Positions 1 through 54,834 of a DNA stretch of 54,834 bases are shown here, one piece after another. Both the position numbers and the translations under genes were made by a program. The notes beneath the pieces are model-generated. The model had not been told where the DNA came from and ran no database searches. It was given only the letters and a program-made list of their open reading frames with translations. The stretch spans positions 1 through 54,834 of the forward strand of contig DAHUZT010000015.1 in the NCBI GenBank assembly GCA_027315005.1, read 5' to 3'. Numbering within the stretch: the first letter of the stretch is position 1; each line of letters begins with the position of its first letter. The stretch is from Acidimicrobiaceae bacterium. GTDB taxonomy: Bacteria; Actinomycetota; Acidimicrobiia; Acidimicrobiales; RAAP-2.

Positions 1-360
1 CACGAGAGCGGCGATGGTCGACACGTTGATGCTCCGGAGCCGGTCCCCGCCGGTGCCACAGGTGTCAACCACATCCAGATCCTGCGGGAGCTCCAGCGGG
101 GTGGCGTGGGCGGACATCGACCGGACGAACCCGGTCATCTCCTCGATCGACTCGCCCTTGGCCCGCAGGGCGACGGCAAGACCGGCGATCTGGGCCGGAG
201 ACGCCCGTCCGGCGAGGACCTCGCCGAGCACCACCTCGGCGTCCTCCGACGAGATCGAATCCCCGGTCAACAGGGTGGTGAGGACCCCGGGCCAACCACC
301 GAGCCGGTCGAAGGTCCCGGGGTCGGCGGGCCCGGTCGATTCCGTGTCGGTCGGTCCCAC
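1..360 (-). CDS. trpD: Anthranilate phosphoribosyltransferase, N-terminal part (cut by window edge)
   Basis: TrpD transfers phosphoribose from PRPP to anthranilate, the second committed step of tryptophan synthesis, in the cytosol. Only the first 120 codons are in the window; the frame is open at base 1. The translated strand shows the family's N-terminal helical region (EVLAGRASPAQIAGLAVALR, then KGESIEEMTGFVRSM) followed by the PRPP-binding signature VVDTCGTGGD and INVSTIAALV. The likely start is GTG at 360, two bases after the stop of the acyl-CoA dehydrogenase gene at 363, so the two are probably cotranscribed. A pyrimidine phosphorylase has a related fold, but the CGTGGD motif and the residues around it fit TrpD best. 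Confidence 0.88.
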   Translation of the reverse strand, partial: MGPTDTESTGPADPGTFDRLGGWPGVLTTLLTGDSISSEDAEVVLGEVLAGRASPAQIAGLAVALRAKGESIEEMTGFVRSMSAHATPLELPQDLDVVDTCGTGGDRLRSINVSTIAALV

Positions 361-362
361 GT

Positions 363-1565
363 TCAGTCCCACCACAGATCGCGAGCGAGGACGCCGCGGG
401 CGATGAGGCCCAGCTGCACCTCGGAGGTCCCCTCGACGATGGTCAGCTGCCGGGCGTCGCGGTACCACTGCTCGGTCGGATGGTCCTCCATGTACCCCGC
501 CGCCCCGAGCAGCTGGACGGCCAGTCCGGAGGCCCGCACGGCCAGTTCGGTGGCGTGGTACTTGGCCATCGACAGGTAGGGAACGTACTCCTTGGTGAAC
601 TTTCCCTGGTCGGCGAGCCATGCCGCCCGGTAGGTCAGCAGGCGGGCGGCTTCGATGTCGACGGCCACCTTGGCGATCTCCCACTGGATGCCCTGGAGAT
701 CGGCGATGGTCCCTCCGAAGGCCTGGCGCTGCTGCACGTACTCGGTGGCGTACATGAGGGCTCCCTCGGCCAGGCCGATGCCCCGGGCGGCCACGATCGG
801 CCGCATGGCATTGAGGCCCAGCATGGCCAGGCGGAACCCGCCCACCTCGCCGATCACGTTGGCAGCCGGCACCCGGACCTCGTCCAATACCAGTTCGCCG
901 GTGTCCACCCCCTTCACCCCCATCTTGTGGTCCGTCCGGCCCACCGACACCCCCGCAGAGGTCCGCTCGACGATGAACGCGGTGATGTCCTCGTGCCGCC
1001 GCGAGGCCGGATCCCCCGTCTTCGCGAACACCGTGTACCAGTCGGCCTCGGACACTCCCGACATCCAGCACTTCGTCCCGGTCAGCACCCATCCGCCCCG
1101 GCCGCCCGACGTGGTGTCGGGCACGGCCCGGGTCCGCATCCCGGCCACGTCGGACCCGGCCACCGCCTCGGACAGCCCGAAGGCGGCCCGCAACTCACCG
1201 CTGGCGATGCCGGGCAGGTAGCGCTGCTTCTGATCGTCGCTGCCCGCGATCAGGACCGGCCCGACTGGCAGCCGGGTCAGCAACAGCATCAGTGCGGCGG
1301 CGTTCGAATACTTGGCCACCTCTTCGATAGCCACGGTCAGACCGAGGATGCCGGCCCCCGAGCCACCGAGCTCGGTGGGGAGGCAGAGCCCGAGCAGGTC
1401 GGCCCCGCGAAAGGCCTCGAAGAGGTCATCGGGGTACGCGCCACTGGAGTCGATCTGGCGAGCCCGCGGCTTGACCTTGTCCTGGGCCAGCTTCCGAACG
1501 CTCTGCTGCAGGTCGGCGAGCTCGGGGGGAAGGTCGAAGTCCACAGGGCCGAAGGTTAGCGGCAC
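363..1565 (-). CDS. Acyl-CoA dehydrogenase
   Basis: FAD-dependent acyl-CoA dehydrogenase of 400 residues, the normal length for the family. It would introduce the alpha-beta double bond into an acyl-CoA ester and pass electrons to ETF. The sequence shows the flavin/substrate signature AAFGLSEAVAGSDVAGM near residue 130, the middle beta domain (TGTKCWMSGVSEADWY), and the C-terminal helical domain with RQAFGGTIADLQGIQW. The motif QLTIVEGTSEVQ near residue 378 holds the expected catalytic glutamate. Substrate chain length cannot be read from sequence. The 2,4-dienoyl-CoA-reductase-like SDR two genes away, on the other strand, would fit fatty-acid or steroid side-chain oxidation. The ATG at 1565 (MPLTFGPVDF) is the only sensible start. 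Confidence 0.93.
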   Translation of the reverse strand: MPLTFGPVDFDLPPELADLQQSVRKLAQDKVKPRARQIDSSGAYPDDLFEAFRGADLLGLCLPTELGGSGAGILGLTVAIEEVAKYSNAAALMLLLTRLPVGPVLIAGSDDQKQRYLPGIASGELRAAFGLSEAVAGSDVAGMRTRAVPDTTSGGRGGWVLTGTKCWMSGVSEADWYTVFAKTGDPASRRHEDITAFIVERTSAGVSVGRTDHKMGVKGVDTGELVLDEVRVPAANVIGEVGGFRLAMLGLNAMRPIVAARGIGLAEGALMYATEYVQQRQAFGGTIADLQGIQWEIAKVAVDIEAARLLTYRAAWLADQGKFTKEYVPYLSMAKYHATELAVRASGLAVQLLGAAGYMEDHPTEQWYRDARQLTIVEGTSEVQLGLIARGVLARDLWWD

Positions 1566-1707
1566 CGATGAACGGCTCTTCGTGCCTTGCTCTTCGCCCC
1601 TTCGCCGGATGGAGCCTCGTGCCCATCGTTCGTGGACGATGCGGTCGGCCGGACCGACGAGTAGGCTCGATCGTCATGGCGGGGGGTGGCAGCGTCATCA
1701 GGGGGGT

Positions 1708-3678
1708 ATGCCGGTGAGCCGTGGGTCGTGCTCGATCCAGCGCTTGAGACGCCAGTGGAAGCCGTTGGTGTTCCTCGGGCTGCTGGCCGCCGTCGCGTCC
1801 GTCTTCACCCCGCACGTCGCCCCTCCGGCTGCAGCGGCACGGGGCCCGGCTGCCCCGACCCCGCCGGGAGGGCTCACCTTCAGGGCCACCGGCTACTTCC
1901 GCATCGGCCACGCCGGGGGGCGTGCCTGGCTGGTGACCCCCCAGGGCCGCCCCTTCTTCTCGACCGGCGTCGACCACGTCACCCCCTACAACGACGTCGA
2001 TCAGACCACCGGACTGTGCCCCTACTGCCAGACCATCGCCAAGAACTATCCGAGCACCTCCGCCTGGGCGACGGCCACGGTGAGCCGCCTCCGCTCCTGG
2101 GGCTTCAACAGCCTGGGGCCGTTCTCCGACGTGGCGACCTTCGGAGCTCAGATGCCCTTCAGCGTCCAGCTCTCCATGGCCTCGGGAAACGACTGGTTCG
2201 CCCCGTCCTTCGTGACCAACGCCGACCAGGTCGCCGCCACCCAGGTGGCACCCCTCGCCCACAACCCGAACCTCATCGGCTTCTACACCGACAGCGAGCT
2301 GCACTGGGGTCCGGGGAGCAGCGACCCGCAGCCGGTCCTCGACAACTATCTGGCCCTGCCGGCCGGTTCGCCCGGACGGGCGGTGGCCGAGCGGTACCTC
2401 GGAGATCCGAACGGGTTCGTCTACGCCCTCGCCACCCGGTACTTCCAGGTGACCACCGCCGCGGTGCGGAGGTACGACCAGCACCACCTCATCCTCGGGG
2501 TCAAGGCGGAGTCCCAGCAGATCCAGCCCCAGCTGCTCGAAGCGGCGCGTCCCTACGTCAACGTGTTCAGCATCGACAACTACACCTTGAAGCCGGGGCT
2601 CGCCCAGATCATCCACCAGATCTGGCCCCAATACCTGCCGGTCGAGCCCAACTTCGCCAACTTCGAGCGGTATCTGAAGCGTCCGATCATGGTGGGCGAG
2701 TACTCCTTCATCGGAGCGGGTCCGGCCACGCCCGACACCGTCCCCCAGGTCTACGCGGTGTACCCGACCCAGGCGGCCCGGGCCGCCGCCTACACCGACC
2801 ACATCGCCCCGCTCTACCTCCATGCCCCCTGGTTCGTCGGCGACGAGTGGTTCGAGTACGTCGACGAACCCCAGGGGGGACGGGTCCCCGACGGGGAGAA
2901 CAACAACTTCGGGCTGGTCAACGTCTTGAACCAGCCCTACCAGGACCTCGTCACCCAGATGGAGATCCTGCACTCCATGGCGGCGGACCGACTCACCGGG
3001 AGCGGTCCGACCTGTGACTCGTGGGCGGAGGGGCCCCACGGCGTGGTGTGCACGGCCGAGATGGCCAATCCGCGATACCCGCTCCAGCTGTTCACCACCA
3101 CTCTCGCCGGGGCCACGGTTGGCAAGCGCTACTCGGGCACCCTGGTCGCCATCGGCGGCCGACCGGCCTACACGTTCTCCCTGACCGGAGGGTCACTTCC
3201 CGAAGGGCTCCGCCTCGACCCGGCGACCGGCCTGATCCGGGGCACACCGAAGGTGCCGGGCACCTTCGCCCTCACCGTCCGGGTCACCGACTCGTCCAAC
3301 CCCGTACCCGAAGTGACCAGCCAACCGGTTTCGATAACCATCGCACCGAGCAGCCTGTCGATCCTGAGCACGCGGCTGCACCCCGAAGTGGTGGGCACCT
3401 CCTTCTGCCGTCAGCTCGTCGCGCGGGGCGGTGTCGCTCCCTACTCGTGGACGGTCACCTCGGGCGGCCTCCCCGAGGGTGTGACCCTCGACCAGGCCGG
3501 TCGGCTCACCGGAACGCCGTCGGCCACCGGGACCACCACCTTCGCGGTGACCGCTATCGACTCCTTCGACCCGGTCGACACCGCGACCGCAAACGAGACC
3601 CTCCCGGTGGTAGCGACCAGAGCAGCCACCCGCGGGATCCACGAGGCGCACGGAGCACCCCGGTGCCGGAGCAGGTGA
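1708..3678 (+). CDS. Secreted glycoside-hydrolase-like protein with two putative Ig-like domains
   Basis: A 656-residue exported protein. ATG 1708 follows a G-rich ribosome-binding stretch. The N-terminus is basic and then hydrophobic (VFLGLLAAVASVF, then an Ala-rich segment), a signal peptide. The body looks like a (beta/alpha)8 glycosidase: it opens with GYFRIGHAGGRAWLVTPQGR and contains GVDHVTPY, RLRSWGFNSLG, a DSELHWG motif (candidate acid/base Glu near residue 200) and IMVGEYSF (candidate nucleophile Glu near 330). This outline resembles agarase-type enzymes, but I cannot assign a GH family. The C-terminal 200 residues are two repeats of the He_PIG type (LPEGLRLDPATGLIRGTP; LPEGVTLDQAGRLTGTP), usually extracellular linkers. 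The gene overlaps the downstream SDR gene by 16 bases, so the two are probably cotranscribed. Confidence 0.75.
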   Translation: MPVSRGSCSIQRLRRQWKPLVFLGLLAAVASVFTPHVAPPAAAARGPAAPTPPGGLTFRATGYFRIGHAGGRAWLVTPQGRPFFSTGVDHVTPYNDVDQTTGLCPYCQTIAKNYPSTSAWATATVSRLRSWGFNSLGPFSDVATFGAQMPFSVQLSMASGNDWFAPSFVTNADQVAATQVAPLAHNPNLIGFYTDSELHWGPGSSDPQPVLDNYLALPAGSPGRAVAERYLGDPNGFVYALATRYFQVTTAAVRRYDQHHLILGVKAESQQIQPQLLEAARPYVNVFSIDNYTLKPGLAQIIHQIWPQYLPVEPNFANFERYLKRPIMVGEYSFIGAGPATPDTVPQVYAVYPTQAARAAAYTDHIAPLYLHAPWFVGDEWFEYVDEPQGGRVPDGENNNFGLVNVLNQPYQDLVTQMEILHSMAADRLTGSGPTCDSWAEGPHGVVCTAEMANPRYPLQLFTTTLAGATVGKRYSGTLVAIGGRPAYTFSLTGGSLPEGLRLDPATGLIRGTPKVPGTFALTVRVTDSSNPVPEVTSQPVSITIAPSSLSILSTRLHPEVVGTSFCRQLVARGGVAPYSWTVTSGGLPEGVTLDQAGRLTGTPSATGTTTFAVTAIDSFDPVDTATANETLPVVATRAATRGIHEAHGAPRCRSR

Positions 3679-4565
3679 TCGACGTCCCCGGTCTCCCGCC
3701 ACCCCCACCGATCGGCGCGTCGGCCCTCGCGCCGGAGACCTACCGGCACCAGGTGGTGGTGGTCACCGGAGGAGGCACCGGACTGGGCAGGTCCATCGCC
3801 ACCGAATTCGGGCGGCTCGGTGCCGCCGTCGCCATCGTGAGCCGGGATGGAGAGCACCGCTCCGCCGGGATCGAAGCGGTGGAGGCAGTCGGGGCGGTTG
3901 CCATGGGAGCAGCCTGCGACATCCGGGATCCCGAGGGCATCGCCACCGCCTTCGACGCGGTCAACCGGCAACTCGGCCCGATCGACGTCCTCATCAACAA
4001 TGCCGCCGGTAACTTCCCGGTGCCGGCCGAGGACATGAGCCCGAACGCCTGGCGCACCGTGGTGGACATCGTGCTGAACGGAACCTTCCTGTGCTGCCGC
4101 AACCTCGCCCGGCGGCTCATCCCCACCGGCCGGGGGGGTGCCATCGTCAACGTGGGTGCCTCGTACGCCTGGACGGGAGGACCGGGCTTCGCCCATTCGG
4201 CGGCGGCCAAGGCCGGCGTGAAGAACCTGACCGAGACGCTGGCAGTGGAGTGGGCCCCCTACGGCATCCGGGTCAACGGTCTCGTTCCCGGTCTCATGCC
4301 CCATGAGGACGAAACGGACGCAATCGCCGGGATACCGGGCAGGCACGACCGCGAGGACAGCCGGGTCCCGGCCGGCCGGGTCGGCTACCCGAGGGAGCTG
4401 GCCTGGGCCGCCACCTTCCTGTGCTCCCCCTACGCCGCCTACATCAGCGGTCATTCACTCGTGGTCGACGGCGCCAACTGGCAGCGCCGCCACACCGTCC
4501 AGCCACCGTTCACCCCGATACGCCAGCAGCTCGGGCGCCCACCCTTCGGGAAGGGTACCGACTGA
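3663..4565 (+). CDS. SDR-family oxidoreductase, 2,4-dienoyl-CoA reductase type
   Basis: A 300-residue short-chain dehydrogenase/reductase. The Rossmann motif is [12 protein letters not shown], followed by LINNAAGNF. The usual YxxxK motif is absent: Lys lies in HSAAAKAG, with His where Tyr normally sits, but a Tyr in GASYAW lies 15 residues before the Lys. That is the Tyr/Lys arrangement known from 2,4-dienoyl-CoA reductases (DECR), so NADPH-dependent reduction of a dienoyl-CoA is the best inference. The C-terminal [14 protein letters not shown] is typical of the family. GTG 3663 is preceded by GGAG with a 7-base spacer; a second in-frame GTG at 3675 overlaps the upstream stop. The gene overlaps the glycoside-hydrolase-like gene by 16 bases. 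Confidence 0.88.
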
Positions 4566-4663
4566 TCGGACCCGACGGAGTCGGCGGCCATCGGTCGGAA
4601 CCCGACGGCAGGGCGGATAGAACGGACGGCGACGACAATTTCCGTCGCACCGAGGAGCAGACC

Positions 4664-5554
4664 GTGACCGACGAAACGACCCGCGCAGACAACCGTCCAG
4701 TGGAGGCCAGCGGGCGTTTTCGCCTCGGCGATCTGGAGGTGCACCGGCTCGGCTTCGGGGCAATGCAGCTCACCGGCCCCGGGGTGTGGGGACAACCGGC
4801 CGATCCGGCCCAGTGCCTCGCCGTGCTCGAGAGGGCGGTCGACCTCGGTGTCGACCTCATCGACACCGCCGACTCCTACGGGCCCGAGGTGAGCGAGAGC
4901 CTCGTCTTCCAGGCACTCCACCCCTACCCCGATGGGTTGGTGATAGCCACCAAGGCCGGTCTCACCCGGCAGGGGCCCGGCCAGTGGCTTCCGGTCGGCC
5001 GGCCCGAGTACCTCCGCCAGCAGTGCGAGCTCAGCTCGAGGCGGCTCGGCCTCGAGCGGATCGACCTGTTCCAGCTCCACCGGATCGACCCCAAGGTCCC
5101 CGCCGACGAGCAGTTCGGCACGCTGGCCGAGCTGATCGCCGAGGGTAAGGTCCGGCACGTCGGACTATCGCAGGTGAGCGTCGACGAGATCGAGGCGGCG
5201 CGCCGGATCGTTCCTGTCACCAGCGTGCAGAACCGCTTCAACCTCACCGATCGGTCCTCCTCGGATGTCCTCGACTACTGCACCGAGCCCCACATCGGGT
5301 TCATCCCCTGGTTTCCGATGGCGGCAGGTTCCCTGGCACGTCCTGGTGCCGTCGTCGACCGGATCGTGGGAGAGACCGGTGCCACTCCGGCACAGGTGTC
5401 CCTGGCCTGGCTGCTCAGACGATCACCGGTGATGCTGCCCATCCCCGGAACCAAGTCGGTCGACCACGTCGAGGAGAACTGCGGAGCAGCGCGGATCGAG
5501 CTGACCGACGAACAGGTGTCGCTCCTCGATGCAGCATCCGGCTCTGCTCGCTGA
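4664..5554 (+). CDS. Aldo/keto reductase
   Basis: A 296-residue NADPH-dependent aldo/keto reductase with a TIM-barrel fold. The catalytic residues are visible: Asp and Tyr in [15 protein letters not shown], Lys in LVIATKAG and His in LFQLHRID. The cofactor-binding end shows [26 protein letters not shown] 4664 is preceded by GAGGAG with a 6-base spacer, which decides the start; the open frame runs further upstream but that part does not look coding. The gene lies about 100 bases after the SDR gene and converges on the P450 gene with only 19 bases between stops. The substrate is unknown; the subgroup resembles bacterial reductases annotated as pyridoxal or oxidoreductase AKRs. Confidence 0.92.
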
Positions 5555-5573
5555 TCGACGGGTCGGGCCGCCC

Positions 5574-6761
5574 TCAGGGCTCGGAGAAGACCACCGGTGC
5601 CGCCTCGAGGCCGGCGATGACCGGGGAAGCCGTCCGCACCACCGGACCCACCGCTTCGACCGAGGCGAACCGGGCCAGCAACTCCTCGAGGAGGATCCGC
5701 CCCTCCAGGCGGGCGAGCACCGCCCCGATGCAGAAGTGGGGACCGAAACCGAAGGCCAAATGGGGGTTCGGGTCGCGGGTCACGTCGAACCGATCGGCCG
5801 TCGGCCCGAACACCGCCTCGTCCCGGTTGGCCGATGCGTACAGCATCAGGATCGGCTCATCCGTGCTGAGATGATGGCCGGCCAGCTCGACCGGTCGGGT
5901 GGTAGTGCGCATGAAGGCCACGACCGGTGTGGTCCATCGCAGCATCTCCTCGACGGCGATCGGCAGGGAGCGCGGGGCGCCCCTCTTGGTCCGGTCCCTG
6001 AGCGTCTCCCACTGCGCAGGGGCGCCGGTGAACGCCACCAGTCCCCCAGACATCAAGTTGCGGGTGGTCTCGTTGCCGGCCACCAGCAGCTGAACGAGGA
6101 ACATGGCCAGCTCCTCGTCGCTCAGCCGGTCGCCTTCGACCTCGGCGGCGGCCAGTTCGGAGATGATGTCGTCGGTCGGCTCCTTCCGGCGCGCCTCGGC
6201 GGCGGCCAGGAGGTAGTCGACCATCTCCGCCCCGAGGGCGGCCCGTTCCTCCTCGGGCCAGTCGGTGGCACCGGGGATGACCGCTTCGGACCAGCGGAAG
6301 AAGCGCGGCCACTCCGCCTCGGGCACCCCGAGCAGGTCACTGATCACTTGGAGTGGCAGCGGCACCGCGAGGTCGGAGACGACGTCGACCGCCTCACCGG
6401 GAACTATCCGCTCCACCAGGGCCCGGGTCCGCTGGCGTACTCCGTCCTCGAGCGCCCGGACGAAGCTGGGGCGGAAGCCGGGCTGGACCAGGTCCCGGTA
6501 GCGGGTGTGCTTGGGCGGGTCGGTGTGCATCATGGTCGGGGGGCTGTCGTAGGTCGAACCGATCTCCATGGTCAGGATCCCCCGACCCGAGCAGAACCCG
6601 TCCGGATCGCGTGACACGGTCACCACTTCGGCATGGCGGCTGGCCACCCAGACCCCGGGGTCGGCCACGTAGGAGAGGGGATCCTCGGAGCGGAGCCGCG
6701 CATAGAGGGGGAAGGGGTCGCCCAGGTAGAAGTCCGGATCGAGGATGGGATCGGCGAGCAC
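5574..6761 (-). CDS. Cytochrome P450
   Basis: A soluble class I bacterial P450 of 395 residues, a usual length. All landmarks are present: the I-helix oxygen-binding motif LLVAGNETTRN, the K-helix ExxR in VEEMLRWTTPV, and the haem-binding loop FGFGPHFCIGAVLARLE carrying the proximal Cys. HTDPPKHTRYRDLVQPGF is the conserved C-helix region. The start is inferred at GTG 6761 (VLADPILDPDFY), 16 bases after the stop of the DUF2510 gene; the open frame runs upstream into that gene but that part is not P450-like. No dedicated ferredoxin or reductase lies next to it. Substrate is unknown; the type is common in actinobacterial lipid, steroid or terpene oxidation. Confidence 0.92.
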   Translation of the reverse strand: MLADPILDPDFYLGDPFPLYARLRSEDPLSYVADPGVWVASRHAEVVTVSRDPDGFCSGRGILTMEIGSTYDSPPTMMHTDPPKHTRYRDLVQPGFRPSFVRALEDGVRQRTRALVERIVPGEAVDVVSDLAVPLPLQVISDLLGVPEAEWPRFFRWSEAVIPGATDWPEEERAALGAEMVDYLLAAAEARRKEPTDDIISELAAAEVEGDRLSDEELAMFLVQLLVAGNETTRNLMSGGLVAFTGAPAQWETLRDRTKRGAPRSLPIAVEEMLRWTTPVVAFMRTTTRPVELAGHHLSTDEPILMLYASANRDEAVFGPTADRFDVTRDPNPHLAFGFGPHFCIGAVLARLEGRILLEELLARFASVEAVGPVVRTASPVIAGLEAAPVVFSEP

Positions 6762-6777
6762 GTGGGGCCGGCTGCGC

Positions 6778-7317
6778 TCAGTAGGGCCCGATGCGCTGAT
6801 CGGGACTGGTGTCGACGAGCGGTCGGCCGTCCTTCGACACGTACGAGGTCCATTGCGAACCGTCCCACCACCGATAGTCGAAGTGCCCACCCGGATCGGG
6901 GTGCCAACCCGGTGGCGGGAACGCCGGGGAAGCGACCGATCCCCGGCGATCCGGGGCCGGACCACCCAACGGGGTGCGATGAGGCTGACCCGGAGGGGTC
7001 CCGCCACCGCCGTTGGCGGGTCGAGGATAGGCGGGGAACCGGTCGGCCGCACTGGGCTGTGCGGCCGGCATCGCTCCCGGAAGAAAGAGGGCGCCGCTGC
7101 GCCGGGCGCGACGGATGCCGACCCCGTGGGCGATCAGGTAGAGGACGAGACCGAGGACGAGGGAGAGGAACCAGAAGAGCGCCCAGAGCAGAGAAGGCAG
7201 GCCCCAGGGGGTCCGGCCGAGGGCCAGGCGGTCCCTTTCGGACAGCCGATAGCCCAGTACCGCCCATACCACCGAGAGGATCAAGAGCAGGACCAGCTCG
7301 CCGTTACTGACGTTCAT
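6778..7317 (-). CDS. DUF2510-domain membrane protein
   Basis: A 179-residue protein starting at ATG 7317 (MNVSNGEL). Two hydrophobic segments near the N-terminus (VLLLILSVVWAVLGY and LLWALFWFLSLVLGLVLYLI) predict a membrane hairpin, with basic residues (RRARR) after the second. A Pro/Gly-rich linker follows, and then a C-terminal DUF2510 module with the usual PPGWHPDPGG and YRWWDGSQWTSYV. DUF2510 is an actinobacterial domain of unknown function, typically attached to membrane segments. The gene is just upstream of the P450 gene in the same direction, with 16 bases between them, and may be cotranscribed. Confidence 0.85.
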   Translation of the reverse strand: MNVSNGELVLLLILSVVWAVLGYRLSERDRLALGRTPWGLPSLLWALFWFLSLVLGLVLYLIAHGVGIRRARRSGALFLPGAMPAAQPSAADRFPAYPRPANGGGGTPPGQPHRTPLGGPAPDRRGSVASPAFPPPGWHPDPGGHFDYRWWDGSQWTSYVSKDGRPLVDTSPDQRIGPY

Positions 7318-7392
7318 CGACTGAATTGTAGGCCGGTGGTGCCCCACTGGCTGCGAAGGGAGGACAGGACCTCGCCACGAGGCACCGGGCGT

Positions 7393-8928
7393 TCAGCTCA
7401 TCGAAGCGATCGGCTGCTTGGGCGGGTACGGACCGAAGCTCATCAGGTGGTCCCGGATCCCGCTGGTGAAGGCGTCGATGTAGGCGAGCTTGCGGATCAT
7501 GTAGCTGCGAGACTCCTTGGGGTCGAGGTAGAGGTTGTAGAGGCGCCCGTGCGAGTACTTCTGGGTGACGCCTGTGAACCCTCCGAGGTTGAGGCAGTCG
7601 CGGTCGTCGTCGGAGGTCGACGCCACCATGAACTTCCACTCCCCCACCCGCAGGGCGGAGAAGACGTTGGTGAGCCAGTAGTACAGATACTTGCGATTGG
7701 ACAGTCCGTCCGGGGTGAGCAGAAACGAGGTCTGGTCGACCCCGTCGACGTAACGATCCACGGGGACCCGGTCCCCGGCGTCGGCAAGATGGAGCACGGT
7801 GTTGAACAGGTCCATCAGCGAGACGATCCCATCGGTCGCCTCGTCGGCTTCGATCATCCCGGGCCAGGTCACGATGCCAGGCACTCGTTGCCCTCCCTCC
7901 CAGGTCGATCCCTTCGCACAGCGGAAGGGCGAGTAGGCCGCATCCGGCCAGGTCTCCATCTCGGGGCCGTTGTCCGACGAGACGAAGACGACCGTGTCCT
8001 CCATCTGGCCGGTGACCTCGAGCGCGGTCACCAGGCGGCCCACGATGTCGTCGAGTTCCACAATGGTGTCCTTGTAGGGATGCTTGGCCGGCGAACTGCC
8101 GAGGAACCGCTGGTGGGGGTAGTTGTCGAAGTGGGCGCCGCGGGTGCAGTGATAGAGGAACCAGGGTGTCCGCTCCTCACCGGGCTGTGGCGCCATTCGT
8201 CGGATGAAGCCGAGCGAATAGTCGGCCCACTTGTCGTCGAGCAACGAGAGCACGGGGACGGTGACCTCTTCCACGTTCTCGATCTCGCCTCCGCGGGAGG
8301 CGTGCACGAAGCACTTGTTGAAAGGCAGGTTCTCGATCCACCGGGTCCGTTCCTCGCTGTAGACGATCTCGGGGAAGAAGTTCGGGTCGCGCCACTCGGT
8401 GTACATGTCCGACACCGAAAGAAAGCCGTAGAAGTCGTCGAAACCTGCGTTCTGGGGCTGCGACTCGGTGTTCTCCCCCATGTGCCACTTGCCCACCGCC
8501 TGGGTGGCGTACCCGGCGTCGGAGAGGAGCTGGGCCAGGGTCAGCTCACCGGCGAGACCTCCGGGCTGACCGTACATGGGCGGACGCAGCAAACCGTGGC
8601 GCATGGGCAACCGACCGGTCATGAGCGAGGCGCGCGATGGGGTGCACGAGGGTTCCGAGTAGCAGGATGTGAGCAGCTTGCCCCGACGGGCGAGGCGGTC
8701 GATGTTGGGAGTCGGGGCCCCGACGGCAACACCCCCGCCGTAACAGCCGAAGTCACCCCATCCGACGTCGTCGAAGAGGATGAACACCACGTTGGGGCGC
8801 TTGCCCGAGCTCCCCCGGTAACGATCGAGCACCTCTGCGGCGTGTGCCTCCTGATCGGCAAGGACGAACCGCGCCTCGAGGCTGTCCCGCTCGCGGGTTG
8901 CCTCCGCCACCACCGGATCGTGTGTCAT
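7393..8928 (-). CDS. Arylsulfatase-type sulfatase (alkaline phosphatase superfamily)
   Basis: A 511-residue sulfatase. The sulfatase signature SCTPSRASLMTGR contains the Cys that would be converted to formylglycine, with the conserved Arg three residues later. The metal-binding start NVVFILFDDVGWGDFG and the second metal motif VVFVSSDNGPEMETW are present. ATG 8928 has an AGGGGGA ribosome-binding site; the longer frame begins in non-coding-looking sequence. No signal peptide is visible, so a cytosolic location is inferred. The formylglycine-generating enzyme that it would need is not in this window. Substrate is not predictable. About 120 bases separate it from the YfhO-like gene upstream. Confidence 0.92.
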   Translation of the reverse strand: MTHDPVVAEATRERDSLEARFVLADQEAHAAEVLDRYRGSSGKRPNVVFILFDDVGWGDFGCYGGGVAVGAPTPNIDRLARRGKLLTSCYSEPSCTPSRASLMTGRLPMRHGLLRPPMYGQPGGLAGELTLAQLLSDAGYATQAVGKWHMGENTESQPQNAGFDDFYGFLSVSDMYTEWRDPNFFPEIVYSEERTRWIENLPFNKCFVHASRGGEIENVEEVTVPVLSLLDDKWADYSLGFIRRMAPQPGEERTPWFLYHCTRGAHFDNYPHQRFLGSSPAKHPYKDTIVELDDIVGRLVTALEVTGQMEDTVVFVSSDNGPEMETWPDAAYSPFRCAKGSTWEGGQRVPGIVTWPGMIEADEATDGIVSLMDLFNTVLHLADAGDRVPVDRYVDGVDQTSFLLTPDGLSNRKYLYYWLTNVFSALRVGEWKFMVASTSDDDRDCLNLGGFTGVTQKYSHGRLYNLYLDPKESRSYMIRKLAYIDAFTSGIRDHLMSFGPYPPKQPIASMS

Positions 8929-9050
8929 CGCCGCGTCCCCCTGTCGCTGTGGCCGGACATGACGGCAGATGCTAGCCAGCGTCGGACCGGCGACGTCGTA
9001 GACCGCGGCCCGGCACGGGTCCACCGGAGCCGAAGGGGAGGAACCAGCCG

Positions 9051-11247
9051 TCACCCGCTCGGGGAGGCCCGTGGACCACCCCTGCCATCCGGTCGACCTC
9101 GACGGGTCCTACGGCGGCGCGCGAGCCGATCGACGCCGAGGGCACCGAGCAGGCCGAGGGCGGCCACGAGAGCAAGGACGAGCCCGACCGTGAAGGTACG
9201 GGGCCAGTAGCGGAGCTCGATCCGGTGCCGGCCTGGCGGGATCCGGGCCTCCAGGGTGAAGACCGACGGGTGCCGCAGCGCGAGGGGCCGCCCGTCGATG
9301 GTCGCCCGCCACCCGGGCACATCGGTCAGGTGGATCCGCAAGGTGCCGGCCACCGGCGAGCCGGTGACCAGACGCAGCCGGCCGGGATCGGACCCGACCT
9401 CTGTCATCGGTACGCCCGAGGTCAAGGGCCGGTAGAGCGTGGAAGTGGCCGTGGTCGGAGGAGCCACGGACAGGGTGGCTGGATCCGCCCCGGGGATCCG
9501 GAAGAGCTCTTCGTCGGGTGGGGGATGCTCGAACAGGTTGCCGACGAAGGGGTTGGCCGTCGCCAGCCGGGTGACGAACCTGCTCCCGGTCGGACCGGTC
9601 CTGCCCGCGGCCACCAGTACGTACTCGACGCCGAGGAGACGCGCTTCCGCCGCGGTGGTAATCACCGGACAGAAGTGATTGAACGCCCGCAGACCCCCGG
9701 AAGTACCCGTCAACCGCCTCCAGGTCGAGAAGTAGCCTTCGGGCACGATCGGGTCGTAGAGGTCGGATTCGTGGACGCCGTAGAGGATGTTGGACTCGGG
9801 GGTGATGCCGAGGGAGCACACCCCGGAGGCGCCGGCCGCGCCTTCACCGACCCGGGCGCCGCCAACGGTCCGCTGCAGGGTGGCGACCGAACGTGTGGCG
9901 GGCAGTCCGTCCCTGCTCGACGACACGAGCACCCCGCCCGATGCGACCAGGAAAGCCGCCTCTACGACGACAAGTGCTGTCGCTACGGCTCGTCCCCAAC
10001 GGCTGCTCCACCACACAACGAGCGCCCCCACCGTGCCGAGCGACGCGCACACCGCCGGCCAGCAGGGCCACCGCCAGGCTCAGCGGCATCAGGGCCCGCA
10101 GAACGTTGACGTCGCCGATGGCGGGGATCCCTTCGACGAGGTGGGCAGCCGGCCCGACGTAGACGAGGGCGGCGGCTGCGGCACCGGAGAGGACGACCGC
10201 CACCACCTCGATCCGGCGCCGACGGATGCCGACGACGACACCGACCAGGGCCAGCACCAGCGCGATGACCCCCAAGTAGGCAGCCGTCTCGTTGTAGAAG
10301 AAGCTGCCACCGAACGCGTAGCTGCCCGCCACCGGCCTGCCGTCGAAGGCCGAGAAGAGCAGGTACAACAGGTCGTGGGCCGGTGCAGCCGCTGTCTTGC
10401 CCGCCGTCGTGCGGATGGAACCGAGGGTCAGCTGCAGTGCCGGAAGCGCGAGCGGCGCCCCGAGAGCCCCCCCCCCGAGCACCGCGAGGGCGAGGTCGAG
10501 GGCCGGTCGTGCGATCGGGCCTCGAGCCAGGCCGAACCGACCGGGCAGGGAGCGCGAGGCGAGGACCGCCACCACGAACACCAGGAGCGCAACGGCCAAC
10601 ACGACGAGCGTCTCGGGAAACCCGGCGTAGACGGCACCCGCGATGGCGATGGCGAGCACGGTGATGGCACCGATACGTCGGTTGCCGCCGAGGACGTGGA
10701 TGCAGCCGGCCAAGAGCCACCCTCCCCAGGACATGACCTGGCTCGAGGGGTAGCCGAGCCAGGCGATCAGCGGTCCGCTCAGCTCGAACACACCGGCCGC
10801 CATGGCCGAGCCGAGGAGCCCCAGCCGGAGCAGGCGGGCGGCCACGTACGTTCCGGTCCCGGCGACGAGCAGGGTGACCAGCATGCCTGCCGTGTACGCG
10901 TACCGGAGGGGCACCAGGTACCCGACGAGGGAAGGCACCCCGAACGCGGCCGACTGCCAGTTGAAGGCCAGCGGCAGGCCGAGGCCGCTGTAGGGGTTCC
11001 ACAAGGGGAGCACCCCGTGGTGGACCTGGGTCCAGTCGAGGACCGTCCAGGGGATCATCTGCTTGATCAGATCGCTGTTGGTGAGGTTGCCGTTGGTCAC
11101 CACTCCGGCGGTGGCCGTCAGGCCGTGTCGGGAAAGGAGCCCGTAGGGACCGAGCATGGCTCCGTGGCGGAGTGCCGGCGCCAGAACGGCCGCGGCGAGA
11201 ACGGCGATCCAGACGACACAGAGGGCATGCTGGAACCGCCTCGACAC
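9051..11247 (-). pseudogene. YfhO-family membrane protein gene split by a frameshift
   Basis: Two minus-strand frames together make one large membrane protein of about 730 residues. The first (from GTG 11247) has about a dozen hydrophobic helices and the family-like passages LPLWNPYSGLGLPLAFNWQ and GSFFYNETAAYLGVIAL. It becomes non-membrane after MPLSLAVALLAGG near base 10050. The second frame takes over at VCASLGTVGALVVWW, with LYDPIVPEGYFSTWRR, a soluble beta-rich part (GWRATIDGRPL), a last hydrophobic helix and a basic tail. Removing one base (or adding two) between about 10041 and 10057 joins them. YfhO proteins are linked to lipoteichoic-acid glycosylation or related glycan transfer in Firmicutes; the role here is unknown. 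Sequencing error and a true mutation cannot be told apart. Confidence 0.72.
10467..10476. repeat. Homopolymer of ten C (ten G on the coding strand) inside the YfhO-like gene
   Basis: A run of ten C on the plus strand reads as consecutive Gly codons (LAVLGGGALGAPL) in the YfhO-like gene. The hydrophobic frame is the same on both sides, so the recorded length keeps the reading frame. Such tracts are prone to slippage. Confidence 0.9.
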
Positions 11248-11278
11248 GATCAGTGAGGCTAGGCCGGATCAGGCCTGC

Positions 11279-11350
11279 GAGGTGGCGCCGGGCGAGTGCT
11301 CAGAGGTGGCGCCGGGCGAGTGCTGAGAGGTGGCGCCGGGCGAGTGCTGC
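11279..11350. repeat. Three 24-bp tandem direct repeats between two membrane-protein genes
   Basis: Three units of 24 bp (11279-11302, 11303-11326, 11327-11350) differ only in their last two bases. Each contains the palindrome GGCGCC followed by GGGCGAGTGCT. A degenerate fragment (ACACGGGCGAGTGCGG) follows. The array lies in the 105-bp gap just upstream of the YfhO-like gene and after the stop of the DUF6069-like gene, both on the minus strand. A direct 5-prime leader or regulatory role for the YfhO-like gene is possible but not shown. Confidence 0.93.
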
Positions 11351-11352
11351 AG

Positions 11353-11889
11353 TCACACGGGCGAGTGCGGGTACTGCCTTGTTCGTCGCGACCGCCTGGG
11401 TGGAGCGAAGTGGACGAGGAGGTTGTAGGTGATGGCGGCAACCGCCAGATGCATCACCATGAGGATGCTCACCGCCTCCGGTGAGGCGCCGCGGGCGAGA
11501 ATGTACAGGTCGGGAAGGAACAAGAAGAGCGTCACCAGGATGGCCAGGCGGAAGAAGAGCCACCTCGGATCGGAGCTCACCCGGACGACGATCGGCCATG
11601 CTGCACAGGCGATGACCACACCGATGACGGTCAGGCTCCCGTAGTCGTAGAGCCGGAATTGCACGAAACTCTGGATGTAAGGGAAGAATGCCTCCCCATC
11701 GGCCACCAGGACGGCACAAGCGACCAAAGAGCCGACCACCGATGCGACCGAGGCGGCGACAAACCGGGACCTTCTCGGTCCCCGATGGGGCACACCGGAG
11801 CCGATCCCGTCGACTCGGGCCAGGCGGAGGGCACGGTCCACCAGAGGGTGCCCGGTGGCCGGTGGTGGTGAGGTCGGCTCGGTGTACAT
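11353..11889 (-). CDS. Small four-helix membrane protein (DUF6069-like)
   Basis: A 178-residue protein with four hydrophobic segments after a soluble N-terminus of about 40 residues: VAASVASVVGSLVACAVLVA, SLTVIGVVIACAAWPIV, LAILVTLFLFLPDLYIL and AVSILMVMHLAVAAITYNLLVHF. The pattern, with polar residues in the third and fourth helices (PDLY; MHLA), is like DUF6069 membrane proteins, whose function is unknown. ATG 11889 is used here; ATG 11958 would add 23 residues and has a GAGG stretch at a longer spacing. The C-terminus is basic (PPRRSRRTRQ). The upstream region is shared with the divergent COG4280-type gene and contains the 15-bp hairpin. Confidence 0.65.
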   Translation of the reverse strand: MYTEPTSPPPATGHPLVDRALRLARVDGIGSGVPHRGPRRSRFVAASVASVVGSLVACAVLVADGEAFFPYIQSFVQFRLYDYGSLTVIGVVIACAAWPIVVRVSSDPRWLFFRLAILVTLFLFLPDLYILARGASPEAVSILMVMHLAVAAITYNLLVHFAPPRRSRRTRQYPHSPV

Positions 11890-11984
11890 CGGCTCCACGC
11901 CACAACCGTACGTGCCTGCCGCCGGCAAGTTGACGTCGCGGGGGACGATTTTGGGCATGATCGGCTCGTCCTCAGGTCCGATGC

Positions 11985-12018
11985 TGTCCCATACCGGTCG
12001 TCGGACCGGTATGGGACA
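11985..12018. promoter_or_regulatory. Perfect 15-bp inverted repeat with 4-base loop between divergent genes
   Basis: The arms 11985-11999 (TGTCCCATACCGGTC) and 12004-12018 are exact reverse complements around the loop GTCG. It lies upstream of both the minus-strand small membrane protein and the plus-strand COG4280-type gene. No T-run follows on either strand, so an operator or a cruciform-type regulatory element is more likely than an intrinsic terminator. It could also be a structured leader of the minus-strand gene if transcription begins to its right. Confidence 0.75.
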
Positions 12019-12282
12019 CGCAGCACCGCACAGGGTCCGGCGTGGCACTGCTCGACGGTGGCAGTACGATCGAAAGAGAGCCCGGCTCGGAACCGCGGTT
12101 CTTGAGGCGCGAAGCGAACCATGAACACACTCCTCCAGAGGCCACGGTCGACAGGACCGGTGCGAGCCGGGACCGGGTTCGACCGGGGATTCTTCGGGGC
12201 CGCCCGGGAGACCGGGGTCGTCCGCAACCTCCTGCACCAACATCCGGTGGTGACCGACGGGGTGCTGGCGAGGGCCTGATCC

Positions 12283-13128
12283 ATGAGCACCACGTCCACC
12301 ACGCTGATGCTGGTCGCCGTGTTCGGTGCCAGCACGGTGGAGATGGTCGAGGCCCTGACCATCGTCGTAGCGGCAGGTGTGACCCGGGGGTGGCGGTCGG
12401 CGCTCGAGGGCGCGGCGGCGGCGGTGCTGGTGCTCGCCCTCGTCGTCGGGGTGGTCGGGGTGCCCCTGATCCGGTACGTGCCACTCAGCGCGCTGCGGAT
12501 CGTCGTCGGCGCGTTGCTGCTGGTCCTCGGGATGTCGTGGTTGCGTAAGGCCATCCTCCGGGCGAGTGGCCACAAAGAACTCCACGACGAAGAGGCGATC
12601 TTCTCCGAGGAGACCACCGGACTCCGCCAGAATCATCCTGCCCCGGCCCGGCGCCGCGACGGGGTCGGGTTCACCGTGGCGTTCAAGGGGGTCCTCCTCG
12701 AAGGGGTGGAGGTGGTCCTCATCGTGATCAGCCTGGGAGCGAGCGACCACCGACTCGGTCCGGCTGCAGCGGCCGCCGGGGCCGCGGCGGTGGTGGTGGC
12801 CGGGGTCGGGGCCCTGGTGACCCGGCAGCTCTCCGAGGTACCCGAGAACACGATCAAGATGGTGGTCGGGGTGGCGCTCACCAGTTTCGGACTCTTCTGG
12901 GTCGGAGAGGGTGCAGGTGTGCACTGGCCCGGCAGCGACCTCGCCATTCCGGTCTTCATCGGCGTGTTCTCCATGACCTCGTTGGTGGCAGTCAGCTGGC
13001 TGCGACGGCTGCCTGGCGCCGAGACCACCGGCACCGAGGAATCCCCGCGCTCGTCGGGAGCGGTCGCTCCCGACGATGGGGCACCTAACGTGGTCGAGCG
13101 CGAGGGGGATCCGGTGGTCGAGTCGTGA
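12283..13128 (+). CDS. COG4280-type integral membrane protein with two E-x-x-E repeats
   Basis: A 281-residue membrane protein built as an internal duplication. Each half begins with a helix carrying paired acidic residues: FGASTVEMVEALTIVVAAG near residue 15 and AFKGVLLEGVEVVLIVISLGA near residue 135. About seven hydrophobic helices are visible, with a polar loop (HKELHDEEAIFSEE) between the halves. Glutamates buried in homologous helices are the pattern of ion or metal transporters such as the iron permease FTR1 or the GDT1/UPF0016 family, so a metal or ion transport role is a reasonable inference, not shown. ATG 12283 has only a weak ribosome-binding site. The last codons overlap the GTG of the next small gene, implying a joint product. 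Confidence 0.75.
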   Translation: MSTTSTTLMLVAVFGASTVEMVEALTIVVAAGVTRGWRSALEGAAAAVLVLALVVGVVGVPLIRYVPLSALRIVVGALLLVLGMSWLRKAILRASGHKELHDEEAIFSEETTGLRQNHPAPARRRDGVGFTVAFKGVLLEGVEVVLIVISLGASDHRLGPAAAAAGAAAVVVAGVGALVTRQLSEVPENTIKMVVGVALTSFGLFWVGEGAGVHWPGSDLAIPVFIGVFSMTSLVAVSWLRRLPGAETTGTEESPRSSGAVAPDDGAPNVVEREGDPVVES

Positions 13129-13340
13129 GCGTCATCTTGCGAGCCGCGGGTGCCTTCGGCCGGTTCTGGTGGGACTTCCTCATCGGCGACACCCCGGAGA
13201 TGTTCGTGGCCACGCTGATCATCGTGGCCGCCGCCTTCACCTTGCGCTCCGTTCGCCCGGCTGCGGTGATCGTGCTCCCCATCCTCGTGGTAGCCACCCT
13301 TGTGGCCAGCTCCTACCGGGGACGTCGGCGACCGGGCTGA
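13125..13340 (+). CDS. Small membrane protein translationally coupled to the COG4280-type gene
   Basis: A 71-residue protein. Its GTG at 13125 overlaps the upstream TGA (GTGA), the classic arrangement for translational coupling. It has an amphipathic start (RAAGAFGRFWWDFLIGD) and two hydrophobic segments (TPEMFVATLIIVAAAFTL and PAAVIVLPILVVATLVASS), ending in a basic tail. I do not recognise a named family. Its size and coupling suggest that it is a subunit or assembly partner of the transporter-like protein before it. Confidence 0.75.
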   Translation: MSVILRAAGAFGRFWWDFLIGDTPEMFVATLIIVAAAFTLRSVRPAAVIVLPILVVATLVASSYRGRRRPG

Positions 13341-13444
13341 ACCGTCGATCATCCAATCCTCACACTTCCCTGATCGAGAACTCATCTCCATCCGTCACCA
13401 TGGTGACGTTGTCGCACTCACCTCGCGAACCGAAGGAGCTCCCC

Positions 13445-13906
13445 ATGTCCGAAAAGACCCGCCGCCTGCGCAGGACGCTCGCCCCCGTCGTCGTCGGAGG
13501 AACCATCGTGACGGGCGCGATCGCGGCCGGGGCCGGTTTCGCCACCGTCCCCGCCGGAGCGGCCACCACCGCGTCGGCGCCTACTCACCCCGGATACCTT
13601 CGGCTGCACACCTCGGTGCGCGGCCATCGAAGGGAGCTCCGTCGTGCCGGCGTCGTCATCAGCGCCAAGGCCATCGGGATCACCCCGAAGGCCCTCGTCA
13701 CCGACCTGAAATCAGGCAACAGCATCGCCGGCGTCGCCGGTCAGCACAACGTCGGCGCCCAGACGGTCATCGGTGATCTGGTTAGTGCCGCCGACGGTCG
13801 GATCAACCGCGCCGCCACCAACGGCAAGCTCACCGCCACGGAGGCGAACAGGCTGGAGGCCGCCCTGCCTGGACGGATCGCGAAGTTCGTCAACCACACC
13901 TTCTGA
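13445..13906 (+). CDS. Small secreted protein with actinobacterial helical repeat
   Basis: A 153-residue exported protein. ATG 13445 has an AAGGAG site at a 6-base spacing. The N-terminus is Arg-rich followed by VVVGGTIVTGAIAAGAGF and an Ala-x-Ala cleavage region. The mature part is small and helical: AKAIGITPKALVTDLKSGNSI, VAGQHNVGAQTVIGDLVSAADGRI, NGKLTATEANRLEAALPGRI. The pattern of two to three helices (xIGIxxxxLxxxLxxGxSIxxVA) recurs in many actinobacterial secreted proteins of unknown function. The gene converges with the GAF-ANTAR gene with 4 bases between the stops. Confidence 0.82.
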   Translation: MSEKTRRLRRTLAPVVVGGTIVTGAIAAGAGFATVPAGAATTASAPTHPGYLRLHTSVRGHRRELRRAGVVISAKAIGITPKALVTDLKSGNSIAGVAGQHNVGAQTVIGDLVSAADGRINRAATNGKLTATEANRLEAALPGRIAKFVNHTF

Positions 13907-13910
13907 TCGA

Positions 13911-14675
13911 TCACGCCGGAGGATCGCGACGCCCGGGTTGCGGTCTGTCCGGCTGGCGGCCCGGGCGCTGTCCGGTGTCGATCAGATCCTGGGCGATGTC
14001 CCGAAGCCTGATGTTGAGATGCTGCGATGCCCGCCGCAGGATGTCGAAGGCCTGGCTGGAGCTGACGTGCTCTCGTTCCATCAATATTCCCTGGGCCTGC
14101 CCGATGAGCTCCCGGGTACCGAGCGCAGCATGGAGGTGTTCCGCTCGGCGATCCTCGTCCTCATGGACGTGGGCCTGGCCGAGTGCCAGGCTGGCGAGCG
14201 TGCCGAAAATGACCGCTTTGGCCCGATCGGTCGCCCCGAATGCCCGCGGGTAGCGTGCATAGAGGTTGAGCGCCCCAGGGCTCTCATCGGTCGACAGGTT
14301 CAGAGCCAGGGCGCAGCGCACACCGATCCCAACTGCCTTCGGTCCGAACGTCACCCAACGGTCATCGTCGATCAGATCCTCGGCGTAGAACGAGGTCCGA
14401 AGCCCGACGGCATCGAGGCACGGGCCCTCACCGCTCTCGAGCTGCAGGTCATCGACCTCCACAGCCAGTCCATCGGTGTAGACGGACGTTGCGATCTGGT
14501 CACCGCTGGTCAAGAAGATGCCTGCGACATCGCAGCCGTCGATGGTGGTCACCGCCAGGTCGACGATCGCCTGCAAGGTCTCCTCGACGCCACCCGCGGC
14601 GAAGAGCGAGCGGGCCATCTCGGAGAGGTTGGCGGTCAGCTCGGTGGTCACTCCTTCGACCTCAGACACCTTCAC
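13911..14675 (-). CDS. GAF-ANTAR domain regulator
   Basis: About 254 residues. Residues 20-160 form a GAF sensor domain (LQLESGEGPCLDA, VTFGPKAVGIGVRCALALNL, GALNLYARYPRAF). Residues 180-240 form an ANTAR RNA-binding domain (ELIGQAQGILMEREHVSSSQAFDILRRASQ). ANTAR proteins bind dual-hexaloop RNA structures and prevent transcription termination. GTG 14675 and GTG 14669 are both possible starts; the longer frame begins with TTG and is less likely. It is the last gene of a minus-strand cluster with the ECF sigma gene and the STAS-GAF-ANTAR gene. No histidine kinase or receiver domain is present, so the GAF domain is the likely signal input. Confidence 0.9.
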   Translation of the reverse strand: MKVSEVEGVTTELTANLSEMARSLFAAGGVEETLQAIVDLAVTTIDGCDVAGIFLTSGDQIATSVYTDGLAVEVDDLQLESGEGPCLDAVGLRTSFYAEDLIDDDRWVTFGPKAVGIGVRCALALNLSTDESPGALNLYARYPRAFGATDRAKAVIFGTLASLALGQAHVHEDEDRRAEHLHAALGTRELIGQAQGILMEREHVSSSQAFDILRRASQHLNIRLRDIAQDLIDTGQRPGRQPDRPQPGRRDPPA

Positions 14676-14728
14676 ACAGTAGCCCGCTCGACCGACTGTC
14701 AACCGAGAGCGGCCTGTTCGTCGAACAT

Positions 14729-15260
14729 CTATCGGAGCTGGGCGAGGCCCGAGCGAATGCGGCTCTTGACCGTGCCTTCCGGTAGATCGAGGCAGTTGGC
14801 CACCTCTCGATCGGTGTAACCCTCGAAGTACGCGAGCACGATGGATCGCCGTTGGATGTCGGGGAGCTCGGCCAGCATCTCCCGGATCTGCTCACAGGCA
14901 AGATTGGCCAGGACTTCATCTTCCACCATGTCACGAGCCTTGTCGGAACCGAGGCTGGTCAACTCTCGCTTGCGGCGCGCCGTGTCACAACGGAGGCGAT
15001 CGACGGCCCGACCGTGGGCCTGGACGTTGAGGAAGGAGAACGGCGTTCCGCGTTCCGATGGGTACCGTTCGGGCATCTGCCACAGCCTCATGAAGACGTC
15101 CTGGGTGACCCCTTCGGTCTTCGGCACGCCCTGCACCGCACACCCTGTTGGCGAGGCCGGACACCTGGCTCCCATGCCGGCGGTACACCTCGACCAACGC
15201 CGGCTGATCCCGGTCGGCGGCTGCCGCGACGTCGAGCGTTCCACCGATCCGATGGATCAC
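14729..15260 (-). pseudogene. ECF-type RNA polymerase sigma factor with a 7-bp frameshifting duplication
   Basis: Read from GTG 15260, the protein begins as an ECF sigma factor (DQPALVEVYRRHGSQVSGLANRVCGAGRAED) and then leaves frame at about 15120. The remainder is intact in another frame: GVTQDVFMRLWQMPERY (region 2), RAVDRLRCDTARRKREL, then region 4 with EMLAELPDIQRRSIVLAYF, GYTDREVANCLDLPEGTVKSRI. The junction contains a near-perfect tandem 7-bp repeat; deleting one copy restores RAEGVTQDVFMRLW, exactly where ECF factors have RAExVTQxVF. So the gene is either recently inactivated, switchable by slippage, or carries an assembly error. It lies between the 83-residue gene and the GAF-ANTAR gene. 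No anti-sigma gene is adjacent. Confidence 0.8.
15112..15125. repeat. 7-bp tandem duplication in the sigma factor gene
   Basis: CTTCGGT (15112-15118) is followed directly by CTTCGGC (15119-15125), 6 of 7 identical. Loss of one unit restores a continuous sigma factor reading frame across the region 2 motif. Confidence 0.85.
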
Positions 15261-15307
15261 TACAGCCGATACTCCCGGTCGACGCGCGACCGCGGTGGCT
15301 GCACCGG

Positions 15308-15559
15308 TCAGCCATCGAGGGCATCGGTCGCGTAGCGGATGGGGTGGTTTCCGCCCAGCTCCACGAAGCGCTCGTTCAGGGCATGGGCCACGATGTCGTG
15401 ATCATGTGCGCTCGGCTCGAGGGCCTCGTAGAGGAAGGCCTCGACCTGGATGGGACTGCTCATCCCGCCCAATTCGAAGTACCGCACGAAGAGCTCGCCG
15501 AGAGTGAGCCCGGCGTCGATACGTCCCTGTTCGAGATCTGAGCGCGCTGAACTAGTCAT
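15308..15559 (-). CDS. Small conserved-looking protein in the ANTAR/sigma cluster
   Basis: An 83-residue protein starting at ATG 15559 and overlapping the stop of the STAS-GAF-ANTAR gene by 8 bases, so translation is likely coupled. The sequence is acidic and predicted helical (DAGLTLGELFVRYFELGG, QVEAFLYEALEPSAHDHDIVAHALNERF). It has no membrane segment, cysteine cluster or HTH motif. I do not recognise the family. Its position between two GAF-ANTAR regulators and a sigma gene suggests a signalling accessory role, but nothing in the sequence proves it. Confidence 0.65.
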   Translation of the reverse strand: MTSSARSDLEQGRIDAGLTLGELFVRYFELGGMSSPIQVEAFLYEALEPSAHDHDIVAHALNERFVELGGNHPIRYATDALDG

Positions 15560-16730
15560 CACGCGTCCAGATGGTCTCGGAATCGGCCCGCTCCGGTCCT
15601 CGGGCGAAGGCCACAAGCTCCTCTGCCAGGTCCCGGATCGACCTGTTCGATCCGCGGGAGCACTCGAGGAAGTAGGTGAAGGCGCCGTCGGCGGAGACGC
15701 CGTCCCGCTCCATGAGGATGCCCTGTGCCTGAGAGATGACCTCGCGCGAGCGCAGGGCTCCGACCAAGCGGGAGGCCAGGTGCCCGTCGCTCACGGTCGC
15801 CCCGGAGTCGGCCAGGATGGTGGAGGCTTCGGTGGCGAAGAGCGCTGCCAGCCTCTCGTCCTTCACTTCGAAGGCGCTGGGCGTGTTGGAGTAGATGTTG
15901 AGAGCCCCGACCGGCCGCTCGCCGACCAGGAGCGGATTGGAGAGAATGGCATTGATGCCGAGCGTTCGAGCCTTGGGGACGAACGCGGGCCACCGGGTCT
16001 CATCGTCGAGGGATTCGACGTGGAACCAGCGACCCTTGATGGAAGCGTCCACGCAAGGACCCTCACCGGTGGCGTACTGATCGGCGTCCATGTCCAAGAT
16101 GGTCTGGTCGCTTGCCGCCACCGTTGCAAGGCTCCCGTGCCGCTCGAGGGAGACACTGACCCCATCGGCGCCCTCGACCGTCGCCCTGGCGAGGGCCACC
16201 ACCAGGCGGAGGGCCCCATCGACCACGTCGTGGTCTGCTGCGATGGCCGTGACCTCCCTCAGGGAATGGGCCTCCGTGTCCGGGGAGTGCGCTTCCCGAA
16301 GGGGGCGCTCTCCCATCTCCGCATCGAACCCGTTCCCCGCGGCCATTCCCCCGGTCGACTGCTCCCGTCCCAGCTGGGTGGTCGGAGCCATCTGTTCGTC
16401 GATGGTCACCACCTGATCCAGCCCGGTGATGGCCAAGATCCGAACCACCAGTGCGGACGGCGAACGGAGGGTGAGCGTCCCCCCCAACGGCAGGAGGCGA
16501 AGTCGGTGCGCCCCGGTCGAGATCACCGCCAGGCCGGAGGCGTCGAGGGAGGTGCATCGCGAAAGGTCGAGGACAACGCTCGAATGGCCGCCGTCGATGA
16601 CCGCGTTGACGATGTCGCCGAGGTCGGTCGCAGTCACGATGTCGACCTCCCCGATGGCGGCGACCACGACATCGGCGTCCTCGAAGGTCACGCCGATCCC
16701 GAAATGGGAGAGAGGTGAGGCATCGTTCAC
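15552..16730 (-). CDS. STAS-GAF-ANTAR three-domain regulator
   Basis: A 392-residue protein. Residues 1-105 form a STAS domain of the anti-anti-sigma type (VVLDLSRCTSLDASGLAVI; the usual DSSG phosphosite motif reads DASG, so Ser is kept three residues after Leu). Residues 150-310 form a GAF domain (DQYATGEGPCVDASI, GALNIYSNTPSAF). Residues 330-380 form an ANTAR domain (EVISQAQGILMERDGVSADGAF). The fusion links partner-switching input to RNA antitermination. GTG 16730 is the start. It heads the minus-strand cluster that includes the sigma gene, so STAS might connect with control of a sigma factor, but no anti-sigma kinase is nearby. Confidence 0.9.
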   Translation of the reverse strand: MNDASPLSHFGIGVTFEDADVVVAAIGEVDIVTATDLGDIVNAVIDGGHSSVVLDLSRCTSLDASGLAVISTGAHRLRLLPLGGTLTLRSPSALVVRILAITGLDQVVTIDEQMAPTTQLGREQSTGGMAAGNGFDAEMGERPLREAHSPDTEAHSLREVTAIAADHDVVDGALRLVVALARATVEGADGVSVSLERHGSLATVAASDQTILDMDADQYATGEGPCVDASIKGRWFHVESLDDETRWPAFVPKARTLGINAILSNPLLVGERPVGALNIYSNTPSAFEVKDERLAALFATEASTILADSGATVSDGHLASRLVGALRSREVISQAQGILMERDGVSADGAFTYFLECSRGSNRSIRDLAEELVAFARGPERADSETIWTRDD

Positions 16731-17298
16731 GGTTGCTCAAGGCTCGGAACGTGCCGTTGGAGGGAGCCCGCGCCCCAGCCAGAGCCTGGACGATGGTGCG
16801 TCAGTCGGAAATGGTCCACGGGCAAGGGGGGACTGCCCGAAGTGGACAAACATCGACTGGAACACCACCGACAGTGAGGGATGCGACACGGGGTCGATGC
16901 CTCCAAGGATGCGCTGGGACGACGGACCGTCCCTCCGAGCCCTCACTGTCGAAGGTACGCCGACCATACACCTCCGAGGGTGGTGCGGCAATTGCCGAGA
17001 AAGCGCTCCGAGGCCGGTATCGAGCTCCGGTGAACGGGCTGTTCCAGCGGTTGTACGGCACGGCGGCACCACCTTGCGAGGAGGCAGAGACCGTAGGAAC
17101 CGGCCTCGATGCACCGCTGCCGTCGAGGCTGGCGAAGCCCCATGCAGCCAGGCCCAATGGCCGCTCGCCACCCTCGGGATCTGGAGGTTTGCCGCCGCTT
17201 GCTGTCGGTCCGTCGCAGCGCCGACGCCGATTCCTCACGCGGTACCGTGTCCGTGATCGGTCGGGCCAGAGACCGGAGAGGACCCGAATACGCACGTG
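16731..17298. other. Intergenic region with a 12-bp inverted repeat
   Basis: About 570 bases between divergently transcribed genes. No frame in either strand looks like a real protein. A 12-bp perfect inverted repeat CGACAGTGAGGG (16869-16880) and its complement (16940-16951) are separated by 59 bases. They could form a long-loop structure or bind a dimeric regulator. Promoters for the STAS-GAF-ANTAR gene and the helicase gene must lie here. Confidence 0.5.
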
Positions 17299-20200
17299 AT
17301 GACCCCCGTCGAAGAGAAGTTGCTGAAGCGGCTGGTCGGGTCGAAGACCTTCGCCCGGGGTCGGGCCTACGCCCGCCAGGGTGCGGTGCGAAGCAGCCGG
17401 TGGACGAGCGACGGGACCCGGCTGGTCGGTGAGGTGCAAGGCGGCGATGTCGAGCCGTACGCCGTGGAGGTCACCGTGACCACGTCGAACGATGGCCGGG
17501 TGACCGAGATCGACGGCGCATGCACGTGCCCGGTCGAGTACAACTGCAAGCACGCGGTTGCCCTGGTGATTGCCGACGCCAGCCGGCGCTCGACGAGAGG
17601 TCCACTGTTGCACTTGGTCCGCGGGGATGGCCTCTCCGCCGACCAGAAGGCTTCCGACCAGACTGCGCCGGTGGCGGCTCCAGGGACCCACCGGGAATCG
17701 ATCGCGCCGCATCCGCCACCTCCGCCGCCATCCGACTGGGAACGCTCGCTCCGCTCGCTGGTCTCGGCCGACACGGCCGGTGGGGCCGAACCGTCGCCAG
17801 GCGACCTCGGCCTCCAGTTCGAGATGGTGTCAACACCGCACACCACCCAGCGCCGATCGGCCACTCCGACCTCTGGCATCCAGTTGCGTCCGGTCGTCCG
17901 CAACTACAGCCAGAACTGGGTCAGGACCGGCATCTCGTGGTCACGCCTGGATCACCAGTACTCGTATGGGCAGCCGTCGCTCAACTCGAAGAGGCACCTC
18001 ACGATCCTCACCGAGCTGCTTGCACTGAGCCGGCTGTCGAGCCCCCGGAGCTACTACGCCTCGCCCGACCAGGCGGTCTGGCTCCAGGTCATCAACAGTC
18101 GGCGGCTTTGGGACCTGTTGCACGAGGCCAGGGACCTGAGGCTCCCGATGCTGCTGGCCGGGCGCCAGGCCGCACCGGTCGACCTCCGACCCGCTGCCGC
18201 CCAGGTGACGGTCGACGCCATACGCGACGAAGCAGGAATCATGCTCCGGCCTCGGGTCGTCGCCGACGGCCAGGAGTTGCCGCTCGGATCGGCGCTGTGG
18301 ATCGGCCAGCCGGCCCACGGCATCGCATGGTGGGGTCCTTCCCACGACGCGCCGGCGAACTCAGCCCGGCTCTCCCTCGCCGCCTTCGAGGCACCGATCG
18401 ACGACAGCGTCCGGACGTTCCTCGCGACCAGTGCCGTCCTGATCCCCCCTCGCGACGAGCAGCGGTTCCTCCTCGACCTCTATCCGGTTCTCCGGAGGAG
18501 GATCGCGGTCGATTCGAGTGACCGGTCCGTCGAGCTCCCCGAGCTGCCGGCCGCACGTCTGGTACTCACCCTCCACCACAGCGAAGGCCACAAGTTGGAC
18601 CTGGCCTGGTCGCGAAGCGCGGTGGGCGCCACCTGGTCGGAGGAGCTCTGGGATGCCCCGAGCCGGATGGGCGACCGGGAGGCCGAGGACCTCATCGTCC
18701 ATGCAGTGACGTCGGCCACAGCCGGGGTGACCGGGCTGTTGGAACCCACCCTCTTCGGGGAGCGCCTGGCCCCCCGGGCCACGCTCACCGGTATGGCCGC
18801 GGTGCGGTTCGCCTCGGAGGTGCTCCCTGCGCTGCAGCGCATCGACGGGGTGGAGATCGAACAGCACGGGGAGATGCTCGAGTACCGGGAGTACGTCGAG
18901 GCTCCCATCGTGAGCCTCGGTGGCTCCCAGTCGAGCGACAACGACTGGTTCGACCTGACCGTCACCGTGACGGTTGACAACGAGAACGTCCCGTTCGCCG
19001 ATCTCTTCGTGGCCCTTGCCGAAGGTCAGACCCACCTGATCCTGCCGTCGGGGACCTTCTTCTCCCTCGATCGCGACGAGCTCCACCAACTCGCCGGGCT
19101 GATCGCCGAAGCCCGCGAGCTCGACGAACATGCCGGCGAGAGCCTTCGGATCAGCCGCTTCCAGGCCAGCCTCTGGGAGGACATCCAGCGGCTCGGTATC
19201 GTCACCGCGCAGGCCCGCGAGTGGGAACAGTCGGTGCGGGCCCTCAGCGATGCGAACAACCGGATCGAGCACCCTGTTCCGGACATGCTCCACGCAACCC
19301 TCCGGCCGTACCAGCTGACCGGTTTCAACTGGCTGGTCTACCTCTTCGAGCACCGCCTGGGCGGCGTCCTGGCCGACGACATGGGGCTCGGCAAGACGAT
19401 CGAGGCACTGGCGCTCATGTGCCACACCTGGGAACAGGGGCTGACCGAGGACCCTTTCCTCGTGGTGGTACCGACCAGCGTGGTCGGCAACTGGGCGGCC
19501 GAGTGCCGCCGGTTCGCCCCGGATCTCACCGCCGTCACCGTCACCGAGACGGAGAAGCGCCGGGGGATGTCCCTCGCCGAGCTGGCCTCCGATGCCGATG
19601 TGGTGATCACCTCGTATGCCCTGTTCCGCATCGAATACGACGCGTACGCGGCGATCGACTGGGCCGGCCTCTTCCTGGACGAGGCGCAATTCGCCAAGAA
19701 CCGGGGCTCCCAGGCCTACCGCCGGGCGAGGATGCTGCCTGCGCCGTACAAGGTGGCGATGACTGGGACCCCGATCGAGAACAACTTGATGGAGCTGTGG
19801 TCGTTGCTCTCGATCGCAGCGCCTGGACTCTTCCCGAGTCCGGACCGGTTCGCCGACCACTACCGGACACCGATCGAGAAGAAGAGCGATACCGACCGCC
19901 TCGCCCAGCTCCGGCGCCGGGTCCGTCCCCTCATGTTGCGCCGGACCAAGGACCAGGTCGTCCGCGATCTCCCCGAAAAGCAGGAGCAGGTCCTGGAGCT
20001 CGAACTGCAACCGAAGCAGAAGAAGCTCTATCAGACCTACCTCCAGCGGGAGCGTCAGAAGGTGCTCGGTCTGCTGGGCAACGTCCAGAAGAACCGGTTC
20101 GAGATCTTCCGCTCGCTGACACTGCTGCGCCAGGCCAGCCTCGACCTTTCACTGGTCGACGCCAAGCACGTCAACGTTCCCTCCACCAAGCTCGACGCCC

Positions 20201-20685
20201 TGATGGAGATCGTCGAAGAAATCGCCGCCGACGGCCACCGGACCCTTGTGTTCAGCCAGTTCACCCGGTTCCTCACCCTCGCCCGCCGGCGGATCGAGGA
20301 CGCCGGGATCGAGCACTGCTACCTGGACGGGGAGACCCGCAAGCGCGAACAAGTCATCGAGGAGTTCCGGAGTGGCACTGCACCCGTGTTCCTCATCAGC
20401 CTCAAGGCCGGCGGTTTCGGCCTCAACCTGACCGAGGCCGACTACTGCGTCATCCTCGACCCGTGGTGGAACCCGGCAACCGAGGTCCAGGCGGTCGACC
20501 GGGTCCACCGCATCGGCCAGACCAAGAAGGTGATGGTCTACCGGCTGGTGGCCAAGGACACCATCGAGGAAAAGGTCATGGCGCTGAAGGCCAGAAAGTC
20601 GGCACTATTTGCCAACGTCATGGACTCCGGTGAGTTCACGTCCGGAGCGATGACGGCCGCCGACATCCAAGAGCTCCTGACCTGA
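17299..20685 (+). CDS. SWIM zinc-finger SNF2/Rad54-family helicase
   Basis: A 1128-residue Swi2/Snf2 ATPase. Near residue 75-90 a SWIM zinc finger is visible (CTCPVEYNCKHAVALV, CxCx5CxH). A middle region of unknown fold (residues 180-640) follows. The ATPase core has ADDMGLGKTIEAL (Walker A, near 694), LFLDEAQFAKN (DEAQ motif II), AMTGTPIENNLMELWS (motif III), LMLRRTKDQV, and in the second lobe VFSQFTRF, LISLKAGGFGLNLTEAD and VDRVHRIGQ (motif VI). Such enzymes move along DNA and remodel protein-DNA complexes; bacterial SWIM-SNF2 proteins resemble HepA/RapA-class helicases but lack RapA-specific domains. GTG 17296 directly before ATG 17299 is an alternative start. It is not in an obvious phage-defence cluster. 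Confidence 0.92.
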   Translation: MTPVEEKLLKRLVGSKTFARGRAYARQGAVRSSRWTSDGTRLVGEVQGGDVEPYAVEVTVTTSNDGRVTEIDGACTCPVEYNCKHAVALVIADASRRSTRGPLLHLVRGDGLSADQKASDQTAPVAAPGTHRESIAPHPPPPPPSDWERSLRSLVSADTAGGAEPSPGDLGLQFEMVSTPHTTQRRSATPTSGIQLRPVVRNYSQNWVRTGISWSRLDHQYSYGQPSLNSKRHLTILTELLALSRLSSPRSYYASPDQAVWLQVINSRRLWDLLHEARDLRLPMLLAGRQAAPVDLRPAAAQVTVDAIRDEAGIMLRPRVVADGQELPLGSALWIGQPAHGIAWWGPSHDAPANSARLSLAAFEAPIDDSVRTFLATSAVLIPPRDEQRFLLDLYPVLRRRIAVDSSDRSVELPELPAARLVLTLHHSEGHKLDLAWSRSAVGATWSEELWDAPSRMGDREAEDLIVHAVTSATAGVTGLLEPTLFGERLAPRATLTGMAAVRFASEVLPALQRIDGVEIEQHGEMLEYREYVEAPIVSLGGSQSSDNDWFDLTVTVTVDNENVPFADLFVALAEGQTHLILPSGTFFSLDRDELHQLAGLIAEARELDEHAGESLRISRFQASLWEDIQRLGIVTAQAREWEQSVRALSDANNRIEHPVPDMLHATLRPYQLTGFNWLVYLFEHRLGGVLADDMGLGKTIEALALMCHTWEQGLTEDPFLVVVPTSVVGNWAAECRRFAPDLTAVTVTETEKRRGMSLAELASDADVVITSYALFRIEYDAYAAIDWAGLFLDEAQFAKNRGSQAYRRARMLPAPYKVAMTGTPIENNLMELWSLLSIAAPGLFPSPDRFADHYRTPIEKKSDTDRLAQLRRRVRPLMLRRTKDQVVRDLPEKQEQVLELELQPKQKKLYQTYLQRERQKVLGLLGNVQKNRFEIFRSLTLLRQASLDLSLVDAKHVNVPSTKLDALMEIVEEIAADGHRTLVFSQFTRFLTLARRRIEDAGIEHCYLDGETRKREQVIEEFRSGTAPVFLISLKAGGFGLNLTEADYCVILDPWWNPATEVQAVDRVHRIGQTKKVMVYRLVAKDTIEEKVMALKARKSALFANVMDSGEFTSGAMTAADIQELLT

Positions 20686-20692
20686 CCTCGGA

Positions 20693-20710
20693 CGGCAGGG
20701 GTGACTGCCG
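20693..20710. terminator. Possible hairpin terminator between convergent genes
   Basis: CGGCAG (20693-20698) pairs with CTGCCG (20705-20710) around a 6-base loop, just after the helicase stop. No T-run follows, so this is only a candidate. Confidence 0.35.
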
Positions 20711-20754
20711 ACCGACTTCGTTGACCGGCGATGGGTCTGGCGCTTCACACCTCA

Positions 20755-22275
20755 CTAAGGCTGCGCCGGGACCCGCTGGGGTGGAGGCGGTCCGACGTAC
20801 CGCGCTGACGGGCGGATGAGGCGGTTGTGAGACGCCTGTTCCATGACGTGGGTGGACCACCCGATCGTGCGACCGGTCGCGAAGGTCGGGGTGAACATCT
20901 CACGGGGGATGCCGCAGGTGTGCATCACCACTCCGGCATAGAATTCCACGTTGGTGTAGAGCTGGCGCCCCGGCTTGAGATCGGACAGCACGTCGACCGC
21001 GGTGCGCTCCACGGCTCGGGAGAATTCCACCAGCGGACCGCCGAGGGACTCGGCCACCGAGCGCAGGAACAGCGAGCGTGGATCATCGGTCTTGTAGACG
21101 CGATGGCCGAAGCCCATGATTCGATCTCCCTGTTCGACGGCATGGCGGATGTACGACTCGGCCCGATCTTCGGTACCGATGGCATCGAGCATGTCAAGCG
21201 CTCGACTGGGTGCTCCACCGTGGAGCGGACCCGACAGCGCTCCAATTGCCGCCACGGTCGCCGCTGCCAGATCGGCGCCCGTCGAGGTGACGACCCGAGC
21301 GGTGAAGGTCGACGCATTGAAGCCATGGTCGATGGTCAGGATCATGTACTGCTCTATCGCCCGTGCATGTAGCGGAGTTGGCACCTGTCCCGTCAACATG
21401 AAGAGAAAGTTGGCCGCACACCCAAGGTCGTCCCGTGGTTCGATCGGGTCCTTTTCCTCCCGCAACCGGTGAACCGCGGCGAGGATCGTCGGTACCACCG
21501 CACAGATCACGAGGGCTTGGTCTTCCAGTTCATCTGGTCCGATGTCGCGCGTCGGTCGCCAACCGAGCTCGCCGCCGAGGACCGAGACAGCCGTTCGCAG
21601 AACATCGAGTGGTGTTCCGAGCGGTGCCAGCACTGGCAGCAGTGAGCTGAGCCCGGGCGGGAGGGTGCGGCGGCGACACACCGCCTCTCGGAATGCACCC
21701 GAGGCAGCCGGATCCGGCAGCTCTCCGCGGAACAACAGGTGCCACACGTCTTCGAACGACCGCTGCTCGGCCAGGTCGATGGCCGAAAACTGCCGGTAGT
21801 GGAAGAAGCCCTCCTGCCCACGGACGTCCCCGACGGAGGTCTCGGCCACGACCACGCCCTCGAGGCCACCGGGCGCATCCACGCTTGCCTCGGCGGCTGG
21901 GCGAATGCGGGCGACACCCATGAGGTCGCGCAGTGAGACGACGCCGACCAGGTCATCCCCGCTGACTACGGGCAGATGCCGGTAGTGATGTGCGGTCAAA
22001 CTCGACCAGGCTGCATCCACCCGCTCATTTGGGCTCAGCACGTCTGGGCGGGCGGTCATCCAGAGTCCGACCGCCTCGCAGTCGGCATCGCCGTCGGTCG
22101 CCAGAGCCCGGAGGAGATCTCGCTCGGTGAGGATTCCCACCACCTTGGAGCGCTCGGTCACCACCACCGAACCGATACCGGCCCCCTGCATCAGGCGGGC
22201 GGCCTCGGTGAGCGAATCGCTGCTCGCGCACGTGATTGCGGGAGAGGTCATGAGATCGCGAACGACAGTTTCCAT
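20755..22275 (-). CDS. Citrate synthase family enzyme with N-terminal CBS domain pair
   Basis: A 506-residue fusion. Residues 1-120 are two CBS modules (TVVRDLMTSPAITCASSDSL, VVGILTERDLLRAL; MTARPDVLSPNERV, LVGVVSLRDLM), which usually bind adenine nucleotides. The rest is a citrate/2-methylcitrate synthase (condensation of acyl-CoA with a 2-oxoacid). Catalytic His residues are seen in GPLHGGAPSRAL and GFGHRVYKTDDPR. The usual catalytic Asp is replaced by Glu in YTNVEFYAGVV, a substitution I recall from some actinobacterial members. The C-terminus (NRLIRPSARYVGP) is typical. ATG 22275 is chosen because a -10-like CATAGT lies 7 bases upstream, implying a leaderless transcript; GTG 22284 is an alternative. 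It is divergent from an HTH-citrate synthase gene, which suggests regulation by that protein and allosteric control by nucleotides. Confidence 0.9.
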   Translation of the reverse strand: METVVRDLMTSPAITCASSDSLTEAARLMQGAGIGSVVVTERSKVVGILTERDLLRALATDGDADCEAVGLWMTARPDVLSPNERVDAAWSSLTAHHYRHLPVVSGDDLVGVVSLRDLMGVARIRPAAEASVDAPGGLEGVVVAETSVGDVRGQEGFFHYRQFSAIDLAEQRSFEDVWHLLFRGELPDPAASGAFREAVCRRRTLPPGLSSLLPVLAPLGTPLDVLRTAVSVLGGELGWRPTRDIGPDELEDQALVICAVVPTILAAVHRLREEKDPIEPRDDLGCAANFLFMLTGQVPTPLHARAIEQYMILTIDHGFNASTFTARVVTSTGADLAAATVAAIGALSGPLHGGAPSRALDMLDAIGTEDRAESYIRHAVEQGDRIMGFGHRVYKTDDPRSLFLRSVAESLGGPLVEFSRAVERTAVDVLSDLKPGRQLYTNVEFYAGVVMHTCGIPREMFTPTFATGRTIGWSTHVMEQASHNRLIRPSARYVGPPPPQRVPAQP

Positions 22276-22282
22276 GCCCTCC

Positions 22283-22312
22283 ACTATGGGCGCACCAGCG
22301 GCTCGCTGTAAA
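22283..22312 (-). promoter_or_regulatory. Predicted promoter of the CBS-citrate synthase gene
   Basis: On the minus strand TTTACA (22312-22307) is separated by 18 bases from CATAGT (22288-22283), and ATG 22275 follows after 7 bases. The -35 hexamer is the reverse complement of the hexamer proposed for the opposite gene. Inferred from sequence only. Confidence 0.55.
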
Positions 22313-22335
22313 CATTGATCATGTCAATATACAAT
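22307..22335 (+). promoter_or_regulatory. Predicted promoter and MerR-style spacer dyad of the HTH-citrate synthase gene
   Basis: TGTAAA (22307-22312) and TACAAT (22330-22335) are 17 bases apart, and ATG 22343 begins 7 bases after the -10, so a leaderless mRNA is likely. The dyad ATTGA-N5-TCAAT (22314-22328) lies inside the -35/-10 spacer, where MerR-family regulators bind. The downstream protein has a MerR/excisionase-like HTH. Confidence 0.55.
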
Positions 22336-22342
22336 CGTAGGG

Positions 22343-23491
22343 ATGGAAGGCATGGTGTCGAGCGATGAGGCCGCTCGCAGACTCGGGGTCAAGGTGACCA
22401 CGCTCTATGCCTATGTCAGCCGGGGCATGCTGGAATCCCATCGCGACCCGGCCGGGAAGGGCAGCCTGTTCGAGCTCTCCGACATCGAGAGCTTGGCTGC
22501 CCGTAGCCGGGGTGCTCGCCGGTCGGAGAGCCGCTTGGCAACGATCGCGACCGGGGTGACCCAGCTCAGACACGACGAGGGTCCCCTCTACCGGGGTCGC
22601 GCTGCCACCTCGCTTCTGGCACAGATGACGTTCGAGGAGGTCACCGGGCTCCTCTGGGAGACCAGCGCGGACGGCGACTGGTCGGTTCCTGACCTTGGCG
22701 TGTGTCCCTTGAGCGACACCCTCGAACGCATGCGGTGGGCACTCGTCCTGTGTGGTGCCACCGACCAACTTCGGGCGGACCTCAGACCGTTGTCCGTGAT
22801 CCGCGCCGCTCGACGCGTCATTGCCGGCCTGGTCGACGTGGTTGGTCCCGCACCGTCCGGTGAAACCGGCTCGACCCCGATCTCGGAACGGTTGGCTCAC
22901 CGTTTGGGCGGATCGGCACCTGCCTCGTCGGTCGCAGCCATCAATGCTGCCCTCATCCTCATGGCAGACCACGAGCTCGCCACCTCCACCATGGCTGTGC
23001 GCATCGCTGGATCGGTGCGGGCCGACCTGTATGACGCGCTGACGGCCGGGCTGGTCACCCTCGCAGGGCCACTTCATGGTGGTGCCAGTAAGCAGGCCTG
23101 CGAGCTGTTGGTTGCCGCCGAACGCGAAGGAGCGCAACGAGCGCTGAACGATGCTCTCCGGGAGCATCGCCTCCTCCCCGGCTTCGGACATCTGGTCTAC
23201 AAGAGCGGTGACCCACGCGTTCGTGGCCTGCTGCCATTGGCGGAGCAACTGCTGAGCGAAGACCGGCGCAACCTCCTGCGTGATGTACTGCGGCTGGCCG
23301 CTGACCATGATCTTCCGCTGCCCAACTGCGATCTGGCACTGGCCGCACTGAGCTGGGGAACCGGAATGCCACCCGACACCGGTCGCACGATCTTTGCAGT
23401 AGCCAGAATCGCCGGATGGACGGCCCACTACTTGGAGGAACTCGCGGAGCGCCCACTGCGCTTCCGAGCCCGCGCCGTCTATGTCGTCTAG
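22343..23491 (+). CDS. Citrate synthase family protein with N-terminal helix-turn-helix DNA-binding domain
   Basis: A 382-residue protein. Residues 4-55 look like a MerR/excisionase HTH plus wing (SSDEAARRLGVKVTTLYAYVSRGMLESHRD, then GSLFELSDIESLAARSRG). The remainder is a citrate-synthase fold. His residues of the active site are kept (GPLHGGASKQA; GFGHLVYKSGDPR) and an Asp sits in LPNCDLALAAL, but GHR has become GHL and the flanking Tyr/Phe of the Asp motif is changed. The C-terminus RFRARAVYV keeps Arg. Weak or altered catalysis is possible; a ligand-sensing regulator that reads oxaloacetate, acyl-CoA or citrate is the attractive inference. ATG 22343 or ATG 22352 can start it. It is divergent from the CBS-citrate synthase gene, 67 bases from that start. 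HTH-citrate synthase fusions are annotated elsewhere, but I know of no established role. Confidence 0.85.
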   Translation: MEGMVSSDEAARRLGVKVTTLYAYVSRGMLESHRDPAGKGSLFELSDIESLAARSRGARRSESRLATIATGVTQLRHDEGPLYRGRAATSLLAQMTFEEVTGLLWETSADGDWSVPDLGVCPLSDTLERMRWALVLCGATDQLRADLRPLSVIRAARRVIAGLVDVVGPAPSGETGSTPISERLAHRLGGSAPASSVAAINAALILMADHELATSTMAVRIAGSVRADLYDALTAGLVTLAGPLHGGASKQACELLVAAEREGAQRALNDALREHRLLPGFGHLVYKSGDPRVRGLLPLAEQLLSEDRRNLLRDVLRLAADHDLPLPNCDLALAALSWGTGMPPDTGRTIFAVARIAGWTAHYLEELAERPLRFRARAVYVV

Positions 23492-23523
23492 CAGGTGTGC
23501 GAGGTAGGTGGCAGAGCGTCGAT

Positions 23524-23555
23524 CGTGACGAGTCGACGCAGCAGAGCTCGTCACG
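23524..23555. terminator. Hairpin between convergent genes (bidirectional terminator candidate)
   Basis: A 9-bp stem CGTGACGAG (23524-23532) pairs with CTCGTCACG (23547-23555) around a 14-base loop. It lies 33 bases after the HTH-citrate synthase stop and before the convergent phosphoesterase stop. No T-run is seen. Confidence 0.45.
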
Positions 23556-23666
23556 AGTCCATTCGGTGGTCGTCGGCGACGGTGGCAGGCGTCTCCCCTG
23601 TCTGTCAGGTTCGTGGTTCGGGTGGTCGACGCTCGGATGATGCTCATCGGCACCGAGCGGAGCCGG

Positions 23667-25112
23667 TCAGGACGGCGTGGAGATCGATCCGGCCGGGGGT
23701 ATCTGGCCTGGACCCGTCGCCGAGCAGGCTTGTGGGAACGACGCCGGGGCAGCGAGGAGCGGCGGCTCGGCGAAGCTCGGCCGGGAGCGATCGATGAAGT
23801 CCATCAGGTCGTTCGCATTGGCATCCCGGTAGGTGAGCGCCGGAAGGTTCCACTTTCGCTCCACCATGCTGAGGATCGACGTGTGGTCGTGGACGACACT
23901 GCTCACGAAGTCCGGCTTGGCGAACGGGGAGATCACGACCGCAGGCACGCGAATGCCAGACTGGGCGAAGCCGTTGTAGAGCGAATGTCCGGGAGGCACG
24001 ACCGGAGCCACGGCGTCGGGAGGGATGGCAGCGGGTGGCGGAACGTGGTCGTAGTAGCCGCCGCCTTCGTCATAGGTCCAGACGAGAAGCGTCTTCGACC
24101 ATGCCGGGCTGCTCATCACGGCATTGATCGCCGATGACGACCATGCCTCGCCTCGCGCGATGTCGGAAGGATTCTCCTCGGAAGCGTTGTTGAAATTCGG
24201 ATCGATGATGGCGAACCCGGGCAACGTTCCCGCCGCGCAGTCAGTGAAGAAGGATTCGAACGAGACGTTGTCGGGCGAGGTGCTCGCCGGGTCTGCCAAG
24301 TAGATCCCCGTGGTCGGCTGGTTGTGGTAGTAGTCGCGCCAGGGGATTCCGTAGTGGTCGAGCTCGTCGAAAATGGTCCCGTTCGGCGGTTGGGTGGACA
24401 GCTGCGACAGGTCGTCACTGGTGAGGCCCAGCGAAGTAGCGCCGATCAGGTACCGGCGGTTCGGATACGTCGGGCCGAGGACGGAGGAGAACCACCGGTC
24501 GGCCAGCGGGAAGGTGGACGCCAGCGAGTAGTAGAAGGGGAGGTCAGTCTCTGTCCAGTAGCCCATCGCCGTGGCTCCGGGGTAGGCGTCTCCGAACGGC
24601 GGCGCGGCGACGAAGCCATCCATGGCTCCCCCGGCCCACGCGGTGTGCGTCGTGGTCCAGCCGTTCCATCCTCCCCCCGAGACCTGGCAGTCGGTCGGCA
24701 TGTGGAAGGCATGCTGGATCGAGCCGTTCGGATAGGGGTTGGCGGCGGTGGGAAGCCCGTTCGCCCCGATGGTGAAGCCGTCGCCCCGCGGGGTCTGCCC
24801 GGCGCCCCGGCCGAGCATCCCAAGGTAGTTGTCATAGGAGTGGTTCTCCTGCATCAGCACCAGGATGTGCTCGATCTCGGGCATGGTGTCCGTCCCGGCA
24901 GGGAGATCGGGGAAAGGGAGCGAACCCGGGGCCCTGCGTGCATTGCGATGGGCGAGGCGGCGGAGCTGGTTGACGGTGTCGGCCCTCTCGGCCTCGATGG
25001 CACGGGCCGTGCGGCCATGTGAAAGGGCCTCGCCGCCGATGACGCCTCCGACCGCGACCGCCCCAGCGGCGATGCCTCCCCGCAGGAGGTCTCGGCGGGA
25101 GATCCGGTTCAT
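23667..25112 (-). CDS. Tat-exported phospholipase C / acid phosphatase-type phosphoesterase
   Basis: A 481-residue exported enzyme. The N-terminus MNRISRRDLLRGG with a hydrophobic segment is a twin-arginine signal. The catalytic family motifs are HILVLMQENHSYDNYLGML near residue 83 (Asn-His equivalent of QENRSFDHYFG), YDEGGGYYDHVPPP and SPFAKPDFVSSVVHDHTSILSMVERKW. This is the superfamily of bacterial phospholipases C and AcpA acid phosphatases, which hydrolyse phosphodiesters outside the cell. ATG 25112 follows AAGGAGG at an ideal spacing and overlaps the stop of the RCC1 gene (ATGA), so the two are translationally coupled. Substrate (lipid, teichoic acid or phosphate ester) is unknown. Confidence 0.92.
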   Translation of the reverse strand: MNRISRRDLLRGGIAAGAVAVGGVIGGEALSHGRTARAIEAERADTVNQLRRLAHRNARRAPGSLPFPDLPAGTDTMPEIEHILVLMQENHSYDNYLGMLGRGAGQTPRGDGFTIGANGLPTAANPYPNGSIQHAFHMPTDCQVSGGGWNGWTTTHTAWAGGAMDGFVAAPPFGDAYPGATAMGYWTETDLPFYYSLASTFPLADRWFSSVLGPTYPNRRYLIGATSLGLTSDDLSQLSTQPPNGTIFDELDHYGIPWRDYYHNQPTTGIYLADPASTSPDNVSFESFFTDCAAGTLPGFAIIDPNFNNASEENPSDIARGEAWSSSAINAVMSSPAWSKTLLVWTYDEGGGYYDHVPPPAAIPPDAVAPVVPPGHSLYNGFAQSGIRVPAVVISPFAKPDFVSSVVHDHTSILSMVERKWNLPALTYRDANANDLMDFIDRSRPSFAEPPLLAAPASFPQACSATGPGQIPPAGSISTPS

Positions 25113-27874
25113 CGGTGACCTCCTTGGCCGGGCAGGTTTGCCATGGTTGTCCCGGTTCCCCGGGGACCAAACGGCCCGACGGTGATACGACGTGGTGGGC
25201 TGGAGGCGACGTGACCGGCCGCATCGGTCGTCACGCTCTCGAGGCGGTACCTGCCGGCTGCCAGAGCGCGCACGTGCCACTCGGCGATCCACCCGTCGAT
25301 GGTGAGAGTTGCCGTGGCGATGGTCACCGGAGTCCGGATGGACCCACCCGAGATCTGAAAGGAGACCGAGGAAACCGCGGCCCTCCCGACGGCCGACGCG
25401 TCGAGCACGACCGTGGCACCGCGCGCCACTTCGGTCGGTCTCCCCGGCAGAATGATCCGGGTGGTGAGCCGAGGGTTGCGCACGGTCACCACGACCGCTG
25501 GGCTCGAGGCCGTCTCGCCGGAGGTGTCGGTTGCCACGCTCTGGAGCCGGTAGGTCCCGTTCTGCACGTCGGAGGAAGCCCAACCGGCCAGCCAACCGTC
25601 GACGGTGGGCGTGGCCGTGGCGATGGTCACCGGGCCGGTGAGTCGGCCTCCCGAGAGCACGAAGTGGACAGTCGCCACCCCGAGCGGGCTCGTCGCCGCG
25701 GCGTCGAGCCACACCCCACCGGCGAGGACGGCCCCCGCACCGGGCAGGCCAACGGTGGTGGTTGGCAGCGGTGTGGTGGTGAGGAGGGCCAGACTGCCCT
25801 CTGCGTCGGGGCCGCTCGCTACCGTGATGGCCCGTGTGCCTCCGGGCAGGTCCACCAGGGTCGGGAAGGGCACCCGGGACTGGACGGTCCCGTTGCCTAC
25901 TTGGCCGGAGCGGTCGTCGCCGAATGCGTAGAGGGCCCCCGTCGAGGTGAGCACCAGACTGTGGGCGGCGCCCGCCGCGATTCCGGTGGCCAGCACCCCG
26001 GCCGGCAGGCGCACCGGAATCGGCACGTCGGTACTGAGGGTACCGGTTCCGAGCTGACCATCGCCGTTCTCCCCGAAGGCGTAGACCTGGCCGGTGGCAG
26101 AGAGGGCGAGACTGTGGGCACCGCCGGCGGCGATGGCGACGATCCGCATGCTGGTGAGCAGACCGACCTCGACCGGGACGTTGCTGTCGGTCGTGGAGCC
26201 GTTGCCCAGCTGGCCGTACCCGCCGGCGCCCCAGGCGTAGACCCGGCCGGTGGCAGAGAGCGCGAGACTGTGGGCACCGCCGCCCGAGATGGCGACGAAC
26301 CGCACTGCTGAAGGCATGCTGACCACGACCGGCACCGTGCTGTCGGTCGTGGAGCCGTTGCCCAGCTGGCCGTACCCGCCGGCACCCCAGGCGTAGACCT
26401 GGCCGGTGGATGAGAGCGCGAGGCCGCCGTCGCCGGTGGCTGCGATCGCCGTCGCCGTCACGCCAGGCGGCAGCTGCACGGCAACCGGCACAGCGCTGGC
26501 CGAGGTGGTGCCGTCGCCCAACTGCCCATCGGCCCCCTGCCCCCAGGAATAGACCGTACCGGCGGCCGTCAGGACTATGACGTGGAACCCACCCGCAGCG
26601 ATCGCGGTGACTGTCGTCCCGACCGGCATCGAGGCTTGTACTGGAATGCCGCTCTCGGTCGTCGTACCGTTGCCGAGCTCACCGTCGGAGTTGTAGCCCC
26701 AGCCGTAGACTGCGCCTGCGGAGGAGAGGACGAAGGTGTCCTCCACCCCGCTGGCGAGGGCAGTCGGGACGACGCCGGCCGGGAGACCGCGGAGGGGCGC
26801 AGGCGTCGAGCTGTCGGTTGACGCCACGTTGCCCACTTGACCGATCTGTCCCCAACCGAACGCGTCTCGGGGGACGAGCGGTGGGCCGATGGAGATCACG
26901 AGCGGGCGGGACACCGCCGTCTCGGCCGGATCCGAGCTGTCGGTCACCCTCAGCTCGACGGTGCTGGTTCCCGCCACCGTCGGGGTACCCGAGAGGGACC
27001 CTTGTGTCGCATCGAGGTGCAACCCCGGCGGTAGCACGCTCCCGGGGGCCAGTGCCCAGAGATAGGGAGGCTTGCCTCCCACCGCGTCGAGCTGCGTGTC
27101 GTAGGAGGCGCCGACCGTTGCCGGCGGGAGTGAGGCGGTGATGACAGAGAGCGGTCCGGGGACGATGGTTGTCGAGGTCACCACCGGTGCCGGGTTGGTC
27201 GTCAGGGTGCAGGGTATGGAGGACTCCCCGAGGACCGGGAGCATCGCGGTGATGGTGAGCGGTCCGGGTGACACCTCGACCGTTCCTGCCGCACCGGCGA
27301 CGAACGGTCCGACCGAGACGGGCGCCAAAGTGATCGATGCCGCCTGACCACTGGTCAGACCCACCGAGAATGCCTGGGGCGAACTTTCCCCGTTCAACAT
27401 CGGTGGTGAGGCATCGGTGGCGGTGGCGTCCTCCACGACGACCGACCCCGACAAGCGCGTCGAGCCCAAGGAGACGATCGTAGCGACGACTGATGAAGGC
27501 ACGACAAGTGTCGTCTGGTAGTCACTGACCGTCATCGTGGATCCTGCATCGACGCTCGCCGGGGCCGAACCGGCCACGGTCGCCGCGAACGCTTCGGTCC
27601 CGAGCACCGGCAATGTGCAATTGAAGGTCGTCGCGATCGGAGGGCTGGAGATCAGGGTTGCCCGGGATGGCGCCGCTGAGCGATGAGCGGCGTGTGGCGT
27701 CACCGCCGCGGCCGGCCCTCCCGCACCGGTCGCCGATGCAATCACCAAAACGACGGCGAGCATTCCGACCGATCGTCGGCTCGCTGTGCGTTCCAACAGA
27801 CGCCCCGCCTCACTTCCGCGTCGAGCCGGAGGAGCGACGATTCTCTGCCTGAGATCTCGCAGCCTTCGGATCAC
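25109..27874 (-). CDS. Secreted DUF6801-like/Ig/RCC1-repeat surface protein
   Basis: A 921-residue exported protein. GTG 27874 is preceded by AGGGGGA with a good spacing. An Arg-rich stretch leads to the signal segment SVGMLAVVLVIASATGAGG. Then comes a region with FNCTLPVLGTEAFAATVAG and GPLTITAMLPVLGESSIPC, like DUF6801, and a putative Ig domain (VLPPGLHLDATQGSLSGTP). About seven RCC1 repeats of 50-52 residues follow (YAWGAGGYGQLGNGSTTDS appears twice), predicting a beta-propeller. Finally two copies of a beta domain occur (TIATATPTVDGWLAGW; TIATATLTIDGWIAEW). No catalytic motif is visible, so a carbohydrate- or protein-binding surface role is likely. The stop overlaps the phosphoesterase start, implying a joint function. 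Confidence 0.88.
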   Translation of the reverse strand: MIRRLRDLRQRIVAPPARRGSEAGRLLERTASRRSVGMLAVVLVIASATGAGGPAAAVTPHAAHRSAAPSRATLISSPPIATTFNCTLPVLGTEAFAATVAGSAPASVDAGSTMTVSDYQTTLVVPSSVVATIVSLGSTRLSGSVVVEDATATDASPPMLNGESSPQAFSVGLTSGQAASITLAPVSVGPFVAGAAGTVEVSPGPLTITAMLPVLGESSIPCTLTTNPAPVVTSTTIVPGPLSVITASLPPATVGASYDTQLDAVGGKPPYLWALAPGSVLPPGLHLDATQGSLSGTPTVAGTSTVELRVTDSSDPAETAVSRPLVISIGPPLVPRDAFGWGQIGQVGNVASTDSSTPAPLRGLPAGVVPTALASGVEDTFVLSSAGAVYGWGYNSDGELGNGTTTESGIPVQASMPVGTTVTAIAAGGFHVIVLTAAGTVYSWGQGADGQLGDGTTSASAVPVAVQLPPGVTATAIAATGDGGLALSSTGQVYAWGAGGYGQLGNGSTTDSTVPVVVSMPSAVRFVAISGGGAHSLALSATGRVYAWGAGGYGQLGNGSTTDSNVPVEVGLLTSMRIVAIAAGGAHSLALSATGQVYAFGENGDGQLGTGTLSTDVPIPVRLPAGVLATGIAAGAAHSLVLTSTGALYAFGDDRSGQVGNGTVQSRVPFPTLVDLPGGTRAITVASGPDAEGSLALLTTTPLPTTTVGLPGAGAVLAGGVWLDAAATSPLGVATVHFVLSGGRLTGPVTIATATPTVDGWLAGWASSDVQNGTYRLQSVATDTSGETASSPAVVVTVRNPRLTTRIILPGRPTEVARGATVVLDASAVGRAAVSSVSFQISGGSIRTPVTIATATLTIDGWIAEWHVRALAAGRYRLESVTTDAAGHVASSPPRRITVGPFGPRGTGTTMANLPGQGGHR
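26184..26420. repeat. Near-identical 156-bp RCC1-repeat unit pair
   Basis: The sequence starting at 26184 (CTGTCGGTCGTGGAGCCGTT) recurs at 26340, a period of 156 bp, equal to one 52-codon RCC1 repeat. Conservation at the nucleotide level points to recent internal duplication or gene conversion. Confidence 0.85.
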
Positions 27875-27955
27875 CGCCTGTCCCCCTCGCTCTTCACGTA
27901 CAACGGGCTGGAGGTACCTCCTCTCCACGGCCGGGTGTCCGTGGATCGGACCATA

Positions 27956-28017
27956 CCAACGATGCGCGGCTGGGCTGCGCGCCAAGCCAACGATGCGCGG
28001 CTGGGCTGCCCGCCATG
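27956..28017. repeat. Two 31-bp direct repeats
   Basis: Units 27956-27986 and 27987-28017 match at 29 of 31 positions. Each begins CCAACGATGCGCGGCTGGGC. The pair sits about 80 bases upstream of the RCC1 gene start and 200 bases upstream of the antitoxin gene, outside coding sequence. Confidence 0.9.
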
Positions 28018-28181
28018 GCACCTTTGCACGAGTGAACACCTGGTCAACGATGTGGTGTTCTCGGGTGCCATGATGCGAAGCCGCTTGTCCAGGTCACCGA
28101 CTGCCAGCCCTTCTCCCACCGCCGAGCACGGTGCTTCGCCGAGGCGCAGGTGGCCGGCAGGCGCGCGCGGGAGCACTTGGC

Positions 28182-28213
28182 GCATACCATTCTCCATCCC
28201 ATACTGGTATGCT
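28182..28213 (+). promoter_or_regulatory. Antitoxin promoter region with 7-bp inverted repeat
   Basis: GCATACC (28182-28188) is the reverse complement of GGTATGC (28206-28212). The right arm overlaps a TATGCT -10-like hexamer (28208-28213), and GTG 28220 begins 6 bases later, which suggests leaderless translation. The dyad is a natural site for autorepression by the RHH antitoxin. No good -35 is seen. Confidence 0.45.
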
Positions 28214-28219
28214 CGACAA

Positions 28220-28474
28220 GTGGCCACCCAACAGATCGCCGTCCGGCTCCCCGAGGAGCTACTGGACGAGCTCGACGCGCTCGTTGCAAGTGGGGTCTAC
28301 GAGAGTCGGGCAGCGGCAGTACGCGCCGGCGTCGAGGCCATTACCGCGCTCGAACGCCGCTTGCAGACAGACCGAGCCATCGTCGCGGGCTACCGCCGCA
28401 CTCCACCCACGGCAGCCGAGCATGACGCCTCCGTCGCTTCGCTTCGAGACGCCATCGCCGAGGAACCCTGGTGA
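28220..28474 (+). CDS. Ribbon-helix-helix antitoxin
   Basis: An 84-residue protein. The N-terminus QIAVRLPEELLDELDALVASGVYESRAAAVRAGVEAI is a ribbon-helix-helix DNA-binding domain (short beta strand, two helices). The C-terminal tail (GYRRTPPTAAEHDASVASLRDAIAEEPW) would wrap the toxin. The GTG start at 28220 has no obvious ribosome-binding site but follows a -10-like box by 6 bases. Its last codon overlaps the GTG of the MazF-like gene (GTGA), the usual coupling of antitoxin first, toxin second. It would neutralise the toxin and repress its own promoter. Confidence 0.88.
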   Translation: MATQQIAVRLPEELLDELDALVASGVYESRAAAVRAGVEAITALERRLQTDRAIVAGYRRTPPTAAEHDASVASLRDAIAEEPW

Positions 28475-28788
28475 GCGAGCCTCGTCGCGGGGAAGTCTGG
28501 TGGGGCGAGATCGAGGACCTGGGGCGGCGCCCCTTCCTGGTCATGACCAGGTCAGCCACGATTCCAGTCCTGGGCGGCGTACTTGCGGCCCCCGTGACCC
28601 GTACGGTGAGGAACATCCCGACGGAGGTCTCGCTCGGGCCCGACGACGGGATGCCCACGGAGTGCGCCGCAAGCTTCGACAACCTGCGTGTCGTGCCAAA
28701 GGGCTCTCTCGTAGACCGCATCTGCGTGGTGGCGTCCACTCGACTGGTGGAGGCTTGCAGCGCGCTTCGCTCCGCTGTCGACTGCTGA
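28471..28788 (+). CDS. MazF/PemK-family endoribonuclease toxin
   Basis: A 105-residue protein of usual MazF length. Family markers: PRRGEVWWGEIEDLGRRPFLVMTR at the N-terminus, GGVLAAPVTRTVRNIPTEVSLG, and CAASFDNLRVVPKGSLVDRI. MazF toxins cut mRNA or other RNA at short sequence motifs and stop growth; the target motif cannot be read here. GTG 28471 overlaps the antitoxin stop by 4 bases. The pair lies between a secreted-protein cluster and a TetR operon, in an accessory-looking part of the window. Confidence 0.92.
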   Translation: MSEPRRGEVWWGEIEDLGRRPFLVMTRSATIPVLGGVLAAPVTRTVRNIPTEVSLGPDDGMPTECAASFDNLRVVPKGSLVDRICVVASTRLVEACSALRSAVDC

Positions 28789-29149
28789 ACACATCCTTCC
28801 GGCAGGGTCCGGGCGACCGGCATCAGGGGGCCGGCGCCCTGCCGACCTCTGGGTCGTCGTGAGCGAGACCGCCGCGATGCTCACCGTCCTCTGGGGGGCG
28901 TCGCGATACCCGTTGGGGTCGGTCGCGGGCGACGACGTCCAGCGCGCGATCGGAGAGCCCGTGGAGGCGGGCGGAGCGTCGCAGATGGCGGACAGTCGGC
29001 TCCGGCTCGATGTCGACGGCCGAGACCTCTTCACACCGCTGCCGCCTTGCCCGCAGCAGTCTGGCGTCACTTCTGCGGCAGGTACACGGCTGCCCGACTG
29101 CTTGCCGGTTCATGGCCGCCTGGGGCTTGACAGGTCTCTCTCGATCGGT
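28789..29149. other. Intergenic region without a supported gene
   Basis: 361 bases. Open frames exist on both strands but show no domain, no good ribosome-binding site and no agreement with surrounding coding style. It separates the toxin stop from the TetR operator cluster. Confidence 0.5.
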
Positions 29150-29182
29150 AACTATGAGTGATAGTTTACCTATCGACGATAG
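29150..29182. promoter_or_regulatory. Nested palindromes: probable TetR operator
   Basis: Three overlapping dyads lie just before the TetR gene: AACTAT-N5-ATAGTT (29150-29166), GATAG-N5-CTATC (29160-29174) and CTATCG-A-CGATAG (29170-29182). This AT-rich patch stands out in GC-rich surroundings. An autoregulatory operator is the natural reading and supports a start codon downstream of it. Confidence 0.7.
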
Positions 29183-29195
29183 TTGTGGAGCACAA

Positions 29196-29822
29196 TTGGC
29201 GACAACCCAGACGAACCACCAGGTCGATCGACGAGGGCGCCGCCGGGAGGCGAAGCTGGCGACGATCCTGACCGAGGCGTGGACGCTGGCTCGTCGTGAC
29301 GGCCTGGCCGCCATCTCGCTGCGGGACCTCGGGGAGCGCGTCGACCTGCGTCAACCATCCCTTTACGCCTACTTCGACTCGAAGCTCGGCCTGTACGACT
29401 TGATGTTCGCTGACGGCAATCGGCAGCTCCTGGACCTGGTGAGGTCCCTCTCCCTGAGCGACGACCCACGCCAGGCGATCGTTGCGTTCGTCGAGGCGCT
29501 GGTGCGGTTCTCGAGCGAGGACGTGGTGCGCCATCAGCTGTTGTTCCAGCGGACGATCCCCGGCTTCGAACCTTCGCCCGAGTCGTACGAGCTCTCTGTC
29601 GAGGTCTACGAGATCGCCCGCCAAAGGCTCGCCGCGGCAGCCGCGTCCGATCCCGGAGACGTCGACGTCTTCAGCGCGCTGGTAAACGGACTCGCTCATC
29701 AGCAGGTGGCAAACGACCCCGGTGGCGATCGCTGGGTCCGCCTCGCCGCACGGACGGTGGACATGTTTCTGGCCGACGTCGATCGACGTCGGCCGGGCGC
29801 TCGGAATGGACCACGACAATGA
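29196..29822 (+). CDS. TetR-family transcriptional regulator
   Basis: A 208-residue repressor. The N-terminal HTH is GLAAISLRDLGERVDLRQPSLYAYFDSKLGLYDLMF, a typical TetR DNA-binding helix set. The C-terminal ligand-binding domain is helical with no recognisable ligand signature. TTG 29196 has GGAG at a 6-base spacing. ATG 29154 would add 14 residues but would make the operator palindromes coding, so TTG is preferred. The stop overlaps the next ATG (ATGA), so this is the first gene of a three-gene operon with the DinB-like and metallo-beta-lactamase-fold genes. It probably represses the operon and is released by a small molecule. Confidence 0.9.
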   Translation: MATTQTNHQVDRRGRRREAKLATILTEAWTLARRDGLAAISLRDLGERVDLRQPSLYAYFDSKLGLYDLMFADGNRQLLDLVRSLSLSDDPRQAIVAFVEALVRFSSEDVVRHQLLFQRTIPGFEPSPESYELSVEVYEIARQRLAAAAASDPGDVDVFSALVNGLAHQQVANDPGGDRWVRLAARTVDMFLADVDRRRPGARNGPRQ

Positions 29823-30580
29823 ACCAGGCACCCGTCGGCAACGTGACCACGATCCCGAGGATCGCCCACGACGAAGCGATGCGGATCGCCGCAGTGGAGA
29901 ACGCCAAGTTCGCGAGCCTGTTGCGCAGCTTCGAGCCCGACGACTGGACCAAGCCCACCGAGTGCGTGCTCTGGGACGTGCGAGCCCTCACCGCTCACGT
30001 CGTGGGGTCCGCCGCCGGTGAGGCGTCGCCCCGCGAGTTCGTCCGCCAGGTGCGGAAGGGACGTCCGTTGGTCGCTGAGATCGGTGGCAAGTTCTGGTGG
30101 GACGGGATGAACGAGCTCCAAGTGCGCGAGCGAGCCGACCTCAGTACCCAAGACCTTGTCGCCGAGTGGGGTGCTACCTCCGCTCGGGCTTTGCGTGCTC
30201 GCACCGGGCTTCCGCGCCCGCTCGCGAGGCTTCCCCTGCTCAATCTCCCCGCCCCAGTCGGCCGGCAGCCGCTCTCCTACCTGTTCGACATCGGGTTCAC
30301 CCGCGACGTGTGGATACACCGCATCGACCTGACTCGGGCTGCGGCCAAGACGCTCGACGCCGATCCCGATCACGACGGTCGGATCGTGGCCGACCTCGTC
30401 GCCGAATGGGCGAGCACCCACGGTGAGCCCTTCACTCTCATGCTCGGTGGCCCGGCCGGAGGGCAGTTCCGAGCCGGAACCGGCGGCGAGCACGTCGACA
30501 TGGACGCCATCGAGTTCTGCCGGATCCTGGCCGAGCGAGTTCATGGCACCGGAATCCTCCGCTACACCCTTCCTTTCTAG
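29819..30580 (+). CDS. Maleylpyruvate isomerase-family (DinB-like, mycothiol-dependent type) protein
   Basis: A 253-residue protein of the four-helix-bundle DinB-like family that includes mycothiol-dependent maleylpyruvate isomerase. Visible family parts: LRSFEPDDWTKPTECVLWDVRALTAHVVGSAAGE (with the metal-ligand His in AHVVG), and later FDIGFTRDVWIHRIDLTRA (His in WIHRIDL). The C-terminal SCP2-like part (FTLMLGGPAGG, DMDAIEFCRILAERVHGTG) is present. It probably handles a reactive or thiol-linked substrate, and mycothiol dependence is inference from family and phylum. ATG 29819 overlaps the TetR stop (ATGA), indicating tight co-expression. Confidence 0.85.
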   Translation: MNQAPVGNVTTIPRIAHDEAMRIAAVENAKFASLLRSFEPDDWTKPTECVLWDVRALTAHVVGSAAGEASPREFVRQVRKGRPLVAEIGGKFWWDGMNELQVRERADLSTQDLVAEWGATSARALRARTGLPRPLARLPLLNLPAPVGRQPLSYLFDIGFTRDVWIHRIDLTRAAAKTLDADPDHDGRIVADLVAEWASTHGEPFTLMLGGPAGGQFRAGTGGEHVDMDAIEFCRILAERVHGTGILRYTLPF

Positions 30581-30617
30581 CCCCACGAACCCAACCCGCA
30601 AAGGAGCAGGCAGCGAC

Positions 30618-31337
30618 ATGCAGATCGCCGAGATCGCCGATCACATCTACCGGTTCTCGATGTTCGTCCCCGACGTCGGTCCGACCGGCTTCACCTTCAA
30701 CCAGTACCTCATCAACGACGAGCGGCCCCTGCTTTTCCACACCGGCCACCGGGCCACCTTCCCGCTCCTCGCCGAGGCCGTCGCCACGATCACCCCCCTG
30801 GACCGGCTTCGCTGGATTACCTTCGGCCACCTGGAGGCGGACGAGTGCGGCGCCATGAACGAATTGCTCGCCGCAGCACCCCAGGCTGAGGTGGCACACG
30901 GGGCACTCGGCTGCATGGTGTCGCTGAACGACCTGGCCGACCGGCCGCCCTGCCCACTGGCGGACGGCCAGGTCATCGAGCTCGGCGCGCACCGGGTCCG
31001 GCACATCGACACCCCCCACGTCCCCCACGGCTGGGAGGCCCGAATCCTCTACGAGGAGACCACCAACACGCTGTTGTGCGGAGACCTCTTCACCCAACTC
31101 GGCAACGGCCCCGCGGTCACGAACGAAGACATCATCGGTGCCGCCGCGCAGGCAGAGGACGTCTTTGGGGCCAGCTGCCTCACCCCGAACACCGGCCCCA
31201 CTATCCGACGACTGGCCGACCTCAGCCCGACGACGCTCGCCGTCATGCACGGCTCCTGCTTCGTCGGGGACGGGTCGACGGCGCTGTTGGCGCTCGCCGA
31301 CGAGTACGACAGGCGCCTCTCCGACGCCCGGTCCTGA
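30618..31337 (+). CDS. Metallo-beta-lactamase-fold (ODP/flavodiiron-like) protein without flavodoxin domain
   Basis: A 239-residue protein. The metal-site pattern is of the flavodiiron/ODP type rather than the hydrolase HxHxDH type: GHLEADECGAMNE (H-x-E-x-D), VAHGALGC, DTPHVPHGWE, LLCGDLFTQ and a final MHGSCF. ODP-like proteins bind a di-iron site and react with O2, NO or act as redox sensors; flavodiiron enzymes carry an extra flavodoxin domain that is absent here. ATG 30618 has AAGGAG 12 bases upstream. It is the third gene of the TetR operon, 37 bases after the DinB-like gene. A sensing or detoxification role is inferred, not shown. Confidence 0.85.
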   Translation: MQIAEIADHIYRFSMFVPDVGPTGFTFNQYLINDERPLLFHTGHRATFPLLAEAVATITPLDRLRWITFGHLEADECGAMNELLAAAPQAEVAHGALGCMVSLNDLADRPPCPLADGQVIELGAHRVRHIDTPHVPHGWEARILYEETTNTLLCGDLFTQLGNGPAVTNEDIIGAAAQAEDVFGASCLTPNTGPTIRRLADLSPTTLAVMHGSCFVGDGSTALLALADEYDRRLSDARS

Positions 31338-31341
31338 AGCA

Positions 31342-31366
31342 GCACCTTCCGGCCGAATGAAGGTGC
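31342..31366 (+). terminator. Hairpin after the TetR operon
   Basis: GCACCTTC (31342-31349) pairs fully with GAAGGTGC (31359-31366), 9-base loop, 5 bases after the stop of the MBL-fold gene. There is no T-run, but position and stability suit a terminator in a GC-rich genome. Confidence 0.55.
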
Positions 31367-31383
31367 GGACATCAAACTGTCAC

Positions 31384-31407
31384 AAATTCGTCTGTCGAAT
31401 TTCGTGG
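31384..31407. repeat. Hairpin repeat, copy 1 (related to the one beside the tRNA)
   Basis: AAATTCG-TCTGT-CGAATTT followed by CGTGG. It matches 32479-32502 at 20 of 24 positions; the stem change T to C is matched by A to G, so pairing is kept. Stem 7 bp, loop 5. Possible remnant of a duplicated tRNA 3-prime flank or a shared termination hairpin. Confidence 0.6.
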
Positions 31408-31466
31408 TCTTGGGGTGGCAGTGTACGAACACCCCTGAGCGGCTGAATGACCAGGTCACGGCAATT

Positions 31467-31697
31467 CTAGAGGCGGGATCGATCAGCCTCGCCGCGCCGG
31501 ACGCGGTCCTCAGCGTGGGGGACGGGGATCGTTAGTGGGTGCTCTGTGTCACCGAGGCGAATCCAGCCCCACTCCCCCCACCGCGAAGGCCTTGACCTCA
31601 AGCCCAGCTGTTCGTAGTGAGCGAGCGCTGCTCGCATGTCGGTCACCGGGCAACGAGGTGAGAAGAAGGCGGTCCGCGCCTTCCAGCCACTGATCAC
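31467..31697 (-). pseudogene. Truncated VOC/glyoxalase-fold (bleomycin-resistance-like) fragment
   Basis: About 76 residues. WKARTAFFSPRCPVTDMRAALAHYEQLGL and WGEWGWIRLGDTE are clear N-terminal features of VOC-fold proteins, but the protein then runs into unrelated residues (HPLTIPVPHAEDRVRRGEADRSRL) and stops, about 60 residues short of a normal VOC protein. GTG 31697 is divergent from the RibD-C reductase. The 3-prime half is missing or frameshifted, so the product is probably not functional. It supports a decayed accessory segment between 31.4 and 32.6 kb. Confidence 0.5.
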
Positions 31698-31736
31698 GAC
31701 GCTTGCTTGGGCGGGTGGCCGGATTACGATCGAGCG

Positions 31737-32336
31737 GTGCTGATCTATTCGATGAGCGTCTCCGTGGACGGCTACATCGCAGACCGCGACGGCGCTTTCG
31801 GGTGGACTGCACCGAGCGACGAGGTCTTTGCGTTCCACCTCGGGCGAGTGCGCGAGCTCGGCGCCCACCTCTGCGGCCGCAGGCTCTACGAAACGATGCT
31901 CGTATGGGAGACCGATCCGTCACTGCGCGGCACCGAGCTTGGAGCCCAATTCGCCGACGTCTGGTCCGCCCTACCCAAAGTCGTATTCAGCCGCACGCTG
32001 GACAGTGTCCAAGGCAACGCCCGGCTCGCCGACGCACCGGTGGCCGAGGAAGTGGCCACGGCGCTCGGGGCGACCGACAAGGACGTCGAGATCGGCGGCG
32101 CCAGTCTCGCCGCAGCAGCGATCGAACTCGGCATGGTCGATGAGTTTCGCATCTTCCGCGTTCCGATCGTGGTCGGTGGCGGCACGCCGCACCTGCCCCC
32201 GGTCATCGAGGACATTCCTCTCGACTTGATCGAGACCAGAACGTTTGGCTCACGCGTGACCTACGAGCGCTACCAGCGCGTCCACGCCGACTCGGATCGA
32301 CGACCGCCGCCAGAGTCGACACCAGACCGTCCGTGA
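31737..32336 (+). CDS. RibD C-terminal/dihydrofolate reductase-fold protein
   Basis: A 199-residue protein of the RibD_C group. Family markers: IYSMSVSVDGYIADRDGAFGW at the N-terminus, HLCGRRLYETMLVWE, VEIGGASLAAAAIELGMVDEFRIFRVPIVVGGGTPHLP, and a final TYERY. Members are NADPH-dependent reductases of unknown substrate, often in accessory regions. GTG 31737 (VLIYSMSV) matches the family start; the longer frame from 31707 begins with TTG and adds no conserved residues. The gene lies between the VOC fragment and the unusual tRNA. No operon partner is visible. Confidence 0.88.
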   Translation: MLIYSMSVSVDGYIADRDGAFGWTAPSDEVFAFHLGRVRELGAHLCGRRLYETMLVWETDPSLRGTELGAQFADVWSALPKVVFSRTLDSVQGNARLADAPVAEEVATALGATDKDVEIGGASLAAAAIELGMVDEFRIFRVPIVVGGGTPHLPPVIEDIPLDLIETRTFGSRVTYERYQRVHADSDRRPPPESTPDRP

Positions 32337-32478
32337 CCAACGTCAGAGCCAACGCCGTCGACCCAACGCCGCTCGCCGGCACTTGGCCGGGCAGCTCGAT
32401 CTCGACTGCCAGCCAGCCGAGCCGTGAAGTCGTCGCGGCATCATCGGTCGGACAGGTGAGTCGCCACCCAGAACTCGC

Positions 32479-32497
32479 AAACTCGTTCGTCGAGTTT
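32479..32497 (-). terminator. Hairpin directly 3-prime of the tRNA gene (repeat copy 2)
   Basis: AAACTCG (32479-32485) pairs with CGAGTTT (32491-32497) around TTCGT. On the minus strand it starts 3 bases after the tRNA 3-prime end. It is the second copy of the hairpin at 31384-31402. Confidence 0.55.
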
Positions 32498-32499
32498 CG

Positions 32500-32573
32500 T
32501 GGGGACGGAGGGGGTCGAACCCTCACTGGAGGCGGTTTAAGCGCCTTGCCTCTGCCGATTGGGCTACGTCCCC
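32500..32573 (-). tRNA. tRNA with UAA anticodon (leucine-type) but short variable loop
   Basis: A complete cloverleaf is visible on the minus strand. The acceptor stem is GGGGACG/CGTCCCC, with A as discriminator and no encoded CCA. The D arm GCC-CAATCGGCAGA-GGC is a 3-bp stem with an 11-base loop, the layout of tRNA-Leu. The anticodon arm is AGGCG-CTTAAAC-CGCCT, giving anticodon UAA (reads the UUA codon). The T arm is GAGGG-TTCGACC-CCCTC. The variable region is only CCAGT (5 bases), whereas bacterial tRNA-Leu normally has a long variable arm. UUA is a rare codon in GC-rich actinobacteria. The charging identity is therefore uncertain; leucine is the best guess. Confidence 0.85.
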
Positions 32574-32625
32574 GGTACGCCGATGACCACCGTACCCAAT
32601 CGAATCGACGGTGCCCACCGCCGGT

Positions 32626-34206
32626 TCAGGCCTCTGCGACGGTACCCACCGCCTCCAGTTCTTCGTCGCGTGGACGGTAGACCCGGTGACGCAGGCCGCT
32701 CGCACCCGGCCAGGGTCCGAGGATCTCGGTGGGTCGGCGATCGGTGCTCCATTGGCTCCACTCGCCTGGGTCACCGAACCGGGCGAACCTCACCCACGCG
32801 CCCTGGATCACCTTCGACAGCGACAGCGCGTCCTCGCCGCCGCCGCTGAAGGCCTGGACGGCCGGGTTGGCCACGGTTCCCATGACGAACGGGATCTCGA
32901 GGGCGTGGCACGAGCCGAGCGAGCCGCCGAACGCGGGCGTCTCCCAGGTGAACAGGTAGACGTAGGTTCCTGCACCGCTCCGTCCCGACCCTGCGCCATC
33001 GACCGATCCAGCACGCGCATGTGCGTCGGCGAACCGGATGGAGGGGACCCGGAACACGTACTCGGTGGCGATGGCCGTCCATAGATCACGCGGGCCGACC
33101 GGTTCACCTCGGCGGGTGCGAGCGCGCTCGACCTCGGAGATCAGTGCCGAGACGCGCGTGTCGTCCCCGGCCAGACGCCGGACCCAGCGACGGAGGTCTT
33201 CGGTCCCCATCGCCGACATCCTCGGGTCCCCGATCACGAAGAAGGCGAACTCATCACGGTTGGTGCCGATGAGGAGCGGGATGTGGGAGCACGCCCCCGA
33301 GGCCACCGCCACCATCGGGTGCTCGGGGAGGAGCCCACCGTCCACCACCGGCATCATGGCGAGACCCGGGTTCGTCCCATCCCCGGTGGGCTGCCGCAGG
33401 GTCTGCACGGCCCGCACCAGCTCGTCGGCAGGCACCTGTTGGAGGGCAGAGCGGGTGAGGGGGACTCCGAGCAGAGCGGCGCACTCCTCGGCCCGCCTCA
33501 CCGCGGCATCGGGAGAGAAGACGACCGGAGGACCGCTCTCCACGATCGCCTTGTGGAACAGCCCACGAGCCGCCGGCGCTCCCAGAAGGTCGGACACGCT
33601 CATGGCGCCGGCAGACTCGCCGAAGAGGGTCACGTTGCCCGGGTCGCCGCCGAACCCGGCGATGTGAGCGGAGATCCATTCGAGGGCGGCCACCTGGTCG
33701 GCGAGGCCCCAGTTCCCCCAGCCCGACCACTCCCGGCCACCGAGCCAGTCCAGACCCGGCTGCTCGAGGGCCGGGTGGGCGAGGAACCCGAGCATGCCCA
33801 ACCGGTAGTTGATGGTGACCACCACGACGTCGTGACCGGCCGCCAGCAACCCACCGCGGTAGAGCGCGCCGGCACCCGAACCGGAGACGAAAGCGCCGCC
33901 ATGGACCCAGACCATGACTGGTCGGCGGGCACCGTCGAGCTCCGGGGTCCACACGTTCAGGGTGAGACACTCCTCCGACTGAGCGGAAGGTTCTCCTCCG
34001 GGGGACCAGCCGGGAACGGGGGGCGGTTGAGGGGAGACCGGTCCGAACTCGGCACAGTCGCGGACACCGGTCCAGGACTCGGGTGGTGCGGGGGGATGCC
34101 AGCGCTGCGCTCCCGAGGTCGCGTAAGGAATGCCCGAGAAGGACCAGCATCCGGCCCGACGGACGCCACGGACCTGTCCATTGCGCAACTCGACCACACC
34201 GTCCAT
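32626..34206 (-). CDS. Carboxylesterase type B
   Basis: A 526-residue alpha/beta-hydrolase of the type B esterase family, normal in length. Markers: SGIPYATSGAQRWHPP near the N-terminus, SEECLTLNVWTPE (EDCLxLNV site), PVMVWVHGGAFVSGSG (oxyanion hole), NVTLFGESAGAMSVS with the nucleophile Ser, NRDEFAFF with the acidic residue, and GSCHALEIPFVMG with His. ATG 34206 has GGAG at about an 8-base spacing; the open frame upstream is antisense to the NlpC/P60 gene and was rejected. No signal peptide, so cytosolic. It is divergent from the NlpC/P60 gene with a 103-base gap. The substrate ester is unknown. Confidence 0.93.
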   Translation of the reverse strand: MDGVVELRNGQVRGVRRAGCWSFSGIPYATSGAQRWHPPAPPESWTGVRDCAEFGPVSPQPPPVPGWSPGGEPSAQSEECLTLNVWTPELDGARRPVMVWVHGGAFVSGSGAGALYRGGLLAAGHDVVVVTINYRLGMLGFLAHPALEQPGLDWLGGREWSGWGNWGLADQVAALEWISAHIAGFGGDPGNVTLFGESAGAMSVSDLLGAPAARGLFHKAIVESGPPVVFSPDAAVRRAEECAALLGVPLTRSALQQVPADELVRAVQTLRQPTGDGTNPGLAMMPVVDGGLLPEHPMVAVASGACSHIPLLIGTNRDEFAFFVIGDPRMSAMGTEDLRRWVRRLAGDDTRVSALISEVERARTRRGEPVGPRDLWTAIATEYVFRVPSIRFADAHARAGSVDGAGSGRSGAGTYVYLFTWETPAFGGSLGSCHALEIPFVMGTVANPAVQAFSGGGEDALSLSKVIQGAWVRFARFGDPGEWSQWSTDRRPTEILGPWPGASGLRHRVYRPRDEELEAVGTVAEA

Positions 34207-34309
34207 GCTTGTGTCTCCAGTCCGGAGCGGAACCTGCCGATACCGACCGAACGTAATCGAGTGAGGTGGGGTGCCGCCGCGCACGCGGTGGAACACGAGG
34301 TGATAGCAG

Positions 34310-35587
34310 TTGGGACACGATCGACCAGCGGGTAGCGGCAGAGCCGTGTCGCTGTGCCATCGGGCGGCGATGGCCTGCCTCGTCGTCGGCTCGAGCATCC
34401 TGGCGATGCCAGGATCCCAGGCGGGAGCGGCCGGGACGTCCTCGTCGGCCGGCTCCAGCTCCTCGTCCACCTCGAGCTCCACCTCTACGCCGGCCTCCAG
34501 CTCGACTGCCGAGCCATCCTCGAGCTCCTCATCCACCTCGACCTCCACCACCAGGCCGGGCTCGAGTTCCCCCACCAGCTCGGCGCCTCCTCCCAGCCAG
34601 GCCCAGATCAAGGCCGCCCTATCCCAGGTGGTGAAGCTCGAGTCCGACATCGCGGCCGAGCAGGCCACCCTCGATCAGCTCGACGAGCGCTACAACCAGG
34701 CCGAGGTCGCCCTGGCCGCCACCCAACGCTCCCTTGCGGTGACCAACAGCCACATCCAGACCGCAGCGGGCAGGCTGGTCCGCGATCACAAGATCCTGGC
34801 ATCTGACGCCGTGCAGTCCTACATGAGCGGAACGACCTCCGGCGCGGTGTCCTCGCTGTTCGCCGCTCCTTCCGATCAGAACCAGATCCAGGACCTGTAC
34901 CAGAGACTCGGTGCCAGGCAGGTGTCCCTGGTGCTGAATCAAGTGCAGTCGACCGAGCACGCGCTCAGCTCCACCCGGACCAGACTGCTCGTCGAGCAGC
35001 GAGCCGAGTCCAACGACCTGAGGGCAGCGGACACCGCTCGCAAGCGGGGCGAGCTGGCCAGTAAGCTGTTCCAGGCCACTCTCCGCCAAGCCCAAAGAAC
35101 CCTGGCCGCCGAGTTCACAATGCAATTGGCGAACCACGCCATTCCGTCGGTCGGCGGTCAAGGAGGCACCGCAGCCCTGTCGACAGGCGGGCAGGCCCAG
35201 GCACCCGGCCTGGCTGCCGTGCAGGCCGCCGTGCAGTTCCTCGGTGTCCCCTACGTGTGGGGCGGTGCCAGCATGGCCGGCGTCGACTGCTCGGGGCTCG
35301 TCATGCTCGCCTGGGCCCAGGCCGGAGTCTCGCTCTCCCACTCCGCCGCCGATCAGTACCTGGAGTCCACACCGGTCAGCCTCAGCAACCTCGAGCCGGG
35401 CGACCTCCTCTTCTACGACTTCGGTGGCACGGGTATCGACCACGTCGTCATGTACGTCGGACCCACGCTCGACGGTCAGCCGACGCCGTACGGCATCGAC
35501 ACCATCATCCAGGCCGCCTATCCAGGAACCACGGTCAGTTTCGAGCCGTTCTGGGCCGAGGGCCTGGTCGGCGCGGCCCGTCCGTGA
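34310..35587 (+). CDS. Secreted NlpC/P60 peptidoglycan endopeptidase
   Basis: A 425-residue exported cell-wall hydrolase. TTG 34310 has GAGGTGAT, matching the 16S 3-prime end, 6 bases before it, which favours this start over GTG 34346. The signal segment is MACLVVGSSILAMPGSQAGA. Then comes a Ser/Thr/Pro-rich low-complexity linker (residues 43-96), and a long helical coiled-coil region (residues 100-280, DQLDERYNQAEVALAATQRSL) like the regulatory domains of RipA/CwlO-type proteins. The C-terminal NlpC/P60 domain has VPYVWGGASMAGVDCSGLVM (catalytic Cys) and GTGIDHVVMYVG (His). It would cut peptide cross-links in peptidoglycan during growth or division. Confidence 0.92.
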   Translation: MGHDRPAGSGRAVSLCHRAAMACLVVGSSILAMPGSQAGAAGTSSSAGSSSSSTSSSTSTPASSSTAEPSSSSSSTSTSTTRPGSSSPTSSAPPPSQAQIKAALSQVVKLESDIAAEQATLDQLDERYNQAEVALAATQRSLAVTNSHIQTAAGRLVRDHKILASDAVQSYMSGTTSGAVSSLFAAPSDQNQIQDLYQRLGARQVSLVLNQVQSTEHALSSTRTRLLVEQRAESNDLRAADTARKRGELASKLFQATLRQAQRTLAAEFTMQLANHAIPSVGGQGGTAALSTGGQAQAPGLAAVQAAVQFLGVPYVWGGASMAGVDCSGLVMLAWAQAGVSLSHSAADQYLESTPVSLSNLEPGDLLFYDFGGTGIDHVVMYVGPTLDGQPTPYGIDTIIQAAYPGTTVSFEPFWAEGLVGAARP

Positions 35588-35643
35588 CCGGTCCTGCCGA
35601 CCCCCTGGCCGGCGGCCGCCCGGCGTAAGGTCACCGTCCGGGC

Positions 35644-36678
35644 ATGGCACTCGATCTCACCATCGTCGTCCCAGCGTTCGACGAGGCCGATCGCATGGGC
35701 GACGGCATGAAACGACTGCTGGCGGCAGTCGACGACGGCGCCGTTGACCTGGACCGGACCGAAGTGCTCATCGTCGACGATGGCAGCACCGACGGCACCA
35801 CAGAGGTCGCCCACTCCGTCCTCGCGCCGCTCCCCCACCACCGGGTGGTCACCCTGCCCGTCAACTCCGGTAAGGGTGCCGCCATCCGTGTCGGGGTCGC
35901 CTTGGCCCGAGCACCCCGCACCGCCTACATGGACGCCGACATGGCCATTGACCCCCGGTCGGTCGCCGACCTGTTGGAGGCCCTCGAAACGAGCGACCTT
36001 GTCATCGGTTCGCGAGCACTTGCGGAGTCGATGGTGGACGGTAGCTACGCCCTGCGCTCCACGATGGGCCGTGCCTTCAACTGGCTGGTGACGACCGGTA
36101 CCGGGCTCGGACTGGCCGACACCCAGTGTGGGTTCAAGGGGTTCCGCACCACGGTGGCCCGCCTCCTCTTCCACCTGGTGCGCATCGACCGGTTCGCGTT
36201 CGACGTCGAGATCCTCACCTGGGCCAGACGGCTCGGATTGTCGGTGACCGAGATCCCGGTGCACTGGAAGCACGTGCCGGGCAGCACCATCCACCCCTTG
36301 CACGACTCGGTCACCATGCTCCTCGACGTCTACCGCTCCCGCTTCGGGCTCGTCCCCGCCCCCCTGGTCACCGCCGTCGAGGTCCGGGACCTACGAACCT
36401 GCGCCGGTGGGGTGAGCACCCTCGGACCCCGCGTCGAGGATGCGGCGGAGGCCGCCCTCGACGGAATCCCGGTGAGCGTGGTCACCGATGGTCCCTCGGT
36501 GCTGGTGCTACTGCCGCTCGTCGAGCCGGACCGATCGGCCTCTGTCCAGCTCGCGCTCCGCGCCGACTTCGCCCCCTTCCCCGTCTTCCGTCGTGGGCTG
36601 ACCGCAGAGGCGCTGCAGGCGCTCGGGTCGGGGTCCGCCCACCTCGGACCCGACCCGGTGAACGGTGGAGCTCGCTGA
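35644..36678 (+). CDS. Family 2 glycosyltransferase, dolichyl/polyprenyl-phosphate sugar synthase type
   Basis: A 344-residue GT-A enzyme. Markers: LTIVVPAFDEADRM, VLIVDDGSTDGTTEVA, NSGKGAAIRVGVALAR, and the metal-binding YMDADMAID. Later GLADTQCGFKGFR, DVEILTWARRLGLSVTEIPVHWKH are typical of enzymes that make polyprenyl-phosphate sugars. A C-terminal extension of about 100 residues after VPAPLV is not part of the catalytic domain and I do not recognise it. No membrane helices are clear. ATG 35644 is well placed. It is the first of three plus-strand genes (GT2, acyltransferase, epimerase-like), suggesting envelope glycolipid synthesis. Confidence 0.88.
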   Translation: MALDLTIVVPAFDEADRMGDGMKRLLAAVDDGAVDLDRTEVLIVDDGSTDGTTEVAHSVLAPLPHHRVVTLPVNSGKGAAIRVGVALARAPRTAYMDADMAIDPRSVADLLEALETSDLVIGSRALAESMVDGSYALRSTMGRAFNWLVTTGTGLGLADTQCGFKGFRTTVARLLFHLVRIDRFAFDVEILTWARRLGLSVTEIPVHWKHVPGSTIHPLHDSVTMLLDVYRSRFGLVPAPLVTAVEVRDLRTCAGGVSTLGPRVEDAAEAALDGIPVSVVTDGPSVLVLLPLVEPDRSASVQLALRADFAPFPVFRRGLTAEALQALGSGSAHLGPDPVNGGAR

Positions 36679-36805
36679 CCTGGAACCCGGCCGGCAGCCC
36701 GCGGGGCGAGACGGCCCGACGACCGCCGTGATCACAGCAGGTACGTAGCGGTGAGGCGGTGGGGCCGAACGAGCGGTGCCGCCCGATGCTCCGGTCGGAG
36801 GTACC

Positions 36806-37837
36806 ATGCCCGAAGTGAGCCCGGAACCGCACAAGCCGGCGGGTACCACCACCCGGAGCGGATGCCTGCCGCCCGACGAGGGCACGCCAGCCGCCCCGGT
36901 CGAGCTGGAGGATGCGGTGCCCCAGCCGTCCCGGGTGCCTCAGCCGTCCCGGGTGACAACGGATCCCACCCGCTCCTCGGTGTCCGCCAAGGCCACGGTG
37001 TCGGTGCTGCCCGTGGCCCGTCAGAAGCCCGGGCCCGCCCCGTCACCCGACCCCCGGCGGTCGGACGTGGACGAATGGGGCCGGTCCGAGCAGGTTCGCG
37101 CCATCGCCCGACGTCTGTACGACCCGATCTACCGCTACTGGTTCCGGGTCGAATGGGACGGCTTGGAGAAGATCCCCCGCACAGGCGGCGCCCTGCTCAT
37201 CGCCAACCACGCCGGGGCCGTACCCGCCGACGCTCCGGCCATCATGCACGGCATCGAACGCGACCTCGGTCGTCCGGTCTACGGCCTGGCCGACTACTTC
37301 TTCCGCACCGTCCCCTTCGTGGGCACTCTCTGGTCGCGGACCGGCGGGGTCCCGGCACATCCGGACAACGCCTACCGGCTCCTCCACGATCAGGGTCAGC
37401 TGGCTCTCGTCTTCCCCGAAGGGACCAAGGCCACCTCGAAGACCTATACCGACCGATACCGCCTTCGGCGATTCGGCCGAGGTGGCTTCGTGGAGATCGC
37501 GATGCGGGCGGGAGCCCCCATCGTGCCCATCGCCGTGGTGGGTGCGGAGGAGGCCATGCCGATCCTCTTCCGGCTGAACGGGGTGGCCAAGGCGCTCAGC
37601 CTCCCCTACTTTCCGGTGACGGCCAACGCCCTCCTGCTCGGACCACTCGGCTACGTGACCTACTTTCCGGCCAAGATCAAGATTCGGGTTCTCGACCCGA
37701 TCACCTTCGACGTCGAACCGGGTCTCGACCGGTACGCGCGGAGCCGGGTCATGGATGAGACCGAACGCATCCGTTCGTCCTTGCAAGAGGCACTCCTCGA
37801 CATGTTGCGCGAACGACGAAGCGTCTGGTTCGGTTAG
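36806..37837 (+). CDS. 1-acyl-glycerol-3-phosphate acyltransferase-like (PlsC-type) protein
   Basis: A 343-residue acyltransferase. The first 100 residues are Pro-rich and probably disordered, including a small direct repeat (PQPSRVPQPSRV). The PlsC domain follows: ALLIANHAGAVPADAPAI holds the catalytic His-Asp in a variant spacing seen in this subfamily, LVFPEGTKATSKTYT is the acceptor-binding FPEGT motif, and IVPIAVVGAEEAMPI follows. Acyl-CoA or acyl-ACP would be the donor. ATG 36806 has GGAGG 5 bases before it. Only 2 bases separate its stop from the epimerase-like start at 37840, so the two are coexpressed. Product lipid unknown. Confidence 0.88.
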   Translation: MPEVSPEPHKPAGTTTRSGCLPPDEGTPAAPVELEDAVPQPSRVPQPSRVTTDPTRSSVSAKATVSVLPVARQKPGPAPSPDPRRSDVDEWGRSEQVRAIARRLYDPIYRYWFRVEWDGLEKIPRTGGALLIANHAGAVPADAPAIMHGIERDLGRPVYGLADYFFRTVPFVGTLWSRTGGVPAHPDNAYRLLHDQGQLALVFPEGTKATSKTYTDRYRLRRFGRGGFVEIAMRAGAPIVPIAVVGAEEAMPILFRLNGVAKALSLPYFPVTANALLLGPLGYVTYFPAKIKIRVLDPITFDVEPGLDRYARSRVMDETERIRSSLQEALLDMLRERRSVWFG

Positions 37838-37839
37838 GG

Positions 37840-38886
37840 ATGGGACGGAGGGTCCTGATCACCGGGCTCGACACGTTTTGGGGCGGGCGCATGGCCCAGG
37901 CCCTGGAGAACGAGCCTGACGTCGAGATGGTCCTCGGTCTTGGGGTCAACGAGCCCAAGGTCCCACTCGAACGAACCGAATTCGTCCGCTCGGACCAGAA
38001 GTACTCGATTCTCAATCGCATCGTCCGGGCCACCCAGGTGGACACCTTCGTCCACACCTTCCTCGAAACCAACTCGGTGTCCGTGTCGAGCCGGATGCTG
38101 CACGAGATCAACGTCATCGGAACGCTCAACCTCCTCGCTGCGGCCGGATCGACGGGGTCGTCGGTCGAGCACGTCGTGGTGAAGTCCTCCACCCACGTCT
38201 ACGGTGCGTCCAGCAACGACCCCGCGTGGTTCCGCGAGGAGATGCACCGCACTGGTCCGGTCCGGACCAAGCTCGAGCGATCACTGATCGAGGTCGAGGG
38301 CCTGGTCCGCGACTTCGCCGAGGACAACCCCCATCTGAACGTCACCGTGCTCCGGTTCGCCAACGTGCTCGGAACCGATATCGTCACCCCGATCAGCCAC
38401 GATCTACGGCGACGCCTGCTCCCTTCCATCGCCGGCTTCGATCCGCTCGTTCAGTTCGTCGAAGAAGACGACGTGGTCCGCGCTCTCAAGTTCGTCACCG
38501 AGAACGACATTGCCGGGGTGTACAACGTGGCCGGTGCGGGAAAGATCCCCTGGACCGAGGTGGCGTCAATCGCCGGGGCAATGCTCCTCCCACTCCCCCC
38601 GGTACGTCCCCGACTCTTCGCGTCGGGGCTGATCCAGCTCGGGATCGTCCGGATGCCCCCCGAGATGGAGGACCTCATCCGCTACGGCCGCGGGGTCGAC
38701 ACCACCCGACTGATGGAGAAGGGTTTCGAGTACCGCTACACGTCGGCGGCCGCGGTGGAGAGTTTCGCCCGGGCCAACAACCTCCGTCGCTCGATCGGGT
38801 CGGCCGAACCGGCGTACCGCTACGAACAGGATGTCGAGCAGTTCTTCCGGCATTCTCCCGCGGTGGTGCGCAGCAACGAGGGCTGA
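37840..38886 (+). CDS. NAD-dependent epimerase/dehydratase-like protein lacking the catalytic Tyr
   Basis: A 348-residue extended-SDR protein. The Rossmann motif appears as RVLITGLDTFWGGRMAQAL (the usual GxxGxxG is altered to GLDTFWGG), followed by NVIGTLNLLAAAG and VVKSSTHVYGAS. The expected YxxxK motif reads PVRTK: Lys is kept, Tyr is replaced by Pro. LRFANVLGTDIVTPI and DDVVRALKFVTENDIAGVYNVAG are normal for the family. The missing Tyr argues for a non-classical role, such as NAD-binding sensing or a different reaction. It lies 2 bases after the acyltransferase gene and the pair is common in actinobacteria in my experience, which suggests a conserved lipid-linked role. Confidence 0.85.
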   Translation: MGRRVLITGLDTFWGGRMAQALENEPDVEMVLGLGVNEPKVPLERTEFVRSDQKYSILNRIVRATQVDTFVHTFLETNSVSVSSRMLHEINVIGTLNLLAAAGSTGSSVEHVVVKSSTHVYGASSNDPAWFREEMHRTGPVRTKLERSLIEVEGLVRDFAEDNPHLNVTVLRFANVLGTDIVTPISHDLRRRLLPSIAGFDPLVQFVEEDDVVRALKFVTENDIAGVYNVAGAGKIPWTEVASIAGAMLLPLPPVRPRLFASGLIQLGIVRMPPEMEDLIRYGRGVDTTRLMEKGFEYRYTSAAAVESFARANNLRRSIGSAEPAYRYEQDVEQFFRHSPAVVRSNEG

Positions 38887-38923
38887 CGGCCAAATTGGTA
38901 CCCGCGGGTCGGATCCGGACCGC

Positions 38924-39544
38924 TCACAGGCGTCTCAGCCACACCGAGAGGAGCTCGGAGCCGCGCCGTTCCCACTCCTCGGCGGTGATGGCGTAGCGGA
39001 CGTGGTCCTCCCACGCGCCGTTGATCTCGAGGAAGCCGAGGGCGACTCCCTCGCTCCTGATACCGAGCTTCTCCACGACCTGCCGGCTCGCCACGTTGCG
39101 CGGGATGATTGCGACCTCGGCGCGGTGCAGGCGGAGCGTCTCGAACGCGAATTGCAGGATCACCACCACCGCCTCGGGGGTGTAGCCGTATCCGGCCAGC
39201 CGTTCGTCGATCCAGTAGCCGATGGAGCCGTTCTGAAATGGTCCCCGCTGAATCGACGACAGCGTGATCTCGCCACCGAAGCGGCCCTCCACGAAGATCC
39301 CGAACCCGAAGCCGGTGCCGAGCTGCCGCTCCCTCTCGCGCATGGCACAGCGGGCGGAGAAGCTGACAGCGTCCTCGGAGGGCACCGGCGAACCCGCCGA
39401 ACGTGGTTCCCACGGCACCAGCCAGTCGCGGCATCGGTTGCGGACCTCGCGCCAGTCCTCGTAGTCCGACTCGATCAGCGTGGCCAGCTGGACCCGCCAT
39501 CCGGGGAGCTCCAGGGAACGGACCTGCCGCGACCGCACGCTCAT
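38924..39544 (-). CDS. GNAT-family acetyltransferase (RimJ/RimL type)
   Basis: A 206-residue protein from ATG 39544. RimJ-type features: LATLIESDYEDWREVRNRCRDWLVPWEP, FGIFVEGRFGGEITLSSIQRG, SIGYWIDERLAGYGYTPEAV (acetyl-CoA-binding P-loop region) and ASRQVVEKLGIRSEGVALGF. It would acetylate a protein N-terminal residue or a small amine; the target is unknown. The gene is the last of the minus-strand core cluster, 124 bases downstream of ppx, and converges on the epimerase-like gene with 37 bases between stops. The 124-base spacer suggests a possible separate promoter. Confidence 0.9.
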   Translation of the reverse strand: MSVRSRQVRSLELPGWRVQLATLIESDYEDWREVRNRCRDWLVPWEPRSAGSPVPSEDAVSFSARCAMRERERQLGTGFGFGIFVEGRFGGEITLSSIQRGPFQNGSIGYWIDERLAGYGYTPEAVVVILQFAFETLRLHRAEVAIIPRNVASRQVVEKLGIRSEGVALGFLEINGAWEDHVRYAITAEEWERRGSELLSVWLRRL

Positions 39545-39668
39545 CCGGGCATGGTAGGCCAATCGTCGAGCCTGGATGGCCTTTCGGAGGCTGTGCAGGG
39601 CGGCGCCGGACCAGGTAGCACTGTGCCGGGTGGCACCGGACCTCGGTGAGCCCGCGACCTGGTGACGA

Positions 39669-40601
39669 TCAGATCCGGACCAGCAGGCCGGCAACCATGC
39701 CGTCGAGGATGTCCGCCTCCGAGACGGTGCACTCGTCGAACCCGAACCGGGCCATGACCGCTGCGACGATCATCGCCCCAGCGACGATCACGTCCTCACG
39801 ACCGGACACCATGCCGGCCCGGTCGAGACGGGCCGACCGCACCTCGCCCGCCAGGGTTCGGTACCAGTCGAAGACAGATCCGGCCGAAAGCACGGCGTGG
39901 TGGATGTGGTCGCGGTCGTAGCTTGCGAGGCCGAGGTGGAGCGCGGCGAGCGTGGTGATCGTGCCGGCCAGCCCGATCATACGGTGCGAGGCCAGAAACT
40001 TCGGATGGTCGGCGATGGCTTGGTCGAGAGCCTCCCCGACCAACTTCTCGGCCGCCTGGAGCTCGACCGCCCGGGGTGGGTCACTCGGAAGGCATCGCTC
40101 GGTGAGGCGGACACAACCCAGCTGCATCGATACGGCGGCGAGACCCGGGTCGTCGGGACCTGCGCCCGAGATCAGCTCGGTGGAGCCACCACCGACATCG
40201 AGCACAAGGAACGGACCGTCCCTGGCGTCGAGGTCGGAGGCGGCCCCGGTCAGCGACAACCGGCCCTCTTCGATCCCCGAGAGCAACTCCGGTTCGAGCC
40301 CGGTGGCCTCGCCCGCCCCGGCGAGGAAGTCCTCCCCGTTGGTGGCATCACGGGCGGCAGAGGTCGCAACCAGGCGGCCACGGACCACCGAGAGATGGTC
40401 CATGATCCGGCGGTACTCGCCGAGCACGCCCACGGTCCGTGCGATCGCGTCGGGTGCGAGCATGCCCGTCGCATCGACGTCCTCGCCCAGCCGGGTGATC
40501 CGCATCTGGCGTTCGAGAGGGTGGCCGTTGCTGTCGACCACCAGCAACCGTGTCGAATTGGTGCCGCAGTCGATCGCCGCCACCGGTCCTCGGGGGTCCA
40601 T
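39669..40601 (-). CDS. Ppx/GppA-family exopolyphosphatase/pppGpp phosphatase
   Basis: A 310-residue protein in the ASKHA fold. Markers: VAAIDCGTNSTRLLVVD (phosphate-binding loop 1), ATSAARDATNGEDFL, and FLVLDVGGGSTELISG (loop 2). The length matches the short actinobacterial Ppx1/Ppx2 forms that lack the C-terminal HD-like domain. It would hydrolyse inorganic polyphosphate or pppGpp, linking to the stringent response. ATG 40601 starts it, 82 bases after the DUF501 gene. It belongs to the conserved eno-ftsB-DUF501-ppx order of actinobacteria. Confidence 0.93.
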   Translation of the reverse strand: MDPRGPVAAIDCGTNSTRLLVVDSNGHPLERQMRITRLGEDVDATGMLAPDAIARTVGVLGEYRRIMDHLSVVRGRLVATSAARDATNGEDFLAGAGEATGLEPELLSGIEEGRLSLTGAASDLDARDGPFLVLDVGGGSTELISGAGPDDPGLAAVSMQLGCVRLTERCLPSDPPRAVELQAAEKLVGEALDQAIADHPKFLASHRMIGLAGTITTLAALHLGLASYDRDHIHHAVLSAGSVFDWYRTLAGEVRSARLDRAGMVSGREDVIVAGAMIVAAVMARFGFDECTVSEADILDGMVAGLLVRI

Positions 40602-40683
40602 TCCCCTTTGCTACCACGGGTCGCCCGGGGTGGACAGGCACCGCCACGTTCCATCCCTCCCCGCCTGACGGCAACAGGATGGA

Positions 40684-41132
40684 TCAGCTCTGGTGGAGAC
40701 CGATTCGCGAGGCCGTCCAGGAGCCGACCGGGTCGTCACCACCGGCCAGCCACCACGCCAGGTGGGCGTGCAGGCACTTGACCCCGATTCTCGTACCCCC
40801 CACCCCTCCTTCTGGTGCCGGACCGACGTGACCGGACGGGATGCCCGCGTCACGCTGGCGTGCATAGCGAGCATGGGCCGCTCCGATCGCCGCCGGCCCG
40901 ATCTCGGACTCTGCCTCTCGCACACCACCACCTGACTCGAGCCGGCCGACGGCGGCACAGAGCACTGGGTCGACCAACCAGAACAGTGTGGGCATGGGAG
41001 TGCCGTCGATGAGGAACGGTTCGTTGCAAATGACGGCGGGCACCCCGCACTCGCTTCGCACCACGACCTCGAATCGGCCCTCTGGCCGCCGACCGAGCAA
41101 CGAGGCGACGGTGTCCGCGTCGGCCGACATAC

Positions 41133-41136
<4 letters not shown>
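40684..41136 (-). CDS. DUF501 family protein
   Basis: A 150-residue protein of the actinobacterial DUF501 family. Typical parts: VASLLGRRPEGRFEVVVRSECGVPAVICNEPFLIDGTPMPTLFWLVD and GPAPEGGVGGTRIGVKCLHAHLAWWLAGGDDPVG. The conserved Cys-Leu-His-Ala-His patch near the C-terminus might bind metal or a cofactor; no function is established to my knowledge. GTG 41136 overlaps the ftsB-like stop by 4 bases (GTGA), so translation is coupled. It sits between ftsB-like and ppx genes, the conserved context of this family. Confidence 0.9.
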
Positions 41137-44499
<3,363 letters not shown>

Positions 44500-44512
44500 C
44501 TGAGGTCCGGGC

Positions 44513-45772
44513 TCAGCCGCCGAGGGTACCGGAGCCGCCGGTCAGTACCCCGGAAACGAAACGGGCGGGTGGCGGACGGGGCGCAACGATTCCCGACTCG
44601 GTCCAAGTTCCGTAGCGCGGATCGACGAAGACATCCGCGTGCCGGGCGAACGCGGCGAGCTCGGCGTCGACCCGTTTCACGTTGGCGCTGGTCTCGAGCA
44701 TCTGGCGCAGCACCGCCGGGCGCGCCTGGCTGAGAGGCACCACCGTCTCGGCGGTCACCTCGTAGATGACCCACTCCCCCGTGCTCGGATCCTGCACCGG
44801 GACGAGAGGGCTGCCCACCGTGATCGAGTCCTGCTGGAGGCTCTGCTCGACCGCGGCCAAGGTGAAGGTGCATCCGATCGAACCACCGTTGGCCGCCGTC
44901 TGGGCGTCGATGGAGCTGGCCTTGGCCACCGAGGCGAAGGGGGCGCCGCCGTTGAGCTGGCCCACCAGCTGTTGGGCCGTCGCCTGGCTCGGGGTCACGA
45001 TGACGCTGACGCAAGCCGCGGTGAACTGAGCGAGGTTCTTGCGGTAGTAGGCCGACACCGCTCGGGATGAGAGATCCGCACCCCGGGCCAGCAGGGCCTC
45101 GTTGACCGCCTGGTTGTGGATCTCCTGGTCGCGCAGCGGCGCGGGCAACCCGGCGAGAAGCTGGGCGCCGGGCAGGCTGGTCCCGTTGCCGACCGCACAG
45201 TACGAAACCGTCCCCTGCGCCTGGGCCTGCTGGACCAGGCTGCTGATCTGGCCGGTCAGAAGCGATTCCAGATCCGTCCGGGCCGTTGCGAGCTGGGACG
45301 GTGTCACCCGGATTCCGAACGAGTCGGCCAACTGACCGGCCAGGACCATCTCCAACTGGATACCCAGCACCGCCTTCGCGTAGTTCACCGAGTAGGTCCC
45401 CGGCCCACCGGTCCCCCGGATCGCCTGGAGGCTGAAGGTGGGATCCTCCAATTGCAGCAGGCAGTTGCCGGCCGGAGTCTGCTGCAGGGTCCGGAGATCT
45501 GCGTTCAGACGGGCGGTCGAGATGTCCTGCCCGTTTGCCGAGGCGGCCGAGGGAGTGACCGAGCAGGCGGAGGCCACCACGCCCAACACGGCGACGACGA
45601 GGAGCGCGGGCCAGGTGGACCACCGACGCCGGGCTGGTCGGCAAGGAGTCGGTCGGCGCGCCACGACGGGGATGTTACCGGCTCGGTCGCGAACCTTCCG
45701 AGGCGATGAATCAGCCATGCCGGAGGCATTGACACGAGACAACGGGAGGCCGCCGGGCGACTGGTCGTTCAC
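44513..45772 (-). CDS. Lipoprotein foldase of SurA/PrsA (parvulin-associated) type
   Basis: A 419-residue exported protein. A basic start leads to the lipoprotein signal LLVVAVLGVVASACS. The N-terminal helical SurA-like part (NGQDISTARLNADLRTLQQ, SFGIRVTPSQLATARTDLES) is followed by a region with some parvulin features (CVSVIVTPSQATAQQLVGQLNGGAPFASVAKASSID and GGSIGCTFT), then a return to the helical part (RQMLETSANVKRVDAELAAFARHADVFVDPRYGTWTE). It would assist folding of exported proteins; the parvulin part is too divergent to claim isomerase activity. GTG 45772 overlaps the Mfd stop (GTGA). ATG 45718 is an alternative start that also keeps the signal. Confidence 0.82.
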   Translation of the reverse strand: MNDQSPGGLPLSRVNASGMADSSPRKVRDRAGNIPVVARRPTPCRPARRRWSTWPALLVVAVLGVVASACSVTPSAASANGQDISTARLNADLRTLQQTPAGNCLLQLEDPTFSLQAIRGTGGPGTYSVNYAKAVLGIQLEMVLAGQLADSFGIRVTPSQLATARTDLESLLTGQISSLVQQAQAQGTVSYCAVGNGTSLPGAQLLAGLPAPLRDQEIHNQAVNEALLARGADLSSRAVSAYYRKNLAQFTAACVSVIVTPSQATAQQLVGQLNGGAPFASVAKASSIDAQTAANGGSIGCTFTLAAVEQSLQQDSITVGSPLVPVQDPSTGEWVIYEVTAETVVPLSQARPAVLRQMLETSANVKRVDAELAAFARHADVFVDPRYGTWTESGIVAPRPPPARFVSGVLTGGSGTLGG

Positions 45773-48700
45773 GCCGGGGCAGGCACGAGCGCCCGGAGCA
45801 GCTCGGTCAGCACCGGGGCGTAGGCACCATCATGTCCCTCAGCCGTGAGCGGGACGATCAGCCGGTGCTGCTCGGGCTGGTAGCTCGCCCCCGGAGCCAG
45901 CCGTCGGAGCCGGACCTCGGCCGAGGCCGCCAGGGTGATCGGAGACACCTTTGCGCTGGCTCCGCCGGTGGTGGACCCGCTCATCGGCCGCCTGGCCACG
46001 GTCACCGATACGTCGGCGATGCCGAGGCGGACGCACTCGATCCGGAGCCGAGCCACGTCGAGAAGGGCGAGGGCGGGCGACGGAGGCGGTCCGAACCGGT
46101 CCTCCCACTCCGCCCGCACGTCGTCGACCTGGTCACCGGTCGAGACGGTGCCCAGCCGCCGGTAGGCCTCGAGCCGCACGTCCTCGGCCTCCACGTAGTC
46201 GGCGGGAAGATGGGCGGTGTCGGGCAGGTCGAGCGAGACCTCGAAGCGCGCCGGAGGCGCCTCGCCTTTCAGTTCGGCGACCGCCTCGGACACCATCTGC
46301 ACGTAGAGGTCGTATCCCACCGCGGCGATGTGCCCCGACTGGTCGCGGCCGAGGAGATTGCCCGCTCCCCGGATCTGCAGGTCACGCAGGGCGATCTTGA
46401 ACCCCGAGCCGAGCTCGGTGTGATCACCGATCGTCCGGAGGCGCTCGTAGGCCTGCTCGGACAGTACCCGGTCCACCGGGTGGAACAGGTAGGCGTACGC
46501 ACGCTGGCCGGCCCGGCCGACCCGGCCGCGCAGCTGGTGGAGCTGCCCGAGCCCGAGCAGGTCGGCGCGGTCGACCACCAAGGTGTTGACCGTGGGCATG
46601 TCGATCCCGGACTCGACGATGGTCGTGCACACCAGCACGTCGTACCCGCCCTGCCAAAAGTCGAGCACCACCCGCTCGAGCGAGCCTTCGTCCATCTGGC
46701 CGTGGGCGACGGCCACCCGCGCCTCGGGGGCCAACGAGCGGACCCGGTCGGCCACTGCGTCGATGTCTTTGACCCGGTTGTGTACGTAGAACACCTGGCC
46801 CTCACGCAGCAGTTCCCGTCGGATGGCTTCGGAGGCGGCCGCCTCGTCGAACTCCCCCACGTGGGTGAGGATGGGGCGCCGTGCCGCCGGCGGGGTGTTC
46901 ACCATCGACAGATCGCGGATCCCGGTGAGGGCCATCTCCAAGGTGCGGGGGATGGGGCTGGCGGTGAGGGTGAGCACGTCGACACCGTCTGTCATCGCCT
47001 TGATCGACTCCTTGTGGCCCACCCCGAACCGCTGCTCCTCGTCCACCACCAGAAGGCCCAGCTTCTTGAAGGCGACGTCGCCGCCGAGCAGGCGGTGGGT
47101 CCCGACGACCACGTCCACCGAGCCGTCGGCCAGACCGCGGAGGACCGCCGTGGCCTCGGCATCGGTGAGGAACCGGCTCAGCATCTCCACCCGGACCGGA
47201 AAGGGTGCGTACCGCTCGGTGAAGGTCTGGGTGTGCTGGCTGGCCAGCAACGTGGTCGGCACGAGGACTGCCGCCTGGTACCCGTCCTGGACCGCCTTGA
47301 AGGCGGCCCTCATCGCGACCTCCGTCTTGCCGAAACCGACGTCGCCACAGACCAGCCTGTCCATCGGTACGGGCCGCTCCATGTCGGCCTTGGTGTCCTC
47401 GATGGCCCGGAGCTGGTCGGCGGTCTCGACGTAGGGGAACGACGTCTCGAGCTCTCGCTGCCAGGGGGTATCGGGACCGAAGGCATGGCCGGTCACCGCG
47501 AGCCGGCGGCGATACAGGGCGACCAGCTCCTCGGCCACCTCGTGGACCGCGGCCCGGGCCTTGGAGCGAGCCCGCTGCCATTCGGACCCTCCCAGGCGGT
47601 TGACCGTGGGTGCATCGCCGCCGGCATAGGGGGTCAACAGGGAGATCTGATCGGTGGGCAGGTAGAGCTTGTCCCCGCCCCGGTACTCGAGCAGCAAGTA
47701 GTCACGGGTCGACCCGCCCATGGTGCGGGTCACCATCCCGCCGTAGACCGCCACGCCGTGCTGGCGGTGGACGACGTAGCTGCCGGCGGCGAGATCGTCG
47801 AAGAAGCCGTCCACCGGGCGGGCCCTGGTCCGGGCAGGACGGTGCGGTCGCCTCCGACCGGTGACATCGGACTCGGTCAAGCAGGCCAGGCGGATCTCGG
47901 GAAGCACGAATCCACCCTCCAGCGGGGCCACCACGACGCGGGCACCCGGAACGCCGAGGTCGGTGCCTTCACCGGACGGGGACGAGTCCCCGGTGACGAC
48001 GGGGACGACGAGACCTTCCCCGGCCAGGATGGCCGACAGGCGCTCGGCGGAGCCCGCGCTCGACGAGCACAGGACGACGGCGTAGCCGTCCTCGGCCAGA
48101 GCTCCGACCTGGGCGGCCAGCCTCGACCCGTCCCCGAGGATCGGCTCGGGGCCCCGGCTCTCGACGGAGGGCACGTCGGGGCCCTCGGCACTCGGCACGA
48201 GCGACACCACCCCGGCCGAGGTGGCCGACAGCAGACGTTCGTAGGGAAGGTGGAGGCGAGGTGCTCCAGCCCCGTCGTCGAGGCCCCAGGTCGCGCCCAG
48301 CGCATCGGCCAGCGCCGTCTCCTCGTCGGCCAGGTCGGCGGCGCGATCGCGCACCCGCCTCGGTTCGACCAGCACCACCAGTGCACCAGGACCCAGCAAG
48401 TCGCACACCAGTTCGTCCTCGTCGACCAGCCACGGCAGCCACGACTCCATACCGTCGAAGTGCAGGCCGTCGGACAGCCGTTCCCACTGGTGCCTGCCCC
48501 AAGGTGCGGTTGCCACCAGCCGGGTGGCCCGCTCGCGCACATCGTCGTTCGGCACCAGCTCGCGGCAACCGAACAGCTGGACCGAAGCGAGGTCCTCGAC
48601 CGACCGCTGGTCCCCGACGTCGAAACGGGTGAGCCGGTCGACTTCGTCACCCCACAGGTCGAGGCGGACCGGTCCGTCCGCCGTCGAGGGAAACACATCG

Positions 48701-49287
48701 ACGATGCCACCGCGGACGGCCAGCTCCCCGCGGTGCTCCACGGTCGGCTCTCTGCGGTAGCCCTTAGACACCAGGTCCACCACCAGCCGGTCGACGTCGA
48801 TCCGGTCACCTTTGGCCACCGTGAGCGGGCGGGCGGTCGACCGCCACGGACCGAGCCGCTGGAGCACGGCCTTGATCGGAGCCACGACGATGTCCGGACC
48901 ACCACCCGGCAGAACCTCACCAGCCCCGTCGCTTCCGAGCGACCAGAGCAGGCGGAGCCTGCGCCCCATGGTCGAGACGTCCGGGCTCACCCGCTCGAAG
49001 GGCAGTGTCTCCCAGGCCGGGAAGACCTCGACCCGGCCGACGGCTCCCGGGTCGGCTCCGGGGTCGGCTCCGTCGGTGAACACGGAGAGATCACGGGCGA
49101 GCCGCTCGGCTGCAGCGCCGGTCGGAGTGATCACGAGCACCGGACGTCGGCTGCCCAGGCGGACCAAACCGGCCACCACGAAGGCCTGGGCAGGGGTTGC
49201 CACGGCCAGGGTGGCGTTGGGCGCGCCGACCACGTGGGCCATGGCCGGCTCGTTTCGGAGCAAGGGAGGGAGCGAGCGGAGGCTCAC
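45769..49287 (-). CDS. mfd: Transcription-repair coupling factor
   Basis: An 1172-residue Mfd. It releases RNA polymerase stalled at lesions and recruits UvrA. Domains in order: UvrB-like N-terminal module (residues 1-330: VEVFPAWETLPFERVSPD, LAVRGGIVDVFPSTADGPVRLDLWGD), CarD-like RNA polymerase interaction domain (SYVVHRQHGVAVYGGM to KLYLPTDQISLL), helicase core with RLVCGDVGFGKTEVAMRAAF (Walker A), VVDEEQRFG (DEEQ), LTLTASPIPRTLEMAL, TTIVESGIDMPTVNTLVVDRADLLGLGQLHQLRGRVGR, and the C-terminal domain. GTG 49287 (VSLRSLPPLLR) matches the usual MSLRxLxPLLR start; the longer frame is not conserved. No ribosome-binding site is evident, so a leaderless mRNA is possible. Confidence 0.97.
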   Translation of the reverse strand: MSLRSLPPLLRNEPAMAHVVGAPNATLAVATPAQAFVVAGLVRLGSRRPVLVITPTGAAAERLARDLSVFTDGADPGADPGAVGRVEVFPAWETLPFERVSPDVSTMGRRLRLLWSLGSDGAGEVLPGGGPDIVVAPIKAVLQRLGPWRSTARPLTVAKGDRIDVDRLVVDLVSKGYRREPTVEHRGELAVRGGIVDVFPSTADGPVRLDLWGDEVDRLTRFDVGDQRSVEDLASVQLFGCRELVPNDDVRERATRLVATAPWGRHQWERLSDGLHFDGMESWLPWLVDEDELVCDLLGPGALVVLVEPRRVRDRAADLADEETALADALGATWGLDDGAGAPRLHLPYERLLSATSAGVVSLVPSAEGPDVPSVESRGPEPILGDGSRLAAQVGALAEDGYAVVLCSSSAGSAERLSAILAGEGLVVPVVTGDSSPSGEGTDLGVPGARVVVAPLEGGFVLPEIRLACLTESDVTGRRRPHRPARTRARPVDGFFDDLAAGSYVVHRQHGVAVYGGMVTRTMGGSTRDYLLLEYRGGDKLYLPTDQISLLTPYAGGDAPTVNRLGGSEWQRARSKARAAVHEVAEELVALYRRRLAVTGHAFGPDTPWQRELETSFPYVETADQLRAIEDTKADMERPVPMDRLVCGDVGFGKTEVAMRAAFKAVQDGYQAAVLVPTTLLASQHTQTFTERYAPFPVRVEMLSRFLTDAEATAVLRGLADGSVDVVVGTHRLLGGDVAFKKLGLLVVDEEQRFGVGHKESIKAMTDGVDVLTLTASPIPRTLEMALTGIRDLSMVNTPPAARRPILTHVGEFDEAAASEAIRRELLREGQVFYVHNRVKDIDAVADRVRSLAPEARVAVAHGQMDEGSLERVVLDFWQGGYDVLVCTTIVESGIDMPTVNTLVVDRADLLGLGQLHQLRGRVGRAGQRAYAYLFHPVDRVLSEQAYERLRTIGDHTELGSGFKIALRDLQIRGAGNLLGRDQSGHIAAVGYDLYVQMVSEAVAELKGEAPPARFEVSLDLPDTAHLPADYVEAEDVRLEAYRRLGTVSTGDQVDDVRAEWEDRFGPPPSPALALLDVARLRIECVRLGIADVSVTVARRPMSGSTTGGASAKVSPITLAASAEVRLRRLAPGASYQPEQHRLIVPLTAEGHDGAYAPVLTELLRALVPAPA

Positions 49288-49381
49288 CGGTTCAGGGTAC
49301 CGGTGCGGCAACCCTCTTCGACACCGCCGTTCGCCGCGTGAGAGGCCGCCGGGCAGGAGACGTCATGCCGCCCCCTCGACC

Positions 49382-49972
49382 TCAGCTCGTGGCGTTGACC
49401 CGGTTCATCGCCTCCCCCGCCCCCTTCGACACGATCGCCTCGACCGCGTCGGTCGCCTCCCCGACTGCGACGGCCAGCTCGGCCCGCTCGGCCGAGCCGG
49501 GGCGCTCGAGCACGTAGTCGGCGCCGGGCTGTCGCCCCCGCGGCTTGCCGATCCCGATCCGGACCCGCAGATAGTCGCGGGTGTGCAGGTGATGCTCGAT
49601 CGACTTCAGCCCGTTGTGCCCGGCGCTCCCACCACCGGCCTTCACCTTGACTCGGCCGGAGGGGAGATCGAGCTCGTCGTGGACGACGATGAGCCGGGCC
49701 CCGAGGTGGCGGTCACCCCCCTGGTCCGAGTCCTCCAGCCCCGACCGGCGCACCAAGGGGCGAACGGCGATGCCCGATTCGTTCATGTAGGTCTGGGGAA
49801 CGGCGACCAGCACGCTCCGGCCGTCGATCGACACCGTGCAGGCCAGGGCGTGGAGACCCTTCTCGGCCCGCAAACGACCCCGGTGCCGTTCGACCAGCAA
49901 GGCTGCCACCTCGGCCCCGACATTGTGCCGGGTTCCGGCGAACTCGCTGCCCGGGTTGCCCAGTCCGACCAC
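49382..49972 (-). CDS. pth: Peptidyl-tRNA hydrolase
   Basis: A 196-residue Pth that frees tRNA from stalled peptidyl-tRNA. Active-site residues: VGLGNPGSEFAGTRHNVGAE (His in TRHN), YMNESG (Asn), VVHDELDLPSGRVKVKAGGGSAGHNGLKS (Asp, and the second Asn/His group), RVRIGIGKPRG. The first in-frame start is GTG 49972, only one codon before VGLGNPG; the family usually has MxLVVGLGNPG, so the N-terminal strand is shortened or a non-standard codon upstream is used. It follows rplY in the same direction, 63 bases after its stop. Confidence 0.93.
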   Translation of the reverse strand: MVGLGNPGSEFAGTRHNVGAEVAALLVERHRGRLRAEKGLHALACTVSIDGRSVLVAVPQTYMNESGIAVRPLVRRSGLEDSDQGGDRHLGARLIVVHDELDLPSGRVKVKAGGGSAGHNGLKSIEHHLHTRDYLRVRIGIGKPRGRQPGADYVLERPGSAERAELAVAVGEATDAVEAIVSKGAGEAMNRVNATS

Positions 49973-50035
49973 CAGGAAGTCGCTGCCCGAGCCTCGCCGG
50001 CCTCCTACCTTTCCGAGTCGGGTGCGGACCAGGGC

Positions 50036-50704
50036 CTACCCCTCGCCGTCCGTGGCCTCGACCGAGACCGAACCGGCAGCACCCGGAGTGCCCTCCACGC
50101 CCTCTGCGCCCTCGATCCCTTCGGCTGCTTCCTCGTCGGCGGTCTGGACCCGGGGTGGGTGCCCGACCACCACGCTCGCATCCGGATCGGTCTCGAGCTC
50201 GACGCCCGAAGGCACCGCGATGTCGGTGACGTGGAGGGAGGCACCGATGGTCAGGCCCGAGATGTCGACCTCGACCGACGGTGGGATGTCGGCCGGTCTG
50301 GCCCTGATCGCCAGCGTGAAGAGCTGCTGTTCCACCACACCGTCACCGTGGTTGACCTCCACCGGTTCACCCACCATGTTGATCGGGATCTCGGCGGCGA
50401 TGACCTCGTCGCGCCGCACGATCTGGAAGTCCACGTGGGTGACCACGTTCCTGACCGGATGGCGCTGGATCTCCCGGGCCAGGGTCAGGTAGTTGGCCGA
50501 TCCCACCTCGAGGGAGAGCAGGGTGTTGAGGCCGGCCTCACCGGACAGGGCGATCTGGAACTCGCGGGCCCCGATCGCCACCGCGATGGGGTCGGTCCCG
50601 TGACCGTAGAGGACACCTGGGATCTTCCCTTCCGACCGCAGCCGGCGGGTGGCACGCGACCCGACCGGGCGGCCGGCTTCGGCGATGAGGCTGGTCTCGG
50701 ACAT
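50036..50704 (-). CDS. rplY: 50S ribosomal protein L25/general stress protein Ctc
   Basis: A 222-residue Ctc-type L25, normal for actinobacteria, which carry a longer C-terminal TL5 domain than E. coli L25. It binds 5S rRNA. Markers: ETSLIAEAGRPVGSRATRRLRSEGKIPGVLYGHGTDPIAV, HPVRNVVTHVDFQIVRRDEVIAAEIPINMVGEPV, and the TL5 domain with VDISGLTIGASLHVTDIAVPSGVELETDPDASVVVGHPP. The C-terminal 40 residues are Glu/Ala/Gly-rich. ATG 50704 has AGGAG about 8 bases before it. The 18-bp tandem repeats lie directly upstream in its leader. In related genomes prs normally precedes it directly. Confidence 0.96.
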   Translation of the reverse strand: MSETSLIAEAGRPVGSRATRRLRSEGKIPGVLYGHGTDPIAVAIGAREFQIALSGEAGLNTLLSLEVGSANYLTLAREIQRHPVRNVVTHVDFQIVRRDEVIAAEIPINMVGEPVEVNHGDGVVEQQLFTLAIRARPADIPPSVEVDISGLTIGASLHVTDIAVPSGVELETDPDASVVVGHPPRVQTADEEAAEGIEGAEGVEGTPGAAGSVSVEATDGEG

Positions 50705-50718
50705 GCTCGTACTCCTGG

Positions 50719-50784
50719 TCTGGAATGGATGCAGAGTCTGGAATGGATGCAGAGTTTGGAAGGGATGCAGAGTTTGGAAGGGAC
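50719..50784. repeat. 18-bp tandem direct repeats (about 3.6 copies) upstream of rplY
   Basis: Units TCTGGAATGGATGCAGAG at 50719-50736 and 50737-50754 are identical. A variant (TTTGGAAGGGATGCAGAG) is at 50755-50772 and a partial copy follows. They begin 14 bases before the rplY start codon and so lie in its promoter or 5-prime leader. The remaining gap to the GH5 gene (50785-51025) holds no other feature I can support. Confidence 0.95.
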
Positions 50785-51025
50785 AGCGCGTCCGGCGAAC
50801 GCGTCAGCTTAGACGGCGGCGGGAGGGCAGGGCGACCCGGTCATGGATCAGCTTGACGTGGGTGGACTGCCAGTCGACGTGAGTGCAGGCGGCTACGCTC
50901 ACGGGAGCCCACTCACCGGTGGCGCGGCAGGTGCCTATGCGGCACGGATCGAGTGGTCCACCCACTTGACCAGACCTGCAGCGGAGTCCCGAGTGGTCCC
51001 CGAATTGACCGAAAAGGGGGCAGCT

Positions 51026-52456
51026 GTGAGACGCGGTGCGGGAGTGGTGAGCTTTCTGGTGGTCCTTACCGTGTTGGTAGCGGCGTGCGGATCCCCGAGC
51101 GGCGGCCCTCGAGCTGCCGCTCCGGCACCGCCCCGATCACTTCTCGGCCACTCTGGCCGGTGGCTCACCGACTCCAATGGTCAGGTGGTGATCCTGCACG
51201 GGCTGAACATGGTCTACAAGCAGCCGCCGTACACCCCGGCCGCGGCGGGCTTCGGTGCCGCAGCAGCAAGGACCCTCCAGAACAACGGCTTCACCATCGT
51301 GCGTCTCGGGATCATCTACTCCGCGGTCGAGCCGCGACCCGGTGTCTTCAACCAGCGCTACATCTCCTCTGTCGCGGCAACTGTCGACATGCTCGCTCGC
51401 CACGGGATCTACTCGCTGCTCGACTTCCACCAGGACCAGATGTCGGTGGGCTTCGGGGGTGAGGGATTTCCCTCCTGGTCGGTGCTCAGCGGCGGGCTTC
51501 CCGTGCACCCCTACCTGTTCCCTTTGGGCTACACGAGCAGCGCCGCTTTGAACCACGCGTTCGACGCCTTGTGGCAAGACGCTCCCGGGCCGGGACGCGT
51601 AGGCCTCCAGCAGCGCTACATCGCCGCCTGGCTGCAAGTCGCCCACCGGTTCGCGAACAACCCCTGGGTTGCGGGCTATGACCTGTTCAACGAGCCCTGG
51701 CAGGCCCACTCGTCAACGACCCAGCTCGACCACTTCTACTCTCAGCTGATCGCCGGAATCCGCTCCGTCGACCGGAGGCATCTGATCTTCTACGAGCCTT
51801 GGGCGCTGTTCGGTCTCGGCCAGTCCACCCACCTCGCGTCCTTCGGTTCAGCGAATCTTGGCATGTCCTTCCACGACTACGCGGGCGCGCCGGCGACGCC
51901 CGTCGACAACGCCCTGGCTCACGCCGCCCGCACCGGCAACGCGTTGATCCTGAGCGAGTTCGGAGCGACCGACGACTACCAGGTCCTACAAACCGTGGTG
52001 TCGCTCGCCGACTCCCACCAGCTGCCATGGATCGAGTGGGCCTACTGTGGCTGCCGTGATCCGACGGGAACCAAACCGCCGGACACCGAAGCGCTGGTCT
52101 TCGACCCGGCGAAGCCCGGCATCGACACCAACGTGGACAAGGCTAAACTCGCCGTCCTCGCCGAGCCCTACCCTCGAGTGGTTTCCGGGACGCCGGGCTC
52201 GTACGCCTTCGACCACGCTACCCACAGCTTCCACCTCACCTACTCCACGCTATCACCCGCCGGGCACCGTTTCGTCGAGGGGTCGACCACCTCGGTGATC
52301 GTGCCGAAGTTCCAGTACCCCAGCGGGTACCACGTGGCGGTACGCGGTGCGCGAGTGGTCTCCCGGCCGGGATCGAGGCTGCTCGTGCTCGCCCAGGGAG
52401 CCGGCGACCCCGAGGTTTCGCTCACCATCACGCCGAAGACGCGAAACGGGACCTGA
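51026..52456 (+). CDS. GH5-family glycosidase lipoprotein (endoglycoceramidase-like)
   Basis: A 476-residue exported protein. GTG 51026 has AGGGGG 6 bases upstream. The signal FLVVLTVLVAACGS has a lipobox with Cys near residue 21. The catalytic domain is GH5-like: HGLNMVYKQPPYTP, GFTIVRLGIIYSAVEPRPGVFN, IYSLLDFHQDQMS, YDLFNEPW (acid/base Glu) and NALILSEFGATDD (nucleophile Glu). The overall plan and the DFHQDQ motif resemble endoglycoceramidase-type GH5 enzymes that cut glycolipids. A C-terminal beta domain (FHLTYSTLSP) follows. The gene is on the opposite strand to rplY and prs, separating genes that are usually adjacent, which suggests insertion. Confidence 0.88.
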   Translation: MRRGAGVVSFLVVLTVLVAACGSPSGGPRAAAPAPPRSLLGHSGRWLTDSNGQVVILHGLNMVYKQPPYTPAAAGFGAAAARTLQNNGFTIVRLGIIYSAVEPRPGVFNQRYISSVAATVDMLARHGIYSLLDFHQDQMSVGFGGEGFPSWSVLSGGLPVHPYLFPLGYTSSAALNHAFDALWQDAPGPGRVGLQQRYIAAWLQVAHRFANNPWVAGYDLFNEPWQAHSSTTQLDHFYSQLIAGIRSVDRRHLIFYEPWALFGLGQSTHLASFGSANLGMSFHDYAGAPATPVDNALAHAARTGNALILSEFGATDDYQVLQTVVSLADSHQLPWIEWAYCGCRDPTGTKPPDTEALVFDPAKPGIDTNVDKAKLAVLAEPYPRVVSGTPGSYAFDHATHSFHLTYSTLSPAGHRFVEGSTTSVIVPKFQYPSGYHVAVRGARVVSRPGSRLLVLAQGAGDPEVSLTITPKTRNGT

Positions 52457-52708
52457 GCCGGCCCGGCCGGCATGGCGAGTTCTTCGGGGAGTTCCTGGAC
52501 TGCGCTGTCTGCGTCCCGGATCGCAGCGACGTTCCGCTCGCCACTGCGAACCACGCATCTCGTGCCCGCCGGATGGAACATCGCAGCAGGAGGTCGCCAG
52601 GAGGTCCCCGATGATCCATAGCCCTTCCCGAGTCGAACCGATCCGCTGCATCGATCCCACGCCGGCCACACCCGGGTCGGCGACCGACGGCGAGACCGGA
52701 GCCGACGG
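52457..52708. other. Intergenic region between GH5 and prs
   Basis: 252 bases between two convergent stops. A short GC palindrome (GCCGG-CCCGG-CCGGC) lies just after the GH5 stop and could form a terminator stem. No gene or repeat is otherwise visible. Confidence 0.4.
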
Positions 52709-53680
52709 CTACGCCAGGTTCTCACCCCCGAAGATCTCCGACACCGAGGTGTCCTCGAACACGGCATCGATGGCGTCGGAGATGAGCTTCGCCACCGACA
52801 GCACCTCCAGCTTGTCGAACCGCCGGTCGTGGGGGATCGGAAGGGTGTTGGTGATCACCACCTTGGTCAGCGCAGAATTCTTCAGCCGGTCGATGGCCGG
52901 GTCGGAGAGCACCCCGTGGGTTGCCATGCACCAGACCTCGGATGCCCCGCGCTCGGCGAGCAGGTCGGCCGCTGCCACGATGGTCCCGGCGGTGTCGATC
53001 ATGTCGTCGATGAGGACGCACTGGCGTCCCCCGACGTCACCGACCACGTGGCGGGCCTCGACCTGGTTGGCCTGGCCCCGCGGACGTCGCTTGTGCACCA
53101 GGGCCAGGTCGGCGTTCAGGTTCTGGCTGAACCGCTCGGCCACCTTCACCCGGCCGGCGTCGGGCGCCACGACCACCAGATCGTCACTGCGCCGACTGCG
53201 CAGGTAGTCGACGAGGACCGGTGCGGCGATCAGGTGGTCGAAGGGCACGTCGAAGAAGCCCTGGATCTGACCGGAGTGGAGATCGACGCTCATCACCCGA
53301 TCGGCGCCTGCCACCGAGAGCATGTCGGCCACCAGCTTGGCGGTGATCGGCTCGCGTCCGGTGGCCTTCCGGTCCTGGCGCGAATAGCCGTAGTAGGGAC
53401 ACACCGCGGTGATCCGCTTGGCCGAGGCCCTCTTGGCCGCGTCGATCATGATCAGGTGCTCCATCAGCGAATCGTTCACCGGTCCGCAGTGGGTCTGGAT
53501 GATGAAGACGTCACTGCCCCGGATGGAGCTGTCGAACCGGCAGTGGACCTCGCCGTTGGCGAACTCCCGGAGGTTCGCCTCGCCGAGGTCCACCCCCAGC
53601 TGCTCGGCCACCTCGGTGGCCAGCTCGGGATGCGACCGGCCAGAGACCAGTTCGAGTCTCCGTCGGGGCACGAATTCCAT
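52709..53680 (-). CDS. prs: Ribose-phosphate pyrophosphokinase
   Basis: A 323-residue PRPP synthase. It makes PRPP from ribose 5-phosphate and ATP for nucleotide, His and Trp synthesis. Markers: REFANGEVHCRFDSSIRGSDVFIIQT, YGYSRQDRKATGREPITAKLVADML (ATP loop), SVDLHSGQIQGFFDVPFDHL (metal/PRPP) and QCVLIDDMIDTAGTIVAAADLL (PRPP-binding loop). ATG 53680 is taken because MEFVPRRRLELVSGRSHPELA is the family start. Its stop is followed by the GH5 region instead of rplY. It starts 10 bases after the glmU stop. Confidence 0.97.
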   Translation of the reverse strand: MEFVPRRRLELVSGRSHPELATEVAEQLGVDLGEANLREFANGEVHCRFDSSIRGSDVFIIQTHCGPVNDSLMEHLIMIDAAKRASAKRITAVCPYYGYSRQDRKATGREPITAKLVADMLSVAGADRVMSVDLHSGQIQGFFDVPFDHLIAAPVLVDYLRSRRSDDLVVVAPDAGRVKVAERFSQNLNADLALVHKRRPRGQANQVEARHVVGDVGGRQCVLIDDMIDTAGTIVAAADLLAERGASEVWCMATHGVLSDPAIDRLKNSALTKVVITNTLPIPHDRRFDKLEVLSVAKLISDAIDAVFEDTSVSEIFGGENLA

Positions 53681-53690
53681 GTGGCCGACG

Positions 53691-54834
53691 CTACCGCGCC
53701 CCACCGGCTGGTCCCACCAGCGTTCCCGGTTCCACCTCGGCACCCTCGGGCAGCACCGAGAACGGCCCGATCCGGGCGCCGGCCCCGATCACCGCGTGCC
53801 GGCATACGCTCGAAGCGACGATCGCCCCTTCTTCGACCTCGGTGTCGACGAGGTGGGTATTGGGCCCGATCTCTGCGTGGGCTCCGATGACGCACCGCCC
53901 CTGGAGGATGACGCCGGGGAAGAGCACCGCGTCGGGCTCGAGCACGACGTCGACGTCGACATAGGTGCGCTCGGGGTCCCACATGGTGACCCCGCGCCGC
54001 ATCCAGCGCTCGTTGATCCGGTCACGCAGCTCGGCCTCCGCGACAGCCAGCTGGGCCCGGTCGTTCACCCCGGCCACCTCCATGGTGTCCTCCACCACCA
54101 CCGATCCGACGTTGTGCCCCGCTTGATGAAGCACCCCGACGACGTCGGTCAGGTAGTACTCCCCCTGGGCGTTGGCCGGACTCAGCCGCCGCAGAGCCGG
54201 AGCCAGCACGCTACGACGGAAGCAGTAGATCGAGGTGTTGACCTCGTCCACCTCGAGCTCATCGGAGTCGGCGTCCCCGTGCTCGACCACTCGTGCCACC
54301 GATCGGTCACGACCCCGGACCACCCGCCCGTACCCGGTCGGATCGTCGAGCACAGCGGTGAGCAAGGTGGCCGCGGCGTCCGCGTCGCGGTGGGCCCGCA
54401 CCAGACGGGCGAGGGTGGGGGACTCGAGCAACGGGGTGTCCCCGGGCAGCACGACGACGTCGGCGTCGGCATCGGGGTCCTCGTCGAGCAGACCGGTCAG
54501 GGCCACGGCCAGCGCGTCGCCGGTCCCCCGCTGCTCGGCTTGCTCCACGAACTCGATGGGCAGCCCGAGCGGGGCGTGCTCGACCAGCGTCTTGGTCACC
54601 CAGTCGGCACGATGGCCGACCACCACTACAACCCGTGCGACATTGAGCTCGGCCAGCGCGTCGAGCACGTAGAGCACCATGGGCCGACCACACAGTCGGT
54701 GCAGCGGCTTGGGCCGCTCCGAGTGCATCCGGATCCCCTCACCGGCGGCCAACACCACGGCCGACAGCGGCCGGTCCGAGATCGTACCGGGAAGGTCGGA
54801 GGTCCGGTCTCCGTACGCCAGCCGACCGCGCTCG
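53691..54834 (-). CDS. glmU: GlmU-type UDP-GlcNAc pyrophosphorylase, shortened C-terminus (5-prime end beyond window)
   Basis: The uridyltransferase domain is clear: LSAVVLAAGEGIRMHSERPKPLH, VEQAEQRGTGDALAVAL, VVVLPGDTPLL, GYGRVVRGRD, VDEVNTSIYCFRR and GEYYLTDVVGVLH. The frame stays open to the window edge, so the start may be outside; GTG 54758 would be too late for the first beta strand. After the pyrophosphorylase domain only about three left-handed beta-helix turns follow (VDVDVVLEPDAVLFPGVIL to VGPAGGAR). The acetyltransferase catalytic His and the acetyl-CoA-binding end seen in full GlmU (about 450 residues) are absent. So the protein probably makes UDP-GlcNAc from GlcNAc-1-P but cannot acetylate glucosamine-1-phosphate itself. 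prs follows 10 bases after its stop. Confidence 0.9.
   Translation of the reverse strand, partial: ERGRLAYGDRTSDLPGTISDRPLSAVVLAAGEGIRMHSERPKPLHRLCGRPMVLYVLDALAELNVARVVVVVGHRADWVTKTLVEHAPLGLPIEFVEQAEQRGTGDALAVALTGLLDEDPDADADVVVLPGDTPLLESPTLARLVRAHRDADAAATLLTAVLDDPTGYGRVVRGRDRSVARVVEHGDADSDELEVDEVNTSIYCFRRSVLAPALRRLSPANAQGEYYLTDVVGVLHQAGHNVGSVVVEDTMEVAGVNDRAQLAVAEAELRDRINERWMRRGVTMWDPERTYVDVDVVLEPDAVLFPGVILQGRCVIGAHAEIGPNTHLVDTEVEEGAIVASSVCRHAVIGAGARIGPFSVLPEGAEVEPGTLVGPAGGAR

Follow-up and report, generated by a model that had tools for sequence, protein, structure and literature searches.

Two citrate-synthase-like proteins are encoded head-to-head in the 54,834-nucleotide stretch of Acidimicrobiaceae DNA analysed here (the window), one fused to a CBS domain pair (CBS-CS) and the other to a helix-turn-helix head (HTH-CS). 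Why should a bacterium pair two versions of one metabolic fold, and why should one of them look equipped to bind DNA? A sequence-only reading had proposed that an enzyme fold became a transcription factor for its own enzyme partner. We find it very probable from comparative sequence evidence that HTH-CS is a one-component regulator with a citrate synthase-fold sensor, acting at an inverted repeat in the promoter region that the two genes share (Table 1).

Table 1. Features of the divergent locus, in window coordinates.
Feature	Position	Strand	Basis
HTH-CS protein, 382 aa, MerR-like winged helix and citrate synthase fold	22343..23491	+	ORF, profiles, model
N-terminal MerR/excisionase-like winged helix, residues 1-66	22343..22540	+	profiles, alignment, model
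Recognition segment TLYAYVSRG (lies within this interval)	22343..22540	+	alignment
Citrate-synthase-fold domain, about residues 73-382	22559..23488	+	profile, residues, model, Foldseek
CBS-CS protein, 506 aa, two CBS domains and CitA-type citrate synthase	20755..22275	-	ORF, profiles
CBS domain pair, approximate extent	21919..22263	-	two profile stretches, best residues 5-59; second end estimated
Citrate synthase domain of CBS-CS	20806..21867	-	profile
Candidate -10 of HTH-CS, TACAAT, 7 nt before ATG	22330..22335	+	by eye
Candidate -35 of CBS-CS, TTTACA, abuts proposed operator	22307..22312	-	consensus scan
Candidate -10 of CBS-CS, CATAGT, 18-nt spacer	22283..22288	-	consensus scan
Proposed operator TAAACATTGATCATGTCAATAT, core ACATTGA-TCATG-TCAATAT at 22312-22330	22309..22330	.	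comparison across loci

The arrangement itself was read correctly from sequence: both frames are present, and 67 bases separate the ATG starts (that of CBS-CS is at 22275, with an alternative GTG at 22284). The observation is not fortuitous: HTH-CS was found in 17 of 60 relatives with E below 1e-40. A neighbourhood search across genomes, as the sequence-only reading had advised, found the divergent HTH-CS pairing conserved among relatives.

The head of HTH-CS matches several DNA-binding profiles weakly: HTH_17 (26.6 bits against a Pfam cut-off of 27), MerR PF00376 (23.9 against 28.2) and PF13411 (19.9 against 21.6) all fall below their thresholds, and TIGR01764 gives a weak match at 24.4 bits. 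The head is MerR-like and lies outside the MerR family as delimited by a winged helix scoring above the curated threshold. Searched alone against the PDB by sequence, it returned SoxR as the sole match, at E 0.15. The AlphaFold2 model (mean pLDDT 92.3) places a confident winged helix, with predicted order strand-helix-helix-strand-strand-helix, next to a citrate synthase fold; the Citrate_synt profile matches the latter in a Pfam search at 184.2 bits over profile positions 146-350, and Foldseek finds 3hwk as the top match to the model (TM 0.73 over 360 columns). The proposed fusion of a MerR/excisionase-like head to a citrate synthase fold is borne out by these sub-threshold profiles, the model and the structural match. 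The likeness to MerR, HTH_17 and excisionase-type domains lies in weak profile matches and predicted secondary-structure order; MerR proteins follow their winged helix with a dimerisation helix and effector domain, whereas HTH-CS has a citrate synthase domain there, and its scores stay below the curated cut-offs. The recognition helix is near-invariant and the best-conserved run of the N-terminal alignment, with T[LV]YAYVSRG common to 10 of 10 aligned proteins from the window's phylum, Deinococcus, and alpha- and betaproteobacteria; the larger set of named loci was fetched using the recognition-helix pattern and is therefore uninformative on its invariance.

The remainder of HTH-CS retains the pocket of an enzyme. 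The window protein retains all seven canonical substrate and catalytic residues of citrate synthase, as do 41 of 42 HTH-CS proteins, which thereby carry the catalytic His/His/Asp and substrate His/Arg of a citrate synthase; the exception (L093) lacks a catalytic His, and the catalytic Asp is kept in 42/42 although partner enzymes carry Glu instead. The sequence-only reading had noted two retained His and an Asp beside a lost Arg (GFGHLVY in the window versus GFGHRVY), which is accurate but misleading, as all seven positions remain. We rejected the idea that the missing Arg marks a loss of catalysis, since the position varies both in HTH-CS (Arg in 10 of 42) and in partner enzymes (Ala or Pro in 8 of the 30 covering it). 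HTH-CS resembles citrate synthase and 2-methylcitrate synthase (PF00285; 3hwk and others) in fold and in these seven residues, but differs in its HTH head and in scoring far below the cut-off of every NCBIfam citrate synthase or citryl-CoA lyase model listed (for TIGR01800, 138 against 421.3). Because 41 of 42 proteins keep all seven pocket residues, the enzyme pocket probably serves as a sensor. Intact catalytic residues fit an active enzyme too.

Weak profiles, model and conserved pocket together give HTH-CS the DNA-binding and ligand-binding domains of a one-component regulator. Regulators of this kind with enzyme-derived sensors include the MocR/GabR aminotransferase type, BirA and the ROK family. 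HTH-CS shares with them an HTH or winged helix joined to a whole enzyme fold with its pocket kept and, as proposed here, regulation of a gene for an enzyme, which is often adjacent; its sensor, in contrast, is a citrate synthase, its head is MerR/excisionase-like, and its proposed operator is YVTTGA-Nx-TCAAYV.

As had been read from the sequence, the partner CBS-CS fuses two CBS domains (92.3 bits for the pair) to a citrate synthase that matches the entire Citrate_synt profile (379.3 bits, 1-357 of 357). It is of CitA type, by its NF009005 score (335.3 against a cut-off of 332) and its NVE motif, which has Glu in place of the catalytic Asp (TNVEFY), a substitution also present in Bacillus subtilis CitA; the best PDB matches are 2c6x (top, 299 bits, with TNVEFYA) and 6wgy (230 bits). 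It groups with these B. subtilis (2c6x) and Mycobacterium tuberculosis (6wgy) CitA proteins and with NF009005/PRK12350, differing in its tandem CBS domains. We rejected the CBS fusion as the defining feature of the pair. Of 14 control loci fetched, 10 encode CBS-CS with no HTH-CS and four encode other citrate synthase-like proteins or a fragment, and CBS domains are present in only 12 of 92 adjacent citrate synthase partners in the window-phylum and named sets. At other loci the divergent gene encodes a homocitrate-synthase-like enzyme, a CoA transferase or a 2-hydroxyacid dehydrogenase, and there are loci with such partners at which the inverted repeat described below is still present. Of the proposed pairing of regulator and enzyme partner, then, the head-to-head arrangement stands, but neither a CBS fusion nor a citrate synthase is required of the divergent gene.

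Comparison of intergenic regions revealed a dyad, YVTTGA-N5..9-TCAAYV, at HTH-CS starts. It occurs in 33 of 39 window-phylum loci (shuffled mean 0.105; 39 of 41 loci were counted, L076 and L088 being left out because the N-terminus is missing), in 74 of the best 80 loci of the named-set scan (shuffled mean 0.36; mostly Streptomyces), and in 9 of 10 plasmid loci examined from 257 plasmid records with a match (shuffled mean 0.09), all by a pattern written after the sequences had been inspected and across loci that are related. The dyad sits near start codons (positions are approximate, as starts were picked by a simple rule), and nearly the same word recurs in the window's phylum, proteobacteria and Deinococcus. 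Shuffles and random windows led us to reject a chance motif, and a repeat search of the region returned just two features, an unrelated pair and a palindrome of 6 bp that lies within the dyad. Thirteen of 129 loci have no dyad near the HTH-CS start, among them a fumarase locus (L166) and two CobW loci; two of the 13 carry it at the citrate synthase gene. Where other DNA separates the two genes (L067 and L086) the dyad stands in the citrate synthase promoter region. The family has a conserved operator-like site at both its own and its putative target's promoter regions.

The dyad also tracks HTH-CS between genomes. In the 3.06-Mb window genome the family's form, with up to three mismatches allowed, matches once (22309-22329, between the two genes) and a control pattern not at all; N3 and N6 forms gave no match there, and we rejected a wide regulon in this genome on these counts. 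Across a 296-genome phylum sample, scanned with two spacer forms at up to one mismatch, the dyad was found in 21 of 30 genomes with HTH-CS at E<=1e-30, in 20 of these just upstream of HTH-CS and in one (G134) at the citrate synthase gene. It was found in 13 of the 266 other genomes, one of which (G200) has HTH-CS beside the site; the remaining matches (7 genomes with one form, 5 with the other) showed no HTH-CS recognition motif in the fetched locus and are taken as chance. Upstream of CBS-CS genes without HTH-CS the dyad was present in none of nine testable regions. Spacing varies with the protein: N4-7 accompanies 88 of 89 short-linker HTH-CS and N8-10 accompanies 18 of 21 long-linker ones (18/19 and 7/8 after removing relatives at 60% identity). 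The relation between linker and spacing follows HTH-CS subfamilies. Conserved pairing, a near-invariant helix, dyad counts far above shuffles, a single match in its own genome and dyads at separated citrate synthase genes all support the idea of an enzyme fold serving as a transcription factor.

Could HTH-CS be a working synthase as well? As a trigger enzyme it would make citrate or another product from an acyl-CoA and a 2-oxoacid, and would also regulate, switching with substrate supply. The intact fold in the model and the conserved residues, above all an Asp kept despite Glu in partners, agree with this, but the same conservation would follow from ligand sensing without catalysis, the divergent partner is usually a synthase already, the residue after the second His is unconstrained, and L093 lacks that His. 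Caulobacter citC, which adjoins citB (the two genes are CCNA_03757/03758), is reported not to complement E. coli gltA (PMC7083601), a result that would bear on HTH-CS if CitC carries an HTH. We regard a trigger enzyme as possible, if somewhat doubtful; it is compatible with the regulator reading and differs from it on catalysis. The same study gives another citrate synthase, Caulobacter CitA, a regulatory role, but describes it as cell-cycle control independent of enzymatic activity, and the term "helix-turn-helix" is absent from that text (PMC7083601).

Other readings deny HTH-CS a role at the dyad. The site could be the operator of an unlinked regulator, such as MtrA or a LysR protein, with HTH-CS just one of its targets: in Streptomyces coelicolor, MtrA is reported to bind the SCO5831/SCO5832 intergenic region, which is homologous to that of the window, and an mtrA mutant shows a late rise of both genes (PMC12323332). 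However, the MtrA consensus given there, GTAACCNNNNNGTAACC, is unlike the dyad (PMC12323332), strict sites concentrate beside HTH-CS in the 296 genomes, operator spacing follows HTH-CS linker length, and CBS-CS genes standing alone have no dyad, making this very unlikely. It is highly improbable that the two proteins are simply a pair of enzymes, or that they assemble into one mixed citrate synthase oligomer, with the HTH-like head a docking module that binds no DNA. Two such folds are indeed encoded side by side, plasmid annotations call the proteins enzymes, and SCO5831/SCO5832 are treated as citA3/citA4 (PMC12323332); but no run of the N-terminal alignment is better conserved than the recognition helix, and it is HTH-CS, not the enzyme, that the dyad accompanies, with cases of its presence beside other partners. 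A structural DNA or RNA feature or mobile repeat would suit an AT-rich palindrome, yet the lone match in the window genome, its position near start codons and its near-identity across phyla leave that reading scarcely credible.

Around the dyad, promoters can be placed weakly, from motifs. The dyad abuts the candidate HTH-CS -10 and the candidate CBS-CS -35, and its distance to the -10 varies among relatives. The HTH-CS -10 was not returned by the consensus promoter scan, and a leaderless HTH-CS transcript is possible. The same scan gave a second, overlapping minus-strand candidate at 22361-22334. In the MerR family the operator dyad lies between the -35 and -10 elements of the promoter it controls, and the spacer between these elements is long, at 19-20 bp.

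We suggest that the citrate synthase-fold domain of HTH-CS would form the usual citrate synthase dimer, placing two MerR-like winged helices on YVTTGA-N5..9-TCAAYV. Its oxaloacetate/citrate pocket and acyl-CoA site may act as the sensor, a ligand closing the two lobes and so changing DNA binding; lobe closure of this fold is well studied. Because the site (22309-22330) is in contact with both the candidate HTH-CS -10 and a candidate CBS-CS -35, the likeliest wiring in the window would be autorepression of HTH-CS with ligand-dependent control of the second citrate synthase. Because the DNA site stays beside the HTH-CS gene across several phyla, HTH-CS is probably a switch that controls the citrate synthase gene next to it. 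On balance we lean towards a broader proposal, that HTH-CS proteins form an overlooked, phylum-crossing family of transcription factors that would bind the dyad, read oxaloacetate/citrate and acyl-CoA through a sensor that is an entire, substrate-competent citrate synthase, and control a divergent gene for an enzyme of C4-C6 acids or acyl-CoA: a CitA-type Si-citrate synthase, a homocitrate-synthase/Re-citrate-synthase-like enzyme, a CoA transferase, a 2-hydroxyacid dehydrogenase operon, or perhaps fumarase.

If so, the citrate synthase fold would join the enzyme folds used as gene switches; transcription would report directly on the entry point to the TCA cycle, and there would be a testable sensor for oxaloacetate or acyl-CoA. 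Proteins now annotated as citrate synthases in Streptomyces, Rhizobiaceae, Burkholderiales, Deinococcus and others would have to be reinterpreted as regulators that act on a second citrate synthase or a related enzyme. This would account for putative additional citrate synthases, SCO5831 of S. coelicolor among them. In the portion of the open-licence literature covered we found no account of an HTH-citrate synthase as a regulator. Plasmid records label proteins of the HTH-CS type "citrate synthase family protein" or "citrate synthase".

Strong comparative evidence points to HTH-CS, a MerR-like winged helix joined to a citrate-synthase (CS) fold, as an enzyme-fold one-component regulator. HTH-CS and CBS-CS are encoded by long, divergent open frames: CBS-CS matches the whole Citrate_synt profile and also carries two CBS domains, and HTH-CS has a strong, partial Citrate_synt match and an HTH_17/MerR match below threshold, bearing out the sequence-only reading of a divergent CBS fusion and helix-turn-helix fusion. 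The AlphaFold2 model of HTH-CS, built from a 31-protein alignment, has a mean pLDDT of 92.3; residues 4-60 run strand-helix-helix-strand-strand-helix, followed by a low-confidence linker (59-64) and a mainly helical CS domain. All 50 Foldseek matches listed for the model are CS or methylcitrate synthase structures, led by 3hwk (TM 0.73, 360 columns).

Features of the window discussed here
Feature	Coordinates	Strand	Description
SNF2-family helicase	17296-20685	+	1129 aa; adjoins the CBS-CS gene
CBS-CS frame	20755-22275	-	divergent from HTH-CS
Match to family form	22309-22329		within 3 mismatches
Dyad	22312-22330		proposed operator
HTH-CS frame	22343-23491	+	divergent from CBS-CS
976-aa frame	25109-28039	-	RCC1 propeller, Ig-like domains and DUF6801; possibly secreted

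The window's genome assembly (3.06 Mb, 130 contigs, 92.96% complete) holds three Citrate_synt genes: CBS-CS, HTH-CS and an ordinary one on another contig, C90. Because of that ordinary enzyme, a score of 335.3 bits on NF009005 (cut-off 332), and B. subtilis CitA (2c6x) as best solved relative, CBS-CS is, as judged by similarity, a second, CitA-type citrate synthase. Glu replaces the catalytic Asp of ordinary CS in CBS-CS and in 30/30 partner sequences covering the position, and TNVEFY also occurs in 2c6x; the substitution is therefore a group trait, not damage. NVE-type CBS-CS also occurs in relatives without a neighboring HTH-CS (loci L223-L229 and L231-L233), so CBS control of this second CS would be older or wider than the pair.

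The HTH-CS pocket is highly conserved. Among 42 HTH-CS proteins, 39 from the set of the window's phylum (window included) and three from plasmids, His187, His222, Arg271, Asp317, Arg337 and Arg356 are kept in all and His262 in 41; we take these seven positions (Thermoplasma numbering) to be CS substrate-binding or catalytic residues. The sequence-only reading was right that two active-site His and an Asp are kept, but the lost Arg of GHR, which it noted, is not diagnostic, as this position varies both in HTH-CS (Arg in only 10/42) and in partner CS (Ala or Pro in 8 of the 30 covering it).

The head-to-head pairing recurs across genomes, as that reading of a regulator for its own enzyme partner had anticipated. 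HTH-CS is present in 17 of 60 relatives (E below 1e-40), with a CS gene head-to-head and adjacent in 13, two (G003, G007) as fragments only; in one further relative, G013, the CS is divergent but separated. The adjacent divergent neighbor is a CS in 27/39 usable loci of the phylum set (window included) and 65/80 of the named set, the 80 best-scoring matches listed, mostly Streptomyces. In 4/39 and 7/80 (best 80 listed) it is an HMGL-like protein of the homocitrate synthase/isopropylmalate synthase family; these partners form two groups, about 28% identical, and the six scanned (L075, L089, L099, L103, L142, L162) fall below curated NCBIfam enzyme cut-offs. The remaining 8/39 and 8/80 (best 80 listed) include two separated CS (L067, L086) and a contig end (L074). 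They also include a DUF2332 protein (L068), a fumarase/aspartase relative (L166) and CobW GTPases, one at L085 and two assigned by similarity at L087 and L109. On plasmids, HTH-CS diverges from citrate synthases (Agrobacterium fabrum, Tsukamurella), "pyruvate carboxyltransferase" (two Deinococcus), a 2-hydroxyacid dehydrogenase operon (two Comamonas) and CoA transferases (Ewingella, Azospirillum). The gene upstream of HTH-CS in Paraburkholderia sprentiae is on the same strand, and the Cupriavidus record carries no annotation beside HTH-CS. Because pairing is conserved while the divergent partner varies, HTH-CS appears to behave as a local regulator does, and not as an enzyme subunit. The HMGL-like neighbors of L099, L103 and L162 are possible Re-citrate synthases, from family-level matches only; if so, a non-homologous enzyme, possibly of the same reaction, occupies the same regulatory slot.

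The upstream regions have one word in common, a dyad that reads TCAATATTGATTGAATCAATAT in a Streptomyces-like genome (L083), TCAATCTTGATTTATATAATCAATAC in Agrobacterium (L102) and TAAACATTGATCATGTCAATAT in the window. Searching -200 to +40 of the HTH-CS start for AAY[ACG]TTGA-N4..10-TCAAY[ACG] with one substitution allowed found it in 33/39, 74/80 (best 80 listed) and 9/10 plasmid loci; dinucleotide shuffles gave means of 0.105, 0.36 and 0.09 (maxima 1, 3 and 1). A stricter core with zero substitutions was found in 25/39, 61/80 (best 80 listed) and 1/3 plasmid loci; windows drawn at random from these loci gave means of 0.06, 0.38 and 0. Neither test is blind, as the pattern was drawn up from inspected sequences and relaxed once, to allow C in the half-site, when the first plasmid loci had been examined. 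In seven genomes of the window's family, a block of ~23 bp is conserved in an otherwise diverged intergenic region.

Genome-wide, the dyad tracks HTH-CS. With up to 3 mismatches allowed, the family's form, TNAAYRTTGATCANGTCAATR, occurs once in the window's genome and its reversed control nowhere. Across the 296-genome phylum sample, two spacer forms (≤1 mismatch) match in 13 and 21 genomes, and their reversed controls in 1 and 3. One or other of these forms occurs in 21/30 genomes with HTH-CS (E≤1e-30) versus 13/266 others (Fisher odds ratio 45, relatedness ignored), and among the 13 is G200, which does carry an HTH-CS next to its site.

The dyad probably serves the CS promoter and not autoregulation alone, because the separated pairs lack it at the HTH-CS start and keep it upstream of the likely CS start, at a distance of about 80-90 bp in L067 and 54 bp in L086. 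No dyad was found upstream of CBS-CS genes in relatives without HTH-CS (0/9 with usable upstream DNA; 14 loci fetched, CBS-CS in 10). Half-site spacing follows protein linker length at the 110 loci where both were measurable: N4-7 in 88/89 proteins with linkers ≤58 residues and N8-10 in 18/21 with longer ones (18/19 and 7/8 after clustering at 60% identity), with the cut at 58 picked after the data were seen and the relation following subfamily lines. This fits one dimer reaching two half-sites. L067 (G013, contig C282; same genus as the window) resembles a natural promoter-separation experiment, with ~2.7 kb between CBS-CS and HTH-CS and the proposed operator at the CBS-CS promoter.

In the window the dyad starts on TTTACA of a candidate CBS-CS promoter, TTTACA-18-CATAGT, and ends on TACAAT, 7 nt before the HTH-CS ATG, a position that would suit a leaderless transcript; the promoter scan did not return the TACAAT candidate and gave one further minus-strand candidate. 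We infer that an HTH-CS dimer on the dyad would block its own promoter and occupy an activator-type position for the partner gene. Given the kept pocket residues, the likeliest signals would be oxaloacetate/citrate, probably plus an acyl-CoA; these signals are in keeping with the alternative partners, which likewise act on 2-oxo, hydroxy or CoA-bound acids.

Among the open-licence papers listed by the searches, as far as their text was available, we found no description of HTH-CS as a regulator, nor of CS as the sensor fold of one. In Streptomyces locus L107, HTH-CS is followed by Suc_Fer-like and histidine kinase genes, an order described for SCO5831-SCO5830-SCO5829 (PMC9739823); from this gene order, S. 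coelicolor SCO5831/SCO5832 are taken to be the HTH-CS/CS pair. PMC12323332 treats both as putative citrate synthases under the names citA3 and citA4, and reports that MtrA binds between them and that both rise late in an mtrA mutant; PMC7324645 places sco5831, described as citrate synthase-like, under the TCA cycle. Of the Caulobacter genes, citB complements E. coli gltA and citC fails to (PMC7083601).

In L070 (G006, C105; 6430-8175, minus strand) a stop splits CBS-CS into consecutive CBS and CS frames, with the HTH-CS frame open; in L076 (G007, C146; about 8159-8960) both genes are reduced to apparent C-terminal parts, back to back, by deletion or assembly collapse. Siderophore uptake genes lie beside the pair on Agrobacterium fabrum pAt (L102, 5839-13107) and the Tsukamurella plasmid (L240, 4989-7117), a possible link to citrate as iron chelator.
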